Assembly (NCBI GenBank): GCA_022822065.1
Contig: JAJECI010000008.1
Coordinates: forward strand, 1-64,000
Direction: 5' to 3'
DNA length: 64,000 nucleotides
Source of the DNA: Candidatus Dadabacteria bacterium
GTDB taxonomy: Bacteria > Desulfobacterota_D > UBA1144 > Nemesobacterales > Nemesobacteraceae
Position 1 is the stretch's first letter, and every line of letters begins with the position of its first letter. A program made the position numbers and the translations under genes. Shown here one piece after another: positions 1-64,000 of the stretch. A model generated the notes under the pieces. The model had not been told where the DNA came from. It saw nothing but the letters and a program-made list of their open reading frames with translations, and did no database searches.

Positions 1-126
1 CGCCTGCCCCCGCTTTGACAATATGCTCGTTATCGCCGCCGTTAACGTAGTCTTCCCATGATCCACATGCCCTATCGTCCCTATGTTAAGATGCGGCTTC
101 CCCCTCTCAAATTTCTCCTTAGACAT
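1..126 (-). CDS. tuf: Elongation factor Tu, N-terminal part (cut by window start)
   Basis: The first 42 codons of EF-Tu, the GTPase that brings aminoacyl-tRNA to the ribosome, are visible; the rest lies outside the window. The reverse strand reads [20 protein letters not shown] and then the P-loop VDHGKTTL, which is the invariant EF-Tu start. A strong Shine-Dalgarno AAGGAGG precedes the ATG. The gene lies 38 bases downstream of the fusA stop and is the last visible gene of the str operon (rpsL-rpsG-fusA-tuf), so it is probably transcribed from the promoter before rpsL. Confidence 0.95.
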
Positions 127-164
127 CGCTTGTTGACCTCCTTGTTAAAAAGAACATAAAAATA

Positions 165-2249
165 TCAGCTGACATTGGCTGCCTGTTTTAACTCTTCGGC
201 TATGTTGGTGGGCAAGGTGAAATAATGGGAGAATTCCATAGTGAATAACCCCCTGCCTTCGGTCATCGACCTTAAATGGGTCGCGTAACCGAACATTTCG
301 CCAAGCGGAACTTCCGCCTTTACCGCCTGCATAGCGCCTCTCATTTCCGTGCTGCTTACTCTTCCGCGCCTTGAACTCAGATCACCTATGACATTTCCCA
401 TGTGAGCTTCGGGAACAACCACCTCAAGTTTCATTACTGGCTCAAGTACAACCGGGGAAGATTTATGAATCGCCTCCTTAAATGCCATGGAACCGGCGAT
501 CTTGAAGGCGATCTCCGAGGAATCGACGTCGTGAAAAGAACCGTCGTAAAGAGTGACCGCCACGTCGACGACCGGATACCCGGACACAACTCCGGTCTCC
601 ATGGCCTCGACTATTCCCTTCTGAACCGCGGGAATAAATTCCTTGGGAATCACCCCTCCCTTTATCTGATCGTTGAACTCAAATCCTTCGCCCCTCTCAA
701 GAGGCTCCACCCTTATCTTCACATGGCCGTACTGACCGCGCCCGCCGGTCTGTCTTATGTATTTCCCTTCGGTTTGGGAGGTGTCGGTTATCGTCTCCCT
801 GTAAGCAACCTGAGGCTTCCCTACGTTCGCATCGACATTGAATTCCCTTTTGAGCCTGTCGACGATTATCTCAAGGTGAAGCTCCCCCATGCCGGAAATC
901 ACCGTCTGACGGGTCTCCTCATCGGTTTTCACCTTGAAGGAAGGATCCTCCATGGCAAGCTTGCTAAGCGAAAGACCGAGTTTTTCCTGGTCGGCGTTTG
1001 ACTTAGGCTCTATGGCAATCGAAATGACCGGGTCCGAGATATGAAGACTCTCAAGTATCACGGGATTTGAATCCGAGCACAGAGTGTCGCCCGTAAGGGT
1101 GTTTTTAAGCCCGACCGCGGCCGCTATACCACCGGCCTCAACCTCTTTTATGTCTTCGCGCTTTTCCGCGTGCATGCGAAGAAGTCTTCCGATTTTTTCA
1201 TTTTTAAGATTGGATGAATTGTAAACTGTGGTGCCTGATTTAAGTTTTCCTGAATAAACACGAAGGTAAGTAAGCTGGCCGACGAACGGGTCCGACATGA
1301 TCTTAAACGCAAGCGCGGAGAAGGGGTCTTCTTTGTCGGGTTTTCTCTCGGCTTCCTCATCGGTTTTGGGATGAATGCCTTTTACCGGGGGCAGATCCAC
1401 GGGAGCAGGCATGTATTCCACAACTGCATCAAGCAGGAGCTGCACTCCCTTGTTCTTAAAAGCCGACCCCAGCATCACCGGGACTATGGTCGCGTCGATC
1501 GTCTGTCGTCTAATGGATTTGCGGATCATCTCTTCGGGGACATCCTCCCCGTCGAGATAAAGCTCCATTATCTCCTCGTCGTTATCCGAGAGAGCTTCTA
1601 TAAGCTTCTCCCTGTATTCGGCCGCCCGCTCCTTCGTGTCCTCGGGAATATCGATGAATTCAAACTTGGCCCCGAGGCTCTCCCCGTCCCAGACCGCCAT
1701 TTTCATCCTTATCAGATCAACTATTCCGGTGAAATCGTCGCCGTCGAACCAAGGAATCTGAAGACACACGGGATTGGCGTTAAGCCTCTCAACTATCTGG
1801 TCCACTACCTTGTAGAAGTCCGCTCCGACCCTGTCCATCTTGTTCACAAAACACATTCTTGGAACAGAGTACCGGTCGGCCTGCCCCCAGACCGTCTCAG
1901 TCTGGGGTTCGACTCCCCCGACGCAGTCAAACACAACCACCGCTCCGTCAAGCACCTTAAGCGACCTTTCAACCTCTATGGTGAAATCAACGTGACCGGG
2001 AGTGTCTATGATGTTTATCCTGCAGTCCTTCCAGAAACACGTAGTTGTAGCGGAGGTGATGGTGATGCCCCTTTCGCGTTCCTGCTCCATCCAGTCCATG
2101 GTTGCCGCGCCTTCGTGCACCTCGCCGATTTTGTAGGTTATGCCGGTATAGAAAAGTATTCTTTCAGTAGTAGTGGTCTTGCCAGCATCTATGTGAGCAA
2201 CAATTCCGATGTTTCTCACCCTGTCTATGGGGAATACCTGTTCTGACAC
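165..2249 (-). CDS. fusA: Elongation factor G
   Basis: Translocase GTPase of the ribosome, 694 residues, the usual bacterial length. The start is taken as GTG at 2247-2249 (protein begins [13 protein letters not shown]), because a GGAGG Shine-Dalgarno lies just upstream and the longer open frame would run into rpsG. The G motifs are clear: [13 protein letters not shown] (G1), DTPGHVDF (G3) and NKMD (G4), followed by EF-G domains II to V ending in the [18 protein letters not shown] region. It follows rpsG by 17 bases and precedes tuf. No second EF-G copy is in the window. Confidence 0.97.
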
Positions 2250-2266
2250 CTTGATCCTCCGGGGAA

Positions 2267-2737
2267 TTACCACCTGTAGTGGGCAAAGGCTCTGTTGGCC
2301 TCGGCCATTCTGTGAATATCTTCTTTCTTCTTCACGGCGTTGCCCCTGTTGTTGTGGGCATCGATTATTTCCGAAGAAAGCTTGTCTACCATAGATTTTT
2401 CTGATCTTGAGCGGGAGGAGTTTATGAGCCACCTGATCCCAAGGGACTGCTTCCTGAAAGAAGTCACTTCCATGGGAACCTGGTAGTTGGCTCCGCCGAC
2501 GCGCCTTGACCTCACCTCGACCGAGGGCTTCACCTTGTCAAGAGCATCGTGAAAAACTTCAAGCGGGTCTTTTCCGGTTTTCTCCTTTATTCTGTCAAGG
2601 GAATCGTAGAAGATTTTTTCCGCCTTGCTCTTCTTGCCGTCGTACATCAGGCTGTTTATAAACTTGGCGACTAACGGGTCTCCGGTTCTCGAATCCGGAG
2701 CCAGTTTTCTTCTTGCTACTCTACCTTTTCTCGGCAT
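2267..2737 (-). CDS. rpsG: 30S ribosomal protein S7
   Basis: Primary 16S rRNA-binding protein that nucleates assembly of the 30S head; 156 residues, the standard length. It begins [17 protein letters not shown] and ends in NRAFAHYRW, both hallmarks of bacterial S7. The internal [13 protein letters not shown] segment is the conserved core. It sits 17 bases after rpsL and 17 bases before fusA in the canonical str operon order. In other bacteria S7 represses translation of this operon; no S7 binding hairpin was identified here. Confidence 0.97.
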
Positions 2738-2754
2738 CTGCTGCTTCCCGCCCG

Positions 2755-3126
2755 TTACTTAGGCTTTTTGGCTCCGTACTTGGATCTCCCGTTTCTTCTG
2801 TTCTCAACTCCGGTTGAGTCAAGAGTTCCCCTGACTATGTGGTACCTCACTCCCGGAAGATCTTTCACCCTGCCCCCCCTGACGAGCACAACGGAGTGCT
2901 CCTGCAGCGTGTGTCCTTCTCCGGGAATGTATCCTGTGACCTCTATGCCGTTTGTAAGTCTTATCCTAGCGACCTTCCTGAGCGCGGAGTTAGGCTTTTT
3001 CGGAGTGGTGGTGTAAACCCTCACGCAAACCCCTCTTCGCTGCGGACATCTCTGAAGAGCTCTGGCCTTGCTTTTCTTCTTAACAGTCTCTCTTCCCTTG
3101 CTAAGCAACTGGCTTATCGTAGGCAT
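2755..3126 (-). CDS. rpsL: 30S ribosomal protein S12
   Basis: Decoding-site protein of the 30S subunit, 123 residues. The frame is open six codons further upstream, but the conserved start MPTISQLL at 3126, preceded by GAGAGGA, is the real one. The streptomycin-determining segments [14 protein letters not shown] and [10 protein letters not shown] carry the unsubstituted lysines, so the protein looks streptomycin-sensitive. First gene of the str operon, about 30 nt downstream of the predicted transcription start. Confidence 0.97.
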
Positions 3127-3161
3127 AAAATCATCCTCTCCCAAATTTGGGTAATCCGATC

Positions 3162-3191
3162 ATTATAAGCTTAATAACGGGCGGATGTCAA
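3162..3191 (-). promoter_or_regulatory. Sigma-70-type promoter of the str operon
   Basis: On the minus strand a perfect TTGACA (3186-3191) and a perfect TATAAT (3162-3167) are separated by 18 bases. Transcription would start near 3155, giving a leader of about 28 nt before rpsL. This is the strongest promoter match in the window and fits a highly expressed ribosomal operon. The remaining 3192-3399 stretch holds no gene; it should also contain the end of the purD transcript, but no convincing hairpin with a T run was found there. Confidence 0.85.
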
Positions 3192-3399
3192 ATGAAAAAA
3201 CGGAAAAAAACGCTAATTCCCAAATCGAGGGAAGCACTATATTACAGAAAGAAAACAGGTTTTCAACAAAAAAATTTTAGGGCTATATAAACTTCATTAA
3301 ACGCTGCCTAGGAATGGTTGCAGATTCTCTAAAGGAGCCCTAGAAACCATTAACTTTCATGGGTCCGGAATCTCTAAAGGCGGATATATTCAAGACGCA

Positions 3400-4680
3400 T
3401 CAGCGACCGATCCGCAAAAGCGCCTTCTTTCCTATATCCGTCCTGTAGATCAGATTTTCATCGGAAATGGAATCGACGGCCTTATATGCACTCCGTATGG
3501 ATCCCTCTATGGTATCGCCAAGGGAGGTGATCCCCAAGACCCTGCCGCCGCTTGTAACAAGTTTGCCTTCGGAAAAAGCGGTTCCCGCGTGAAAAACTAC
3601 GGTCTCGCGGGTATCGGGGAAATCCATGAGTTCTTTGAGCTCAACCCCCTTGTCGTAGCTTCCCGGGTAACCTCTGGAAGCCATGACGACGCAGACGCAG
3701 AAACCTTCTTTCCATTCTATAGGATCTGTTTTCATCTCGCCCCGGGCTATTGAATAAAGAATAGGAACGATGTCCGATTCCATTTTCATAAGAAGCGGCT
3801 GGGCTTCGGGATCGCCGAAGCGGCAGTTAAATTCAAGCACCTTGAGGTCATCGTCCTTTATCATCAATCCGGCGTAGAGAATTCCCCTGTAAGCCCTCCC
3901 CTCGGATTTCATCGCCCGCACGGTAGGAACCATGACTTCGTCAATTATTCTCTGCCTAAGCTGGTCGGTAACCACCGGGGCGGGAGTGTAAGCTCCCATG
4001 CCTCCTGTGTTCGGCCCCTTGTCTCCGTCAAAAATTGGCTTGTGGTCTTGGGAAGGCTCCAGAGGAAGTATGTTCTCCCCGTCGGTAAAGGCAAAAAAGG
4101 AAGCCTCCTCGCCCGTAAGAAATTCCTCTATTACGACCTTTGTCCCCGCCTCGCCGAACGCTCCGCGCTCCATCATTGAACGAAGCGCTTCCTCGCCCTC
4201 CGCTTGAGAAGCGCATATGATAACGCCTTTGCCGGCGGCAAGACCGTCGGCCTTCACTACAAAAGGGGGTTCGGTTTCACTTATCTCGGCAATCGCCTGC
4301 CCGATATCGGTGAACACGGAATACCCTCCGGTTGGAATTCCATATTTCTTCATCAGGTTTTTTGAGAAACTCTTGCTTCCTTCAAGCTCCGCCGCTGCTT
4401 TAGAGGGACCGAAAACTAAAAGACCCTCTTTTTCAAAGAAATCGGTTATTCCTTCGCAAAGGGGCTGCTCGGGACCGACAACCGTAAGGTCCACCGATTC
4501 TTTCTTGACAAACTGCGCAAGCGAATCAAAATCTCCAACGCCGATAGCCACACACTCGGCATGGCGGCTTATCCCGGCGTTTCCCGGCGCGCAATAGGTT
4601 TTCTCCACAAGAGGACTCTGGCTTATTTTCCAGCAGAGTGCATGCTCCCTTCCGCCACCTCCGACGACAAGTACTTTCAT
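3400..4680 (-). CDS. purD: Phosphoribosylamine-glycine ligase (GAR synthetase)
   Basis: Second step of de novo purine synthesis: ATP-dependent joining of glycine to 5-phosphoribosylamine. The 426 residues match the family length. The N-terminus MKVLVVGGGGREHAL is the PurD signature. An ATP-grasp domain follows (VVKADGLAAGKGV, then FNCRFGDPEAQ with the Mg-binding residues). Last gene of the minus-strand series ssb-glmU-glmS-purD, 59 bases after glmS; no other purine gene is nearby. Confidence 0.96.
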   Translation of the reverse strand: MKVLVVGGGGREHALCWKISQSPLVEKTYCAPGNAGISRHAECVAIGVGDFDSLAQFVKKESVDLTVVGPEQPLCEGITDFFEKEGLLVFGPSKAAAELEGSKSFSKNLMKKYGIPTGGYSVFTDIGQAIAEISETEPPFVVKADGLAAGKGVIICASQAEGEEALRSMMERGAFGEAGTKVVIEEFLTGEEASFFAFTDGENILPLEPSQDHKPIFDGDKGPNTGGMGAYTPAPVVTDQLRQRIIDEVMVPTVRAMKSEGRAYRGILYAGLMIKDDDLKVLEFNCRFGDPEAQPLLMKMESDIVPILYSIARGEMKTDPIEWKEGFCVCVVMASRGYPGSYDKGVELKELMDFPDTRETVVFHAGTAFSEGKLVTSGGRVLGITSLGDTIEGSIRSAYKAVDSISDENLIYRTDIGKKALLRIGR

Positions 4681-4739
4681 TTGAAACCCCTTATAAAATT
4701 AGATGCAAGAATATCATTGTGCCCGGCAAAGGCGTGATA

Positions 4740-6569
4740 TTATTCAACCGTAACAACCTTGGCCAGGTTCCTCGGCTGATCAATATCCGTCCCCAGCATG
4801 TTGGCCACGTGGTAAGCCACAAACTGAACGGGGATAACCGATACCATCGGGCTTACAAGGTAAGAGCTTTTCGGAATCACTATCTTCCTGTCCCTCTCAT
4901 CTGGAAGCTGAAGCTCCCTATCGGACGTTATGAAAATTATTCGCCCTCCCCTGGCCTTTATCTCCTGAAAATTCCCAAGGAGCTTTTTGTAATACACATC
5001 CTCCTCGGGAGCTATAAACACAACGGGCACGTCGCTGTCTATAAGAGCTATGGGACCGTGCTTCATCTCCCCGGCGGCATATCCTTCGGCGTGGATGTAT
5101 GAAACCTCTTTGAGCTTAAGCGCTCCCTCAAGAGCCACGGGGTAGTTAATCCCCCGGCCCAGATATATAAAATTCCTGTAACTGTGAAAATCTCTTGAAA
5201 GCTCCCTGAGACGTTCATCGAGTCCAAGAACTTCCTGCTGGAGTTTTGAAACCGATATGGCATCGGCTATCAGCTGCCTCGCCTTCTTCGAATTAACCGC
5301 TTTCCTCAAGATCCCAAGATATACGGAAAGAAGATAGAACGCCATTACTTGCGTCGTGAAAGACTTTGTGGAGGCAACCCCGATCTCAGGTCCCGCCTTT
5401 GTGGCTATGACGCAGTCAGACTCCCTTGAGATTTTGCTCAGCACAACGTTCGTTATGCCGATTGAGTTCATACCGAGTTCCTTGGCCTTTAGAAGCGCTT
5501 CCGAGGTGTCCGCGGTCTCACCCGACTGAGAAACCGCGATAAAAAGGGTGTCGGGGCCAATGACCGGATTTCTGTATCGGAACTCCGATGCAAGTTCCAC
5601 CTGAGTGCTCACTCCGGCCACTTCCTCTATCATGTACTTCCCTATAAGGGAAGCGTGGTAGGAAGTGCCGCAGGCAGCGATAATGATTCTTTGGGTGTTT
5701 CGCAAAAGCGAGGGATCCAAGTCCTCAAAAACCACTTTCCTCATGTCCGCAGTGAATTTCCCCCGAAGCGTATCGAAGATGGCCCCGGGCTGTTCGAAAA
5801 TTTCCTTCAGCATGTAATGGCGATAGCCTGACTTCTCGGTTACCGAAGGGTCCCAGTCCACAACCGTCGGGTCTCTCCTAACGTCCCTGCCGGCGGCGTC
5901 GGTTATTGAAACGCCGTTTTCGTCCAGAACAACGAAATCGTTATCCTCAAGGAAAATAAACTCCCTAGTGTAGGGGAGAATCGCGGGGATGTCCGAAGCC
6001 AGAAAACATTCGCTTCCGTTGCGCGCTATTATAAGAGGAGAGAAACGCCTGGTGGCGACTATTTTTCCGGGTTCCGTATCCGACATGACCGCCACCGCGT
6101 AAGAGCCCTCTACTTTCTCAAAGGCTTTTCTCGTTGATTCAAGAAGAGAGTTTCCTTTTTCCGTAAAATCGCGGATCAGATGAGAAATGATTTCGGTATC
6201 AGTATCGGAGAGGAATTCATAACCTGCAGCAATAAGTTCCTTCTTAAGCTCGGGGTAGTTCTCCACTATCCCGTTATGCACCACGCTTATCGGACCGGAT
6301 ACCTGAGGGTGAGCGTTTCGCTCCGAGGGATCGCCGTGGGTGGCCCACCTGGTGTGAGCGATGCCGAGTGAAGAGGTCACTTCGCAGTCTTTTAGCTTGG
6401 TGAAGAGATTTTCAAGTTTTCCCTCGCTTCTTATGACGCGGGAGCGGCCGTTTTCGACAAAGCATATCCCCGAAGAATCGTAACCCCTGTACTCCAGTCT
6501 CCCCAAGCTTTCGCAGAGAACGCTTTTGGTTCTATCCGAACTTCCTACGTATCCCACTATTCCGCACAT
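4740..6569 (-). CDS. glmS: Glutamine-fructose-6-phosphate aminotransferase (isomerizing)
   Basis: Makes glucosamine-6-phosphate from fructose-6-phosphate and glutamine, the entry to peptidoglycan and lipopolysaccharide precursors. The 609 residues are standard. The N-terminus MCGIVGYVG supplies the catalytic Cys after Met removal, with RWATHGDPSERNAHP in the glutaminase domain. Two SIS domains follow (CGTSYHAS, SQSGETADT), and the C-terminus NLAKVVTVE closes the active site as in known GlmS. It starts one base after the glmU stop, so the two are translationally coupled. There is no glmS-ribozyme-sized leader. Confidence 0.97.
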   Translation of the reverse strand: MCGIVGYVGSSDRTKSVLCESLGRLEYRGYDSSGICFVENGRSRVIRSEGKLENLFTKLKDCEVTSSLGIAHTRWATHGDPSERNAHPQVSGPISVVHNGIVENYPELKKELIAAGYEFLSDTDTEIISHLIRDFTEKGNSLLESTRKAFEKVEGSYAVAVMSDTEPGKIVATRRFSPLIIARNGSECFLASDIPAILPYTREFIFLEDNDFVVLDENGVSITDAAGRDVRRDPTVVDWDPSVTEKSGYRHYMLKEIFEQPGAIFDTLRGKFTADMRKVVFEDLDPSLLRNTQRIIIAACGTSYHASLIGKYMIEEVAGVSTQVELASEFRYRNPVIGPDTLFIAVSQSGETADTSEALLKAKELGMNSIGITNVVLSKISRESDCVIATKAGPEIGVASTKSFTTQVMAFYLLSVYLGILRKAVNSKKARQLIADAISVSKLQQEVLGLDERLRELSRDFHSYRNFIYLGRGINYPVALEGALKLKEVSYIHAEGYAAGEMKHGPIALIDSDVPVVFIAPEEDVYYKKLLGNFQEIKARGGRIIFITSDRELQLPDERDRKIVIPKSSYLVSPMVSVIPVQFVAYHVANMLGTDIDQPRNLAKVVTVE

Positions 6570-6570
6570 T

Positions 6571-7956
6571 TCAGGATTTCTCCTTCTTCACCCTTTTTCT
6601 CTCCGCCCAGCCGGTTATTTCCTTCTGCCCGGCACGTTCTATGGCCAGAGCGCCCGGGGAAACATCTTTTGTTATTGTGGAACCCGCGGCCGTAGTGGCC
6701 TCTTTTCCAATCCTTATCGGCGCGACAAGCATGGTGTCGCTTCCTATGAAAGCGCGATCCTCGACCACGGTCCTGTGCTTGTTTACCCCGTCGTAGTTGC
6801 AGGTAATGGTTCCGGCACCGATATTGACTCCGTCGCCGATATCGGCATCTCCCACATAGGAAAGATGCGGGACCTTGGAACCAACCCCTATTTCCGACTT
6901 CTTTATCTCAACGAAGTTGCCGATCTTGGCCCCGTCTTTTATCTTGGCCTCGGGCCGCAGGTGACAGAAAGGACCCATCACGATACCGTTTTCGACTTCA
7001 CACCCCGTAAGATACGAAGAAAACCTTATCTCGACATTGTTTCCTATCCGCGAATCTTCAATGTACACAGACGGTCCTATGCGGCAGCCGTCTCCGATAC
7101 TGGTTTCGCCGTAAATATAGGTATTCGGACACACGATCGTATCCCTTCCTATGCTAACGGAGTCCGATATGTAGGTGGTTTCGGAATCCTCTATGGTAAC
7201 CCCGTTCTCCATGTGGCGGCGGTTTATTGCCTGTCTCATGGTTTTTTCCGCCTCGCCGAGTTGCTCTCTGCTGTTCACTCCGGACACCTCCTTTGGATCC
7301 GCCAAGTTAAAGGCCAAAAGCCTGCCTTTGCGGGAAACGCAAAAATCCACAATTCCCGGCAGGTAATACTCTCCCTGGCTGTTTTCACTATCAAGTCCGC
7401 CCAGACTCTCCCAGAGAAAGGAGGAATTCACGCAGTAAATCCCTGCATTTATCTCATTTTCCTTCTTCTCGTCCGCCGTGGCGTCTTTGTCCTCAACCAC
7501 GCGGAGCACTTCCCCGTCGGCATTCCTCAACACTCTCCCGTATCCGCTGGGGTCGTCCACCACAGTGGACATTAACGAGAGGTCCGCTCCGCTTTTCGCG
7601 TGAGAATCCGTAAACTCGCGCAGAGAAAAAAAACTTACCGCGGGAACATCTCCGCTCAGTATGAGAATGTCTCCTGAAAAATCCCGGAACGCTTCCTCGC
7701 AGCACAAAACCGCGTGCCCGGTTCCAAGCTGCGGTTCCTGAATGACTGTCTCCACCGGGTAATCCGAGACCTCTTCCTTCACAAGCTCAGAATCATACCC
7801 CAGCACAAGCACTATCTTCTCAGGTTCCATCTTCTGCGCCGTTTCAAGGACATAGTGCAGCATGGGCTTTTTCAAGATGGGGTGCAGCACTTTGGGGAGT
7901 TGCGAGTTCATGCGGACTCCCCTGCCCGCCGCCAGGATTATAACGGCCAGAGACAT
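6571..7956 (-). CDS. glmU: Bifunctional N-acetylglucosamine-1-phosphate uridyltransferase / glucosamine-1-phosphate acetyltransferase
   Basis: Performs the last two steps to UDP-GlcNAc: acetylation of glucosamine-1-phosphate and then uridylylation. The N-terminal nucleotidyltransferase domain carries LAAGRGVRM at residues 8-16 and LPKVLHPI. The C-terminal part is a left-handed beta-helix of hexapeptide repeats with the conserved NFVEIKKSEIG and GAGTITCNYDG segments. Length 461 is typical. Together with the adjoining glmS, three of the four steps from fructose-6-phosphate to UDP-GlcNAc are encoded here; glmM is not in the window. Confidence 0.97.
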   Translation of the reverse strand: MSLAVIILAAGRGVRMNSQLPKVLHPILKKPMLHYVLETAQKMEPEKIVLVLGYDSELVKEEVSDYPVETVIQEPQLGTGHAVLCCEEAFRDFSGDILILSGDVPAVSFFSLREFTDSHAKSGADLSLMSTVVDDPSGYGRVLRNADGEVLRVVEDKDATADEKKENEINAGIYCVNSSFLWESLGGLDSENSQGEYYLPGIVDFCVSRKGRLLAFNLADPKEVSGVNSREQLGEAEKTMRQAINRRHMENGVTIEDSETTYISDSVSIGRDTIVCPNTYIYGETSIGDGCRIGPSVYIEDSRIGNNVEIRFSSYLTGCEVENGIVMGPFCHLRPEAKIKDGAKIGNFVEIKKSEIGVGSKVPHLSYVGDADIGDGVNIGAGTITCNYDGVNKHRTVVEDRAFIGSDTMLVAPIRIGKEATTAAGSTITKDVSPGALAIERAGQKEITGWAERKRVKKEKS

Positions 7957-7987
7957 AACTTTAATGTGTCAGTAAAAACCAAAAGAA

Positions 7988-8416
7988 TCAGAATGGAACG
8001 TCGTCGTTCGTCATGTCAGCGCCCTCTTCGTAGGAGTAGTCATCTTCAGCCGGGGGCGCCCCGCCGCTTTGCCTTCCGCTCTCTCCTCTAGGGGAGAGAA
8101 ACTGCACTGTTCTTCCCACGATCTCGGTCGTATATCTCTTGTTTCCTTCCTTGTCGTCCCATGAACGGGTTCTGATAGAACCCTCCACGTAAACCGATCT
8201 CCCTTTGGCAAGATACTCTCCGCAGACTTCCGCAAGCCTTCCAAACACTACTATCCTGTGCCACTCCGTGTATTCCTGAGAGTTTCCGTCCCTGTCTTTC
8301 CGTGTTTCCGTGGTAGCAACTGAGAAAGTGGTAACCGCATTTCCGTCCGTCGTGTATCTTACTTCCGGGTCTCTTCCCAAATTGCCGAGTATTATAGCCT
8401 TGTTAACCGCTGCCAT
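7988..8416 (-). CDS. ssb: Single-stranded DNA-binding protein
   Basis: Coats single-stranded DNA during replication and repair. The 142 residues consist of an OB fold ([16 protein letters not shown] near the N-terminus, [14 protein letters not shown] and [10 protein letters not shown] in the core) and an acidic low-complexity tail ending in NDDVPF. That tail is the conserved docking peptide for partner proteins such as RecG, which is encoded elsewhere in this window. A GGAGA precedes the ATG. It lies 31 bases before glmU. Confidence 0.96.
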
Positions 8417-8481
8417 GAGTTTCGATCTCCACAGTTGTTATATTGGCAAAAATTTACATGATGATTGGTGGGATTTAAACA

Positions 8482-9078
8482 TCATCTTGGAAAACACGCC
8501 GAAGTTTTCTTGAAGAATTCATTAAGTATTCTCCCCGTAAGTCCCCATATTATGTGGTTGCGGTAGGCAAACACGTAATCATCTATTATTTCCCCATCCC
8601 GCTTTCTTTCCCTTACGTCCCTGTTTTTTGGGTTAACCAGGTGGGAAACCGGAACGCAGAAGAATTCCGATACCTCATAATTGGGAACAAACTCTACTTT
8701 GTCATTTACCATCGCTACAAAAGGCTTTACAGCATACTGCCTGACAGAAGGGGTGTAGGGACGCACGAAATCCATTTCCCCGAGAATCTCTGCTTCCTCT
8801 CCGGCGTCAAAACCAAGCTCCTCTCCGACTTCTCTAAAAGCCGTATCAAGAAGAGTCGCGTCACTTTGCTTTTTCTTTCCCCCTGGAAAGGCTACGTGGC
8901 CTGAAAAAGCATCTTCCCTGTATTCTGTTCTTCTTATAAACCATATTCCATAATCTCCACCCCGCTCGCAGAGCATAACCAGCACGGCGGATGCCAGAAG
9001 TTCCCCGTCCGGATCAAGGAGGGTTCCCGGAGGGTCCAGGACCTTTTTTATTTCTTCTCTTATGCTCATCGCGTCCAT
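8482..9078 (-). CDS. Nudix hydrolase, CoA pyrophosphatase-like (NudL type)
   Basis: 198 residues containing a Nudix box: GHVAFPGGKKK, then FREVGEELGF with the REVxEExG metal-binding core at about residues 82-92. The LLDTAFREVGEELG arrangement and the preceding SGHVAFPGG are typical of CoA pyrophosphatases, which cleave CoA to phosphopantetheine and 3',5'-ADP. The exact substrate cannot be decided from sequence. The usual box glutamate spaced from the glycine appears as aspartate, common in this subgroup. Start is uncertain between the ATG at 9078 and one three codons later; neither has a strong ribosome site. It begins 9 bases after the hydantoinase gene. Confidence 0.8.
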   Translation of the reverse strand: MDAMSIREEIKKVLDPPGTLLDPDGELLASAVLVMLCERGGDYGIWFIRRTEYREDAFSGHVAFPGGKKKQSDATLLDTAFREVGEELGFDAGEEAEILGEMDFVRPYTPSVRQYAVKPFVAMVNDKVEFVPNYEVSEFFCVPVSHLVNPKNRDVRERKRDGEIIDDYVFAYRNHIIWGLTGRILNEFFKKTSACFPR

Positions 9079-9087
9079 AAAAAACTC

Positions 9088-11034
9088 TTACGGGCTGAGG
9101 GTAACTATAATACTCCCGTAGTCGTCCACTTCGCAGGCGGTATCGGGAGGGATAAAGGCAGTAGCGGTTCTCTCATAAAGAATGCAGGGACCTTCAAATT
9201 GAAAGCCCGGCCGGAGCTTTTCCCTTTCGCAGCATCCGGCCTTGATGCTCCTGCCCTCAAAAATCACCTCTTTTATGAAAAACCGCGGCTCTGTTCCCGC
9301 AGCAGAAGCGGGAAGAATATCTATTTTACGCTCCGGCATATAGGCCCTAAGTCTCAGGGTCACGATCTCGACGACGGAAGATTCCTTCCTGTATCCGTAA
9401 GCCCTTTCGTGCTCTCGGTGAAAATCCGAAGCCATGGAATCGCTGTAGGGAATAGTAAGTTCATGGGACTGCCTTCGGTACCTCGCGTCAACATGCTTTT
9501 CGAACCTCAGATCTTCTCGCGCGAGATCCTCGCACGCGAGCTTTTCGAGATCAGCGAACTTTCGGTCCGTCTCCCCAAGGTGATTCTCATCCGCTGAGGA
9601 AAAAAACGTGATTCCGTAATCCTTGAAGGAATCGGCAAGAAGCATCCCGTAGGCAGAAAGCGCCCCGGGATTCTGGGGAAACACGACTTCCCGTATGCCA
9701 AGTGAGCGGGCGAGCTCGCAGGCGTGAAGACCTCCCGCGCCGCCGAATGAAACAAGCGAGAACTCTCTTGGATCATGGCCCCTCCCGACCGATATCACGC
9801 GAAGGGCTTTTTCCATGTTTGAATTTGAAATCCTGATCACGGATTCGGCGACTTCCTCCGCGGGGTGATCCGGGGCGAGAGAACGAATCGCTTCAAAGGA
9901 CCTTTCGGGGTATATATTCATCTCGCCACCCAGAAACCAGCCGGGATCCATTCTCCCGAGAACTATATTGGCGTCCGTTACTGTAGGCAAAACGCCCTTC
10001 CCGTAACACGCGGGACCGGGGTCAGCGCCGGCGCTTTTCGGGCCGACCTTGAGGATACCCCCCTCGGCAACGTAAGCGACTGAACCGCCCCCGGCCCCTA
10101 TGGTCGAGATGTTTATCATCGGCACCTTAAGCGCAACGCCTCCCAGGGTGTTCTCGGTAGTAAAGCTTATTTTGCCGTCGCAAAGGGATATGTCTGTCGA
10201 AGTCCCCCCCATGTCGTAGGTAATAATTTTCTTTCTCCCGGAGAGCGCAGATATCTCAAACGCCCCGACCACTCCTCCCGCGGGACCGGAAAGAACTATT
10301 TTCACAGGCTCCTCGGCCGCCTGCTCGGCAGATATAACCCCGCCGTTTGACTGCATGATGGAAAGAGATTTTTCCTCGAGGGTGCGGGAAAGCGAGCGCA
10401 TGTACCTGTTCACTTTCGGAATCAGGTAGGAATTAAGGACCGTCGTCGAAGTCCTCTCATACTCCCTGAATTCCGCGACAAGCTCCGAGGAGAGGGTAAT
10501 CGGGATGTCGAGTTCGGCGAGTGCGGCAGCAACCCTGCGTTCATTTTCGGGGTTCGCGTACGAATGGAGAAAACAAACCGCTATCGCCTCAACACCAAGG
10601 GAAGATATCTGCTCCTTTATTTCCTCTACTTCAGCCTCATCCGGACAAACGAGCACGCAGCCGCGGTAATCCGTTCTCTCGGAAACGCCTAACCTGAGTT
10701 CCGGGGGGACAAGAGGGACGGCCGGACTCCAGAGCAGATCGTACAGTTTCTCCCTGTTCTGCCGCCTGATCTCGATTACGTCTTCAAAACCCCTTGTGGT
10801 GACAAGGCAGGTCCTTGCCCCCTCCCGCTCCAGAAGAGCGTTTGTGGCCACGGTGGTTCCGTGAATAATTTCCGATATGTGGGAGAACTCAACGGGATGG
10901 GACCTAAGCCCGTTTAGTACTGCTATCGAAGGATCGCGGGGAGTGGAAGGAACCTTGTTTACCGATATTTCCTTTCCGTCAAAGAAAACAAAATCGGTGA
11001 AAGTTCCTCCCGCGTCTATACCTACCGAGAGCAT
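9088..11034 (-). CDS. Hydantoinase/oxoprolinase family protein (HyuA-like)
   Basis: 648 residues of the ATP-dependent hydantoinase A / 5-oxoprolinase N-half family. The phosphate-binding GIDAGGTFTDFV (residues 5-16) opens the protein, with HGTTVATNALLER, the ATPase motif YDMGGTSTDI and GAGGGS further on. Family members usually pair with a HyuB subunit or are fused to it. Here rpoZ lies upstream and a Nudix gene downstream, with no HyuB in the window. Substrate (hydantoin, N-methylhydantoin, 5-oxoproline or acetone-like) cannot be told. No clear Shine-Dalgarno precedes the ATG. Confidence 0.85.
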   Translation of the reverse strand: MLSVGIDAGGTFTDFVFFDGKEISVNKVPSTPRDPSIAVLNGLRSHPVEFSHISEIIHGTTVATNALLEREGARTCLVTTRGFEDVIEIRRQNREKLYDLLWSPAVPLVPPELRLGVSERTDYRGCVLVCPDEAEVEEIKEQISSLGVEAIAVCFLHSYANPENERRVAAALAELDIPITLSSELVAEFREYERTSTTVLNSYLIPKVNRYMRSLSRTLEEKSLSIMQSNGGVISAEQAAEEPVKIVLSGPAGGVVGAFEISALSGRKKIITYDMGGTSTDISLCDGKISFTTENTLGGVALKVPMINISTIGAGGGSVAYVAEGGILKVGPKSAGADPGPACYGKGVLPTVTDANIVLGRMDPGWFLGGEMNIYPERSFEAIRSLAPDHPAEEVAESVIRISNSNMEKALRVISVGRGHDPREFSLVSFGGAGGLHACELARSLGIREVVFPQNPGALSAYGMLLADSFKDYGITFFSSADENHLGETDRKFADLEKLACEDLAREDLRFEKHVDARYRRQSHELTIPYSDSMASDFHREHERAYGYRKESSVVEIVTLRLRAYMPERKIDILPASAAGTEPRFFIKEVIFEGRSIKAGCCEREKLRPGFQFEGPCILYERTATAFIPPDTACEVDDYGSIIVTLSP

Positions 11035-11091
11035 AAAAAGATCTTTACCTCGCTGTGCGCGGGTTAAAACCGCACGGGGCTACGTGCGCAA

Positions 11092-11304
11092 TCAGTAATT
11101 ATCTCTATCCTTGGGATATATAACGTTTACCTTTCCTTCGGCTATCTCTCTTAACGCCGAAACAACATGCTTGTTGTCATCGTTTTCAGATGCCACTATG
11201 GTAGCTCCCTTGGATATCTGGCTTGCCCTTTTCATCGCTGCTATGGAAAGAGCGAACCTGTTCTCAACTTTCTCCAAGCAGTCTTCAATTGTAATTCTGG
11301 CCAT
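11092..11304 (-). CDS. rpoZ: RNA polymerase omega subunit
   Basis: 70-residue omega subunit, which helps assemble and stabilise the beta-prime subunit of RNA polymerase. It starts [17 protein letters not shown], contains VAALR-like [12 protein letters not shown], and has the usual length for the family. A good GGAAGG ribosome site lies 8 bases before the ATG. In many bacteria rpoZ follows gmk and precedes spoT or dfp; here it is instead the first gene before the hydantoinase and Nudix genes. Confidence 0.92.
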
Positions 11305-11351
11305 GGATTTTTACCTTCCTTAGTCAACACCTAACTTTAATATGATACCCA

Positions 11352-11381
11352 ATATCATTCGACTCTTCACGATAATGTCAA
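11352..11381 (-). promoter_or_regulatory. Putative promoter of rpoZ with overlapping dyad
   Basis: On the minus strand TTGACA (11376-11381) is followed after 18 bases by TGATAT (11352-11357), a weak -10. A dyad, ATGATA-CCCAA-TATCAT at 11342-11358, overlaps this -10 and could be an operator; it also offers an alternative -10, TATCAT. The -35 match is perfect; the -10 choice is uncertain. Confidence 0.45.
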
Positions 11382-11425
11382 TCAAACTCTGCCTTGGTTC
11401 CTCCCTTCACTCAAAATGTTCCCCG

Positions 11426-13135
11426 CTAATCATCAACAGGAACAAGTTCACGGTTTCCCGTGCCGGGAAGCACTTTAAAAATCTTGGACGCGGATACCTT
11501 TTCACTGAACTCGGGTTCACTGGCTGTATCGACGTATATCCACTCGGAGCGGGCTTCTTGCGGAGTGAAGCTTACAATCATGTAGCCGCGGTCACTTGCG
11601 TTTGAGTAAACAAGATCGTCAACCAGAGTTTCCACGGCTCGGGAAAACTGTGCCGCAAACGCCTCCGGCAAGCCCAGAACAGCTTCGATACCTCCAGATG
11701 TTACAGAAGGTCCGGCAAACTCAACGCCTACCTGGTTGCCCTCCGCATCCTTAAGGTTGTTCGCCCATCCGTTATGGGTATCCCCGGCAAGCACCACAAG
11801 GTTCCTGTCCGCACTGTAAGCCGCACCCAGCACCGCCTCCCGTTCCACAGGGTAACCGTCCCAGGCGTCAAGATTATAGGGAAGCACCGTATTTATACGC
11901 TCCAGCTCATTCTGAGTCAGGGAAGTATCACCTTGCAGCGCCTGGGCTTTAATTCCGGTCAGCTCCAGGGTATCAAGTGCGAGCTGCGACGTCGGATTCT
12001 CCAAATGAACCAGCAGTTCGACCGGGAGATTCATTCTGCCCATAAGCGACTGCTGACCCAGAACTTGCCAGGTGGCAGCCGAACCGGTCAGCTGCTCAAG
12101 CAGCCAGTCAAGCTGAGTGGAGCCAAGAAGCGTCTGCGACTGCATGTCCATCTGAAGACGCTGAATATCAATTCCAGCCTGCGTGAAATAATCTCCATAA
12201 TCAAGTTGTTTGTCCCTCGCCACTAAACGGGTCTCGAGCATGTGAAGATCCACCAGGTTTCCGAAAGAAAAACTGCGGTAGGCAGCCTCGCGCCCTTGTG
12301 TGTTCTCGCGAATCGGCATCCACTCATAATAAGCCTGCAAAGCAACTATTTTTCGCGTCTCGAAATCGCCTTCCCCCTCGTTGTGATTAGACGCGCCGTC
12401 CTTGTAGGAATTATCCGCAACCTCATGATCGTCCCATATCGCTATGAAAGGATGCACAGCGTGCAGTTCCTGAAGCCGCGAGTTTGATCGGTAGAGCGCA
12501 TAGCGTTTTCGATAATCATCAAGAGTCAGGATTTCAATATCGTTATCCCCCGGCAAATTCCTTATTATTTCTTCCGAATTCGCGAGACTTAAACCTTCGG
12601 TATCGTACTCGTAGATATAATCTCCCAGATACAAAACGGCATCCACATCGGCATCCTTGGCATGAGCATAGACGTTAAAGTAACCGGAGGCATAGCTGGC
12701 GCATGAAAACACGGCCAGCTTGACGGAACTTACATCGCCTTGCGGCAGGGTCTTGGTGCGGCCGGTCGGTGACGTCACACCGTTCGAACGGAACCTATAG
12801 TAGTAAACGGTGCCGGCTTCAAGCCCCTCAAAATCAATTTTTACCGTGTAATCCTGCTCAGCCGTAGTGGTAGTCGTAACCGGATCGCCCACAAGATTCG
12901 TGAATTCCTCATCCGTGGCTACTTCAACCGTGACTTCCACCGTTTCCCGTGACCCGGGCGGAGTCACCCTTGTCCAGAGAATCACCCTGTCCGAAAGCGG
13001 GTCACCGCTTGCGACTCCATGGTCAAAGCTTACGTTGCTGCCGGAATCTCCGCACGAGGCAAAACTGAAGAGCGCCAAGGCAACCGCGAAAAGCGAGACT
13101 GTAAAGAAAGGGAAAAAACGTTTCCAGAGAAACAT
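11426..13135 (-). CDS. phoD: PhoD-family alkaline phosphatase, lipoprotein
   Basis: Secreted Ca/Fe-type phosphatase or phosphodiesterase of the PhoD family, 569 residues from the ATG at 13135, chosen for the AAGGAGG eight bases upstream. The N-terminus MFLWKRFFPFF with a hydrophobic core ends in the lipobox FASC, so the mature protein is predicted to be a membrane-anchored lipoprotein. A PhoD N-terminal beta domain (VASGDPLSDRVILWTRVTP) precedes the metallophosphoesterase part with GDYIYEYD, WDDHEVADN and GDTHNGWANNL supplying metal ligands. It is a close tandem paralogue of the next gene upstream. Confidence 0.92.
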   Translation of the reverse strand: MFLWKRFFPFFTVSLFAVALALFSFASCGDSGSNVSFDHGVASGDPLSDRVILWTRVTPPGSRETVEVTVEVATDEEFTNLVGDPVTTTTTAEQDYTVKIDFEGLEAGTVYYYRFRSNGVTSPTGRTKTLPQGDVSSVKLAVFSCASYASGYFNVYAHAKDADVDAVLYLGDYIYEYDTEGLSLANSEEIIRNLPGDNDIEILTLDDYRKRYALYRSNSRLQELHAVHPFIAIWDDHEVADNSYKDGASNHNEGEGDFETRKIVALQAYYEWMPIRENTQGREAAYRSFSFGNLVDLHMLETRLVARDKQLDYGDYFTQAGIDIQRLQMDMQSQTLLGSTQLDWLLEQLTGSAATWQVLGQQSLMGRMNLPVELLVHLENPTSQLALDTLELTGIKAQALQGDTSLTQNELERINTVLPYNLDAWDGYPVEREAVLGAAYSADRNLVVLAGDTHNGWANNLKDAEGNQVGVEFAGPSVTSGGIEAVLGLPEAFAAQFSRAVETLVDDLVYSNASDRGYMIVSFTPQEARSEWIYVDTASEPEFSEKVSASKIFKVLPGTGNRELVPVDD

Positions 13136-13297
13136 TGTAATTACCTCCTTATGGAGCAAGCAACTCCCGGTTTATTCTACGCAAAATCAAAGAAGATTTG
13201 GAGTGAAAAAGTTTTAGAGTCAGATTTTTCCAGAGATGCATGGTCGCCGTCTTTTTTAGTTTACGAGAATTATAAATATCTCATTACGAATACGGGA

Positions 13298-15022
13298 TCA
13301 GTCAGAAACAACCCTGCGGTTTCCCCTTCCGGCAAGCACGCCAAGGGTCTTTTCACTTGAAATCAGTTCCCTGAATTCCGGACGTTTGACGGTATCCACA
13401 TATATCCACCGCGACTTGGCCCTTTTCGGAGTAAAACTGACAATCATATAACCGCGGTCCTTTGTGTTTGAATAGACAAGATCATCAATCAGCACCTGTA
13501 AATCCCGCGCGAATTCCTCAGCCTGTTCGGGTTCAAGTTTCAGATAAGTTTCTAGACCTCCCGAGGACACAGACGCGGTAGCAAATTCAACGCCGACCTG
13601 ATTGCCTCCTGCGTCCTTGAGATCATTTGCCCACCCGTTATGCGTATCCCCGGCAAGCACTACCAAGTTCTTATCCCCTCCGTAGGCCGCACCTAACACC
13701 GCTTCACGCTCTGCAGGGTAACCGTCCCAGGCGTCAAGATTATAGGGAAGCACCGCATTTACACGGTCCCGCTCATCCCGAGTTACGGAAGGATCATCCC
13801 GCAGCACCCGCTCCTTAATCCCGGTCAGTTCATCTATAAGACCTGCGACCTGCGGTGTGCGTTTACCTAGGTCGGGAATTATTTCAGCGGGAATGTTCAT
13901 TCTGCCCATAAGCACCTGCTGACCCAGAACCTGCCAAGCGGCGGTTGAGCCGGCAAGCTTCCCCTGAAGCCAGGCAAGCTGATCCCGACCGAGCAGCGTC
14001 CGGTCCGGAGAACCTATATCCTCACGGAAACGCCGGGCGTCGAAACCGGTATCCGGGTCGAAATAATCCTTGTAACTAAGCTGTTTTTCCCGTCCGGCAA
14101 GGCGTGTATCGAGCATGAAAAGTTCAACCAGGTTTCCGAAAGAAAAATTGCGGTAGACCCGCCCGGAATCATTCTCTTTTACCGGACGAACCGGCATCCA
14201 CTCGTAATATGCCCGAAGTGCGGCTTCTTTGCGCGCATCGAAACTGCCTTCACCTTCATTGTGGTTCTGAGCGCCATCCATATAAGCGTCGTTTGCGACC
14301 TCATGATCATCCCAGACGGTGATGAACGGATGCGCGGCATGAAGAGCCTGAAGCTGGAAATCGGTTCTGTATAGGGCGTAACGCTTTCGGTAATCGTCAA
14401 GCGCAAGGATTTCCTTGTCGCTGTATTCCGGGAGGTCCCTGCCAGATCCCTGGGGATTATCGTTCTCCGAACCCGGCGCCTTGCCGTACTCGTAGATATA
14501 ATCGCCGAGGTGTACCACGGCATCGACGTCAGTTGCTTTCGCCGCGTGACCGTAAACGTTAAAGTAACCGCCATGAGAGGTAGGATAGTTCGCGCATGAA
14601 AACACCGCCAACCTAACCGAATCCACATCGCCCCGCGGCAGAGTCTTGGTACGGCCGATAACCGATTCAGCCTCACCCGAGCGAAAACGGTAGTAATAAA
14701 CTGTCCCGGCCGAAAGACCCTCAACATCGATTTTTACCGTGTAATCGCTCTCGGCCGTGGCGCTCTTAACAGAACTGTGAACAATGTTTGTGAACTTCTC
14801 ATCCGAAGCGACTTCGACCCTTACCCTGACCCTTTTCTGAGATTCCTGCGGAGTGACCCTCGTCCAGAGAATAACCCTGTCGTCCAGAGGGTCGCCGCTT
14901 GCAACACCATGTTCAAAACTCACGCGCCCCGAATCGCCGTAGAGCGTAAAGCCAATAGCGACAAGCAGAAGGACGAAAAGCAGAATGGCCGAAGCATAAA
15001 CGAGATGTTTTCTCAAAAACAC
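13298..15022 (-). CDS. phoD: PhoD-family alkaline phosphatase, second tandem copy without lipobox
   Basis: 574 residues starting at GTG 15022, preceded by GGGGAGGA. By eye it aligns along its whole length with the neighbouring PhoD lipoprotein: VASGDPLDDRVILWTRVTP, GDYIYEYG, WDDHEVANDAY, GDTHNGWANDL. All visible metal-ligand motifs are kept, so it should be active. The N-terminal hydrophobic segment (residues 9-26) is followed by LYGDSG, where the other copy has SCGDSG, so the lipobox cysteine is replaced by tyrosine. It is therefore probably released into the periplasm or held by an uncleaved anchor. The two copies are 162 bases apart and each has its own ribosome site. Confidence 0.92.
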   Translation of the reverse strand: MFLRKHLVYASAILLFVLLLVAIGFTLYGDSGRVSFEHGVASGDPLDDRVILWTRVTPQESQKRVRVRVEVASDEKFTNIVHSSVKSATAESDYTVKIDVEGLSAGTVYYYRFRSGEAESVIGRTKTLPRGDVDSVRLAVFSCANYPTSHGGYFNVYGHAAKATDVDAVVHLGDYIYEYGKAPGSENDNPQGSGRDLPEYSDKEILALDDYRKRYALYRTDFQLQALHAAHPFITVWDDHEVANDAYMDGAQNHNEGEGSFDARKEAALRAYYEWMPVRPVKENDSGRVYRNFSFGNLVELFMLDTRLAGREKQLSYKDYFDPDTGFDARRFREDIGSPDRTLLGRDQLAWLQGKLAGSTAAWQVLGQQVLMGRMNIPAEIIPDLGKRTPQVAGLIDELTGIKERVLRDDPSVTRDERDRVNAVLPYNLDAWDGYPAEREAVLGAAYGGDKNLVVLAGDTHNGWANDLKDAGGNQVGVEFATASVSSGGLETYLKLEPEQAEEFARDLQVLIDDLVYSNTKDRGYMIVSFTPKRAKSRWIYVDTVKRPEFRELISSEKTLGVLAGRGNRRVVSD

Positions 15023-15159
15023 AGATGCAATCCTCCCCGCGCAAAGCAGTCTTACGGTTATACACCCAAAATCAACAGCAATTCAGAGAAAAGTCACCAG
15101 ACGGAAAAGACAGCCGAACCGAAGTCTCGACGTACCGGTTTGTTTGCCCCGCCGGTTCT

Positions 15160-15187
15160 TTGACAACCGAAGCTTTGCAATTATTAT
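15160..15187 (+). promoter_or_regulatory. Promoter of hisIE
   Basis: TTGACA (15160-15165) and TATTAT (15182-15187) separated by 16 bases give a near-consensus sigma-70 promoter. Transcription would start near 15194, about 25 nt before the hisIE ATG. The region lies between the divergent phoD copy and hisIE. Confidence 0.7.
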
Positions 15188-15218
15188 CTTGACGTACTTT
15201 TAACGGAAGGAAACCCCG

Positions 15219-15878
15219 ATGGATATGAAACTGGAAAAGCTCAAATTCAACGACGAAGGCCTTTTGCCCGTGATAGTGCAGGACTGCTCAAGCGGGCGGG
15301 TGCTCATGCTTGCGTATGCGAACAAAGAAGCTCTCGAGATGACCGCCAAGACCGGAAGGACCCACTTCTGGAGCAGATCAAGAAAAAAGCTCTGGAACAA
15401 GGGGGAAGAATCGGGCCATTTTCAGGATGTAAAGGAAATCTTCTTCGACTGCGACTGCGATACGGTGCTAATAACCGTGGAGCAGACCGGGGTAGCCTGC
15501 CACACCGGAGAGCCGACATGCTTTCACAGGACCGGGGACATGGAAAAAAAAGTTGCCCCCGTGTTCAAGGAAGCCTCGCTTAGAAAGGTGTTTTCCGTAA
15601 TAGAAGACAGGAAGCAGAACCCCAAGGAAGGCTCTTACGTAAGCGGCCTTATGAAGGGCGGGATTGACAGGATACTTAAAAAAATCGGAGAGGAAGCCGG
15701 CGAAGTGGTAATAGCCGCCAAGAACAGGGATAAAGACGAACTCGTCTACGAACTTGCCGATTTATGGTTCCATTCCATGGTGCTTCTCTGCGAAGCGGGC
15801 CTTGACCCTCAGGACATATCGGATGAACTTGAGAGAAGGTTCGGCAGGCGCAAGGAAGAGTACGCACAGAAGAAGTAG
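15219..15878 (+). CDS. hisI: Histidine biosynthesis bifunctional protein HisIE
   Basis: Fusion of phosphoribosyl-AMP cyclohydrolase (HisI, about residues 1-115) and phosphoribosyl-ATP pyrophosphatase (HisE, about 120-215), catalysing steps 3 and 2 of histidine synthesis. The HisI half has the metal-binding FDCDCDTVL and [10 protein letters not shown] and the conserved RTHFWSRSR. The HisE half has [16 protein letters not shown] and [19 protein letters not shown] site precedes the ATG. It stands alone; no other his gene lies in the window, so the pathway is dispersed in this genome. Confidence 0.95.
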
Positions 15879-15912
15879 CACACATAAGCGCGGGAAGGCC
15901 GGACGGCGCCTG

Positions 15913-16413
15913 CTACATTTTGCCCTTGGGAGGTCTGTGCTTTTTGGGCCTGTCCTTTTCCTCTATGTAATCTCCAATGTAAGTTCTGTTTCTAACCGAA
16001 GGCGGCAAGTTCGAGAGATCGGGCTTCGGCATATTGGTCGAGAGGTCCTTGGTAAAAGCGAAAGTCGAGATAACTTTCTCCACCTTCTTTTTCTCCCCGC
16101 AGGGGCACTTTACGTTTTTCTCGTCTCCCTCTTCGTATATAAGCTCGGAAAATCTGTAGTTTTGCATGTTAAAAAGCGCAAGCAGGTCTCCGTCATTAAG
16201 ATAGAAATCGCTGAATACGGAGTCTTTTCCCTTCCTTCCGTGCCTCGCGACTATTTCTTCGCGTTCAAGGTCGATAACTTCTATGGCGTAAATGTTGTCA
16301 TATTTCTCGACAAGGTTTTTCACGGTCTTCTTGTCCCGTTTTCTTTCAAGAGCCTTGAGTGATTTCTCAACGTTGTCTCTGCACTTGATGCATTCAAATT
16401 CATAGAGGGGCAT
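15913..16413 (-). CDS. Split FmdB-like zinc-ribbon protein, second of a pair
   Basis: 166 residues. It starts MPLYEFECIKC, the usual opening of FmdB-type regulatory zinc ribbons with the first knuckle C8xxC11. In normal FmdB proteins the second CxxC follows within about 25 residues. Here it lies at residues 103-105, after about 90 residues of extra sequence, and reads CPCG, so the spacing is CxC. The sequence after it (VEKVISTFAF) matches the segment following the FmdB knuckle. The C-terminus is basic and proline-rich (KKHRPPKGKM). The gene starts 9 bases after the stop of its paralogue. Function unknown. Confidence 0.7.
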   Translation of the reverse strand: MPLYEFECIKCRDNVEKSLKALERKRDKKTVKNLVEKYDNIYAIEVIDLEREEIVARHGRKGKDSVFSDFYLNDGDLLALFNMQNYRFSELIYEEGDEKNVKCPCGEKKKVEKVISTFAFTKDLSTNMPKPDLSNLPPSVRNRTYIGDYIEEKDRPKKHRPPKGKM

Positions 16414-16422
16414 TTGCGTCTC

Positions 16423-16926
16423 CTATCTGTTGAAATACTGGTTCAGGTGATCCTGCCCTACCCAGTCGCTCGCTATCTCTTCATCCTTCTGCTGCTTGTA
16501 TTCAAGATGCCATCTAAGCTCATCCCCGGGACCCGGAGCTCTCTTGTTCTTGTCATCGAATATGGCCTTGAAGGTGGAAAAGATCCTTCTCACCGACTCC
16601 GAATCATCGCAGAGAGGGCATATGACTTCTTCCTGATCGTCATCTCCGTACACAAGATGGTCGAAACGGAAATCCTTAAGCTCAAGGTAAAGAATCTTCC
16701 CGTTATCAAGCTTGTAACGAAACCTTCTCGCGCCGCGTACGCCCTTTTCCCCCAGTTCGAAAAACAGTTTTCCATTCTTGTCGCTTGTGACTTCAATGTA
16801 ACAGAAGTTGCGGTTCTGCTTGAAAACTTTCCTTGCGTTCGTCTTGGTGAGCTTGGCGACCAGACTGTCTATGTCCGTGTTGTAGCTCTCCATGCAACTG
16901 TCGCATTCATATTCGTATAACGGCAC
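16423..16926 (-). CDS. Split FmdB-like zinc-ribbon protein, first of a pair
   Basis: 167 residues with the same plan as the following gene: MPLYEYECDSC (C8, C11), a roughly 90-residue insert of mixed alpha/beta character, then CPLC at 103-106 and VRRIFSTFKA, the typical continuation of an FmdB ribbon. Insert landmarks shared by both copies are YIEV/YAIEV near 43-46, a FRF/YRF-x-x-L-(V/I)-Y segment just before the second knuckle, and a string of acidic residues. The C-terminal 45 residues differ between the copies. It lies behind a perfect dyad holding a TATAAT on each strand. The zinc-ribbon part is recognised; the insert is not. Confidence 0.7.
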   Translation of the reverse strand: MPLYEYECDSCMESYNTDIDSLVAKLTKTNARKVFKQNRNFCYIEVTSDKNGKLFFELGEKGVRGARRFRYKLDNGKILYLELKDFRFDHLVYGDDDQEEVICPLCDDSESVRRIFSTFKAIFDDKNKRAPGPGDELRWHLEYKQQKDEEIASDWVGQDHLNQYFNR

Positions 16927-16957
16927 CTTACGCCTCCGGAAAAACTTTTAGTCCTAG

Positions 16958-16978
16958 AGATTATAAACAATATAATCT
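16958..16978. promoter_or_regulatory. Perfect 8-base dyad with back-to-back -10 boxes
   Basis: AGATTATA (16958-16965) and its exact reverse complement TATAATCT (16971-16978) flank AACAA. Each arm contains a TATAAT on one strand. On the minus strand it pairs with TTTAAA at 16982-16987 (16-base spacer), giving a plausible promoter for the zinc-ribbon pair with a leader of about 27 nt. The plus-strand -10 points towards the exonuclease gene but has only a weak -35. Such a symmetric element could also bind a dimeric repressor. Confidence 0.5.
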
Positions 16979-17055
16979 GAGTTTAAAGCCCGAAAACGCC
17001 GAAGCGGCGGAAACACCACTGAAAGAAATCCGATTATGGTTCATAATGTAGGAGA

Positions 17056-17676
17056 ATGAAAAAAGCCGGAAAACCGAAAACGCCCCGCGAGCGAAACGGA
17101 AAAAACTATCTCCCCGCGGGTAAAAATCTGGATTTCGTGGCCGTTGACGTCGAGACAGCGAATTCAAACGTTTCAAGCATCTGCCAGGTGGGCATCGCCG
17201 TAGTCAGGTCAGCGGAGATCAAAGACGTATGGACGCAGCTTATTGATCCGTATGACTTTTTTGATCCGTACAATACCGCCATACACGGCATAGACCACAA
17301 GATGGCAAGTGGCCATCCTCGGTTCGAAGAACTATGCGACAAGATCGCGCGATACCTAGGAGAAATCGTCGTAAGCCATACATTCTTTGACCGCAGGGCA
17401 CTCTCAAAAGCGTTTGAGGAGTGTGGAAAATCTCTTCGTTACGAAATCTGGATTGACAGCGCGCAGGTAGCGCGACGCGCCTGGCCGGATAAATACGCCC
17501 TGAGGGGTTACAATCTCGGGAATATTGCCCGCGATCTCGGGATCCCCTTTCGCCACCACGACGCCGGAGAAGACGCAAGAGTCGCGGCGGAAATCGTTAT
17601 GAGGGCATACGCGGATACCGAATTCGGAATAAACGGGCTGCTCGACTTGGGGGTCGTGGCAAAGCACGAGAAGTGA
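17056..17676 (+). CDS. DEDDh-family 3'-5' exonuclease (DNA polymerase III epsilon-like)
   Basis: 206 residues. The exonuclease fold starts at about residue 25 with FVAVDVETAN (ExoI motif, D and E). It continues with IHGID and VVSHTFFDRRAL (ExoII aspartate) and ends with HDAGEDARVAAE (ExoIII, H and D). This is the catalytic set of RNase T/epsilon-type exonucleases. There is no BRCT, helicase or polymerase domain, so it is a stand-alone nuclease of unknown partner. The first 24 residues are basic and unconserved. The AGGAG lies only one base from the ATG and a CATAAT sits 9 bases upstream, so a very short or absent leader is likely. Confidence 0.85.
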   Translation: MKKAGKPKTPRERNGKNYLPAGKNLDFVAVDVETANSNVSSICQVGIAVVRSAEIKDVWTQLIDPYDFFDPYNTAIHGIDHKMASGHPRFEELCDKIARYLGEIVVSHTFFDRRALSKAFEECGKSLRYEIWIDSAQVARRAWPDKYALRGYNLGNIARDLGIPFRHHDAGEDARVAAEIVMRAYADTEFGINGLLDLGVVAKHEK

Positions 17677-18020
17677 TAGGCAAAAACGAAATCGGTCTCT
17701 GCTGCTTGAGAGTTAAACCCAGAGCTTGTTATTGCGTAAAAGAATTCCCCCAGAGAACGTTGCCATCCGCACGGAGCGGGCCTGCCTGTTTTAGCCCCAT
17801 ATTAATACTACCTTTTCAACATATTTGAAGACCGCTACCTTCTACGAAGAAACGGTTTAAAAAAGCCTTGACTACACAGGGGAGGGGGTAATATCCTCTA
17901 AGATATAATGTTCTCGAAATTAAAAGCCTTGATCATGTCTCGGAGAAACCGATAAACTCGCTAGAACTCTTCCATTTAACCTTGGGAGTTACCATAAAGG
18001 CCGTGTTGAGAGACCACATT
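17677..18020. other. Intergenic region before the Cache protein gene
   Basis: No credible gene was found in these 344 bases. A possible weak promoter is TTGACT (17868-17873) with TAATAT (17889-17894) at a 15-base spacing. A separate TATAAT at 17904-17909 lacks a good -35. The open frame that enters from 17982 with a TTG start belongs to the Cache gene but is unlikely to be translated, because the signal peptide begins at 18021. Confidence 0.35.
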
Positions 18021-19232
18021 ATGAAAATCTCTGCATTAAAAAGTGTTTTTATTTTCGTACTGGCATTTATATGCGTTCTTTGCCATATCCATTCGGCCTC
18101 AGCTCACGGAGAGCACGCAAACGCCAGCAAAAAAACTGCAACAGCCAGCGAAGCAGGAGATAGCCGAAACGCTCTAAAGGAATTTGTACTGCACGCAAAA
18201 GCGCACTGGGAAGTGCCGGTTCCGCGCGAACGGAGCCTTGATCTCTGGCAACAGATACTGCACGAAGTGCAAGAGCAAGGAGACTGGAAATCCGGTTCCA
18301 ATTATCTCATTCTAGTTGACAAACAAGGCAGGTCCATAGCCCATGGATACTATGAATCAGCACCCGGCCATGACATAAGCGTTTGGCGGGATGCAAGAGG
18401 AACCGACGTAGTGCAAGAACTCATCGAAGTTGCTCAAGCCAACGAACAAGGAGGGTTTGTTGACTACTACTGGGATGACCCTAATGACCCGTCAGACAGC
18501 GTCATCTCGCCCAAGTCGGCCTACGCAGTTAATTACACAGTCCGCGCGCTGGGAATTGAATTCGTTCTGATCGGGGGTCTTCATCACGAGGAAGTGATCC
18601 CAACCATGCTTGAAGTCCTGAGAAAATACGTGCCCGAAGTGAAGGCAAGCACCGTAAAAGATCCCGATACTCTCAAGAATTTCGTGGAGAAAGCGTCTGA
18701 ATTCGTTACTCACGTGTATGAGGCTACACAGGGCAATATGGACATCACAAACTTGCTGGCAGTAAGCAACAGAGATGAAGCCTGGAAACACAATGAAATC
18801 TACCTTTTCGCCATCACCAAGCAAGGTCTTGCAGTATTTAATGGTCACGACCCAGATCTCATCAGAACACTCACCTTTAATCCCATGAATGTAGTAGACG
18901 GAAACGAGTTCGAAGTTGGAAGGGAAATGGTCAGAATAGCAGAGAAAGGAGGGGGCTTTGTCTACTACCTGTGGGATAATCCTTTGGTTGAGGGAGACGA
19001 AATCAACGAAATCGGCAAGGCAAAGGGAACTTCATTTAAGGTAGGCTATGTAAAGAAAGTAACACTCGGTGACGATAACTATATTCTCGGTTCGGGCTTC
19101 TATCCTGAGGAAGGAGAGGCATACCTAACTAGGCATAGAGAAGAAGGTAGAGTTACGCGTGGAATCATTACCGTATGTTTGGTTTTAGTCTTCATATTCG
19201 GGGCAGTTTGGTGGAAACTGCGTAGTCGGTAA
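18021..19232 (+). CDS. Secreted double-Cache-domain protein with C-terminal membrane anchor
   Basis: 403 residues from the ATG at 18021, which opens a clear signal peptide (MKISALKSVFIFVLAF, cleavage expected after HSASA, leaving HGEHANAS). Two related Cache-like modules follow, at about 50-190 and 210-370. Each contains a YLILVDKQG- or YLFAITKQG-type strand, a GHD motif and a G-G-F-V-x-Y-x-W-D-(D/N)-P segment. A single transmembrane helix (GIITVCLVLVFIFGAVWW) ends the protein. Cache domains usually sense small ligands for kinases or chemoreceptors, but no signalling domain is present, so it may be a binding subunit for an unlinked partner. Start alternatives: an upstream TTG at 17982. Confidence 0.75.
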   Translation: MKISALKSVFIFVLAFICVLCHIHSASAHGEHANASKKTATASEAGDSRNALKEFVLHAKAHWEVPVPRERSLDLWQQILHEVQEQGDWKSGSNYLILVDKQGRSIAHGYYESAPGHDISVWRDARGTDVVQELIEVAQANEQGGFVDYYWDDPNDPSDSVISPKSAYAVNYTVRALGIEFVLIGGLHHEEVIPTMLEVLRKYVPEVKASTVKDPDTLKNFVEKASEFVTHVYEATQGNMDITNLLAVSNRDEAWKHNEIYLFAITKQGLAVFNGHDPDLIRTLTFNPMNVVDGNEFEVGREMVRIAEKGGGFVYYLWDNPLVEGDEINEIGKAKGTSFKVGYVKKVTLGDDNYILGSGFYPEEGEAYLTRHREEGRVTRGIITVCLVLVFIFGAVWWKLRSR

Positions 19233-19342
19233 AGGAGAATAAATTTCACCCGTCCGCTCCCTAAAACAGCGAGAGACCAGCCCCCCCTGCACTTAAATCG
19301 TAATCATCTCAACTGATTCAACACCCTGCCATACATGCGTGT

Positions 19343-19348
19343 TATACT
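19343..19348 (+). promoter_or_regulatory. Putative -10 box just before the alcohol dehydrogenase start
   Basis: TATACT at 19343-19348 lies 8 bases before an in-frame GTG (19356) and 11 before the ATG (19359). No Shine-Dalgarno is visible between them. A transcript started from this box would have almost no leader. The -35 region is poor. Confidence 0.3.
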
Positions 19349-19358
19349 TGGTAGCGTG

Positions 19359-20393
19359 ATGAAGGCAATGGTTCTAAGAGGTACGTACGACCTTTTTAAG
19401 AACGACACCCCTCTTGAACTGCTCGAAATTCCCACACCAAAACCCGCTCGAGGAGAAGTGCTGGTACGCGTTTTAGCCTGCGGGGTCTGTCACACTGACA
19501 TGGATGAGATAGAAGGACGGGTGACTCCCCCGTCTCTTCCGATTGTTCCGGGGCATCAAGCCGTGGGGGTGGTCAAGGAACATGGCTCGGGCGTAAGAAA
19601 TTTCGACGTAGGCGACATAGTTGGAGTCGCGTGGATAGGAGGAGTCTGCGGAGAATGCTCCTACTGTAGCAACGGACGGGAGAACCTCTGCCAGAACTTC
19701 ATTGCCACCGGCAGGGACAGAGACGGAGGTTTCGCCGAATTTATGGTCGCGGACGCAGACTTTGTTCACCGTATACCGGAGGGAATGGACCCAGTGAAAA
19801 CGGCCCCTCTTCTATGCGCCGGAGCGATAGGTTACCGCTGCGTTAGACTTTCCGGAATAACAGACGGCGACGCTGTAGGACTCATGGGATTCGGGGCTTC
19901 AGCACATCTTGTCATACAGCTCCTTCGTCACTCATACCCCCTAAGCGAGGTGTACGTATTCGCAAGAGGAGAAAGGGAAAGACTATTCGCCATGGAGCTT
20001 GGAGCATCCTGGTCAGGTGGAATTGAAGATCGCTCCCCCAAGCAGCTTTCAGCTATCATTGACACCACTCCGGCATGGAAACCCGTTCTGCGTTCGCTTG
20101 AGAATCTTCTCGCCGGGGGAAAACTGATCGTAAACGCCATAAGCAAGGAGAACTCCGACATCAGTTCTTTGTTGAGCCTCGATTATCAATCGCACCTTTG
20201 GCTCGAAAAAGAGATAAAAAGCGTAGCGAATGTCACAAGGGAAGATGTCGCCGGCTTTCTTTCGGCCGCATCTACTCTGGGAATAGAGGCTGAAGTCACC
20301 GAGTACGGACTTGAAGAGGCAAACGCAGCACTTTTGGAAATGAGAAGGGGAGCAGGAAAAGGAGCCAAGGTTCTAAGAATAGCAGACAGGTAA
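19359..20393 (+). CDS. Zinc-dependent alcohol dehydrogenase
   Basis: Medium-chain dehydrogenase, about 344 residues from the ATG at 19359 (MKAMVLRGTYDLF). Catalytic zinc ligands are in ACGVCHTDMDE and PGHQAVGVV. The structural zinc lobe CGECSYCSNGRENLC is complete. The nucleotide-binding fold is marked by GLMGFGASAHL. It resembles the AdhA/AdhP class that oxidises primary alcohols or reduces aldehydes with NAD(P); the real substrate is not deducible. The start could also be a GTG one codon earlier. It is a monocistronic gene convergent with the deoxyribosyltransferase gene. Confidence 0.88.
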   Translation: MKAMVLRGTYDLFKNDTPLELLEIPTPKPARGEVLVRVLACGVCHTDMDEIEGRVTPPSLPIVPGHQAVGVVKEHGSGVRNFDVGDIVGVAWIGGVCGECSYCSNGRENLCQNFIATGRDRDGGFAEFMVADADFVHRIPEGMDPVKTAPLLCAGAIGYRCVRLSGITDGDAVGLMGFGASAHLVIQLLRHSYPLSEVYVFARGERERLFAMELGASWSGGIEDRSPKQLSAIIDTTPAWKPVLRSLENLLAGGKLIVNAISKENSDISSLLSLDYQSHLWLEKEIKSVANVTREDVAGFLSAASTLGIEAEVTEYGLEEANAALLEMRRGAGKGAKVLRIADR

Positions 20394-20430
20394 ATTTTTT
20401 GACGACTCGGCCCTAAAGAGAAAACCGGAA

Positions 20431-20904
20431 TCAGTCCGCATCCCTAAGCCATTTCGCCAGCGCTTTGTCCGGGTCGGTTATCTCCTCCACGGAACCATAG
20501 ACGTAAGCTTCCCAACCCTTTTCAGGCATGCCGGTAAACAGCATCAGGTTGAGCGGATAGACCTCGCTGTCGGTGCATTTGCGGAAGTCATCCCGGAACA
20601 GAAATACCGGTTTCTCCCAAGCAATAGCCATTCCCAGTTCCACCATAACCCCTTCGTCCGGCGGACATCCATTGACAACCGCGAACAATCCATCGGCCTC
20701 ACGCACGTCCCTGAGGTCCGACTGTCCAACCTGATAGGCCCAACCGGCGACCGCCTTATCAACCTGGTTATTCCGGGAAAACGGCTCCCATACCTCGGCT
20801 CCCATTGATTCCAGGACCTCGACAAGAGCGACCAAAGGCCCTTCGCGCTGCTGTACGGAAAAGCCGTAGGGATTAGCCAGATAGAGGGTTTTTCGTTTCG
20901 TCAT
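20431..20904 (-). CDS. Nucleoside 2-deoxyribosyltransferase-like protein
   Basis: 157 residues. The N-terminus KTLYLANPYGFS, the middle EADGLFAVVNG and the segment DEGVMVELGMAIAWEKPVFLF match the nucleoside 2-deoxyribosyltransferase fold. The glutamate of VELG stands where the catalytic nucleophile lies. Members exchange bases between deoxynucleosides or hydrolyse modified nucleotides (DNPH1-like). Salvage or nucleotide clean-up is likely, but base specificity is unknown. A GGAAGC lies before the ATG. It follows the arsenate-reductase gene by 65 bases on the same strand. Confidence 0.8.
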   Translation of the reverse strand: MTKRKTLYLANPYGFSVQQREGPLVALVEVLESMGAEVWEPFSRNNQVDKAVAGWAYQVGQSDLRDVREADGLFAVVNGCPPDEGVMVELGMAIAWEKPVFLFRDDFRKCTDSEVYPLNLMLFTGMPEKGWEAYVYGSVEEITDPDKALAKWLRDAD

Positions 20905-20969
20905 AGTGCTTCCGCCTGAGAGTCAGAACCATTCACGTGGCCGGACAGAAACGCCACAAGCGTCAGTAA

Positions 20970-21503
20970 CTATTCTCCGTCCGTTCCAGATTCACGGTGC
21001 CCGATCTCTCCAAGTTTCTCACGAAGTTCCACGCTGTCAAGCGAATCAAACGGAAGGTCCTGAAACGCAGCGATACGCTCCTTGAGCAACTCGTAGGCTC
21101 TTTCAAAAGCTTCGCGCTGTTCGGTTTCAGTTCCCTCAATACCCGCGGGGTCCGCAAGACCCCAGTGAGCCGTCACCGGCCTGCCCGGCCACACGGGACA
21201 AGGTTCATTCGCCGCGTTGTCACACACCGTAAAGACAAAATCCATCAAAGGAACATCCTCCACCTCAAACTCATCCCAGGATTTGGAACGCAGATTCTCA
21301 ACATCGTGTCCCTTGCCAAGCAAGAGATCAAGAGCATGGGGGTGGACTTCTCCCCGGGGATGACTGCCCGCACTGTAGCCGATAAATCTTCCGTCGCTAT
21401 TGTTATTCAAAAGAGATTCAGCAATGATCGATCGAGCCGAATTGCCCGTGCAGAGAAACAGCACCCTGTAGGTTCGCCCGTGCGACGGCTTCTTTTCTTT
21501 CAT
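20970..21503 (-). CDS. arsC: Arsenate reductase, low-molecular-weight phosphatase family
   Basis: 177 residues. The anion-binding loop LFLCTGNSARS with the nucleophilic Cys near residue 18 defines the thioredoxin-coupled ArsC / LMW tyrosine-phosphatase fold. VCDNAANEPCPVWPG supplies the second redox cysteine, and HWGLADPAG is the conserved general-acid region. It should reduce arsenate to arsenite, or act as a phosphatase if the redox relay is unused. No arsR, acr3 or arsM lies nearby, unusual for ArsC. Its promoter region is shared with the divergent enoyl-CoA hydratase gene. Confidence 0.87.
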   Translation of the reverse strand: MKEKKPSHGRTYRVLFLCTGNSARSIIAESLLNNNSDGRFIGYSAGSHPRGEVHPHALDLLLGKGHDVENLRSKSWDEFEVEDVPLMDFVFTVCDNAANEPCPVWPGRPVTAHWGLADPAGIEGTETEQREAFERAYELLKERIAAFQDLPFDSLDSVELREKLGEIGHRESGTDGE

Positions 21504-21586
21504 AATCCTTATCCTTTGGCAAATTCGACTCTCTAAGTATGCCTGATAGTTTAGAGGTGACGCTTAAACACCGAGCTTGGGTAATA

Positions 21587-21592
21587 TATAAT
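21587..21592 (+). promoter_or_regulatory. Perfect -10 box seven bases before the enoyl-CoA hydratase ATG
   Basis: TATAAT at 21587-21592 ends seven bases before the A of the ATG at 21599, exactly where transcription normally begins. The -35 (TTAAAC, 17 bases upstream) is weak. There is no Shine-Dalgarno between them. This arrangement predicts a leaderless mRNA. Confidence 0.5.
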
Positions 21593-21598
21593 TTCTCC

Positions 21599-22384
21599 AT
21601 GGCCGAAAACAAAGAAATTCTCGTAAAGACCGAGGGTTCAATCTGCACCCTTACTCTCAATCGCCCTGAAAAAAGAAACTCCCTTACCCCAGAGACTCTA
21701 AGACTTTTAACCGAGGAATTTCTAAGACTAGGAAAAAGCACTGAGATCAGATGTGTTGTGATAAAGGGAAAAGGGGATAGGGCCTTTTGCTCAGGATACG
21801 ATATAGACGCAATATCAGAGGAAGAAATCGCGATAGAAAACGGCCATCCCCTGACCGAAGCCATGCAGGCGGTCAAGTCCTACCCTCTTCCCGTAATAGC
21901 AATGATAAACGGTCACGCTTTCGGGGCGGGGCTTGAACTCGCGGCATGCTGCGATCTAAGAGTGTGCGCCGCTGATGCGAAACTCGCAATCCCTCCTGTA
22001 AAACTGGGAGTCATTTATCATTACAGCGGAATAAAGCAATTCCTGAGCTTGGTGGGCCCCGGGTTTACAAGAGAACTCTTTCTCACAGGAAACCCCGTTA
22101 ACGCCGAAAGAGCTCTGGAAAAAGGTCTTGTCGATCATGTTGTAGAAAAAAACAAGCTTGAAGAGTTCACCTATGGGCTTGCCGAGGGAATAAGCGAAAA
22201 CGCCCCGCTTTCCATGATATCGATGAAAAAGATGATAAACATCTGGGAAGAAGGGGGGCCGTTATCAGAAGAAAATGAAGAACTCATAAGATCCCTTTTC
22301 GCCAAGGTGAGAAAAAGCAGCGACTCCAAGGAAGGCAAAAAAGCTTTTCTTGAAAAAAGAAAGCCGGTTTTCAAGGGGAAATAA
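21599..22384 (+). CDS. Enoyl-CoA hydratase/isomerase family protein
   Basis: 261 residues from the ATG at 21599 (MAENKEILVKTEG), the usual crotonase length; a start 20 codons earlier has no ribosome site. The oxyanion-hole segments FCSGYDIDAI and GHAFGAGLELAACCDLRV are clear, and PPVKLGVIYHYSG covers the second catalytic region. Several crotonases carry glutamate here where this copy has a different residue, so hydratase, isomerase or hydrolase activity is open. It ends convergently 13 bases from the era stop. Confidence 0.85.
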   Translation: MAENKEILVKTEGSICTLTLNRPEKRNSLTPETLRLLTEEFLRLGKSTEIRCVVIKGKGDRAFCSGYDIDAISEEEIAIENGHPLTEAMQAVKSYPLPVIAMINGHAFGAGLELAACCDLRVCAADAKLAIPPVKLGVIYHYSGIKQFLSLVGPGFTRELFLTGNPVNAERALEKGLVDHVVEKNKLEEFTYGLAEGISENAPLSMISMKKMINIWEEGGPLSEENEELIRSLFAKVRKSSDSKEGKKAFLEKRKPVFKGK

Positions 22385-22397
22385 CGACTTATACGTT

Positions 22398-23303
22398 TCA
22401 GTTTCCGTAACCGAATTCCTTTATCAGGAAATCGCTCTGGGTCCAGTTCTCCTTAACTTTAACCCAAAGTTCCAGGAACAGCTTGACTCCCAGTATCCTT
22501 TCAATCTCAACTCTGGCCTCAGAACCGATTCGCTTTAGCATTCCCCCGCCCTTTCCTATGAGAATTCCCTTGTGACTTTTTCTCTCAACATAGATTTCCG
22601 CGTTTATCCTGATCAGGTTCCGCTCCGTGTCCTCGCTGAACCCCGAGACCACCACGGCAACCTTATAGGGGATTTCCTTTCTCGTTAAGTTGAATACCTT
22701 CTCCCTTATGAGTTCGCTTACGTAAAAGATCTCGGGCTGATCCGTGAAAATATCATCGGGGAAATATTTCGGCCCTTCCGGCAGGTGTTTTTTTAGAAGC
22801 TGCGTGAGTTGATCCACCCCGTCGCCCGTAAGAGCCGAGATAGGGATTATCTCGAGGAACTTCTCGGAGAACCTCTCGGCAGTTGAAAGTATCGACAGGA
22901 GCTTTGATTTTTTTATCTTGTCAATCTTGTTTACGACAAACAAGGAAGGTTTCCTGAGCATTTTCAAGATGGATTGATCAGCCGCCCCGAAAGGCTTTTC
23001 CACGTCCGTGACAAACGCCACAAGATCAGCATCCGACAAAGCACCGCTTACGGCTCGTGCCATCGATTTTCCAAGCCTGGTTTTCTCTCTACCTACCCCT
23101 GGCGTATCAAGAAAAACCAGTTGGGAGTCTTCAAAAGTTCTTACGCCCAGAATTCTGTTTCTGGTGGTGCTCGGCTTATCCGAAACGGCCGAAACTTTTT
23201 CTCCGACAATCGAGTTTACAAGCGTAGACTTGCCCACGTTGGGCCGTCCAACCACGGAGATAAACCCTGACCTGAAATCCTCTCTTAAGTGCTCTCCTGG
23301 CAT
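22398..23303 (-). CDS. era: GTPase Era
   Basis: Ribosome-assembly GTPase that binds the 3' end of 16S rRNA; 301 residues, the standard length. The G1 loop VGRPNVGKST is at residues 18-27, followed by the SDKPSTTRNRI switch, DTPGVG (G3) and NKIDK (G4). The C-terminal KH domain has ILIGKGGGMLKRIG, and the protein ends near the usual WVKVKENW. It follows the TraT-like gene by 16 bases on the same strand. Confidence 0.96.
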   Translation of the reverse strand: MPGEHLREDFRSGFISVVGRPNVGKSTLVNSIVGEKVSAVSDKPSTTRNRILGVRTFEDSQLVFLDTPGVGREKTRLGKSMARAVSGALSDADLVAFVTDVEKPFGAADQSILKMLRKPSLFVVNKIDKIKKSKLLSILSTAERFSEKFLEIIPISALTGDGVDQLTQLLKKHLPEGPKYFPDDIFTDQPEIFYVSELIREKVFNLTRKEIPYKVAVVVSGFSEDTERNLIRINAEIYVERKSHKGILIGKGGGMLKRIGSEARVEIERILGVKLFLELWVKVKENWTQSDFLIKEFGYGN

Positions 23304-23319
23304 GGGAAACTACCTCTGT

Positions 23320-24093
23320 TCAGAAAATCCCGCCTATAGACCGCACAAGACCCGCCTGAAGATGTGGTTTCGCCTCTTCAAAATCCAGGTTCGCCTTATT
23401 GGCAACGCTCATAATCCTAGTCCTGTAAATTTTCCATTTCACGTCATCAGCATGTGAAGTCTGCTTGGTCCGCGTCGCGGTGCCCTGCGAAGCATCCGTA
23501 TCTTCAGTCCGATAAACGAGTTCCCCTTCCCCAGCACGCTCGCTTATCTGAATGTCGGTAACCATGGTGAAAAGATCATCAGTCACAAGCGCGTCAAATA
23601 AAAAGCCCGCCACTCCGCCAGCAATTCCCCCAATCACGGTGCCTTTATTAATCTCATCAACGTCCCCGCCTAGGGCACCGCCTATTACTGCTCCGATAAC
23701 CGCTCCCTCGACCACGCCTTGATAACCCTCTCCGAGCATAGCATTTGCCTCTTCAAGGTCGGTTTTTCCGACATTCAGAATGTTGGCCTGGAGAATGAAA
23801 GTCGCTTTTGCAGGATCCTCTGTAATCTTGAATCCATTTGCGGCTATCCTGCCCTTGATTTCGTACTCAATCCCCGGCAGGTCCTTGTCTGTTGTATTCT
23901 TTATATCGACGTAAATAACCCTCTGTTCGGGGGACACCGGCTCAAGAAAAATCGTCTCCGACATTTTAGTTTCAACGTTAAGTTTCCTTTTCTCGATAAG
24001 GGTTCTGGTCGCCGCGCAGCCGTTTACAAGAAAAACAAGACAGACCGCGGCCGCAAAAAACAGGTTCCTTTTACACATAAGCTCTCTCTTCAT
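23320..24093 (-). CDS. TraT-like outer-membrane lipoprotein
   Basis: 257 residues matching the TraT complement-resistance/surface-exclusion family along its length: the lipobox VNGCAATRT, KRKLNVETKMSETIFLEP, IKNTTDKDLPG, and the C-terminal RIMSVANKANLDFEEAKP with the final L-x-x-S-I. A glycine-rich hydrophobic hairpin (GAVIGAVIGGALGG and IGGIAGGVAGFL) in the middle is the TraT membrane segment. AAGGAGC precedes the ATG. In plasmids TraT blocks redundant conjugation; here it is chromosomal with no transfer genes around, next to era. Confidence 0.88.
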   Translation of the reverse strand: MKRELMCKRNLFFAAAVCLVFLVNGCAATRTLIEKRKLNVETKMSETIFLEPVSPEQRVIYVDIKNTTDKDLPGIEYEIKGRIAANGFKITEDPAKATFILQANILNVGKTDLEEANAMLGEGYQGVVEGAVIGAVIGGALGGDVDEINKGTVIGGIAGGVAGFLFDALVTDDLFTMVTDIQISERAGEGELVYRTEDTDASQGTATRTKQTSHADDVKWKIYRTRIMSVANKANLDFEEAKPHLQAGLVRSIGGIF

Positions 24094-24283
24094 TGATCAA
24101 AGCTCCTTGGGATTTATTGCCGGATAAAACTTCCGACCTTCCAAACTAGAATCGTATGTAAAAAAGAAAGAAAAAACAAATAGAAAAAATGCGTGGAGAA
24201 TTTCCGTCGCAGCATCTCCGCTAGTTGGAAATACAAAACAAAGAATCACGCCCTGTCCCTACCTTTCAAGTGGCGTGAAACCC

Positions 24284-24311
24284 TTGCCAATGCGAATCAA
24301 TCTAGTATGAT
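24284..24311 (+). promoter_or_regulatory. Promoter of aspS
   Basis: TTGCCA (24284-24289) and TATGAT (24306-24311) with a 16-base spacer, each one mismatch from consensus. The start would be near 24318, about 30 nt before the aspS ATG. The rest of 24094-24283 between the divergent traT-like gene and aspS is AT-rich and holds no gene. Confidence 0.65.
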
Positions 24312-24347
24312 TAGCCAATCTTTGGCTGCCGGGAGAATCCTGAATAA

Positions 24348-26144
24348 ATGCTAGAACTTATGGGAGAGTGGAAAAGATCGAATTTCTGCGGAGAGCTTGG
24401 GAAAAAGCAGGTTGACCGCTCCGTTACCCTCATGGGCTGGGTGCAGTCACGAAGAGACCACGGCGGAGTGATTTTTGTTGACTTGCGCGATAAGGAAGGA
24501 CTTTGCCAGATCGTTTTCAACCCGGAGCATGACCCGAAGATCCACCAGACCGCCGAACAGCTGCGAGATGAATGGGTAATCGCCGTAAAAGGAAAAGTAA
24601 CTCCGAGAACGGAGGAAACCGTAAACCCCAATCTTAAAACCGGCGAGATCGAGGTGGTAGCCGAGCAGGTAAGGATCCTTAACACCTCAAAGGTAATACC
24701 ATTCCTCATAGAAAACGAAGTGAACGCCGATGAGCTTCTCAGGCTTAAGTACCGCTACCTTGACCTCAGAAGACCGCCGATGCGGGACAACATGATCTTC
24801 CGTCACAAAGTCGCCGCCTCGGTCCGAAACCACCTTAACGAAAACGGGTTCCTCGAGATCGAAACCCCCTATTTCACGAAATCAACGCCTGAAGGCGCAA
24901 GAGACTTTCTGGTTCCGAGCAGACTTAACGAAGGGCAGTTCTACGCGCTTCCCCAGTCGCCCCAGACATTGAAACAGACCCTCATGATCTCGGGTTTTGA
25001 CAGATACTACCAGATAGTGAAATGCTTCAGAGACGAGGATCTCAGGGCGGACCGCCAGCCCGAGTTCACCCAGATAGACATGGAGATGTCATTCGTCTCG
25101 GAAGACGACGTGATCTCCACGGTTGAAGGCATGATAAAGACGGCCCTTCAAGAAACAAAAGGAATTGACGTAAGCATTCCTTTTCCAAAAATGCCCTATG
25201 AAGAAGCCATGGAGAGATACGGAACCGACTGTCCCGATACGAGGTTCGATCTTGAACTAAAAGACATCTCTTCCATATTCAAGGATTCTCAATTCAAGGT
25301 GTTTCGCGGAGCCATAGAGAAAGGCGGGGCGATAAAGGCGCTTAACCTCAAGGGCGGAGCCGAAAAGCTTACCAGGAAGGAGATAGACGATCTTACCGAA
25401 TACGCGGTTTCTCTCGGAGCGAAGGGGCTTGCCTGGATAAGAGTCGGCGAGGACGAATGGAACTCCCCCATAGTCAAGTTCCTAAGCGAGGGGGAATGCG
25501 GGCTTTTAGCCGAGGCCCTTTCGATGGAGAAAGGAGACATAGTGTTTTTCGGCGCTGACTCGGTTGAAACGGTAAACCAGGTAATGTCAAACGTAAGGCT
25601 GAGACTCGGTGAAATTCTCTCGCTTGTTAACGAAGAAAAACTTGAATTTCTCTGGGTGGTTGATTTTCCGCTCTTCAAGTACAGTCCCAAGGATAAAAGA
25701 TACGTCGCAGTCCACCACCCTTTTACCGCGCCCAAGGATGAGGACGTGGGAAGAATCGAGAGTTCCCCGGGCGACGCAGTCTCGAAATCCTACGATATAG
25801 TCTTAAACGGAGTGGAGATAGGCGGGGGAAGCATAAGGATTCACAGAAAAGACATACAGCAAAAAGTGTTTGATATCATAGGAATTGGAGAGGATGAGGC
25901 GCGGGAAAAGTTCGGTTTTCTCCTCGAAGCCCTCGAATTCGGAGCTCCTCCCCACGGAGGCATAGCGCTCGGCCTTGACAGGCTCCTGATGCTTCTCTCC
26001 GGCGAAGAGTCGATAAGAGACGTAATTGCCTTCCCGAAAACGCAGAAGGGATCCTGTCCCCTGACAGAAGCGCCTTCTGAGGTTTCTCCCGAACAGCTTC
26101 TTGAAGCGGGAATAAGCTCTATCGCTAAAAAACCAGAAGACTGA
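24348..26144 (+). CDS. aspS: Aspartyl-tRNA synthetase
   Basis: Charges tRNA-Asp, 598 residues, bacterial type with an inserted GAD domain (about 290-410). The N-terminal anticodon-binding OB fold has GWVQSRRDHGGVIF. Class II motif 2 is FRDEDLRADRQPEFTQID and motif 3 is GIALGLDRLLMLLSG. The histidine at residue 38 stands where discriminating E. coli-type enzymes have leucine and non-discriminating ones have histidine, so the enzyme may also charge tRNA-Asn. Start is the ATG at 24348 or four codons later; GGGAGA lies upstream. Confidence 0.95.
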   Translation: MLELMGEWKRSNFCGELGKKQVDRSVTLMGWVQSRRDHGGVIFVDLRDKEGLCQIVFNPEHDPKIHQTAEQLRDEWVIAVKGKVTPRTEETVNPNLKTGEIEVVAEQVRILNTSKVIPFLIENEVNADELLRLKYRYLDLRRPPMRDNMIFRHKVAASVRNHLNENGFLEIETPYFTKSTPEGARDFLVPSRLNEGQFYALPQSPQTLKQTLMISGFDRYYQIVKCFRDEDLRADRQPEFTQIDMEMSFVSEDDVISTVEGMIKTALQETKGIDVSIPFPKMPYEEAMERYGTDCPDTRFDLELKDISSIFKDSQFKVFRGAIEKGGAIKALNLKGGAEKLTRKEIDDLTEYAVSLGAKGLAWIRVGEDEWNSPIVKFLSEGECGLLAEALSMEKGDIVFFGADSVETVNQVMSNVRLRLGEILSLVNEEKLEFLWVVDFPLFKYSPKDKRYVAVHHPFTAPKDEDVGRIESSPGDAVSKSYDIVLNGVEIGGGSIRIHRKDIQQKVFDIIGIGEDEAREKFGFLLEALEFGAPPHGGIALGLDRLLMLLSGEESIRDVIAFPKTQKGSCPLTEAPSEVSPEQLLEAGISSIAKKPED

Positions 26145-26267
26145 TTTTCAGCCTCTTCGTAATACCTTAAAATCCAGAATCTACGCCTCACATGCCATAG
26201 TTAGAATTGTTATGGAGCCATTTTAAAGGAACTCCCCGAAAATCCCTGTTTGCTTTATATTTTTTTA

Positions 26268-26276
26268 TGCTATGAT
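26268..26276 (+). promoter_or_regulatory. Extended -10 promoter before sucA
   Basis: TGC followed by TATGAT at 26271-26276 forms an extended -10 (TGnTATGAT), with a weak TTGCTT 15 bases further upstream at 26250-26255. Transcription would begin near 26283, leaving a leader of about 29 nt that contains the GGAAGG ribosome site of sucA. Confidence 0.45.
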
Positions 26277-26311
26277 TCTATGCGGTTACCGTTAGAGTAG
26301 GCGGAAGGTGC

Positions 26312-29170
26312 ATGGACATCTGGAAAAACTTTCACGGGCTCAATTCAGGTTACGTAATGGATCTCTACGAACGTTACGTAAGAGATTCCTCATCAGTCGA
26401 CCCCGCAACAAAAACCCTCTTTAAGGAATGGAAGCCCGACACCAAATACTCGTCCCTCAGGGTTGAAATAGAACCTGAGATCGAGACAAACGGTTTCAAT
26501 CAATCGACCGTAAGGGACGTGACCAAGGCCGTTGCGATCGCGAACATGGCCCAGGCGATAAGACGACACGGCCACCTAGCAAGCAGAATAGACCCGCTCG
26601 GGGGCCCCGTTCACGGAGATCTCACCCTGCACGCCGAAACGTTCGGTCTTGACGAGGAAGAGTTAAGAGACTTTCCCTCAACACTTGTAGGATGGCCCCT
26701 TGCACAGAACTCACTTGACGCGCTTGACGGAATAAGAAAGCTGAGGAAAATCTACTCGTCCACCACGGGATACAACTACGACCATATCTATGAGGCCGAA
26801 GAGAGAAGGTGGATGAGGGGCGCCATAGAGTCGGGCGTCTACCGTCCTCCCCTAAATCCCGTTAACGAAGCGGAACTTCTTGATACCCTCACCAAAGTGG
26901 AGGTGTTCGAAAACTTCCTCCACAGGATATTTCCCGGAAAATTCAGGTTCTCAGTAGAAGGCGTCGACATGCTGGTGCCAATGCTGAATGAACTTATACA
27001 TCTCGCCATCAAAGCCGACATACACCAGATAATTCTCGGAATGGCCCATCGCGGAAGGCTAAACGTCATGCACCACGTGATGGAGAAAAACTACAAGTAC
27101 ACCCTGCTTAAGTTCAAGGACCCTGTTCTGGTAAGGGATTTTGCCGACGACATGGGGTGGACGGGAGACGTGAAGTACCACGAGGCTGTAAAACGCGATA
27201 TCCCGACGGGAGACATGCTCGACCGCAACATGAGGATAACCATGGTTCCCAACCCCAGCCACCTGGAATCGGTAAATCCGGTAGTACAGGGAATGTCGAG
27301 GGCATGCGGGATAAGCGACGATGCTCCGGGTTCTCCGCAATTTGACCCGTCAGCGGTAATCCCGGTACAGATTCATGGAGATTCGGCATTCATGGGACAA
27401 GGAATAAACGCCGAGACGCTCAATCTAGCCGCTCTTCCGGGCTACCACACCGGTGGAACGATACACATAATCACCAACAACCAGCTCGGCTACACCACTC
27501 TTCCCACCGACAGCAGAAGCACGCTTTACGCAAGCGATCTCGCAAAGGGATTCGAAATACCGATTGTCCACGTAAACGCGGACGATCCGATTGCCTGCAT
27601 AGAGTCAATACGCCTGGCCTTCGGCTACACATCCAAGTTCGAAAAACATTTCCTTATAGACCTCGTCGGCTACAGAAGGTACGGACACAACGAGGCGGAC
27701 GAACCGGGATTCACCCAGCCCATGATATACAAAAAAATAGACAGTCATCCACGGGTGATGGGCATCTGGGCGGAAAAACTGATAGAAAAAGGCACCGTCT
27801 CGGAAAAACAGGTGGAGCAACTACAGGAAGAACATACCAAAAAGATTGTCGAGGAATTCGAATCGATCTCCCCCGACGACTCCCCCGAGGAATCAACGGC
27901 ACCCTCCCCGGAACGTGGTATAGCAAAAAGAACGGTTACGAAGGTTCCAGACGAAACCCTCCGCGAACTGAACGATTCCCTGCTTTCGGTTCCCGAAGGA
28001 TTTACGGTAAATTCGAAAATCGCCAGAATACGCAACAGAAGAAAAAACGTTCTCGACGACCCGAAAGAAAAAACAATTGACTGGGCAATGGCAGAAGAGC
28101 TTGCCTACGCATCCATAGTCGCAGAAGGCATTCCCATCAGAATAACCGGACAGGATTGCGAGAGAGGAACCTTCAGCCATCGCCACGCGGTGCTTCACGA
28201 CTCTGAGAACGGCGCAATCCACATTCCCCTGCAGAGAATCCCGCAGGCGAAAGCGGCGTTCGAAATAAAGAACAGCCCGCTAAGCGAAAACGCCTGCCTG
28301 GGTTTTGAGTACGGGTACTGTATCGAAAGAACGAACTGCCTTGTAATATGGGAAGCTCAGTACGGAGATTTCATAAACGGGGCTCAGACCATAGTGGATG
28401 AATATCTTGTATCGGCAAGGGCGAAATGGGGGCAGACCCCGTCCCTGGTTCTCCTGCTCCCCCATGCTTATGAAGGACAGGGCCCTGACCACTCGAGCGG
28501 AAGGCTTGAAAGGTTCCTCATGTCGGCCGCCGAATACAATATAAGGATAGTAAACTGCTCCACTTCGGCGCAGTTTTTCCACGTGCTTCGCCGTCAGGCC
28601 CTGCTGCTCGAAAAAGATCCCCTTCCCCTGATCGTCATGACACCCAAGGGACTTCTCCGAAACCCGATGATAAACTCGTCTCTCAAGGACCTATCCGAGG
28701 GGAAATGGCTCCCTGTGATTGACGATCCGATGAGCACCAGACAGGCGAAAAAAGCAAGAAGGCTCATATTCTGCAGCGGCAAGATATACGTTGATCTCAT
28801 CTCAAGCGAACTCAGAGCAAAATCGCCTGACGTTGCAATAGCCAGAATCGAGCAGCTTTACCCGAGACCCAAGGAAGAGGTAAGCGCTGTTTTGGAGAGG
28901 TATGGTAAACTTGAAGAGGTGGTCTGGGTGCAGGAAGAACCCCAGAACGCTGGAGCCTGGAAATATATGCTGCCTTTTTTCAGAAGAAAAATAATCAAGA
29001 AACGGCTTCCACTCAGCTATATAGGAAGAAAGCGCTACTCAAGCCCTTCCGAAGGACTCTCCTCCATGCACAAATACAATCAGGGCCTGCTTATAAAACA
29101 GGCGTTCAGCATAGACAAGGTAGTGGAAGGAAATGAGGAAAGCGGCATAACCTGGCACAGGGATATCTGA
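26312..29170 (+). CDS. sucA: 2-oxoglutarate dehydrogenase E1 component
   Basis: Thiamine-diphosphate enzyme that decarboxylates 2-oxoglutarate in the TCA cycle and hands the succinyl group to SucB. The 952 residues fit the family. The N-terminal peripheral segment ([15 protein letters not shown]) serves E2 binding. [25 protein letters not shown] and NNQLGYTT form the cofactor site. [16 protein letters not shown]-type [15 protein letters not shown] and [17 protein letters not shown] are the transketolase-like hallmarks. A GGAAGG lies before the ATG. sucB follows after 25 bases; E3 (lpd) is not in the window. Confidence 0.96.
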
Positions 29171-29195
29171 GGCAAACGCGCAAGCGAGGGAGAAA

Positions 29196-30470
29196 ATGGC
29201 CAAGAACATCGTCGTTCCCCACTTGGGGGATTCCGTAATAGAAGCAACAATAATCAAGTGGACCAAGCAGCAGGGAGACACGGTAAGACTCGGGGAAACC
29301 GTGGTTGAGCTTGAAACCGAGAAAGCCAACTTCGAAGTCGCCGCTGAAGCAACGGGCATTCTGGCGTCAATAGCGAAAAAAGCCGAAGAGGATGTCGAAG
29401 TGGGAGACATCCTGGGAACCATCGAGGCATCCGAAAGCAAAGAGGATACGAAAAGCGCCGCGGAAGAAGCCCCTGAGAAAACCGAAGCCGCACCGCAACC
29501 GCCGGCCGAAGAAATTCCGCCCGAAAAGCAGCCTGAAGAAGAACCCAAGACCCGCGTAACTCCCGTCGCGCGGAATATCGCCGAGCAAAACGAAGTCGAT
29601 CTCTCCCAGATCGTACCCGAGGGGAACAGGATCACGAAAGATGACGTGGAAAAACACATTGAGTCACAGGAAACCACAGAGGAAACTCCCCAAGAGGTTC
29701 CCTCTCAGGAAAAAATTCCCGAAACCCCCGTGTCACCCGAACTTTTTCCGTCCTTATCCCAGCTAACCGCTAACAGGGAGAGAAGAATGAGAATGTCGAG
29801 ACGTCGCAGGACTATCGCAAGACGTCTTGTGGAAGCTCAGCAGACAGCCGCCATACTCTCCACTTTCAACGAGATCGACATGTCAAACGTAATGGAGCTT
29901 CGCTCAAGGAAAAAAGACGATTTCAAGGAAAAATACGGAGTGAATCTCGGTTTTTCCTCCTTTTTCATAAAAGCCTCTATCGGAGCGCTGAAGATGTTTC
30001 CAGAGATAAACGCCGAGATCCAGGACGATGAAATAGTTTACAAGGACTACTATGACATCGGAATAGCCGTAGGGGCCGAGGGAGGACTTGTTGTTCCCGT
30101 CATAAGGGAGGCTGACAGAAAAACCTTCGCGCAGATAGAAAAAGAGGTCAGGGAACTTGCCGAGAAGGCAAACGCGAATACGCTTTCGCTCGATGAAATT
30201 TTCGGCGGCACTTTCACCATAACAAACGGGGGAGTATACGGTTCCCTTATGAGTACTCCGATACTGAACCCACCACAGGTCGCAATACTGGGACTCCACA
30301 AGATAGAGGAAAGACCCGTAGCGGTTAACGGGGACATAGTTATAAAGCCGATGATGTACACGGCTCTCAGCTACGACCACAGAATAGTTGACGGAAAGGA
30401 AGCGGTACAGTTCCTCGTAAGAGTAAAGGAACTTATAGAAGACCCCGAAACTCTTCTTATCGAGGGGTAA
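29196..30470 (+). CDS. sucB: Dihydrolipoyllysine succinyltransferase (2-oxoglutarate dehydrogenase E2)
   Basis: Core of the 2-oxoglutarate dehydrogenase complex, 424 residues. The lipoyl domain is at residues 1-75 with the lipoylated lysine at K43 (ETEKANF). A long Pro/Glu-rich linker with a peripheral subunit-binding domain ([16 protein letters not shown]) spans about 80-160. The catalytic domain ends in SYDHRIVDG with His395 and Asp399 and the closing PETLLIEG. Linker and domain order match SucB rather than pyruvate E2, consistent with the adjacent sucA. It converges on recG with a 38-base gap. Confidence 0.96.
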
Positions 30471-30508
30471 GACCCGAGGCTGCGCCGAAGCGACGCCCAC
30501 CCGATATT

Positions 30509-32989
30509 TTATGAACTGGTATCCAGTTCAAGCATTTCGCCCCATTTCTCAGTTACATGCGCGAAGAGTTTTTCGTATTCCGCGTAATTATCCACCCTAC
30601 CCATTAGTTCGCGGGCGGAATCTCTTGATTCGTTAAGCAACGCGGAATCTCTTATAAGGTTGGCAAAGCTGAAACCGGGAACTCCCGACTGTTTCGTGCC
30701 CATGAATTCCCCAGGACCCCTGTTGGCAAGATCAAACTCGGAGATCCTGAACCCGTCTGAAGTCTCGCCCATTATTTTAAGTCTCTCTCCAGACTCCTCC
30801 CCCGACATGAACGAATACACTATATAACAAGTCGATTCATATTCCCCCCTTCCCACCCTTCCTCTCATCTGGTGAAGCTGCGAGAGTCCGAAGCGTTCCG
30901 CGTTTTCTATAACCATCACAGTGGCGTTGGGAACGTCGACTCCTACTTCTATCACCGTTGTGGAAACAAGAATATCGCATCGCATCGCGAGAAAATCGTC
31001 CATCACCACGTCTCTCTCGTCGCTTTTCATCCTGCCGTGAAGAAGGGAGACGCGAAACTCGGAGAATTCCTCGCGCAGCTCCCCGACCATTCTGGTTACG
31101 TGTCTTACGCGTTTGAAATCCGGATTCTCGGATTCATCTATAAAGGGATAGACGAAATACGCCTGACGCCCTTCTTCAAGTTTCTTCCTTATCTGGTCGT
31201 AAAACCATGTTCGGTTTTTCTGAGCATCTCTGAGAACAAACGTCTCGACCTTTTTTCTTGAAGGAGGAAGCTCATCGATCACCGAGACCTCGAGATCTCC
31301 GTACACGGTGATGGCCAGGGTTCTCGGAATCGGAGTAGCCGTCATAACAAGAACGTCGGGCACCGTCGCTTTCCGTACAAGCTTAGCCCTCTGAACAACT
31401 CCGAACCTGTGCTGCTCATCTATTATCACGAATCCAAGAGCCTTAAAATCCACATCTTCTGAAATCAGGGCGTGGGTTCCAACCACGATATCAGCTTGCC
31501 CGGTCTTTATCTCCTCGTGGGCGCGGGATCTGTCCGCTCTCGAAAGCGCACTTTTAAGAAGAACTACGCTTATTCCCATGTTCTCGGTCATTTGCCTAAT
31601 ATTTCGAAAATGCTGCTCGGCCAGTATCTCCGTCGGAACCATAAGTGCGGCCTGATAGCCGGACTCAACTGCCCGGAGCATTGAAACAAGGGCGACAAGA
31701 GTCTTCCCGCTTCCCACGTCACCCTGAAGAAGCCTGTTCATCGGACGGGAGGAAACCATATCGGCCTCTATCTCCGAGATAGTTCTTTCCTGAGCGGGTG
31801 TAAGGCTGAAAGAAAGCGAGCGGAGAAGTTTTTCCGAAAGAGAACTACCGGAACTAAAAGATATACCCTGACTTTCGTTCACCTTTCGTTTTTTGGAAAA
31901 AAGACCGAGCTGGAGAACGAAAAACTCGAAAAATATAACGGTTCTGTGAGCCCGCGAACCCGCGACGGATCCAAGGTCGTCAAAATCAACCGGCGGGATA
32001 TCGCCGGGAGGGAAATGCACTTGCTCAAGGGCCTCGGGCAAATCCATCAGGTCGTGCTTTTCCTGAATATCTTTCGGGATCAGCCCCCCGAAGTCCCGCG
32101 CGTGGCCGTCAAGAGCCCCTCTTACCGTCTCTCTCAGTTTTTTCTGAGTAAGACCTTCTGTAAGCGGGTAGACGGGAACGATTCTTCCGAACTGAAGAGG
32201 ATTCCCGACATCTTCTTCGTCTTCTATTATCTCAATGTCCTGGGCAAGCGGATGAATTATCTGAAGAGCTCTGCCGCCAGGGGCAACCGATACCTTGCCG
32301 TGAATTATGAAGCTCATTCCCTTTTTAAAAATCCCCCTGAGATAGGAAGAATTGTAATTAAACCAAGTGAGTCTCAGTCTGCCGGTCCCGTCGTAAATCA
32401 CTACCTGAAAGAAGTTTCTCTTCCTGTTTCTTATATCCGCCACGGAAATGGCCTTACCTCGAACAGTTGAAGAATCTCCGGGAACGATTTCCGATATGTC
32501 CGCTATTTTTCTCCGGTCGTCGTATTTTCTCGGAGAATAGAAAAGAAGATCAGAAACGGTATGTATGGATTTTTTGGCAAGAAATCCTGCGATCCTCGGT
32601 CCGATTCTCTCAAGGCTCGTGACGCTTACAGAAGATGGGCCTCCATCAGGGAGAGGTTTTTTCTGGGAAACGTATGCTTTCCTAGGGATATTCTCGCGTT
32701 CGCTTTTTCTGGCGAGCCTTATTGCTTTGCGAACGACCGATAGCGCAGAAGATATTCTTTTGGTTTTTTCTGTACGCGTCAGGCTTTTGAAATCAGAGAA
32801 AGAATTTCTCAGTGACTCAACAGGAGTTTTTACTTCCTCGGGAAACCTCCCCGTAAGAAGTTTCGTCGAAATTCTCCTTACGTCCTCTCCAAGTTCGGGA
32901 ATCTTGTCAAGATTTGAAAAATTATTCCTTGAGGCAAAAAGAAGTGGAGTCTCCAGAGAACGCAGGATTTTTTCCAGCTCGCCCTGCAT
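30509..32989 (-). CDS. recG: ATP-dependent DNA helicase RecG
   Basis: Branch-migrating helicase that reverses stalled forks and processes Holliday junctions. It has 826 residues, longer than E. coli RecG (about 690) because of a 130-residue N-terminal extension of the kind seen in many non-enteric bacteria. The wedge OB domain (GPRIAGFLAKKSIHTVSDLLFYSPRKYDDR region) precedes helicase motifs GDVGSGKT (I), DEQHRFGV (II), TATPIPRT (III) and the QMRGRVGRG motif (VI), with the RecG TRG hairpin following. It starts 6 bases after topA and is likely co-transcribed. Confidence 0.95.
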   Translation of the reverse strand: MQGELEKILRSLETPLLFASRNNFSNLDKIPELGEDVRRISTKLLTGRFPEEVKTPVESLRNSFSDFKSLTRTEKTKRISSALSVVRKAIRLARKSERENIPRKAYVSQKKPLPDGGPSSVSVTSLERIGPRIAGFLAKKSIHTVSDLLFYSPRKYDDRRKIADISEIVPGDSSTVRGKAISVADIRNRKRNFFQVVIYDGTGRLRLTWFNYNSSYLRGIFKKGMSFIIHGKVSVAPGGRALQIIHPLAQDIEIIEDEEDVGNPLQFGRIVPVYPLTEGLTQKKLRETVRGALDGHARDFGGLIPKDIQEKHDLMDLPEALEQVHFPPGDIPPVDFDDLGSVAGSRAHRTVIFFEFFVLQLGLFSKKRKVNESQGISFSSGSSLSEKLLRSLSFSLTPAQERTISEIEADMVSSRPMNRLLQGDVGSGKTLVALVSMLRAVESGYQAALMVPTEILAEQHFRNIRQMTENMGISVVLLKSALSRADRSRAHEEIKTGQADIVVGTHALISEDVDFKALGFVIIDEQHRFGVVQRAKLVRKATVPDVLVMTATPIPRTLAITVYGDLEVSVIDELPPSRKKVETFVLRDAQKNRTWFYDQIRKKLEEGRQAYFVYPFIDESENPDFKRVRHVTRMVGELREEFSEFRVSLLHGRMKSDERDVVMDDFLAMRCDILVSTTVIEVGVDVPNATVMVIENAERFGLSQLHQMRGRVGRGEYESTCYIVYSFMSGEESGERLKIMGETSDGFRISEFDLANRGPGEFMGTKQSGVPGFSFANLIRDSALLNESRDSARELMGRVDNYAEYEKLFAHVTEKWGEMLELDTSS

Positions 32990-32995
32990 AATAAA

Positions 32996-35245
32996 TCAGA
33001 CTTTTTCCGCTTTAGTGGCTTTTTTAACTATATTGCCGTCTTTATCGAGATTAAGTGTGCTTTTGCACTTTGGATAACCGCTGCAGCCGAGAAACTGCCC
33101 GCGCCGGCTGCGGCGAACAACCATGGGTTTGCCGCATTTCTCGCATTTTACGTCTTCGCGGACCTCTGGAGCTTCCTTCTGCTTTATGACGATCCTGCCG
33201 TCTTGTCTCGTGAATTCCTTGGGGTTTTTACAATCGGGATACTTTGAGCACGAAAGGAACTGCCCGTAGCGCCCCTCCTTTATCACCATGGGGGCCCCGC
33301 ACTTGTCGCATTCTATATCATCGCAGATCTCAGGGTCGGTTTTCTTCCCCACGATGATCTCGCCATCCTCCCCTCTTGTGAAATTCTTGGCGTTCTTGCA
33401 TTCAGGATACCTCGGGCAAGAGAGAAACTGCCCGTAGCGCCCTTCCCTTATAACCATCGAGGCTTCGCACTTGTCGCATTCTATATCGGTTGGAATTTCC
33501 ACCTTGCGTCCCTCGATTTCCTCCTCGGCCCTGATCACGCTCTTTGAAAACCCATCGTAAAAGCCCCGCAGCAGCTCAACCCAGTGGACTTCTCCTTCTT
33601 CCACCCTGTCAAGATCGCTTTCCATCCGGGCCGTAAACTCCTCGTCCATTATCCCCGGGAAGCCCTCCACCAGAAAATCGTTCACGGAAAAACCCAGGGA
33701 GGTCGGGACAAATCTTCCCTTCTGCCGCTCGGCATATCCCCTGTCCTGTATGGTCGAAAGAATGGAGGCGTAGGTCGAGGGTCTCCCTATACCCTTTTCC
33801 TCGAGCTCTTTCACAAGAGAACTTTCCGAATATCTGGGCGGCGGCTGAGTGAAATGCTGCTTGGGGTCAAGCTTCAGAAGAGAAAGAACATCTTTTTCAG
33901 AAAGTTCGGGAAGCCGTTTGTTCTCGTCTTTTTTCGAGTTCTTATCCGCTCCGTTGTTTTCTTCTTTTTCAGTCGCCTCCTCGTAAGCGGCCGTAAAGCC
34001 CGGGAACTTCATCACGTTGCCAGTGGCCCTGAAAACGGCTTCTCCCGCCGTGATGTCAACACGAGTCTGGTCATATACGGCCGGGGTCATCTGCGAGGCG
34101 ATGAACCTTTTCCATATAAGTGAGTAAAGCTTGTACTGGTCTTCGGTTAGAAACTGTCTTAGCTCATCTGGATGCCTTGAGGGAAACGTGGGCCTTATGC
34201 ATTCATGGGCATCCTGCGCGGATTTTTTCACCTTAAAAACATTTGGGCGTTTCGGTATGTAAGTTCCACCGTAATTCTGGGATATAAAGCTTCTGGCTTC
34301 CGCCACGGCGTTATCAGACGCCCTAACAGAATCGGTTCTCATGTAGGTTATAAGTCCGACCGGCCCCTCGCTTCCAAGCTCAACCCCTTCGTAGAGTCCC
34401 TGTGCGACCGACATAGTCTTCTTGACGGAGAAGCGGTTCTTTTTCGAGGAATCCTGCTGAAGGGTGCTGGTTATGAAGGGGGGAAGCGGTCTTCTTTTTC
34501 TTTCTTTCTTTTCAATCGACCCTACGACAAAATCCTTTCCTGAAATCGCGGAGACTATTTCTTCTGACTGCTGCGCATTTTCAATCTTGGCCTTTTTCCC
34601 CAGGAACATGTGGAGCGAAGCAGTAAAGGCATCCACATCGGGATCCGCAGTCCTCTTAACAAGCGCGTCAAGCGTCCAGTATTCCCGCGGCTTGAAATTC
34701 TGAATCTCCCTTTCCCTGTCAACGACAAATCTAAGAGCGACGCTCTGCACCCTCCCGGCGCTCAGCCCCTTTCTCACTTTTTTCCAGAGAACGGGACTCA
34801 CCTGGTAGCCAACGATCCTGTCAAGAATTCTTCTTGCCTGCTGGGATTCGAAGCGGTCCTTGTCGATCTCAAGAGGCCTGCTCATTGAGTCTCTGATACC
34901 CGCTTCCGTTATTTCGTGTATGAGAACCCTGTGGACCTTGTCCCAGAGATTAAGGCGGTTCGCAATGTGCCACGCGATCGCCTCCCCTTCTCTGTCCGGG
35001 TCGGAGGCAAGATACACTTTTTCCGCATCCCGCGACGCTTTCTTCAGATTCTCAAGATACTTGGTTTTACCCTTTATGACAGTATATTTGGGCTTGAAAT
35101 CGTTTTGGATATCCACCCCGAGACTGCTGCTCGGAAGATCTACGAGATGCCCTGAAGAGGCTTCCACGCGGAAATCCCGGCCGAGATACTTCTTTATTGT
35201 TCTCGCCTTTGAAGGAGATTCGACTATGACAAGGGATTTAGCCAT
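32996..35245 (-). CDS. topA: DNA topoisomerase I
   Basis: Type IA topoisomerase relaxing negative supercoils, 749 residues. The TOPRIM domain begins IVESPSKARTIKKYLG with SDPDREGEAIAWH as the metal site. The active-site tyrosine is in GLITYMRTDS near residue 297. The C-terminus carries three complete four-cysteine zinc ribbons, each ending in a GQFLSC- or GQFLGC-x-x-Y-P-x-C-K motif, and a basic tail. First gene of the topA-recG unit, behind a good promoter. Confidence 0.97.
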   Translation of the reverse strand: MAKSLVIVESPSKARTIKKYLGRDFRVEASSGHLVDLPSSSLGVDIQNDFKPKYTVIKGKTKYLENLKKASRDAEKVYLASDPDREGEAIAWHIANRLNLWDKVHRVLIHEITEAGIRDSMSRPLEIDKDRFESQQARRILDRIVGYQVSPVLWKKVRKGLSAGRVQSVALRFVVDREREIQNFKPREYWTLDALVKRTADPDVDAFTASLHMFLGKKAKIENAQQSEEIVSAISGKDFVVGSIEKKERKRRPLPPFITSTLQQDSSKKNRFSVKKTMSVAQGLYEGVELGSEGPVGLITYMRTDSVRASDNAVAEARSFISQNYGGTYIPKRPNVFKVKKSAQDAHECIRPTFPSRHPDELRQFLTEDQYKLYSLIWKRFIASQMTPAVYDQTRVDITAGEAVFRATGNVMKFPGFTAAYEEATEKEENNGADKNSKKDENKRLPELSEKDVLSLLKLDPKQHFTQPPPRYSESSLVKELEEKGIGRPSTYASILSTIQDRGYAERQKGRFVPTSLGFSVNDFLVEGFPGIMDEEFTARMESDLDRVEEGEVHWVELLRGFYDGFSKSVIRAEEEIEGRKVEIPTDIECDKCEASMVIREGRYGQFLSCPRYPECKNAKNFTRGEDGEIIVGKKTDPEICDDIECDKCGAPMVIKEGRYGQFLSCSKYPDCKNPKEFTRQDGRIVIKQKEAPEVREDVKCEKCGKPMVVRRSRRGQFLGCSGYPKCKSTLNLDKDGNIVKKATKAEKV

Positions 35246-35281
35246 AAAAATAGTTCTTCCGTTTGTAAAATCAGTCTAAAT

Positions 35282-35309
35282 CTTATAAAAAGCCGACGGA
35301 ATATGTCAA
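35282..35309 (-). promoter_or_regulatory. Promoter of topA-recG
   Basis: On the minus strand a perfect TTGACA (35304-35309) and TATAAG (35282-35287, one mismatch) are 16 bases apart. Transcription would begin near 35275, about 30 nt before the topA ATG. Topoisomerase I promoters are often supercoiling-sensitive; nothing in the sequence here tests that. Confidence 0.75.
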
Positions 35310-35347
35310 TACCGATGTAAATAATTCCCCGAGACCGCTGCAGCGTA

Positions 35348-36334
35348 TCAAACTTCTATGCTTCTCACAAGAGCCTCGTTGGCATTATACCACCTGAGGG
35401 AATTTTCAATACCGTTCTCGATATCGAAGCAAGGCTCCCAGTCCAGAACTCTTTTCGCCTTGTCTATGTTCGCCAGCGTAACCTTGATATCGGAGGGATG
35501 CGGAGGGTCGCAAGTGATTTTAGCCTTCTTGCCGGTCTTGCGCTCTATTAGGTCTATCATTTCGTTGAGAGAAACAGAGGCCGCACTCCCGAGGTTTATT
35601 ATCTCGAAGCCCAGACGCCTTATCGCCGAGACCGTACCCGCCGCGATATCGTCAACGTAGGTAAAATCCCTTTTCTGCTCCCCGTCGCCGAGTATTACCA
35701 CTTCTTCTCCTTCATTTATCCACTTTATGAACCGAAAAACACTCATGTCGGGCCTTCCCGCCGGACCGTAAACCGTAAAGTAGCGAAGCACCGAGATGTC
35801 TATTCCGTAAAGAGAGTTGTAAACAGAGCAAAGACCTTCGGCCGATTTCTTCGAGGAGGAGTATTGAGAAAGCTGATAATCGGTCTTCATATCCTCCACG
35901 AAGGGAATTTCGTTCTCCCCGTAAACGCTCGAAGTCGAAGCGAGCACGAATTTGCCTATTCCTTCCGAGCGGCAAAACTCAAGGAGGTTAAGAGTCCCCG
36001 TCACGTTGGTAGAGTAATATATCCAGGGATTCTCAATGCTCTGGCGAACCCCGGCGCGGGCCGCGAGGTTAATAACGCAGTCAATTCGAGCACCCTCGCA
36101 AAGACTCTTTATTTCCTCGCACACCGAAAGAAGCTTGGGGTTATCTGATATATCGAACTCGAAAAAATTGAATCTCTCGAGCTTGCGAAGGGTTTCCAGC
36201 CTGTGATTCTTGAGCCTCACGTCGTAAGCGTCGGACATGTTGTCAACCCCGAAAACAGAATCTCCGCGTTCAAGGAGAAACTCGCACACCTTGGCCCCTA
36301 TAAATCCCGCGCAGCCCGAAACAATTATGTTCAT
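35348..36334 (-). CDS. NAD-dependent sugar-nucleotide epimerase (UDP-glucuronate 4-epimerase-like)
   Basis: Extended short-chain dehydrogenase, about 328 residues from the ATG at 36334 (MNIIVSGCAGFIG). The GCAGFIG loop binds NAD, AARAGVRQSIENP is typical of UDP-glucuronate epimerases, and the catalytic pair is Tyr/Lys in YSSSKKSAE with SSVYG before it. It lies 31 bases downstream of the UDP-glucose dehydrogenase gene. The pair would make UDP-glucuronate and then UDP-galacturonate for surface polysaccharide. A GTG five codons upstream is an alternative start. Confidence 0.88.
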   Translation of the reverse strand: MNIIVSGCAGFIGAKVCEFLLERGDSVFGVDNMSDAYDVRLKNHRLETLRKLERFNFFEFDISDNPKLLSVCEEIKSLCEGARIDCVINLAARAGVRQSIENPWIYYSTNVTGTLNLLEFCRSEGIGKFVLASTSSVYGENEIPFVEDMKTDYQLSQYSSSKKSAEGLCSVYNSLYGIDISVLRYFTVYGPAGRPDMSVFRFIKWINEGEEVVILGDGEQKRDFTYVDDIAAGTVSAIRRLGFEIINLGSAASVSLNEMIDLIERKTGKKAKITCDPPHPSDIKVTLANIDKAKRVLDWEPCFDIENGIENSLRWYNANEALVRSIEV

Positions 36335-36365
36335 GATAGCAAGGACCACTCCCGGTCCATTTTTG

Positions 36366-37664
36366 TCACCTGCCGACTCGGAGATACTTGATGCCTAATG
36401 CCTCAAGTCTCATGTAGTCATAGATATTTCTTCCGTCAAATATCACAGGGGTTTTCATCAGCTCCTTTATCATCTCGAAATTCGGCTGTCTGTACTGGCT
36501 CCATTCAGTGTGAATCACAAGGGCGTCCGCACCATTGCAGACATCATAGTAGGATTCAAAGTAATCCACGCTGTCTCCAAAAACGGCTCTTGCGTTTTCC
36601 ATGGCGGCGGGATCGTGGACGGCAACAGAACATCCCGCCTCGAGGAGCATCCCTATCACGTAAAGCGATGGGGCCTCCCTTATGTCATCCGTGTTGGGCT
36701 TAAACGAGATTCCCCAGACGGCAATCCTCTTTCCGTCAAGATCGTCATCGAAAAATCGGACTATCTTGTTGAAAAATCTTTCCTTCTGAGCGGCATTCAC
36801 GCGGTCAACCGCGGTTACCACCCTGGGCTCATAGCCTACATCGTGTGCCATTTTCTCAAGGGCTTTTACGTCCTTTGGAAAACACGATCCTCCGTATCCG
36901 ATCCCCGGGTAGAGATAATATCTGCCTATCCTCGAGTCAGAACCCACGACCGAGCGCACCTCGGACACGTTCGCACCCAGAAGCTCGCACAGATTGGCTA
37001 TCTCGTTCATAAACGATATCCTGGTGGCGAGCATAGCGTTTGAGGCATACTTTGACATTTCGGAAGACCGTATGGAAATCACGATTGTCCTGTCGGCGGA
37101 CATCATGAAAGGGGCGTAAAGTTCCCTCAGAACCGAGCCTACCGATTCTTCTTCAACTCCGATGACGACCCTGTCGGGCTTAAGAAAATCATCAATCGCC
37201 GCACCTTCCTTCAGAAATTCCGGGTTTGATGCCACGCCGAATTTCTGATCAGTAAGGGATTTTATGGTGTCGCGCACTTTCTCGGTAGTACCCACGGGAA
37301 CCGTACTTTTGGTTATGACTATCTTGTAGCCGTCAAGATTCTCTCCTATTGACCGTGCCACCTCGAGAACAGAAGAAACATCGGCTTCGCCGTTCTCCGT
37401 TTGAGGAGTTCCAACCGCAATGAATATCAGAAGGGACTCTCTGATGCCCAGAGCTATGTCAGTGGTAAAAGAAAGCCTTCCCTCATCTATGTTGCTGCGT
37501 ACCATCTCATCGAGGCCCGGCTCGAAAAACGGGACCTCCCCACGCTGAAGGCTTCTAACCTTGTCCTCGTCTATGTCAACGCATATGACATCGTTTCCGC
37601 CCCCGGCAAAACACGCACCTGTGACAAGCCCCACGTAACCCGTTCCTATAACGGCTATTTTCAC
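36366..37664 (-). CDS. ugd: UDP-glucose 6-dehydrogenase
   Basis: Oxidises UDP-glucose to UDP-glucuronate with two NAD; 432 residues. The start is GTG at 37664 behind AAGGAG. The NAD loop GTGYVG is at residues 7-12, SNPEFLKEGAAIDDF covers the substrate loop, and the catalytic Cys lies in GYGGSCFPKD near residue 262. SFKPNTDDIREAPS marks the C-terminal domain. It forms a two-gene unit with the epimerase that follows. Confidence 0.96.
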   Translation of the reverse strand: MKIAVIGTGYVGLVTGACFAGGGNDVICVDIDEDKVRSLQRGEVPFFEPGLDEMVRSNIDEGRLSFTTDIALGIRESLLIFIAVGTPQTENGEADVSSVLEVARSIGENLDGYKIVITKSTVPVGTTEKVRDTIKSLTDQKFGVASNPEFLKEGAAIDDFLKPDRVVIGVEEESVGSVLRELYAPFMMSADRTIVISIRSSEMSKYASNAMLATRISFMNEIANLCELLGANVSEVRSVVGSDSRIGRYYLYPGIGYGGSCFPKDVKALEKMAHDVGYEPRVVTAVDRVNAAQKERFFNKIVRFFDDDLDGKRIAVWGISFKPNTDDIREAPSLYVIGMLLEAGCSVAVHDPAAMENARAVFGDSVDYFESYYDVCNGADALVIHTEWSQYRQPNFEMIKELMKTPVIFDGRNIYDYMRLEALGIKYLRVGR

Positions 37665-37750
37665 TTGTTAAATCTCCTTGGAGAAACCCGCAAGCCAAAC
37701 TAATGCAAACATTTTTCCATAACTAAAAAGACAACATAGGGTACAACAAA

Positions 37751-37777
37751 TCCCCAAAAAATAAACAGAATTGGGGA
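37751..37777. promoter_or_regulatory. Inverted repeat between divergent ugd and yjbQ
   Basis: TCCCCAA (37751-37757) and TTGGGGA (37771-37777) are exact reverse complements separated by an A-rich 13-base spacer. The element lies 87-113 bases upstream of ugd and 53-79 bases upstream of yjbQ, a suitable place for an operator controlling either gene. No T run follows on either side, so it is not an obvious terminator. Confidence 0.4.
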
Positions 37778-37829
37778 AAACCCGCGACGGACAAAGTATA
37801 GTTACAGGAAAAAAGCAAGGAGGCGCATC

Positions 37830-38243
37830 TTGAAATCTCACACCGAATATTTGTGGTTCAACACTGACAAAAAAAGGGAGTTCGTTCATATAACTCCGAC
37901 GGTAAGACGGATCGTGCAGCAAAGCGGCATAATCGAGGGTTTCGTCCTCGTGTCCGCAATGCACATAACGGCTTCCGTATTCGTAAACGACCTCGAGCAG
38001 GGACTTTTCGAGGATATCTGGGAGTGGCTTGAAGGCCTCTCCCCCTTCAGGGAAGATTACAAACATCACCGCACGGGGGAAGATAACGGCGACGCTCACC
38101 TGAAAAATCTCCTCATGCACCACCAGGTGATGGTTCCCGTGACTGAAGGAGACCTTGACCTCGGCCCCTGGCAGGAAATCTTCTACGGGGAGTTTGACGG
38201 AAGGAGAAGAAAAAGGGTGGTCGTGAAGGCTATCGGGATATGA
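37830..38243 (+). CDS. YjbQ-family protein (UPF0047)
   Basis: 137 residues. The start is TTG at 37830, supported by AAGGAGG six bases upstream. Family hallmarks are [27 protein letters not shown] and a cluster of histidines (HAHLKN-like [17 protein letters not shown]), ending [16 protein letters not shown]. coli YjbQ has reported weak thiamine-phosphate synthase activity, but the physiological role is unsettled. It overlaps the next gene by four bases (ATGA), so the two are translationally coupled. Confidence 0.88.
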
Positions 38244-38698
38244 AAGGCATACGAGAGAGCAAGGAACCCAGGATATTCATAGACAGCCGCGGAAGGTGGT
38301 TTCACGACGGGGTCAGGATAACCCACAGGTGGACATACCTTGAGAACAACAAGAACCTCGACATAGACGCAGACGGAAGGCTTTTCGTTGAAGAGCGGGG
38401 GAGCAGGGTTTACGTCCAGTGCGAGGATACCCCCTTTGTTGTTACGATGGTTGCCAAAACGGAGAACGGTTTTTCAATCAGGTTAAACGACGAATCCCGG
38501 GAAAAACTGGACTTGACTACTCTCACCATAGCCGAGCAGAACATACCTTACGTAAGAGTAAAGAACGGGAAATTCGAGGCCAGGCTGCTTAGCGCGGCCT
38601 ACTACGAACTGATGAAATACGCAGGAAAGGACGAGAAAGGCTTTTACCTGGAATCCGGACGGAATAGATCCTACCTGCACACAACTCAAGAACCGTAA
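38240..38698 (+). CDS. DUF1285-like protein
   Basis: 152 residues. The opening [18 protein letters not shown] and the following [13 protein letters not shown] resemble the DUF1285 fold, whose bacterial members are uncharacterised. The second half ([34 protein letters not shown]) fits the same family. No signal peptide or membrane segment. Its four-base overlap with yjbQ suggests joint expression. Function unknown; the family match is by recall of motifs. Confidence 0.65.
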
Positions 38699-38765
38699 AA
38701 AACTGCAAGTAAGTTTATTGCGGAAACATTTTTTATAAACTTTATAGACTTCAAGGATTCTTTTT

Positions 38766-39500
38766 TTGAACCACATTAAGAAACTCCAGATCAGGCTTGA
38801 TGAAGTCTCGGATGAGAAGACTAGAAAGTGGTTTGAGAACTACCTGAAAAACGTCATCTCTTACAGAGGAGTAAAAACTCCTATAGTTGCCAAGATTGTC
38901 AGTCATTGGAGAGTTGATGAGGCCATTGACAAGCTACCTCTGAAAAAACAGATGGAGATAGCATGCGACCTGATCAGAGAGAAAAAAGCCGAAGATAAGT
39001 TTGCCGGAATCATATATATACAGAAGTACCTCTCCAACAGGCTCGAGACGGATATTCTCCTTCAGAACTTCAATCGCCTGTACGATCAGGGAGCGTTCTG
39101 GGATTGGTCAACTACCGACTGGTTTTCCATTCGAGTTCTTGATCCTTTTATAATTAAGTCAGAGGATACGGTCGCACGGGAAATAGGCTCCTGGTACAAG
39201 AGCAGGGATCTCTGGCAAAGAAGGTCGTCAATAGTTTCGTTCAGAGGTTCGGCCAAAGAAAATAAGCATCTGGCAATCATAAAAAGAAATATAGCTTCTC
39301 TGGTAAAAGAAGATGAAAGATTCATTCAGACAGCTATAGGCTGGCTGATCTCGGAGTTATCTCGTTATTACCCCGATGAGGCAAATGATATCGTATCAAA
39401 GCATTTCTCAGACCTTTCATACGAAGTGATTAATCGGCATACCAAATATCTGCCAGACCATAAAAAACTAAAGGAAAGAAAAAGAAAGTCGTTACGGTAG
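38766..39500 (+). CDS. AlkD-like DNA alkylation-repair/HEAT-repeat protein
   Basis: 244 residues, started from TTG 38766 (no in-frame ATG nearby). The helical-repeat sequence has FAGIIYIQKYL, WDWSTTDWFSIRVLDPF, LWQRRSSIVSF and RFIQTAIGWLISELSRYYPDE. These are the landmarks of the AlkD family of HEAT-like DNA glycosylases that remove alkylated bases such as 3-methyladenine. The Trp and Asp of the WDWSTTDW segment occupy the usual active cleft. Composition is more AT-rich than the neighbouring core genes. A divergent family member with a different substrate cannot be excluded. Confidence 0.75.
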   Translation: MNHIKKLQIRLDEVSDEKTRKWFENYLKNVISYRGVKTPIVAKIVSHWRVDEAIDKLPLKKQMEIACDLIREKKAEDKFAGIIYIQKYLSNRLETDILLQNFNRLYDQGAFWDWSTTDWFSIRVLDPFIIKSEDTVAREIGSWYKSRDLWQRRSSIVSFRGSAKENKHLAIIKRNIASLVKEDERFIQTAIGWLISELSRYYPDEANDIVSKHFSDLSYEVINRHTKYLPDHKKLKERKRKSLR

Positions 39501-39572
39501 CTGAAAAATCCGTTTAGAACAGGAGAAAAAAAGAAATAGCACCGGATTTAAGAACCGTTTAATTAGATCTGG

Positions 39573-40412
39573 TTGAAACCTGTTGAGGCATGGGTTACGC
39601 TGTCTTTGCAAATTATCGGCTCCATCTGCTCAGAAAACAGATTTTGCAGTGCAGGCCATAAAACCGCGTACTATGCTAGTGATATCCGCACTCACGAAAA
39701 CCCATACGGGAATGCGTCATGGAGGACTGAGTTGACTTGCTGGGGTTATACCGGGGCCAAAGGTCCCGATAACTGGGGCTCGCTCTCGCCGGATTATGAG
39801 ACCTGCGCTATCGGACGCATGCAGTCACCGATTGACATCACCGATGCCTTTCCCATCAAGGGACCGGCACTCAAATTTGATTACAAGCCCTCTTCTCTGA
39901 AGATTCTAAACAGCGGACACACCCTCCAGGTAAATTACGCGCCCGGCAGCACACTGACTGCAGCAGGTGAGATTTACGAACTGTTGCAGTTTCACTTTCA
40001 CGTTCCGAGCGAACACGCCTTTGATGGTTTGCACATGGCGATGGAGGCACATTTCGTACACAAAAACCCAGCAGGCGTACTGGCAGTGGTTGGTGTTATG
40101 ATGGAAGTAGGCACACAAAACCATGCTCTGGCCGCGGTGTTTGACAACGTACCAACCGAGGCAGGAATAGAAGTTGATGCTGCGGGCACGACAGTGGATG
40201 CGTCTGCTATACTGCCGACGGCGACCACCGACTACTTCTATTACAAGGGGTCACTCACCACCCCTCCCTGCAGTGAGGGAGTACACTGGTTCATTTTTCC
40301 AGACGCAATTGAGGTGAGCGCAGAACAGGTCGCAAGCTTTGAGCGGATGTTCGGACACAATGCACGTCCGCTACAAAAGCGCAACGACCGTCTGCTGGTT
40401 GTATCTTCGTAG
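39573..40412 (+). CDS. Alpha-class carbonic anhydrase with atypical N-terminus
   Basis: Zinc enzyme interconverting CO2 and bicarbonate. The catalytic domain is complete, from CWGYTGAKGPDNWG to the C-terminus. Two zinc histidines are in LLQFHFHVPSEH, a further ligand in MEAHFVHKN, and SLTTPPCSEGVHW is conserved. Alpha-class enzymes are normally exported, but the only upstream sequence in frame (from TTG 39573) gives a poor signal peptide. An internal TTG at 39732 has a GGAGG six bases upstream and would yield a 226-residue protein starting right at the domain. The arginine codons checked are all CGN, unlike neighbouring core genes. Confidence 0.82.
   Translation: MKPVEAWVTLSLQIIGSICSENRFCSAGHKTAYYASDIRTHENPYGNASWRTELTCWGYTGAKGPDNWGSLSPDYETCAIGRMQSPIDITDAFPIKGPALKFDYKPSSLKILNSGHTLQVNYAPGSTLTAAGEIYELLQFHFHVPSEHAFDGLHMAMEAHFVHKNPAGVLAVVGVMMEVGTQNHALAAVFDNVPTEAGIEVDAAGTTVDASAILPTATTDYFYYKGSLTTPPCSEGVHWFIFPDAIEVSAEQVASFERMFGHNARPLQKRNDRLLVVSS
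39721..39725 (+). promoter_or_regulatory. Shine-Dalgarno favouring an internal start of the carbonic anhydrase
   Basis: GGAGG at 39721-39725 followed by six bases and TTG at 39732, in frame. The outer TTG at 39573 has no comparable site, so translation may begin here, giving a protein with no signal peptide. Confidence 0.5.
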
Positions 40413-40522
40413 TTTCCTGGAAATCGTTTGGGACTTACCAAATCCGATATTGCCGATTAAATGTGTATAATCAAAGGGTTACACGTAATACCTGAGTCAG
40501 AACATTAGGAAGACAGACAGAA

Positions 40523-41728
40523 CTACGGCCCTGTAAAGTCAGTGAAAACCCCGCACACCTTCGCAATCAACTCATCGGTGAAGACCGTTCCCTTCGCGGT
40601 GAGTCTGAGACGGCCGCCGTCGGTAAGAATAAAGCCGTCAGACTCAAGGTATTCGAGACCACAGGTGTCAGGCTCGCAGTCGAAGCGCTTTTTTACGTCT
40701 TCAATCCCCACCCCATCGCTTAGACGAAGCCCCATAAGAAGCGTATCTTCAAGGGCCGTTGTCCGCGATAGATCATAAGAGAGGCTGACGGCACTCCCGT
40801 CGCACGCAATCCGTTTCATGTAGAGTTCGGGATTCCTCACGTTTGACCACCTTTTTCCCCATCCCTCTTCTCCTCCACGGCAGAAGTGAGAATGGGCCCC
40901 GGCTCCCACGCCCAAGTAATCATGACAGTTCCAGTAAATAAGGTTATGCCTGCACTCATAGCCGCGCCGGGCAAAATTCGATATTTCGTAATTGCCGTAC
41001 CCCTCTGCCTCGAGAATCTCCCGTGCGCTCCGCATGAACTCGACCAGAACCGAGTCCTCGGGAAGAGAAAGTTTCCCTTTGCGCCGAAGCGTCGCAAACT
41101 CAGTGCCGGGCTCAATCGTAAGGCAGTAGGCGGATACGTGGGCCGGAGAAAAACTCAAGGCGGTGCGTATATCATTCTCAAACTCTTCCCGGGTCTCCTG
41201 CGAGCTTCCGTATATGAGATCAAGGTTATAGTTGTGAAAACCGGCGTCACGGACATCAACAAGCGCGCGGACGCAGTCATCCGGAGTGGTGAATCTCCCG
41301 TAGAAATCAAGCTTCCTCTGCGAAAAAGACTGCACGCCGACGCTTATTCTGTTTACCCCGACGCGCATCAGTGAAACGAGCTTTTCCCTGTCGGCGGTTC
41401 TCGGGTTTACCTCAAGGCTCACTTCTGCCCCGGGAGAAAAGGACGCGACCGAGGCAAGTTTTTCCATTATCAGCCCCACGCTCCGGGGTTTAAAAAGCGA
41501 CGGGGTGCCTCCCCCGAAAAACACCGTGCTTATCTCCCTGCCTTCAATAATCCTCCGGGAACTTTCAATTTCCCGCTCCAGAGCGCGGACGTAATCATCC
41601 TCCGGAAAGTTGCCATTAGTCCCATAGGAGTTAAAATCACAATACGGACATTTGGTAAGACAGTAGGGAATATGGACATATACGCCAAGGGGCGTCTGGT
41701 CTTTATCGATATTCTCTTTCATCCGCAC
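40523..41728 (-). CDS. hemW: Radical-SAM heme chaperone HemW (coproporphyrinogen dehydrogenase-like)
   Basis: 401 residues. The radical-SAM cluster is C-x3-C-x2-C in PYCLTKCPYCDFNSYG, with FFGGGTPSLF, GVNRISVGVQSF and LDLIYGSSQET following as in HemW/HemN. The C-terminal HemN domain ends with LRLTAKGTVFTDELI. The CPYCDFNS form indicates the HemW subgroup, which carries heme rather than oxidising coproporphyrinogen. It is transcribed away from the TolC gene with only 26 bases between the starts. Confidence 0.9.
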   Translation of the reverse strand: MRMKENIDKDQTPLGVYVHIPYCLTKCPYCDFNSYGTNGNFPEDDYVRALEREIESSRRIIEGREISTVFFGGGTPSLFKPRSVGLIMEKLASVASFSPGAEVSLEVNPRTADREKLVSLMRVGVNRISVGVQSFSQRKLDFYGRFTTPDDCVRALVDVRDAGFHNYNLDLIYGSSQETREEFENDIRTALSFSPAHVSAYCLTIEPGTEFATLRRKGKLSLPEDSVLVEFMRSAREILEAEGYGNYEISNFARRGYECRHNLIYWNCHDYLGVGAGAHSHFCRGGEEGWGKRWSNVRNPELYMKRIACDGSAVSLSYDLSRTTALEDTLLMGLRLSDGVGIEDVKKRFDCEPDTCGLEYLESDGFILTDGGRLRLTAKGTVFTDELIAKVCGVFTDFTGP

Positions 41729-41754
41729 TCAAGCGGCACACCGGCGGTTGCCAC

Positions 41755-42981
41755 ATGATGAGTATACCGAAAAATTTCCTCCTTCTTCTCAGTTCACTGC
41801 TGCTGCTTTCCCAGACCGCGTGGGCCCAGGAAGTAATCCCGGTCGAGCGGGCGGTTGAAATAGCGCTGCTCAATAACCCCGAACTCCGGATTTCCCGCTC
41901 CGAGGTCGACATCTCGAAATCAATACTCAGGCAGGCGAAAGCTCCCCTTTATCCCCAGCTCAGCGGAAAACTTGTAGTGCCGTTTGTGGGAAGGGAGTCC
42001 GGTTTCTACGTCGACCAGATGATATGGGATTTCGGAAAGACAAAAGCCAGGATAAGGTCAAGAGAACATCTCCTGGAATCCGCAAGATACATACTCACGG
42101 GCTCAGAAATAACGCTCGTGCGCGACACGCGCATCGCCTACTACCAAGCCCTCTCCGAGAAGAACCGCCTTGAGGGAGCTGTTACAGAAACCAAGCGCAG
42201 GGAATGGATCCTTGAGAAAACCGAAGAGCTTTTCTCCGTCGGGAAAAAATCCGCCCAGCAGCTAAACCAGGCAGAAATCGATCTGCAGCAGGCAAAACTC
42301 GAACTGGTTTCAAGAGAAAACTCCCACGAACTCGCCATGCTCAACCTAAGGCACCTGATGAATGACCCTTCGCTCGGGCAATTCGACATCCGTGAGAATC
42401 TCGCCTATGAGAAGGTAAACGAAACCAGAGAAGATCTCGTGAGCTTCGCCCTTTCCGAAAACGCAGAGATAAAAAGTCTCCTGGCGGGCCGCGACGGAAT
42501 AAAGGCCTCGATCGCGGAGGACAGGGGGAGATTTCTCCCGTCGGTGTTCGGCAGAGCGGCGTACAGATTTGAAGGAGAAGGCGCCCGGACGCCGGCGTTC
42601 ATCGCCGGGATCGGGGTTAAGATTCCCATCTTCGAGGGGTTCTCAAGGTTCGGCCAGATGGCGCAATCAAGGGCCGAACTTACAAGAAACGAAGCGCAGA
42701 CCGAACTGCTCAGAAACAGAATCATCCTTTCAATCGGGGAACTCTATCTCAAACTCAAGCACCTTGAGAAAAAAATAAAAATACTCGGGGATTCAGAATC
42801 GATATCGGAGAAAAACCTGCGTCTTGTGAAGGAGAGATATGAGTCGCGAAGCGCTTCGAAAATAGAACTTGCCCAAGCGCAGGCGCTCTATGAAGAGGCG
42901 GTAGCGGACTACAAAAACTCCATATATGACTATAAAATAGTAAGGCTAAGGCTGCTAAGCCTCTGCGGAAAAGAGATATGA
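41755..42981 (+). CDS. TolC-family outer-membrane efflux protein
   Basis: 408 residues with a signal peptide (NFLLLLSSLLLLSQTAWA, cleavage before QEVIPVERAV). ERAVEIALLNNPELRISR opens the outer-membrane efflux repeat. Two halves rich in long amphipathic helices with Gln/Lys/Glu heptads (about 110-190 and 310-390) are typical of TolC channels. The start is ATG 41755 or the adjacent second ATG. The gene overlaps the adaptor gene by four bases, forming an export operon tolC-macA-macB. Confidence 0.9.
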   Translation: MMSIPKNFLLLLSSLLLLSQTAWAQEVIPVERAVEIALLNNPELRISRSEVDISKSILRQAKAPLYPQLSGKLVVPFVGRESGFYVDQMIWDFGKTKARIRSREHLLESARYILTGSEITLVRDTRIAYYQALSEKNRLEGAVTETKRREWILEKTEELFSVGKKSAQQLNQAEIDLQQAKLELVSRENSHELAMLNLRHLMNDPSLGQFDIRENLAYEKVNETREDLVSFALSENAEIKSLLAGRDGIKASIAEDRGRFLPSVFGRAAYRFEGEGARTPAFIAGIGVKIPIFEGFSRFGQMAQSRAELTRNEAQTELLRNRIILSIGELYLKLKHLEKKIKILGDSESISEKNLRLVKERYESRSASKIELAQAQALYEEAVADYKNSIYDYKIVRLRLLSLCGKEI

Positions 42982-44117
42982 TGAAAAATCTGCCCCGCTC
43001 AAAACTCCTCTACGCCGTCGCCGGCATATTTGTTATCGCAGGATACTTCATCTTCTTCGGAGGAAAGGAAGGCCGTATAGAATACGTGACGCAGGAAGTC
43101 GAGAGAGGAGACGTAACTTCCCTGGTAAGAGCCTCCGGAACCTTAAAACCGACCAAGGAAGCAAGGATATATTCACAAATAAACGGAACGATAAAGGAAA
43201 TCCGCTCCGAGGTAAACGACGAGGTCAAAAAGGGCCAGGTGCTCGCGCTCATGGAGGAACCGGAGGGACTTTCGGGAGACGTCGAATACTTCAAGGAGAT
43301 ACTTAAAAAAACCACAACCGACCTTGAGATTTCAACCAACTCGCACGAGGTAAGCAAGAGGCTCTACGAAAAAGAACTCATTTCCCGTGAGGAATTCAAT
43401 CTGTCTCTCTCAGAGCACAGTGCGGCAGCTGCCGCCCGTGAGAAAGCCCAGGCCGATCTGGAAACGGCACAGAGAAAACTCGATGCAACACAAATCACTT
43501 CCATGCTTGACGGCGTGGTGCTTGAGAAAAACATCATAATCGGCGAACAGATACACCCGAACAAATCCGAACCCCTGTACGTACTGGCCGAGAACCCTAG
43601 AACTCTTCATCTGGTTTCAAACGTAAGCGAAGCAGATATAGGAAAGATAAAAGAGGGTCAGGATGTTCTCTTCAGAGTTGACGCATTTCCAAGCAAGAAT
43701 TTCAGCGCGAAGATAAAGCAGGTGGCAAATTCCCCCAGCATAAAAAACGATGTTGTCACCTACGACGTAACGTGCCTTGTCGAAAACCCGGAACTTGAGC
43801 TAAAACCCGGTATGACCGCCGAAGTGAAGAAAGTCATATCAACCAAAAAAGACGTGCTTAAAGTTCCCACTGCCGCACTTCGCTTCATTCCTCCAAAATC
43901 TTCAGCCGCCTCTACTGAGACAGGCGAAAACGTCTGGGTCCTCAAGCAGGGAAAACTCTCGCCAGTAGTAATAGAAACCGGGATAAGCGACGACTTCCAC
44001 ACAGAAGTTCTAAGCGGTCCGCTTTCCGAAGGAGACAAGATAGTAGTTGAGTACACAATTTCCGGCGGAACCAACAAGGGACCGGGCTTTGCGCTTCCCC
44101 AGCCGAAAAGATTCTGA
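42978..44117 (+). CDS. MacA/HlyD-family periplasmic adaptor
   Basis: Membrane-fusion protein, 379 residues. One N-terminal transmembrane segment (LLYAVAGIFVIAGYFIFF) is followed by the split lipoyl domain (INGTIKEIRSEVNDEVKKGQVL and MLDGVVLEKNIIIGEQI), a coiled-coil hairpin at about 105-165, and a beta-barrel ending in the macrolide-adaptor type tail. It should bridge an inner-membrane ABC transporter and the TolC protein encoded just upstream. The stop overlaps the start of the ATPase gene by one base. Confidence 0.9.
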   Translation: MMKNLPRSKLLYAVAGIFVIAGYFIFFGGKEGRIEYVTQEVERGDVTSLVRASGTLKPTKEARIYSQINGTIKEIRSEVNDEVKKGQVLALMEEPEGLSGDVEYFKEILKKTTTDLEISTNSHEVSKRLYEKELISREEFNLSLSEHSAAAAAREKAQADLETAQRKLDATQITSMLDGVVLEKNIIIGEQIHPNKSEPLYVLAENPRTLHLVSNVSEADIGKIKEGQDVLFRVDAFPSKNFSAKIKQVANSPSIKNDVVTYDVTCLVENPELELKPGMTAEVKKVISTKKDVLKVPTAALRFIPPKSSAASTETGENVWVLKQGKLSPVVIETGISDDFHTEVLSGPLSEGDKIVVEYTISGGTNKGPGFALPQPKRF

Positions 44118-44812
44118 TGACACCCCCCGTAATCAAGCTAAAGAACATCGGCAAAACATACTCAAACGGAAAGGTGCAGGTCGAAGCGCTTCGATCCGTA
44201 AACCTTGAGATCGCACAGGGAGAATTTGTCGCCATCATGGGGTCCTCGGGGTCCGGCAAAAGCACGCTTATGAACATTCTCGGCTGCCTCGACACGCAGA
44301 GCAGTGGAAACTACATGCTTGACGGTACCGATATAATGGAACTCGAGAGCGACGACAAGGCGGAAATACGGAGCACGAAGATTGGCTTTGTCTTCCAGAG
44401 CTTTAACCTGCTGCCGCGAACGACGGCGCTTGAAAACGTGGAACTGCCGCTTGTTTATTCAGCTATGCCGGGGGCGCAGAGAAAAAAACTGGCCTCGGCC
44501 GCACTCGCCCTCGTGGGACTTGAGCAGAGAGCGGACCACCTCCCCAACCAGCTCTCGGGAGGACAGCAGCAGAGGGTGGCGATAGCCAGAGCGGTTGTGA
44601 ACAACCCTAGGATGATACTAGCGGACGAACCCACCGGGAACTTGGACACGGCAACTAGTTACGAGATAATGAAAATATTCAAAGAACTGAACGAGCAGGG
44701 AAAAACGATAGTAATGATAACGCACGAAGAAGACATAGCCTCTCACTCAAAAAGAGTAATAAGCCTGAAGGACGGGGAGATCATCGAGGACAGACCAAAC
44801 GGCCCGATTTGA
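44117..44812 (+). CDS. ABC transporter ATPase, MacB/LolD type, without its permease
   Basis: 231 residues. Walker [32 protein letters not shown] (Q-loop, typical of the MacB/LolD/FtsE group), signature [14 protein letters not shown], Walker [12 protein letters not shown] and the H-loop ITHEE are all intact. The family works with a MacB or FtsX-like permease, normally fused or the next gene. Here the next gene is amt on the opposite strand, so the transport operon ends without its membrane subunit. Confidence 0.93.
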
Positions 44813-44935
44813 CCCTGTCGACCCTCGCAAGTCGTGGCTCCAAAGTTCGAGGCATCCTGATTGAGAACGCAACTGGGTTGCAACCTGTCCCTGGAGGCCC
44901 GCAGCCCGGACTGGAAGATTGCCCTAGCGCTCTAA

Positions 44936-46330
44936 TCAGGTCTCTTCCGGCATTATCACAAATTCTGGATAGGCTTCGATGCCCAGATTGCCCACATCCT
45001 GGCCGATGGCCTCGACATCCTTTGAGACCCGCAAACCCAAAGTCCGGTCGATGACAAACCACAACAGCATTGATGACCCAAACACAAACGCACCTATGGC
45101 CAAAATGCCGATGATCTGAGCAAAAAGGCTCCCACCGGCGGCGATGCAGACCGCCAACGTCCCCCAGATGCCAGCGCAGAGATGAACCGGGACAGCACCC
45201 ACGACGTCGTCGATCTTTATCATTTCCAAACCCTTCATGGATAACAGGCAGACCATGCCTGCAATCGCTCCGACCACTATTGCCCAGTGATGCTGGACGA
45301 TATTCGGCGCCGCTGTGATCGCGACGAGACCAGCCAGAGCGCCGTTAAGTCCGGCGAGCAGGTCTACACGGCCCAGTACGGGGCGGGATAGAGTCAGAGC
45401 TGCCAAAACCCCAGCCGCCGCGGCCAGGTTAATGTTTGAGAAGATATTGCTCACCGCCACGGCATCAAATGCACCGCTGAAGGCCAGATGCGAACCGCCG
45501 TTGAAGCCGAACCAGCCCATCCACAGGATAAAAACGCCGAGAGTGACAATCGGAACATTGGATGGAGGGGTCGCCTTGACACTGCCGTCAGCCCGGAACT
45601 TGCCCGAGCGTGGTCCAACCATGATAGCCCCGGCGAGTGCCGCCCAGCCTCCCGTGGAGTGCACCACGGTGGAACCGGCGAAGTCCTTGAACCCCAGTTC
45701 AGCCAACCAGCCCCCACCCCAAGTCCAGGCGCCAACGACTGGGTAGATGACCGAGGTCAACACGGCGATGAAAACAAAGAAAGACCACAACTTCACGCGC
45801 TCGGCCAAAGCGCCCGAGACAATCGAAGCCGTGGTCGCCACGAACACCATTTGGAAAAACCAGTACGACATTGCCGAGTAACCGCTCTCGACGACAGCCG
45901 CGGTGGCTGTTTCCTCACCGCCCAGCAGCGCCACTTCATCGGCGGTCGTGCCGTACAGAAGTTCGAGCGAACCAAACCAGCCGCCCGGCTCGACTCCGAC
46001 ATACATGATGTTGAAGCCTATCAGGTAGTACGCCAGTCCGGCAATGGAGTAGAGACCAATGTTTTTCAGGCAGATGACCGAAGCGTTCTTCGTCCGTACC
46101 GAACCCGCCTCGAGCATTGTGAAGCCTGCTGCCATCCACATCACGAGGGCACCCCACACAAGGAATCCAAACGTGTTGAAGACGAACTGTGCCTCGCCCT
46201 CGACAGCGGCCAGTGCGGTCTCGGGCAACAAGGCAAAGACCAGCAACACCGCGACAATGCCGAATCTACTCACAACCCAAGCAGCAACACTCCGACAACC
46301 CTTAAATAACCGAAAGTCATGGACCATCAT
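44936..46330 (-). CDS. amt: Ammonium transporter
   Basis: 464 residues. A short N-terminal signal-like segment is followed by about eleven transmembrane helices of the Amt/Rh fold: VMWMAAGFTMLEAGSVRTKN, the first twin-His region STVVHSTGGWAALAGA, and VPVHLCAGIWGTLAV for the second. The C-terminal DxxxxGLRVSKDVEAIGQD is the cytoplasmic coupling tail. AAGGAGG lies 12 bases before the first ATG. No glnK/glnB accompanies it. Of its 11 arginine codons ten are CGN and one AGA, while the adjacent ATPase gene mostly uses AGA/AGG, which suggests foreign origin. Confidence 0.94.
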   Translation of the reverse strand: MMVHDFRLFKGCRSVAAWVVSRFGIVAVLLVFALLPETALAAVEGEAQFVFNTFGFLVWGALVMWMAAGFTMLEAGSVRTKNASVICLKNIGLYSIAGLAYYLIGFNIMYVGVEPGGWFGSLELLYGTTADEVALLGGEETATAAVVESGYSAMSYWFFQMVFVATTASIVSGALAERVKLWSFFVFIAVLTSVIYPVVGAWTWGGGWLAELGFKDFAGSTVVHSTGGWAALAGAIMVGPRSGKFRADGSVKATPPSNVPIVTLGVFILWMGWFGFNGGSHLAFSGAFDAVAVSNIFSNINLAAAAGVLAALTLSRPVLGRVDLLAGLNGALAGLVAITAAPNIVQHHWAIVVGAIAGMVCLLSMKGLEMIKIDDVVGAVPVHLCAGIWGTLAVCIAAGGSLFAQIIGILAIGAFVFGSSMLLWFVIDRTLGLRVSKDVEAIGQDVGNLGIEAYPEFVIMPEET

Positions 46331-46383
46331 AGCTGCTTTCTACCTCCTTCTACACCGGTGTTCGCGTTGAGATCAGATTTAGA

Positions 46384-46392
46384 ATAATACCA
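46384..46392 (-). promoter_or_regulatory. Extended -10 promoter of amt
   Basis: On the minus strand TGG followed by TATTAT (46384-46389) gives an extended -10 with one mismatch; no good -35 is seen. Transcription would start near 46377, leaving a leader of about 46 nt. No sigma-54 -24/-12 motif was found although amt genes are often sigma-54 controlled. Confidence 0.4.
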
Positions 46393-46593
46393 GATTACCC
46401 AATTGCCGAAAAGATATTTCTCCGCATCCTGTGAGATACGTTGTGGACCCCAAGCTGATTCTACACTGCAGTGAACAGGCGATTCTGCCGATTTTATTAT
46501 GAAATCCGGATGCCTGCAACCTCCAGACATGACAGAAAGTCCCCGTTCCGTGTTGGAGATTGTCGCCTGTGCGCCGCTGATTTTACGAAATGT

Positions 46594-46621
46594 TTGAAAA
46601 ATACCTCCAATTCCGTACAAT
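46594..46621 (+). promoter_or_regulatory. Promoter of eno-leuCD
   Basis: TTGAAA (46594-46599) and TACAAT (46616-46621), 16 bases apart. Transcription would begin near 46628 with a leader of about 57 nt before the eno ATG. Confidence 0.6.
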
Positions 46622-46657
46622 CAAACCCAAATCTAGGGGGTTGCGCTTCACAGTTGA

Positions 46658-47962
<1,305 letters not shown>

Positions 47963-47964
47963 CG

Positions 47965-49389
47965 ATGGCGGGAAAAACTCTTTTTGACAAAATTTGGGAA
48001 TCGCACCTCGTGCACGAAGAAGAAGGCAAGCCGTCCCTCCTCTACATAGATCTTCACCTCGTTCACGAAGTTACCTCTCCGCAGGCGTTTGAAGGGCTGA
48101 GAATTACGGGACGAGAAGTAAGGAGACCCGACCTTACTTTCGCCACGATGGATCATAACGTGCCGACCACCGACCGCAGCGGACCCATTTCGGACCCCAT
48201 ATCCGCAAAACAGATAGAAGCCTTACGGCAAAACTGTAAGGATTTTGGAATAACGCTCTTCGGAATAAGAATAAACAACCACTCCCAGGGCATAGTGCAC
48301 GTGATCGGTCCCGAACTCGGTCTCACAAAACCCGGGATGACCATAGTATGCGGAGACAGCCACACTTCCACTCACGGAGCGTTCGGAGCGCTTGCCTTCG
48401 GTATAGGAACAAGCGAAGTGGAGCATGTTCTGGCGACGCAGTGCTTAAGACAGAACCGTCCGAAGGTGTTTGAAATAAGGGTCGAGGGCGAACGCCAGTA
48501 CGGAGTCACGGCAAAGGACATAATACTGGGCATAATCGGACATATAGGAACCGCGGGGGCCACCGGAACAGTGGTCGAGTACCGCGGGGAAGCGATAGAG
48601 GCTCTTTCCATGGAAGAGAGGATGACTGTGTGCAACATGTCGATAGAGGGAGGGGCAAGGGCCGGAATGATAGCGCCCGATCAAAAGACCTTTGAATACG
48701 TAAAGGGCCGCCGGTACGCTCCGAAAAACGGCAATTACGAAAAAGCCCTCGAACACTGGCAGACTCTCCACACGGATTCCGACGCCGTTTTCGATAAATC
48801 CATCACTCTCGACGCCCGCAAGATAGCTCCACAGGTAAGCTGGGGAACCAACCCAGGGATGGTAACGGACGTAACCTCAAAAGTACCCGATCCCATGGAA
48901 TGCGAAGACGCGGGCAGGAGAAAATCAATGGAGCAGGCCCTTGAATACATGGGTCTCAAGGCAAACACCCCGATAACGGACATACACGTTGACAGGGTAT
49001 TTATAGGTTCCTGCACGAATTCCAGGATGGAGGATCTGCTGGCGGTTGCGAAAATGGTAAAAGGCAGGAGAGTCGCCGACGGAGTAAACGCCATGGTGGT
49101 TCCCGGCTCCCAGCTCGTAAAGAAAAAGGCGGAGGAGATGGATCTTCACAGGGTATTCACCGAGGCCGGGTTTGAGTGGCGCGAGTCTGGATGCAGCATG
49201 TGTCTCGGGATGAACCCGGACATACTGGCTCCAGGGGAGAGATGCGCGAGCACGTCCAACAGGAATTTTGAGGGTCGTCAGGGGAAAGGGGGAAGAACCC
49301 ACTTGGTAAGTCCGATAATGGCAGCCGCAGCGGCACTCAAGGGACATTTCGTTGACGTGCGCGACTGGGAAATAGAAAAGGGGATCTGA
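47965..49389 (+). CDS. leuC: 3-isopropylmalate dehydratase large subunit
   Basis: Aconitase-family large subunit of leucine synthesis, 474 residues from ATG 47965 ([16 protein letters not shown]); an upstream TTG inside eno is less likely. Iron-sulphur cluster cysteines are in [13 protein letters not shown] and [42 protein letters not shown] is the hallmark of LeuC. leuD follows after three bases. leuA and leuB are not in the window. Confidence 0.96.
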
Positions 49390-49392
49390 GAC

Positions 49393-50019
49393 ATGGAGAA
49401 GCTTCAAAAGGTATCGGGAAAAGTGGCGGCTCTTGACAGAATGAATGTCGATACCGACCAGATAATCCCCAAGCAATTCCTAAAACGCATCGAGAGAACA
49501 GGGTTCGGGGAATTTCTGTTTTTTGACTGGAAGTACAACGACGACGGAACCTTAAACGAGGATTTCGAACTCAACCAGACGAGATACACGGACGCATGCA
49601 TACTGCTCACGAGAGAGAATTTCGGGAGCGGAAGCTCCAGGGAACACGCCCCATGGGCGATAAGGGAAGCAGGGTTCAGGGTAATTCTGGCCCCTTCCTT
49701 CGCAGATATTTTCTACAACAACTGTTTTAAGAACTCGATACTTCCCATAGTCCTCTCCAAGGACAGAACGGATGAGTTGTTCCGCCTCGTATGGGAAAGT
49801 GAAGGTTATTCCCTTGAGATTGACTTGGTTGAGAAGTCTGTAACGGGGGAAGGGGTAAGCTTTTCATTCGAGATAGACGATTTCAAAAGAAAAGTGCTTC
49901 TTGAAGGGCTTGACGACATATCGCAAACCCTTGAGTCGGAAAACAGCATAGAAAAGTATGAAAAACTTTTCATGAACGAAAGAGAGTGGGTCCTTCCTGA
50001 CGAGCGGAAAAGTCCCTAA
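49393..50019 (+). CDS. leuD: 3-isopropylmalate dehydratase small subunit
   Basis: Swivelling-domain partner of LeuC, 208 residues. MNVDTDQIIPKQFLKRIERTGFG, NFGSGSSREHAPWAI and FADIFYNNCFKNSILP are the LeuD signatures, including the substrate-binding serine loop. With LeuC it isomerises 2- to 3-isopropylmalate in the cytoplasm. Last gene of eno-leuC-leuD and convergent with the small DUF2905 gene. Confidence 0.96.
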   Translation: MEKLQKVSGKVAALDRMNVDTDQIIPKQFLKRIERTGFGEFLFFDWKYNDDGTLNEDFELNQTRYTDACILLTRENFGSGSSREHAPWAIREAGFRVILAPSFADIFYNNCFKNSILPIVLSKDRTDELFRLVWESEGYSLEIDLVEKSVTGEGVSFSFEIDDFKRKVLLEGLDDISQTLESENSIEKYEKLFMNEREWVLPDERKSP

Positions 50020-50042
50020 TTCCCACCCAGCCTCCCCAGTTT

Positions 50043-50264
50043 TTATTTTCTGAAGAAAAGATTGCCCAGAAGCGTAAGCAGGATGCTCAGCACTATGCAG
50101 GTTGCAATCGGAAAATAAAAACTGAAGTTTTCTCTTTTGATTTTTATATCTCCAGGAAGTTTCCCGAAGAAATCAAGTTTCGCCACATAAGGCAGTATGA
50201 CTCCGAGCGCTATTAGCACCGCACCGAGAATGATTATGATTCTTGCGGCTTCGCTTACGTTCAC
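50043..50264 (-). CDS. DUF2905-family small membrane protein
   Basis: 73 residues starting with GTG at 50264. Two transmembrane helices (IIIILGAVLIALGVILPYV and FPIATCIVLSILLTLLGNLFF) flank a short loop with GKLPGDIKIKRENFSFYFP, the invariant signature of DUF2905. Family members are widespread small inner-membrane proteins of unknown function. No clear Shine-Dalgarno is visible before the GTG. Confidence 0.85.
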   Translation of the reverse strand: MNVSEAARIIIILGAVLIALGVILPYVAKLDFFGKLPGDIKIKRENFSFYFPIATCIVLSILLTLLGNLFFRK

Positions 50265-50437
50265 ACAAAAAAAGATAACCGCATAAAAATAATTGAGAAA
50301 TTCTCCGTGGTTTCAAAGTTTTTCCGAGCACTCGCATTTGATGGTCCCTGACAGCGATTGCGTCCCAAATGTTTCTTGGTAATAATAGGAAAGATTTTAA
50401 AACTTAGAGTACCAATCACCTCTCAGGAGAAATTCAG

Positions 50438-52162
50438 ATGAAACACAAAAAAACGTTTTTAGTCTTGGCCATGATAGTTGCGGGACTTTTCATAATTTCC
50501 TGTGGAGATGACGATGATGAAACCTTGACCATACTTTATTGGCAGGCCCCTACTATCGCCAATCCTTATCTTGCAGGGGGAACTAAGGACGTTGATGCCA
50601 GCGCTTTGATCCTAGAGCCATTGGCTAACTATGATGAGGAAGGAAGGCTAGTACCTCGACTAACAGAGGAAATTCCGACCGTGGAAAATGGCGGCGTATC
50701 AGAAGATATGACCACGATCACCTGGAAACTTAAAGAGGGAATCCTCTGGTCCGATGGCACTCCTCTAACGGTTGAAGACGTTATATTTACCCACAGATAC
50801 TTGTGTTCTCTGCCATCAACGGAAAATGTGTGTGGTCCCGTACCCGTAGGTAATGTGGATCCTGTCGAGGACTCCCCCCTTAGCATCAGGATTACCTTCA
50901 CCGCCCCCGTTATCTATCCATATACCCTCTTTGTCGGGGCCACTTCCCCTATCCTGCAAAAGGCGCAGTTTGCAAACTGCGTCGGCGAGGCAGCTCAGGG
51001 GTGCCACATGGAGAACCTGCACCCCGTCGGCACGGGGCCCTATAAAATCACCGATTTCACCGTCAGCGGGTCGGGAATGGATACCACATCATTTCTCACT
51101 TATGAGGCCAACAAACATTTCCGCGCGAACGAAAGACTATTCCCCAAGATAGTAATAAAAGGCGGCGGGGACGCCGTTGCTTCTGCGCGGGCTGTTCTGG
51201 AGACGGGTGAAGCTGACTACGCATCGAACCTGCAAATAGACCCTCAAACTCTCGGATCTTTGCAGGAAACAGGCAAGGGAACGGTTCGGCCAGCATTCGC
51301 CTCCCTTGTTGAGCACTTAGCAATCAATTTCACTAATCCCGATCCGGATCTGGAAGACCGGCGCTCCGAGTGGTCAGACGGCAATAACCCTCATCCTTTC
51401 CTGACCGATCCGGCAGTGCGCAAGGCCTTGTCTCTAGCCATTGACCGCGGACATATCGTCGAGCAACTTTACGGCGCCGCGGGCAGGGCAACCTGCAATA
51501 TTATTCCAGCGCCTCCCCAGTACGCTTCACCAAATAACGAGGACTGTCTGACCCAGGATATCGAGGAAGCAAGAACCCTGCTTGATCAGGCAGGATGGAT
51601 ACCAAGCAACGACGGCATCCGGGAAAAAGATGGAATCCGCCTGAGAATTCTTTATCAAACCTCTACCAACTCGGTTCGCCAAGGCACCCAGGAACTGATT
51701 CAGGGATGGTGGAGGGATATAGGGGTAGAAACCGAATTGAAAAACATTAACGCCGGTGTCTTCTTTAGCAGCGACCCGGAGAATCCCGACAATGTCTGGA
51801 GATTTTATGCCGACGTTGAAATGTTTGCCAACGGAGCAACATCCACTGATCCCCAGAACTATCTGTCAAGCTGGCTAACTACTGAGATTCCCGGCTCCGA
51901 AAGCAACTGGTTGGGCGGCAACATATCTCGCTGGTCCAACCAAGAGTACTATGATCTCTATCAGGAACTGACGCGGACCCCCATCGGCCCAGATCGCGAA
52001 AACCTGGTCATTCAAATGAATGACATGTTGACTCAGAACCACGTAGTGATTCCTTTGGTTGACCGCGCCTCCGTCTCGGCTTTCAGTAACAGCCTAAAGG
52101 GGGTACGGGCAAACGGATGGGACTCCGAACTGTGGAATATCCACGAGTGGTACCGGGAGTAA
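50438..52162 (+). CDS. Oligopeptide/dipeptide ABC transporter substrate-binding lipoprotein, orphan
   Basis: 574 residues of the extracellular solute-binding family 5. The signal peptide ends in the lipobox FIISCGDDDD. YDEEGRLVPRLTEEIP and WKLKEGILWSDGTPLTVEDVIFTH are the family motif, HPVGTGPYKI lies at the lobe junction, and DPAVRKALSLAIDRGHIVEQLY is also typical. AGGAGA precedes the ATG. No permease or ATPase gene adjoins it, so it must use distant partners. The ligand (peptide, nickel or other) is not predictable. Confidence 0.9.
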   Translation: MKHKKTFLVLAMIVAGLFIISCGDDDDETLTILYWQAPTIANPYLAGGTKDVDASALILEPLANYDEEGRLVPRLTEEIPTVENGGVSEDMTTITWKLKEGILWSDGTPLTVEDVIFTHRYLCSLPSTENVCGPVPVGNVDPVEDSPLSIRITFTAPVIYPYTLFVGATSPILQKAQFANCVGEAAQGCHMENLHPVGTGPYKITDFTVSGSGMDTTSFLTYEANKHFRANERLFPKIVIKGGGDAVASARAVLETGEADYASNLQIDPQTLGSLQETGKGTVRPAFASLVEHLAINFTNPDPDLEDRRSEWSDGNNPHPFLTDPAVRKALSLAIDRGHIVEQLYGAAGRATCNIIPAPPQYASPNNEDCLTQDIEEARTLLDQAGWIPSNDGIREKDGIRLRILYQTSTNSVRQGTQELIQGWWRDIGVETELKNINAGVFFSSDPENPDNVWRFYADVEMFANGATSTDPQNYLSSWLTTEIPGSESNWLGGNISRWSNQEYYDLYQELTRTPIGPDRENLVIQMNDMLTQNHVVIPLVDRASVSAFSNSLKGVRANGWDSELWNIHEWYRE

Positions 52163-52359
52163 TACGACCTACGCTCATCCAGCGGACTTGGGATCTGGAT
52201 TCCACATATAAACCCGTAAGCGCGGCCAAACGGTTCTCCGCTTCTAATCCCCTCCTATGTACTGCGCCCCGGCGGCAACCTGCTCTAAGCAATCACTCCT
52301 GAAGTGACTCTCCCCGGTTGATGCGATTCAGGCCTAAAATTAAATAAAGGGTCAAATGG

Positions 52360-52368
52360 TGTTATAAT
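52360..52368 (+). promoter_or_regulatory. Extended -10 promoter before rpoN
   Basis: TGT directly followed by a perfect TATAAT (52363-52368) forms an extended -10. There is no good -35. Transcription would start near 52375 and leave a leader of about 50 nt containing AAAGGAG before the rpoN ATG. Confidence 0.55.
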
Positions 52369-52425
52369 TTAAATGGGTCGGTTTTACAGGGTTGGGGAAA
52401 CAGGGAAAGGAGAAAAATCATTTAA

Positions 52426-53847
52426 ATGAGCGGATTCGGTCTTACGCAAACTCCTAATGTAGTACAGAAGCAAAAGCTCATCCTCACCCAGCATCTCAGG
52501 CTTTTTCTAAGCCTGGTGCAGATGAACACGGTTGAGCTCAGGGAATACCTTGAGGAACAGCTCATAGAAAACCCCGCTCTGGAAGAAGATCCAGATTCAT
52601 CTTTGGATTCGGAGAAAGAAGATCCGGGCGAATCCCTTCTAAATGAACTCGGTCCGACAGAAACCGACTATCCCGTACCCGAGGAGTTCTCCGCGGAAAC
52701 AAGTGAGGAAACTACCTGGGAAAACCAGATTCCAAATCAGGATTCTTTGTTTGAGCACCTCCACTGGCAGCTGTCAATGACCGATTTCAGCGAACTGCAA
52801 AAGCAGATAGCTTCGCTTATCATTGGTAACATAAACGAGGACGGATACCTTGAGATCGAATTTGAGGAAATAGCGAGACTGCTCGAAGCAGAAGGCTCAT
52901 CTGAGGTAGCCAGCGACCTTATGGCGGAGATAATACGGGTAGCCGAGAGGATACGCACCACGTTTGATCCCATAGGAGCCGGTTCCCGCTCCCTCTCCGA
53001 GTGTCTCGTCGCACAGGTTCTGGATCTCGGTTACGAAAGGGAAAGTTCCCTTGTGCGGGCAGTAGAGAACCATATCGACGATCTCGGCAGAAAAGACTAC
53101 GAGAAAATCTGTGCCGAACTTGACATAGGCAGGGAAGAAATACTGGAAATTGAAGCCGTAATAACTTCCCTTGAGCCAAAACCCGGGCGGCCTTATTACA
53201 CTAAAGACGCGACCAGAAACATCGTTCCCGACTTCTACGTGTACAAGGTGGGAGATAACTTGCAGATGCAGTCAAACAGGAGTTTTCCAAGACTCAAGAT
53301 AAGTTCCTACTGCAGAAAGATTCTCGCCGATCGCGCGAACCTAACGGGAGAAACCACGGACTATCTGCGGGAAAAAATCGAGGTGGCCCAGAGAATCGTT
53401 CGCTGTATCGAAGAGCGGGAAACCACAATACGCAAAGTTATGGAGAAAATCGTTGACGAGCAAAGGGAGTTTTTCGATCACGGCAGTGCTCACATAAAGC
53501 CCCTAAAGCTAAAGGACGTGGCCGATACAGTGGGAATTCATGAATCAACCGTGAGCCGTATAACAAGCAGAAAATACATACAATGTCCTCAAGGAGTGAT
53601 AGAACTTAAAAAGCTTTTCTCAAGAGGAGTTCAATCCTCCAACGGACAAAAGGTTTCGCTTGAAAAGATAAAATCAATGATCAGGGAAATAGTTAATGAC
53701 GAACCGGCCCAGTGCGCGTTCTCGGACGAAGACATATCCAGAATACTTTCCATGAAAAACATAAAGGTCGCGAGAAGAACGGTTGCAAAATACAGGAAAA
53801 CACTCGGCATACCCAGCTCATCAAAAAGACTCTCAAAGGAGGTTTGA
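52426..53847 (+). CDS. rpoN: RNA polymerase sigma-54 factor
   Basis: 473 residues. Region I is at about 1-50, with QKLILTQHLRLFLSLVQMNTVELREYL needed for activator response. An acidic region II lies at 50-80. The core-binding domain spans about 95-290. HTH sequence LKLKDVADTVGIHESTVSR recognises the -12 element. The RpoN box ARRTVAKYRK near residue 455 binds the -24 element. It heads a closely spaced cluster with hpf (3-base gap), ptsN, hprK and rapZ. No sigma-54 activator gene is in the window. Confidence 0.96.
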   Translation: MSGFGLTQTPNVVQKQKLILTQHLRLFLSLVQMNTVELREYLEEQLIENPALEEDPDSSLDSEKEDPGESLLNELGPTETDYPVPEEFSAETSEETTWENQIPNQDSLFEHLHWQLSMTDFSELQKQIASLIIGNINEDGYLEIEFEEIARLLEAEGSSEVASDLMAEIIRVAERIRTTFDPIGAGSRSLSECLVAQVLDLGYERESSLVRAVENHIDDLGRKDYEKICAELDIGREEILEIEAVITSLEPKPGRPYYTKDATRNIVPDFYVYKVGDNLQMQSNRSFPRLKISSYCRKILADRANLTGETTDYLREKIEVAQRIVRCIEERETTIRKVMEKIVDEQREFFDHGSAHIKPLKLKDVADTVGIHESTVSRITSRKYIQCPQGVIELKKLFSRGVQSSNGQKVSLEKIKSMIREIVNDEPAQCAFSDEDISRILSMKNIKVARRTVAKYRKTLGIPSSSKRLSKEV

Positions 53848-53850
53848 ACC

Positions 53851-54393
53851 ATGAAAATCGATATCATCACGAAGAACATTCCCGACAAAAGAAGATCGGA
53901 ACATCTAAAGCGTTACGCGATGAAGAAGATGCCAAAGCTCCAGAGGTACATAGACCCGGAGAGACATCCATCAGAAGCAAAAGTAATCCTCTCAGCGGAA
54001 AAGCTCAGAAACAATGCGGAAATAACGATCAGCTCGGGGCCCCTGAAAGCGGCCGCTTCGGTGGAAACGGAGGAAATGCACTCATCCATAGACAAGCTTT
54101 TCGACACGATCATAAAACAGCTGCGAAGAAGAACGGACAAACAACTGACTCTTAGAAGGAGAAACGTCTCGAGGACTCCTTCCGCCGCACGCGCGCAGAG
54201 GACGGAAACGGAAAACAACCTGAGAGTCGATCACCAGTACCTGAGTCCCAAGCCCATGAGTGTTGCTGAGGCACTGCTGCAGCTTGACGCGTCTGAAGAG
54301 AATTTCGTCGCTTTCAGAAACAGCGAGACGCTTGAGATGAATGTCGTTTACAAAAAAACCGATTCAAGAAAGGTAGGACTTCTTACCCCCTGA
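53851..54393 (+). CDS. hpf: Ribosome hibernation promoting factor, long form
   Basis: 180 residues: an S30AE/YfiA domain (about 1-100, with SVETEEMHSSIDKLFDTIIKQLRR) and a C-terminal dimerisation domain (PKPMSVAEALLQLDASEENFVAFRN). The two-domain form makes 100S ribosome dimers alone, without RMF. Located as usual directly after rpoN; ptsN starts at the very next base after its stop. Confidence 0.93.
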   Translation: MKIDIITKNIPDKRRSEHLKRYAMKKMPKLQRYIDPERHPSEAKVILSAEKLRNNAEITISSGPLKAAASVETEEMHSSIDKLFDTIIKQLRRRTDKQLTLRRRNVSRTPSAARAQRTETENNLRVDHQYLSPKPMSVAEALLQLDASEENFVAFRNSETLEMNVVYKKTDSRKVGLLTP

Positions 54394-54870
54394 GTGCGGA
54401 AAAAAGTGAGAATTTCGGAATGCCTGGAAAAAAACTCCGTATTTCCCCAACTCGTTTCGACGACAAAGCCGGACGTGCTGCGGGAGCTATCGGAAAAAGT
54501 CGCAGAAGCCGTGCCCAGGCTTAACGTGCAGAGACTCAACGAAATCCTGGTTGAACGAGAGGAACTATGCAGCACAGCAATTGATTCCGGGGTGGCGATC
54601 CCACACGTAAAACTCCTTGATATTCCGGATATAACCATGGCGTTTGCCAGAAGCGAAGCGGGGGTTGATTTCGACTCGCTGGACGGGGAGAAAACCCACC
54701 TTTTCGCCGTCTTGATAACTCCTGAGAACTGTCCCACGGAAACCCGGATAACCCTGCTTGCGCGGATATCCGGGATACTAGGGCAAAACGACGTAAGGTC
54801 AAAACTTATCGCGTCGAAAGAGGCCTCCGATATTTACAACCTGCTGATTGAAGAAGATGAAAAACTCTGA
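54394..54870 (+). CDS. ptsN: PTS IIA-like nitrogen-regulatory protein (EIIA-Ntr)
   Basis: 158 residues starting at GTG 54394, immediately after the hpf stop. The phosphorylatable histidine is His71 in SGVAIPHVKL, and the domain end VRSKLIASKEASDIYNLL is typical of EIIA-Ntr. In other bacteria its phosphorylation state tunes potassium transport, the stringent response or sigma-54 genes. The hprK frame overlaps its last codons by 14 bases. Confidence 0.93.
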   Translation: MRKKVRISECLEKNSVFPQLVSTTKPDVLRELSEKVAEAVPRLNVQRLNEILVEREELCSTAIDSGVAIPHVKLLDIPDITMAFARSEAGVDFDSLDGEKTHLFAVLITPENCPTETRITLLARISGILGQNDVRSKLIASKEASDIYNLLIEEDEKL

Positions 54871-55786
54871 GAATAGTCATTCCCTCTCGATCGGGGACTT
54901 TTACGGAAAGTTCGGAGAAAAACTCTTTCTTGAATGTATTTCCGGGAAAGACGGGTTTGAAAGACGCATAATTTCACCGAGCGCCAAGAAGCCGGGATTA
55001 AGGATGATAGAAAAGAGAATAGAACTCGAGAGCGGAAACATACAAGTGCTCGGCAGAACGGAAATCTCCTACATAAACGGGTTTCCCGCCAAAACCCAGA
55101 AAAAGATAATATCAAGTCTTCTGTCAAACGATATTCCCTGCTTTATACTCTCAAAGGGAGCTCGCCCGGAAGAATCCTTTACCGAGTATTTTGAAAAAAA
55201 ACGGATACCGCTTTTTGCCACGACCTTGGGCACGGGGAAATTCATAACTATTCTCAATGAACTGCTCGCCGAGGAGTTCGCAACCAGAATAACGGTTCAC
55301 GGAGTGCTTCTGGACGTGCACCATACGGGAGTCCTGATTCTCGGGAAAAGCGGAATCGGGAAAAGCGAATGCGCGATCGACCTTATAATACAGGGTTCCA
55401 AGCTTATCGCGGACGATGTGGTCGAGATAAGGAAGATAGGTTCCCAGACACTTGTCGGAGTGGGTCCCGAGAACATAAGGTACCTTGTGGAGGTAAGGGG
55501 AATAGGCATAGTGAACATAAAGGACCTTTTCGGAACCACCTGCGTTATGGAAAAAAGAGAGATCGACATGGTAATAGAGCTTCACCAGTGGGATTCCGAA
55601 ACGGAATACGATCGCCTGGGCTTGGACACGAAAACATACTCCATACTCGACATAGAACTGCCCTACATCGTGCTGCCTGTGAGTCCGGGAAGAAACATGG
55701 CATCCGTAATAGATGTGGCAGTGCGGAACCAGATACTTAAGGAGACCGGCAAAAAAATCGAGATTCCGTCCGGCACTCGGAAATAA
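54857..55786 (+). CDS. hprK: HPr kinase/phosphorylase
   Basis: 309 residues from ATG 54857, or three more from an upstream TTG. It phosphorylates HPr on serine and reverses this with phosphate. The N-terminal HprK domain has FILSKGARPEESF. The P-loop LILGKSGIGKSECAIDLI is at about 160-178, and VEVRGIGIVNIKDLFG with the following EKREIDMVIEL is the HprK family signature. In Gram-negatives HprK usually accompanies an incomplete, regulatory PTS, as seems the case here. Its stop overlaps the rapZ start by one base. Confidence 0.95.
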   Translation: MKNSENSHSLSIGDFYGKFGEKLFLECISGKDGFERRIISPSAKKPGLRMIEKRIELESGNIQVLGRTEISYINGFPAKTQKKIISSLLSNDIPCFILSKGARPEESFTEYFEKKRIPLFATTLGTGKFITILNELLAEEFATRITVHGVLLDVHHTGVLILGKSGIGKSECAIDLIIQGSKLIADDVVEIRKIGSQTLVGVGPENIRYLVEVRGIGIVNIKDLFGTTCVMEKREIDMVIELHQWDSETEYDRLGLDTKTYSILDIELPYIVLPVSPGRNMASVIDVAVRNQILKETGKKIEIPSGTRK

Positions 55787-56643
55787 TGGAACAGATAATA
55801 ATACTGAGCGGGCTATCCGGTTCGGGAAAAAGCACCGCGACGAAAGCGCTTGAAGATATGGGCTTTTTCTGCGTCGACAACCTGCCTCCCGAGCTTCTTT
55901 TCTCTTTTATCGACCTTTGCGGGAAATCTCTTACGCAGATAAAAAAGGCGGTCGTAGTCATTGATATACGAATACCGGTAAAAGATGCGCTTTATGATTT
56001 TGAAAAAGTGCTGAAAAAGATAAGAAAATCGGCCGAAAGAGTCGACCTTGTGTTTCTTGAATGCTCTGATGAGACAATTGTTAAAAGATACAAGGAGACA
56101 AGGAGAGTTCACCCGCTTGGAGTTGAGAAGACGCTAACCGAAGGAATATCAGAGGAAAAGCGGATCCTAGCGGACATACGAGAGCTCTCGGACAAGCACA
56201 TAGACACAAGCGCCCTCAGCGTTCACGATCTAAAAGCGATCATAGCGAAGATTGCCGGGACAACCGACAAGCAGACCCCTCTCATTACCCTTCTCTCCTT
56301 CGGCTACAAGTACGGGGTTCCCGAAGACGCGGATCTGGTTTTCGACGTTCGGTTTCTGAAAAATCCTCATTTCACAGAATCCCTGAGGGACCTTGACGGA
56401 ACCTCAAGCGAAATCGTGGACTTCGTCATGTCGGATAAAGCTTCGCGGGAGTTTCTTGAGAAGCTGTGCTCTTTTCTGCGCTTTTTAATCCCGAAATATT
56501 CCGAGGAAGGAAAATCCTATCTTACTCTGGGGATAGGCTGCACCGGAGGGAAGCACCGCTCGGTAGTCATGGCTGACGCTCTCGGCGAAAGCCTTTCCGA
56601 ATATTCCGCGATTATTAGACACAGGGATATAAATAAGCTATAA
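55786..56643 (+). CDS. rapZ: RNase adapter protein RapZ (YvcJ family nucleotide-binding protein)
   Basis: 285 residues. Walker A SGLSGSGKSTATKALEDMGF at residues 8-27 and DNLPPELL follow the family pattern. The C-terminal domain begins SFGYKYGVPEDADLVFDVRFLKNP and ends with GIGCTGGKHRSVVMA. In E. coli RapZ controls glmS by directing RNase E to a small RNA; glmS is also in this window, but no such small RNA was seen. Inserted between hprK and EIIA-Man as in related genomes. Confidence 0.95.
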   Translation: MEQIIILSGLSGSGKSTATKALEDMGFFCVDNLPPELLFSFIDLCGKSLTQIKKAVVVIDIRIPVKDALYDFEKVLKKIRKSAERVDLVFLECSDETIVKRYKETRRVHPLGVEKTLTEGISEEKRILADIRELSDKHIDTSALSVHDLKAIIAKIAGTTDKQTPLITLLSFGYKYGVPEDADLVFDVRFLKNPHFTESLRDLDGTSSEIVDFVMSDKASREFLEKLCSFLRFLIPKYSEEGKSYLTLGIGCTGGKHRSVVMADALGESLSEYSAIIRHRDINKL

Positions 56644-56650
56644 AAATCCT

Positions 56651-57061
56651 ATGTTTTCCATAGTTGTGATCACGCACGGAAAGCTCGCAAAGGAGCTTAT
56701 ATCAGCCGTGAATTTCATTCTGCCCGAGAAACCCAGGGTCAAGATGACCGCAGTCTCAATAGACGCCTCAAAAGACTCCAAGGATTTTGAAAAGAAAGTG
56801 AAAGCTTCGGTCGACACAGTTGACGAGGGAGACGGGATACTGCTTGTAACGGACATGTTCGGAGGAACCCCCTCCAACATAAGCCTGATGTTTCTTGAAA
56901 GTGGTGAAATGGAGGTGATTTCAGGGGTGAACCTGCCAATGCTTTTAAAACTCGGCACCGTCGAGGAAAAAACCACTCTAAAAGAAGCAGTGCAGCTTGC
57001 GGCAAAGGCGGGAAGAGACAACATAATAGTGGCAAGTGAACTTCTTAGTAAAAACGGTTAG
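56651..57061 (+). CDS. PTS mannose-family EIIA component
   Basis: 136 residues. The phosphorylated histidine is His9 in VVITHGKLAKELI. LLVTDMFGGTPSNISLMFLE and VISGVNLPMLLKL are diagnostic for the EIIA-Man fold. No EIIB, EIIC or EIID follows, so a regulatory rather than sugar-transport role is likely, as with orphan EIIA-Man proteins in deltaproteobacteria-like genomes. In such genomes HPr and enzyme I genes normally come next; here they do not. Confidence 0.92.
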   Translation: MFSIVVITHGKLAKELISAVNFILPEKPRVKMTAVSIDASKDSKDFEKKVKASVDTVDEGDGILLVTDMFGGTPSNISLMFLESGEMEVISGVNLPMLLKLGTVEEKTTLKEAVQLAAKAGRDNIIVASELLSKNG

Positions 57062-57084
57062 AATACGCCGGAGGGAACGCTTAA

Positions 57085-57408
57085 ATGGACGCATACACAC
57101 TTGACGCCGTAATTGAGATGTACACGAATCATCTCCTTCAGGGCGAACTTGAGGGGTTCCAGATCGAGATAGCCCCCGAGATAAAGGATGAAATCGCAGC
57201 AATAGCCCTTTACCTTGATTCAAAGACCGTCAGGGCTTCCGGAGAAATAGAAGAGTTCTACGAAGGTTACAAAAGGGCTGCGTTTGACGTGCTTTCCTTT
57301 ATGGGAATTGAGTTTTTTGAAGACAGGGAAAACAAACTGATCAAGATAATGAGGTCTAACTACGACTCCAGTCTTCAGGAAGAACTCAAAAAGAATATCT
57401 GGGGATAG
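57085..57408 (+). CDS. Uncharacterised 107-residue protein in the PTS cluster
   Basis: I do not recognise the family. The protein begins MDAYTLDAVIEMYTNHLLQG, is acidic and predicted mostly helical, and has no Cys, signal peptide or membrane segment. The central EIEEFYEGYKRAAFDVLSFMG is an amphipathic helix, followed by a short strand-like IEFFED. It lies 23 bases after EIIA-Man, with the same strand and compact spacing, at the place where HPr is expected. It lacks the HPr active-site motif (no GLHARP-type sequence). Coding nature is supported by codon use, spacing and the next gene. Confidence 0.75.
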   Translation: MDAYTLDAVIEMYTNHLLQGELEGFQIEIAPEIKDEIAAIALYLDSKTVRASGEIEEFYEGYKRAAFDVLSFMGIEFFEDRENKLIKIMRSNYDSSLQEELKKNIWG

Positions 57409-57442
57409 AACAGCCTCCACCGTAAAATTCCCGCCCCCTGTT

Positions 57443-58243
57443 ATGGATTTTCAAAATTCGTTTGATCATTTTGTCTTTGACCTAGACGGGGTTATATATT
57501 CCGGCGAAAAGGCCATCAGCAGCTCCCCCGAAGTGCTGGAAACATTAAGAAAGAATAAAAGGGAGATACGCTTCATAACCAACAACCCTTCGCGGTCTCC
57601 TTCTGACTACGCCGAGAAACTCAGAGGACTCGGAATTCGCTCGCACGATAGCGAGTTCGTAACCTCCCCCATGGCAACCGCGTCTATGATAAGGGAGAAC
57701 CTTTCCTCGGAGAAATGGAAAACGGTCTTCATAGCCGGAAGCGATTACCTAAGGAACGAGGTCGGGAAGACGGGACTGGTTGAGGTTTCAGGGAATGACT
57801 CTCCCGGTGCGGACCTCGTGGTGATAGGAAGCCACCCGGGATTTAACCTTGAGGAAATAAAGACCGCTTCCATAGCAATCGGAAACGGGGCAGACTTTAT
57901 CGGCACAAACGGAGATTTCTTCTACCCTTGCGAACACGGCAGGGCCCCCGCGACAGGAGCCCTGCTCGCATCGGTGGAAGCCGCATCGGGAAAGAAGGCT
58001 GTGACGGCCGGAAAGCCCGAAAAATACATGTTTGATATTCTGGAGAAAAGCGGGGTGGCGCCGACGAAAAAAACCCTTCTGGTCGGAGACAGTCTCCGCA
58101 CCGACGTTGCCGGAGGGAAAAAAGCGGGGTACAGCACGGCGCTCGTGCTGAGCGGAGTTACCAAAAAAACCGATCTCGAGGGCAATGCAATAAAACCCGA
58201 TTTCATTCTTGAGAACGTCTCTTTTCTTTTAAAACCGTCGTGA
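57443..58243 (+). CDS. HAD-superfamily IIA phosphatase (NagD/AraL-like)
   Basis: 266 residues. Motif I FDLDGVIYSG carries the nucleophilic Asp, motif II is FITNNPSRS, and the C2 cap covers about 75-180 with FIGTNGDFFYP. Motifs III/IV are AGKPEKYMFDILE and LLVGDSLRTDVAGGKKAGYSTALVLSG. The family dephosphorylates small sugar phosphates, nucleotides or phosphoglycolate; the substrate is unknown. It ends the compact rpoN cluster, 34 bases after the preceding unknown gene. Confidence 0.9.
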   Translation: MDFQNSFDHFVFDLDGVIYSGEKAISSSPEVLETLRKNKREIRFITNNPSRSPSDYAEKLRGLGIRSHDSEFVTSPMATASMIRENLSSEKWKTVFIAGSDYLRNEVGKTGLVEVSGNDSPGADLVVIGSHPGFNLEEIKTASIAIGNGADFIGTNGDFFYPCEHGRAPATGALLASVEAASGKKAVTAGKPEKYMFDILEKSGVAPTKKTLLVGDSLRTDVAGGKKAGYSTALVLSGVTKKTDLEGNAIKPDFILENVSFLLKPS

Positions 58244-58301
58244 TGGAAAGGTCATGAATAAGAATAGTTGTGTCGCTTAACCGAAACTTAACCTCGGGAT
58301 G

Positions 58302-58329
58302 TTGACTTTTGGTAACCGGGGTGTAGCTT
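58302..58329 (+). promoter_or_regulatory. Weak putative promoter of the small acidic protein gene
   Basis: TTGACT (58302-58307) is one mismatch from consensus, but the matching -10 TAGCTT (58324-58329, 16-base spacer) is poor. Offered only because the small gene downstream has a strong ribosome site and a gap of 118 bases behind it. Confidence 0.25.
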
Positions 58330-58361
58330 TTGGTTGAGAATTTTTCCCGCCGGAGGCAACC

Positions 58362-58541
58362 ATGCTCAAATTTATCAAAAAAGAAGATGAAAACCTTGAT
58401 TACCCGTTAGATATATTTGATGAAGAGGATGAATTTGCCGACGAGTTTGATGAACTCTTCGAAGAAGTAAATTACCTTTATTACGATGACGACTCAGAAG
58501 AAATTCCCGGAGATGAAAAAGAAAGAAGAGTGCTTCACTGA
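58362..58541 (+). CDS. Small, very acidic protein of unknown function (59 residues)
   Basis: ATG at 58362 with GGAGG five to six bases upstream; stop TGA at 58539. The product begins MLKFIKKEDENLDYPLDIFD and ends ERRVLH. Of 59 residues 24 are Asp or Glu and only six Lys or Arg, with Phe/Tyr/Leu spaced among the acids. A basic N-terminal patch (KFIKK) precedes the acidic body. No family recognised. It could be a DNA-mimic or a chaperone-like partner peptide; that is speculation. Codon use fits the neighbouring core genes. Confidence 0.6.
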   Translation: MLKFIKKEDENLDYPLDIFDEEDEFADEFDELFEEVNYLYYDDDSEEIPGDEKERRVLH

Positions 58542-58686
58542 GTCCCGCCGTAACGATTCGTCATCACCTTTATAAACTCTTTGAGAATCTTTTCCCAATT
58601 CCCAGACCCGAGTTCTGAAAGCGGACTCAAGATGCCCTGAGTCCCACACGCAACTCAGAGCATCTTAGATCAAACTAAACCTTTTA

Positions 58687-61089
58687 TCAGAAGCGCATAC
58701 GCGTAACCACTCCGAAAGTACGGGGCTGACCCACTCTGTAAGCAAGACGGGCCCGTCCTCCCCGCTCGCGGTCAAACGAAAGCCTAACGTTTTCATCCGT
58801 AATATTCTTTACGTAAGCCGTGAACTCGATATTGTCATATACCAAGCCCGCGGAAAGGTTGAACAGGTGGTATGAATCAAGCAGCAGATCAACTTCCGTT
58901 GCCTCATCGGCAGAGGCCCCCCTATAGGGCAATCCGTGCGAGAAAATTTCCCTGCCGGGCACCTGATCGCCTGACTGCGTGATGCTGTCGCCTACGAACT
59001 GCCATGAAGCCGAGAGATAGCTTCCCCTAGCGCTCAGAAGACCCGGCAAAGTATAAGTGGCGGATCCTGAGAGCTGCCAGTCCGGAACAGAAGGTATGCG
59101 GTTACCATCTTCTATTCCCTCAACCGCACCCCCATCTGCCGCCCTGATAGTGGAATCAAACTCTGCTTCTAAATAACTTCCGGCAAAAGCGAGCAGTAAA
59201 GATCTTGTCGGCTGGATAGACAGTTCAAGCTCCGCTCCCGCAGTGTGAGATTCAGGTACGCTGATCGTAACCCTAGAAGAGCAGGGACCCGCATCAACGT
59301 TTACACCCAGATTCTCAATGTCGGTATAAAAAACCGAGCCGTTCAGCGCAACATTTTCAAAAGAGGACTTAAACCCGACCTCATAGTTCCAGAGAGTCTC
59401 ATCCTCAAACTCCTGATATCCCCGGAAAGTATCATAAGCATCCCCGCAAAGCAGTTGGTTAAGCGGGTCATTCACGCCACCCAGACGAAATCCACGTGAA
59501 ACCTGAGCATTAAGCGTAACGTTATCGTTAGCGTCGTAGCTAACCATAAACCGAGGCGTAAATCCGTCGGAGGAAACCGTAACGTCCTGATTCTGGGCAT
59601 CAGAATTCGAGAAACCTCCGCCGGACCTGAAGGTCTTATCCTCTTCCCAGTCATACCAGCGCAATCCCGCCGTCAAGCCAAGACGGTCAAGCAACTTATA
59701 AGTCGCCTCGCCGAAAAGCGCGACCTGCCTTAAATCATAGGTCAAATCTGAACTATAGGGTGAATCCACAGCGTCAGGGAAATTGGTATCAGCCGAAGGT
59801 ATAAATAACGCGTCATACCCTGGAGTCGGCAAACGCTGGGAATAGTCACGCTCCACGTCGGAGTAGAAAACACCCGCAAGCCAATGAAGCGCGCCGTCAT
59901 CGTTAGAACTTAAGCGAAGTTCATGGGTCATCTGTTCAAGGTCGGTAGTGTCGCGCAGATTGGATGGGTTTGCCACTTGATCCTCTGCAAATCCAAGGTC
60001 CACACTCACGCTACCGGTAAGAGCACTCGCGTCACGACTTACAAGAAGATCGCGGCTTATGTAGCTTGCCGAGTATGTAACGTCAAAGAGACCTTCAATG
60101 CTCCAATCCGCCACGGTGTCAAAAATCAGAGTTTCATCCTCAAAAGCCTCGTCAAGCAGCAAATGCTGCTCTCTATCACCAAGCGGAGTCGGGGGAACGG
60201 TATAGGGATTCGCAAAAAGGTTAAATACCTCTTCGCGGTTAAAACCTCCAAGGTCAATGTTCTGATATACAATGCGCGGAGTAATGGACAGGTTTTCGGT
60301 CGGCTCCCACAAGAGGGAAATACGTCCGCCGAGGCGGTTGCCGTCGTTTACATCCTCATCCACGGTACCCCCTTCCTTACGGGCATCGATGAAGCCGCCG
60401 TATCTGGTACCGTAAGCCACCAAACGAATGGCGGCATCTTCGCCTAAGGGAACATTGAGGGCAGTTTTGAGATGACCCCCTGTGGAACCTTCGTCAAGAT
60501 AGTTTCCGTCAATCTCGACTTTAACCTCATTTACGCCCAGTAACGGCTGGTTAGTTATATAGCGAACGGTACCGCCGATCGAGCCTGATCCGAAAAGCGT
60601 TCCCTGTGGTCCTCTCAGGGTCTCCACGCGGTTCAGATCGAAAAGATCGATGTCAGGAGTAAAAAGCGACAGCGATATAGGGGTTTCGTCAAGATAGACC
60701 CCCACCTGCTCTTTTACGCCGGGCTGGTCCCTCACTATCTGTCCGGAAGAAACGCCGCGGATCGTAACTACGCTCTGGCCTGGCCCGAGATTCTGTATTG
60801 AGAGCCCGGCAACGTTGCGGGAAAGATCCTCCAGATTAGTTGTGTTAAGGCGCTTGATATCCTCTTCTGACTGGACATTCAAGGAAAAGGGCACATCCTT
60901 AGCAAGCTGAGCCCGCTTGGTGGCGGTCACAATCATTCTCTGAAGCGTGTAACTGGCTTCTTCTACCGCGCTGAGGGTTTCTTCTTGCTCATCCTGTCCT
61001 TCCTGCGCAACCACATTTAGGGAAAAAACAAGCGCAAACGAGAAAACAAATGCAAAAATAGCTGTATTAAGCCGAGTTCTAAAATTCAT
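58687..61089 (-). CDS. TonB-dependent receptor
   Basis: Outer-membrane active-transport channel, 800 residues from ATG 61089, chosen for AAGGAGG eight bases upstream. Signal peptide ends near FSLNVVAQ. The plug domain has IVTATKRAQLAKDVPFSLNV and TIRGVSSGQ, with GPQGTLFGSGSIGGTVRYIT at its end. A 22-strand barrel follows with many Arg/Tyr/Asp-rich strands and a C-terminal phenylalanine (VVTRMRF). The subgroup is the one common in alphaproteobacteria and marine bacteria; the ligand (siderophore, cobalamin, glycan) is unknown. No tonB/exbBD nearby. The two tRNA genes lie upstream on the same strand. Confidence 0.92.
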   Translation of the reverse strand: MNFRTRLNTAIFAFVFSFALVFSLNVVAQEGQDEQEETLSAVEEASYTLQRMIVTATKRAQLAKDVPFSLNVQSEEDIKRLNTTNLEDLSRNVAGLSIQNLGPGQSVVTIRGVSSGQIVRDQPGVKEQVGVYLDETPISLSLFTPDIDLFDLNRVETLRGPQGTLFGSGSIGGTVRYITNQPLLGVNEVKVEIDGNYLDEGSTGGHLKTALNVPLGEDAAIRLVAYGTRYGGFIDARKEGGTVDEDVNDGNRLGGRISLLWEPTENLSITPRIVYQNIDLGGFNREEVFNLFANPYTVPPTPLGDREQHLLLDEAFEDETLIFDTVADWSIEGLFDVTYSASYISRDLLVSRDASALTGSVSVDLGFAEDQVANPSNLRDTTDLEQMTHELRLSSNDDGALHWLAGVFYSDVERDYSQRLPTPGYDALFIPSADTNFPDAVDSPYSSDLTYDLRQVALFGEATYKLLDRLGLTAGLRWYDWEEDKTFRSGGGFSNSDAQNQDVTVSSDGFTPRFMVSYDANDNVTLNAQVSRGFRLGGVNDPLNQLLCGDAYDTFRGYQEFEDETLWNYEVGFKSSFENVALNGSVFYTDIENLGVNVDAGPCSSRVTISVPESHTAGAELELSIQPTRSLLLAFAGSYLEAEFDSTIRAADGGAVEGIEDGNRIPSVPDWQLSGSATYTLPGLLSARGSYLSASWQFVGDSITQSGDQVPGREIFSHGLPYRGASADEATEVDLLLDSYHLFNLSAGLVYDNIEFTAYVKNITDENVRLSFDRERGGRARLAYRVGQPRTFGVVTRMRF

Positions 61090-61190
61090 CTCCAAAACCT
61101 CCTTGAAATCAGCCGTCTGTCGCAACTAGCACTGTCCATTAGGCACTATTTTGCATTTTAACATATTTGTTTCAGGATTTGTTAGAAAAA

Positions 61191-61275
61191 TGCCCAGGGC
61201 CGGACTCGAACCGGCACGGGAGATACTCCCGAGGGATTTTAAGTCCCTTGCGTCTACCAATTCCGCCACCCGGGC
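61191..61275 (-). tRNA. tRNA-Leu (anticodon TAA)
   Basis: 85 nt class II tRNA. The minus strand begins GCCCGGGTGGCGGAATTGG and closes with CCTGGGC plus discriminator A73. The seven-pair acceptor has one G-T pair. Anticodon loop contains TAA between ACT and AAAT; a variable arm of the leucine type follows, then GGTTCGAGTCC. CCA is not encoded; a short T run follows instead. Confidence 0.95.
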
Positions 61276-61299
61276 ATTGTGCTGAACGCGGTTCAGACT

Positions 61300-61374
61300 T
61301 GGAGGCGGCGCCCGGAATCGAACCGGGGTATGACGGTTTTGCAGACCGTTGCCTTACCTCTTGGCTACGCCGCC
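61300..61374 (-). tRNA. tRNA-Cys (anticodon GCA)
   Basis: 75 nt including encoded CCA. Minus strand begins GGCGGCGTAGCCAAGAGG. The anticodon loop CTGCAAAA holds GCA, the T arm is GGTTCGATTCC, and the acceptor closes with CGCCGCC, discriminator T73 (as expected for tRNA-Cys) and CCA. It lies 24 bases upstream of tRNA-Leu and is probably co-transcribed with it. Confidence 0.95.
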
Positions 61375-61380
61375 CCTGTA

Positions 61381-61386
61381 ACTATA
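61381..61386 (-). promoter_or_regulatory. -10 box of the tRNA-Cys/tRNA-Leu unit
   Basis: TATAGT on the minus strand (61381-61386), one mismatch from consensus, ends seven bases before the first base of the mature tRNA-Cys. The -35 region is weak and T-rich. Transcription from it would begin at or near the mature 5' end. Confidence 0.35.
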
Positions 61387-61452
61387 GGGTTTTGAATTTT
61401 ACCGAAAAAAAGAAGTTTTGTGAATCTTGGCAAGCGGCAGATACAGGTTCCC

Positions 61453-62247
61453 TTAGGACTCCGGATTGATTTCGAAGCTTCCCTGAGTAACAGCCTTCCC
61501 CGACAAAAAGACTCTTTTCTCAAGAAGTCTTGTATTAATAAGGCCGCCTCTTTCCGATGCCTGGTAGCCCGTGAGTTCTTTCTTCCCGAGTCTGCGGCTC
61601 CAGAAAGGACAAAGGCAGCAGTGAGCAGATCCCGTAACCGGATCCTCCTCTATCCCGGCGTTAGGAGCGAAAAAACGCGATACGAAATCGTAGCGGTGAG
61701 AACTTGAGACGCTCGTTATTATAAGTCCCCTGGAATCAAGCCTCCTTATGTGGCCGAGTTCCGGGACGGCGCTTCTTACCGTCTCTTCGCTCTCGTAAAG
61801 AGCGAGGTAGTCAAAGCGGTTTCTGCCCACGTAAAGAGGGACTTGGGAAATCGCCATAAGCAGGTCCTCCGGCGCCTCAACTTCCCAAGGGTCCTCCGAG
61901 GGGAAATCCATCTCTATGAGGTCGCTTTTTCTCCTCGCGGTAAGAACCCCGCTTTTTGTGGAAAATACGGCATCTTCCATATCGGGAAGGATGCCGAGAG
62001 TGAAAAGAATATGGGCGCTTGCGAGGGTGGCGTGTCCGCAAAGGTCAACTTCCATCTTGGGAGTAAACCATCTGAGTTCAAAAAGACCTTTTCTCCTGAG
62101 CAGAAAAGCCGTCTCTGAGAGATTTACCCGGGAAGCGATCTCCTGCTTTCTCCGATCCGGCATCTCTTTTTCAAGAATGCACACGGCGGCCGGATTTCCG
62201 GAATTCGGCCCGTCGGTAAAAGCATCAACGGTATATACCCTCATCAC
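61453..62247 (-). CDS. PhzF-family isomerase-like protein
   Basis: 264 residues. VYTVDAFTDGPNSGNPAAVC opens the protein, and SETAFL carries the conserved catalytic glutamate near residue 46. DLCGHATLASAHIL and the C-terminal EDPVTGSAHCCLCPFW are PhzF family hallmarks of a diaminopimelate-epimerase-like fold. Only some members act in phenazine synthesis; no phenazine genes are here, so the role is unknown. Its start overlaps the stop of the VWA gene by four bases, indicating one operon. Confidence 0.9.
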   Translation of the reverse strand: MMRVYTVDAFTDGPNSGNPAAVCILEKEMPDRRKQEIASRVNLSETAFLLRRKGLFELRWFTPKMEVDLCGHATLASAHILFTLGILPDMEDAVFSTKSGVLTARRKSDLIEMDFPSEDPWEVEAPEDLLMAISQVPLYVGRNRFDYLALYESEETVRSAVPELGHIRRLDSRGLIITSVSSSHRYDFVSRFFAPNAGIEEDPVTGSAHCCLCPFWSRRLGKKELTGYQASERGGLINTRLLEKRVFLSGKAVTQGSFEINPES

Positions 62248-63458
62248 GTCGGGAGTCCCGACGTGCCGTGATGGCCGGGACGCCGCTTGAGGGCCAGAAT
62301 AGCGTCCTTTATACCCGAGAGCGTAAGGGGGAACATGTTGCTTTCGTAAAAATCGTTTAGCATGCCTATGCTTTCAGTCCACTTCCATTCATCTTGCGGC
62401 ACGGGGTTAAGCCATACTGTAAAAGGATATTTCGCCTTTATCCTGTTAAGCCACAGAAGGCCCGGCTCATCGTTATTGTGTTCAACGCTTCCGTTGGGAT
62501 ACACGAGTTCCCACGGGGACATGGAAGCGTCACCGACTATAATGCACTTGTAATCGCCGTTGTATTTGTTGAGCACCGAGAAGGTGGGAATCCTCTCACT
62601 GAAGCGTCTCGCGTTGTCTTTCCACACGGCTTCGTATATGCAGTTGTGAAAATAGTAGAATTCAAGGTGCTTGAATTCATGCCTAGCGGCAGAGAAAAGC
62701 CTTGAGCAAAGCTCGACATGATCTTCCATTGAACCTCCGACGTCAAAGAACATAAGAACCTTGACGTTGTTCTTGCGTGAGGGAACAAACTCAAGGTCAA
62801 GCAGCCCCGCGTTTTTTGAAGTCCTGTCGATTGTTTTATCAATGTCAAGCTCCTCCCCCACCCCCTCTCTCGTGAGAACCCTGAGTTTTTTCAGGGCCAT
62901 CTTCATGTTCCTTACGTTTAATTCCACAGAATCGTCAAGATCGCGAAACTCTCTTTTGTCCCACACCTTGACGGCCCGCCTCTGCCTGCCTCCGTCCTGC
63001 CCTATCCGAATACCGGCGGGATTGTAACCGTACGCTCCGTAGGGAGAAGTGCCGCCCGTGCCCACCCATCTGTTCCCGCCTTGGTGGCGTTTTTTCTGCT
63101 TCTCGAAAATCTCCCTCAACCTCTCCATCAATTCTTCAAGCCCGCCCATGGAACGGATCATCTGCTTATCCTCTTCGGAGAGGGCGTTCTCGAAGTTCTT
63201 GCGCAGCCACTCAAGCGGAATCTGCATAAACTGCTCGGTATCGGCAAGCTGAGCCCCACTGAAGTAAGCGGAGAAAAGCCTGTCGAACCTGTCCAGATGC
63301 CGCTCGTCTTTCACCATTACGCAGCGACTTAGATAGTAAAAATCGGTCGGGTCGTAACCGATCACGTCGCGGTCAAGGGCTTCGAGAAAAGTAAGATACT
63401 CTTTTAGGGTGACGGGAAACCCGTCGTTTTTAAGCAGCAGGAAAAAATCAAGAAACAT
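62244..63458 (-). CDS. VWA-domain protein, CoxE-like, partner of a MoxR ATPase
   Basis: 404 residues. The N-terminal half contains ERHLDRFDRLFSAYF, typical of VWA proteins linked to MoxR ATPases. The C-terminal half is a von Willebrand A domain with the metal site DVGGS (VLMFFDVGGSMEDHV). A His-rich FYYFHNCIYEAVW and a later VGDASMSPWEL complete the site. It follows the MoxR gene by 12 bases and overlaps the PhzF gene. Such pairs remodel or insert cofactors into client enzymes; the client is unknown. Confidence 0.88.
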   Translation of the reverse strand: MFLDFFLLLKNDGFPVTLKEYLTFLEALDRDVIGYDPTDFYYLSRCVMVKDERHLDRFDRLFSAYFSGAQLADTEQFMQIPLEWLRKNFENALSEEDKQMIRSMGGLEELMERLREIFEKQKKRHQGGNRWVGTGGTSPYGAYGYNPAGIRIGQDGGRQRRAVKVWDKREFRDLDDSVELNVRNMKMALKKLRVLTREGVGEELDIDKTIDRTSKNAGLLDLEFVPSRKNNVKVLMFFDVGGSMEDHVELCSRLFSAARHEFKHLEFYYFHNCIYEAVWKDNARRFSERIPTFSVLNKYNGDYKCIIVGDASMSPWELVYPNGSVEHNNDEPGLLWLNRIKAKYPFTVWLNPVPQDEWKWTESIGMLNDFYESNMFPLTLSGIKDAILALKRRPGHHGTSGLPT

Positions 63459-63470
63459 GAACTTATCCCC

Positions 63471-64000
63471 CTACCTTCTGAATCTTCGCCTGATCGCCTC
63501 GAGCATCTCGTAGTCCGCCTCGTTCTTGATAAGCGCGCCCGAGTAAGGCGGAAGGCTCTCTTCAATATCCACTCCCGGGAGTTCCCCCGCGGCCACGCGG
63601 TCGGCCGCAAGCAGTTTTATCCAGTCTATAAGTTCGCTGGTGGAGGGTTTTTTCTTAAGGCCGTCGACTTCCCTTACGGAATAAAAGAGGGTGAGCGCGT
63701 TATCCATGAGCTTTCGCTCAAGATCGGGGTAATGCACCTTAACTATTTTCTCAAGAGTCTTGCGGTCGGGGAAAGCTATGTAGTGAAAAAAGCACCTTCT
63801 CAAAAAAGCGTCCGGAAGTTCCTTTTCGTTATTTGAAGTGATTATCACTATGACTCTTTTAACCGCCCTTACGGTTTTCTTGAGCTCGTAGCAGTAAAAC
63901 TCCATCCTGTCGAGTTCAAGGAGAAGGTCATTCGGAAACTCTATGTCCGCCTTGTCTATCTCATCAATCAGCAGCACTATCTGCTCGGGGCTCTCGAAAG
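63471..64000 (-). CDS. MoxR-family AAA+ ATPase, C-terminal part (cut by window end)
   Basis: About 176 residues visible; the frame continues past the window edge, where the Walker A motif must lie. Walker B is IVLLIDEIDKADIEFPNDLL, sensor 1 is IVIITSNNEKELPDAFLRRC with the arginine finger RRC, and the lid domain ends with the SGALIKNEADYEML region. It forms a MoxR-VWA chaperone pair with the next gene, 12 bases downstream. Confidence 0.9.
   Translation of the reverse strand, partial: FESPEQIVLLIDEIDKADIEFPNDLLLELDRMEFYCYELKKTVRAVKRVIVIITSNNEKELPDAFLRRCFFHYIAFPDRKTLEKIVKVHYPDLERKLMDNALTLFYSVREVDGLKKKPSTSELIDWIKLLAADRVAAGELPGVDIEESLPPYSGALIKNEADYEMLEAIRRRFRR

Follow-up and report, generated by a model that had tools for sequence, protein, structure and literature searches.

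The window analysed here, a stretch of 64,000 nucleotides from a 1.63 Mb Candidatus Dadabacteria genome in 12 contigs, carries two adjacent genes on its minus strand, B and then A, separated by 9 bp and each encoding an FmdB-type zinc ribbon with an inserted domain and a conserved tail (Table 1). The coordinates and reading frames given for both genes in an earlier note on this DNA were exact, as was its description of the second knuckle as CxC in A and CxxC in B. Mean dN/dS within the genus was 0.11 for A (12 genomes) and 0.13 for B (13 genomes), indicating purifying selection; because of these low values and the retention of the pair across the families of the phylum, we regard A and B as real genes. 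Two ordinary FmdB-type proteins are encoded elsewhere in the same genome.

Table 1. Features of the A/B locus in the window.
Feature	Position	Strand	Description or basis
Gene B, upstream of A (167 aa from a GTG codon)	16423..16926	-	FmdB zinc ribbon, inserted domain, B-specific tail
Gene A, downstream of B (166 aa from an ATG codon)	15913..16413	-	FmdB zinc ribbon, inserted domain, A-specific tail
B first zinc knuckle, C8-D-S-C11	16894..16905	-	Sequence of B
Domain inserted in B, residues 15-85, with two helices and five strands at a pLDDT of about 83-92	16672..16884	-	AlphaFold model
B second zinc knuckle, C103-P-L-C106	16609..16620	-	Sequence of B
B-specific conserved tail, residues 120-167, KAIFDDK..RAPGPGDELRWHLEYKQQKDEE..WVGQDHLNQYF	16426..16569	-	Comparison over the phylum
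A first zinc knuckle, C8-I-K-C11	16381..16392	-	Sequence of A
A inserted domain, residues 15-85	16159..16371	-	Missing from gene A of G001, G002 and G005
A second knuckle, C103-P-C105 (other families of Dadabacteria have CPxC)	16099..16107	-	Sequence of A
A-specific conserved tail, residues 119-166, DLSTNMPKPDLSNLPPSVR..YIEEKDRPKK	15916..16059	-	Kept even in insert-less A
Promoter-like site before B, TTTAAA-16-TATAAT	16960..16987	-	Conserved within the genus (13 genomes)

Both halves of the ribbon were found in order in A and B with the residues of the family (MPLYEYEC..C, RF.EL or RF.HL, C103 and S-x-F). Against TIGR02605 (cut-off 31.3 bits) A scored above at 34.7 bits and B just below at 29.2, and against PF09723 (Zn_ribbon_8) they scored 26.8 and 26.6 bits, under the cut-off of 34.4, with the match split by the insert; the hits to TIGR02605 likewise came in separate pieces, and PF09723 matched 21 of 21 members. 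The pair shares with these FmdB families the N-terminal MPLYEYEC..C, the -F-E- strand, the second CPxC knuckle and the S-x-F ribbon end, but differs in carrying about 73 residues after the first knuckle and two conserved paralogue-specific tails, in tandem, and in that many A proteins have lost the second knuckle or have it as CxC. The knuckles lie about 92 residues apart in both genes of the window, whereas a continuous FmdB ribbon measures about 41-52 residues as a whole, and a continuous two-knuckle ribbon was found only in the insert-less A of three genomes (G001, G002 and G005). Weak matches to DUF1178 (PF06676) occurred in 6 of the 21, but the best of them (E 0.0011) scored far too low to place the proteins in that family. 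Outside the A/B locus, a further FmdB-type subfamily was observed (L133 in G030 and L134 in G026; MPIYEY(H/D)C..C(R/K)K(D/T)VSIFFLT(L/I)SEA...). Its ribbon loop is a little longer, and the two proteins have similar tails.

The boundaries of the insert could be read from the short form of A. In the three genomes concerned, a gene with an ordinary-length FmdB ribbon occupies the same operon place after B and carries the A-specific tail, and the 87-aa protein of G001 and G002 reads MPLYEYECLKCKHKFSEIIYQKDEEKKLKCPKCKSKKWERLFSSF, then AVVADLSTNMPKPDLSNLPPEVR...EEKDRPKKNR. Since F15 of the short A equals F88 of the long A, the insert, placed between the first knuckle and the '-FE-' strand of FmdB proteins, is about 73 residues long. 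The shared insert of the earlier note was real, but its proposed length of 90 residues was too great (about 73, roughly residues 15-85), as YRFSELIY (residues 86-93) is part of the ribbon, forming the ordinary FmdB '-FE-' strand. The suspected relationship between the two inserts was borne out by hhalign, which found them homologous (98.1%, E 9.1e-14). The scores of the ribbon halves against the FmdB families would also suit two ordinary FmdB proteins distorted by alignment artefacts or an annotation error, a reading that the data refute and whose probability is close to negligible: purifying selection acts on both open frames, the roughly 73-residue insert recurs in both paralogues throughout the families of the phylum (except where secondarily missing), and the insert-less form shows the exact seam. 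Because this natural form fixes the boundaries, the split of the knuckles is not an artefact of alignment.

The AlphaFold models of A and B, from input alignments of 21 sequences each that overlapped heavily and left the models not independent, contained the same elements, with a strand at residues 3-8, helices at 9-24 and 28-37, middle strands near 41-48, 54-59, 67-72, 77-83 and 87-91, and, last, a short strand near 111-117. Residues 11-90 had a pLDDT of about 83-94, against about 44-58 for the tails. The confidently predicted fold of the insert, together with the natural insert-less form, upheld the view of a ribbon interrupted by a whole domain, and searches by sequence of Pfam, NCBIfam and the PDB agreed with the suggestion that this domain belongs to no known family, as no domain and no solved structure was matched.

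By structure, the top Foldseek matches of the A model were the sensor domains KinD, CqsR and 6lkg (E 0.016-0.26, probability up to 0.99), and those of the B model were DraK (E 0.072) and KinD; no PDB match of either model fell under E 0.001, and the TM-score was about 0.27 on query length. We treat the predicted CACHE/PAS-like resemblance of the insert as a lead. The insert is weakly like the CACHE/PDC sensors (KinD 4jgp/4jgr, CqsR 9nia, DraK 2mj6) in having helices followed by an antiparallel sheet, but it is only about 73 residues long, has neither membrane segments nor a helix between strands 2 and 3, matches them nowhere in sequence (including the CACHE/PAS-type families of Pfam), and has no significant fold match (best E 0.016). 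Such a domain could in principle make A and B a ligand- or redox-sensing regulator pair, in which the insert would bind a small molecule and alter a ribbon acting on transcription or on the divergent hydratase gene described below. The sensor domains among the Foldseek matches favour this reading, and the lack of any match under E 0.001, the low TM-score and the lack of a DNA-binding domain count against it.

The pair was observed in 53 of 58 Dadabacteria genomes, including 41 of the 43 good genomes and streamlined genomes of about 1 Mb, and in 21 of 22 genera. In the five remaining genomes the orthologous enoyl-CoA hydratase was also missing (G008, G023, G031 and G044) or cut at a contig end (G040); true loss of the pair was considered for these five and seems the less likely reading, as the state of the syntenic hydratase fits an assembly gap. 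The view of a duplicated gene was supported; A and B each formed one clade (support 100/100), and their paralogue-specific tails were strongly conserved over the phylum. Because the inserts are homologous and A and B are each one clade, we place the insertion before the duplication, and both before the sampled families diverged. The simplest reading of the short A would then be loss of its insert within one clade and not an ancestral state, because the three short-A genomes group with G006 in the B tree (99/80) and gene A of G006 is broken inside the insert. At that locus (L115) the break, caused by stops or a frameshift, may be real decay or an assembly error, and the second ribbon half and tail are intact. 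The three short sequences branch first in the A tree, on half-filled rows, a placement that alone does not settle ancestry. Either a deletion or an exchange with an ordinary FmdB gene may have given rise to the short form.

A single-sequence scan of 84,980 species, which finds close relatives only, placed the closest homologues in Candidatus Dadabacteria. No full-length relative outside the phylum was observed in 329 genomes or in a second, partly overlapping sample of 391, these sets being a sample and not a census, with close sister phyla not chosen by name. Full-profile matches outside the phylum (E 9e-6 or weaker) covered only the second ribbon half, mostly within short ORFs. A profile of the insert alone, the check proposed earlier, gave only chance-level matches outside the phylum among 387 genomes; the best (E 3.3e-4, in G306) lay in an ORF without a ribbon, which we take to be FlaG-like. 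Viral contigs searched with profile A2 contained no relative, and no paper linking Dadabacteria with a zinc ribbon was found in the incomplete collection of literature searched. A and B are a phylum-wide variant of the FmdB ribbon, apparently undescribed so far.

The zinc sites of the two paralogues differed in their conservation. In B, C8 and C11 were kept in 51 of 51 orthologues and the second knuckle was CPxC in 38 of these, with its spacing changed in one family (f8); zinc binding by B is predicted. The second knuckle of A was CPxC in 23 proteins and CxC in about 20, and ligands were lost in several places, with C11 replaced by L in G048, a second knuckle of CKNNNSH in G014, and C103 lost in G049 and G052-G056. 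As A loses zinc ligands in several lineages, a four-cysteine switch is not essential to A everywhere.

B preceded A on the same strand in all 51 genomes from which both were extracted, with gaps of mostly 3-27 bp. The usual order was a gene that we take, from its sequence, to be era, followed by an enoyl-CoA hydratase (divergent), B, A, hisIE (convergent) and a hydantoinase-like gene. Among 21 loci the hydratase was conserved in 21 (directly divergent in most), hisIE in 19 and era in 17, and no chaperone, protease, metal or stress gene was recognised among these conserved neighbours. Since unrelated neighbours are conserved too, gene order is weak evidence of function. The constant hydratase does speak for the ligand- or redox-sensing regulator introduced above, but era and hisIE are conserved alongside it, so that the synteny may just be old, and in the genus of the window the hydratase lies about 4.6 kb away with other genes between and the pair unaltered. 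With zinc ligands also lost from A in places, we consider a sensing regulator quite unlikely. One of the intervening genes, at 17056-17676, encodes a DnaQ-like exonuclease between B and its ancestral neighbour, the hydratase, and occupies that place only in the window and G026 among the 21 loci, both from the same genus.

The dyad that the earlier note took for a dedicated promoter of the pair seems to be an accidental feature within an ordinary promoter. We rejected it as a regulatory signal, its right arm being broken in L030 and L035 and the whole being absent outside the genus; a TATAAT/TTAATAT-like -10 box persists in other families, where the dyad is absent. No stress operator was seen by eye, and the promoter appears housekeeping-like from its sequence. 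The idea of a metal- or redox-responsive regulator pair found no support, given this promoter, the eroded zinc ligands of A, and the lack of a linked DNA-binding domain and, in the survey of 21 loci, of any linked metal or stress gene. Judged by its promoter and spread, the pair seems to fit a constitutive housekeeping function better than a regulator of that type.

In a rival reading, the ribbon and conserved tails would dock on a housekeeping machine (ribosome, RNA polymerase or replisome), which the pair would serve as an accessory specific to this lineage. The near-universal presence of the pair in the phylum, genomes of about 1 Mb included, its housekeeping-like promoter, its strongly conserved paralogue-specific tails and the dropping of the insert but not the tail by A in one clade are consistent with this. 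We nevertheless hold it to be unlikely, as no ribosomal or polymerase genes lie beside the pair, and no solved ribosomal or polymerase subunit in the PDB was matched by sequence.

Our preferred, though tentative, reading is that A and B are a phylum-specific and probably constitutive FmdB-type pair that could act as a small hetero-oligomeric adaptor or chaperone. Among known systems the closest in kind to this proposed pair appears to be Ruc, the ribbon of which we take to be of FmdB type. Ruc (Rv0991c) of M. tuberculosis is a redox-regulated chaperone with a zinc-binding ribbon, the oxidised form of which prevents aggregation; it is encoded by a single gene, with a 17-residue stretch drawn in the ribbon and a variable, disordered tail, and genes of its type have chaperone or protease neighbours in part of their loci (PMC7448276). 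A and B resemble it in an N-terminal ribbon of four cysteines, for which zinc binding is predicted in B, followed by a polar tail. They are unlike Ruc in their inserted domain, in being a gene pair, in the lack of recognised chaperone neighbours and in the loss of zinc ligands that A can undergo, and whereas the tails of Ruc are variable and disordered, those of A and B, polar and of low pLDDT, are strongly conserved. An adaptor or chaperone role may be inferred from this likeness.

Comparison shows that, in an ancestor of the Dadabacteria, an FmdB ribbon received a domain of about 73 residues between its first knuckle and its second strand, and that tandem duplication and divergence of the copies followed, each with its own conserved tail. 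The ribbon would most likely serve as a structural clasp closing the base of the inserted domain, with B most likely the firm zinc binder and A the copy with a relaxed site. The two together may form the small hetero-oligomeric adaptor or chaperone, with their tails docking on a conserved partner. Pairing of A and B by way of their inserts would be difficult to reconcile with the clade in which A has lost its own, and the conserved neighbours (era, enoyl-CoA hydratase and hisIE, with no chaperone or protease recognised) stand against the adaptor or chaperone reading.

Few genes are near-universal in one phylum yet unseen in other sampled bacteria, and this pair, which persists even where the genome has been streamlined to 1 Mb, points towards a difference in some core process of Dadabacteria. 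It is possible, if somewhat doubtful, that A and B represent a new family marking the phylum, in which a sensor-like alpha/beta domain placed in the tip of a zinc ribbon was duplicated into an obligate two-subunit complex with a core, unrecognised task phylum-wide. The tip of the widespread FmdB ribbon can accommodate a domain, and the natural insert-less form gives an exact boundary for testing.

Several other genes of the window were also observed. A low-molecular-weight phosphatase or arsenate-reductase-like protein, under family cut-offs, is encoded at 20970-21503. The gene at 17982-19232 encodes a 416-aa probable secreted or membrane protein without a kinase or MCP part, two regions of which are weakly like the sensor parts of MctS and CtpM. 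On the minus strand, 11426-13159 and 13298-15022 encode a tandem pair of PhoD-like alkaline phosphatases.
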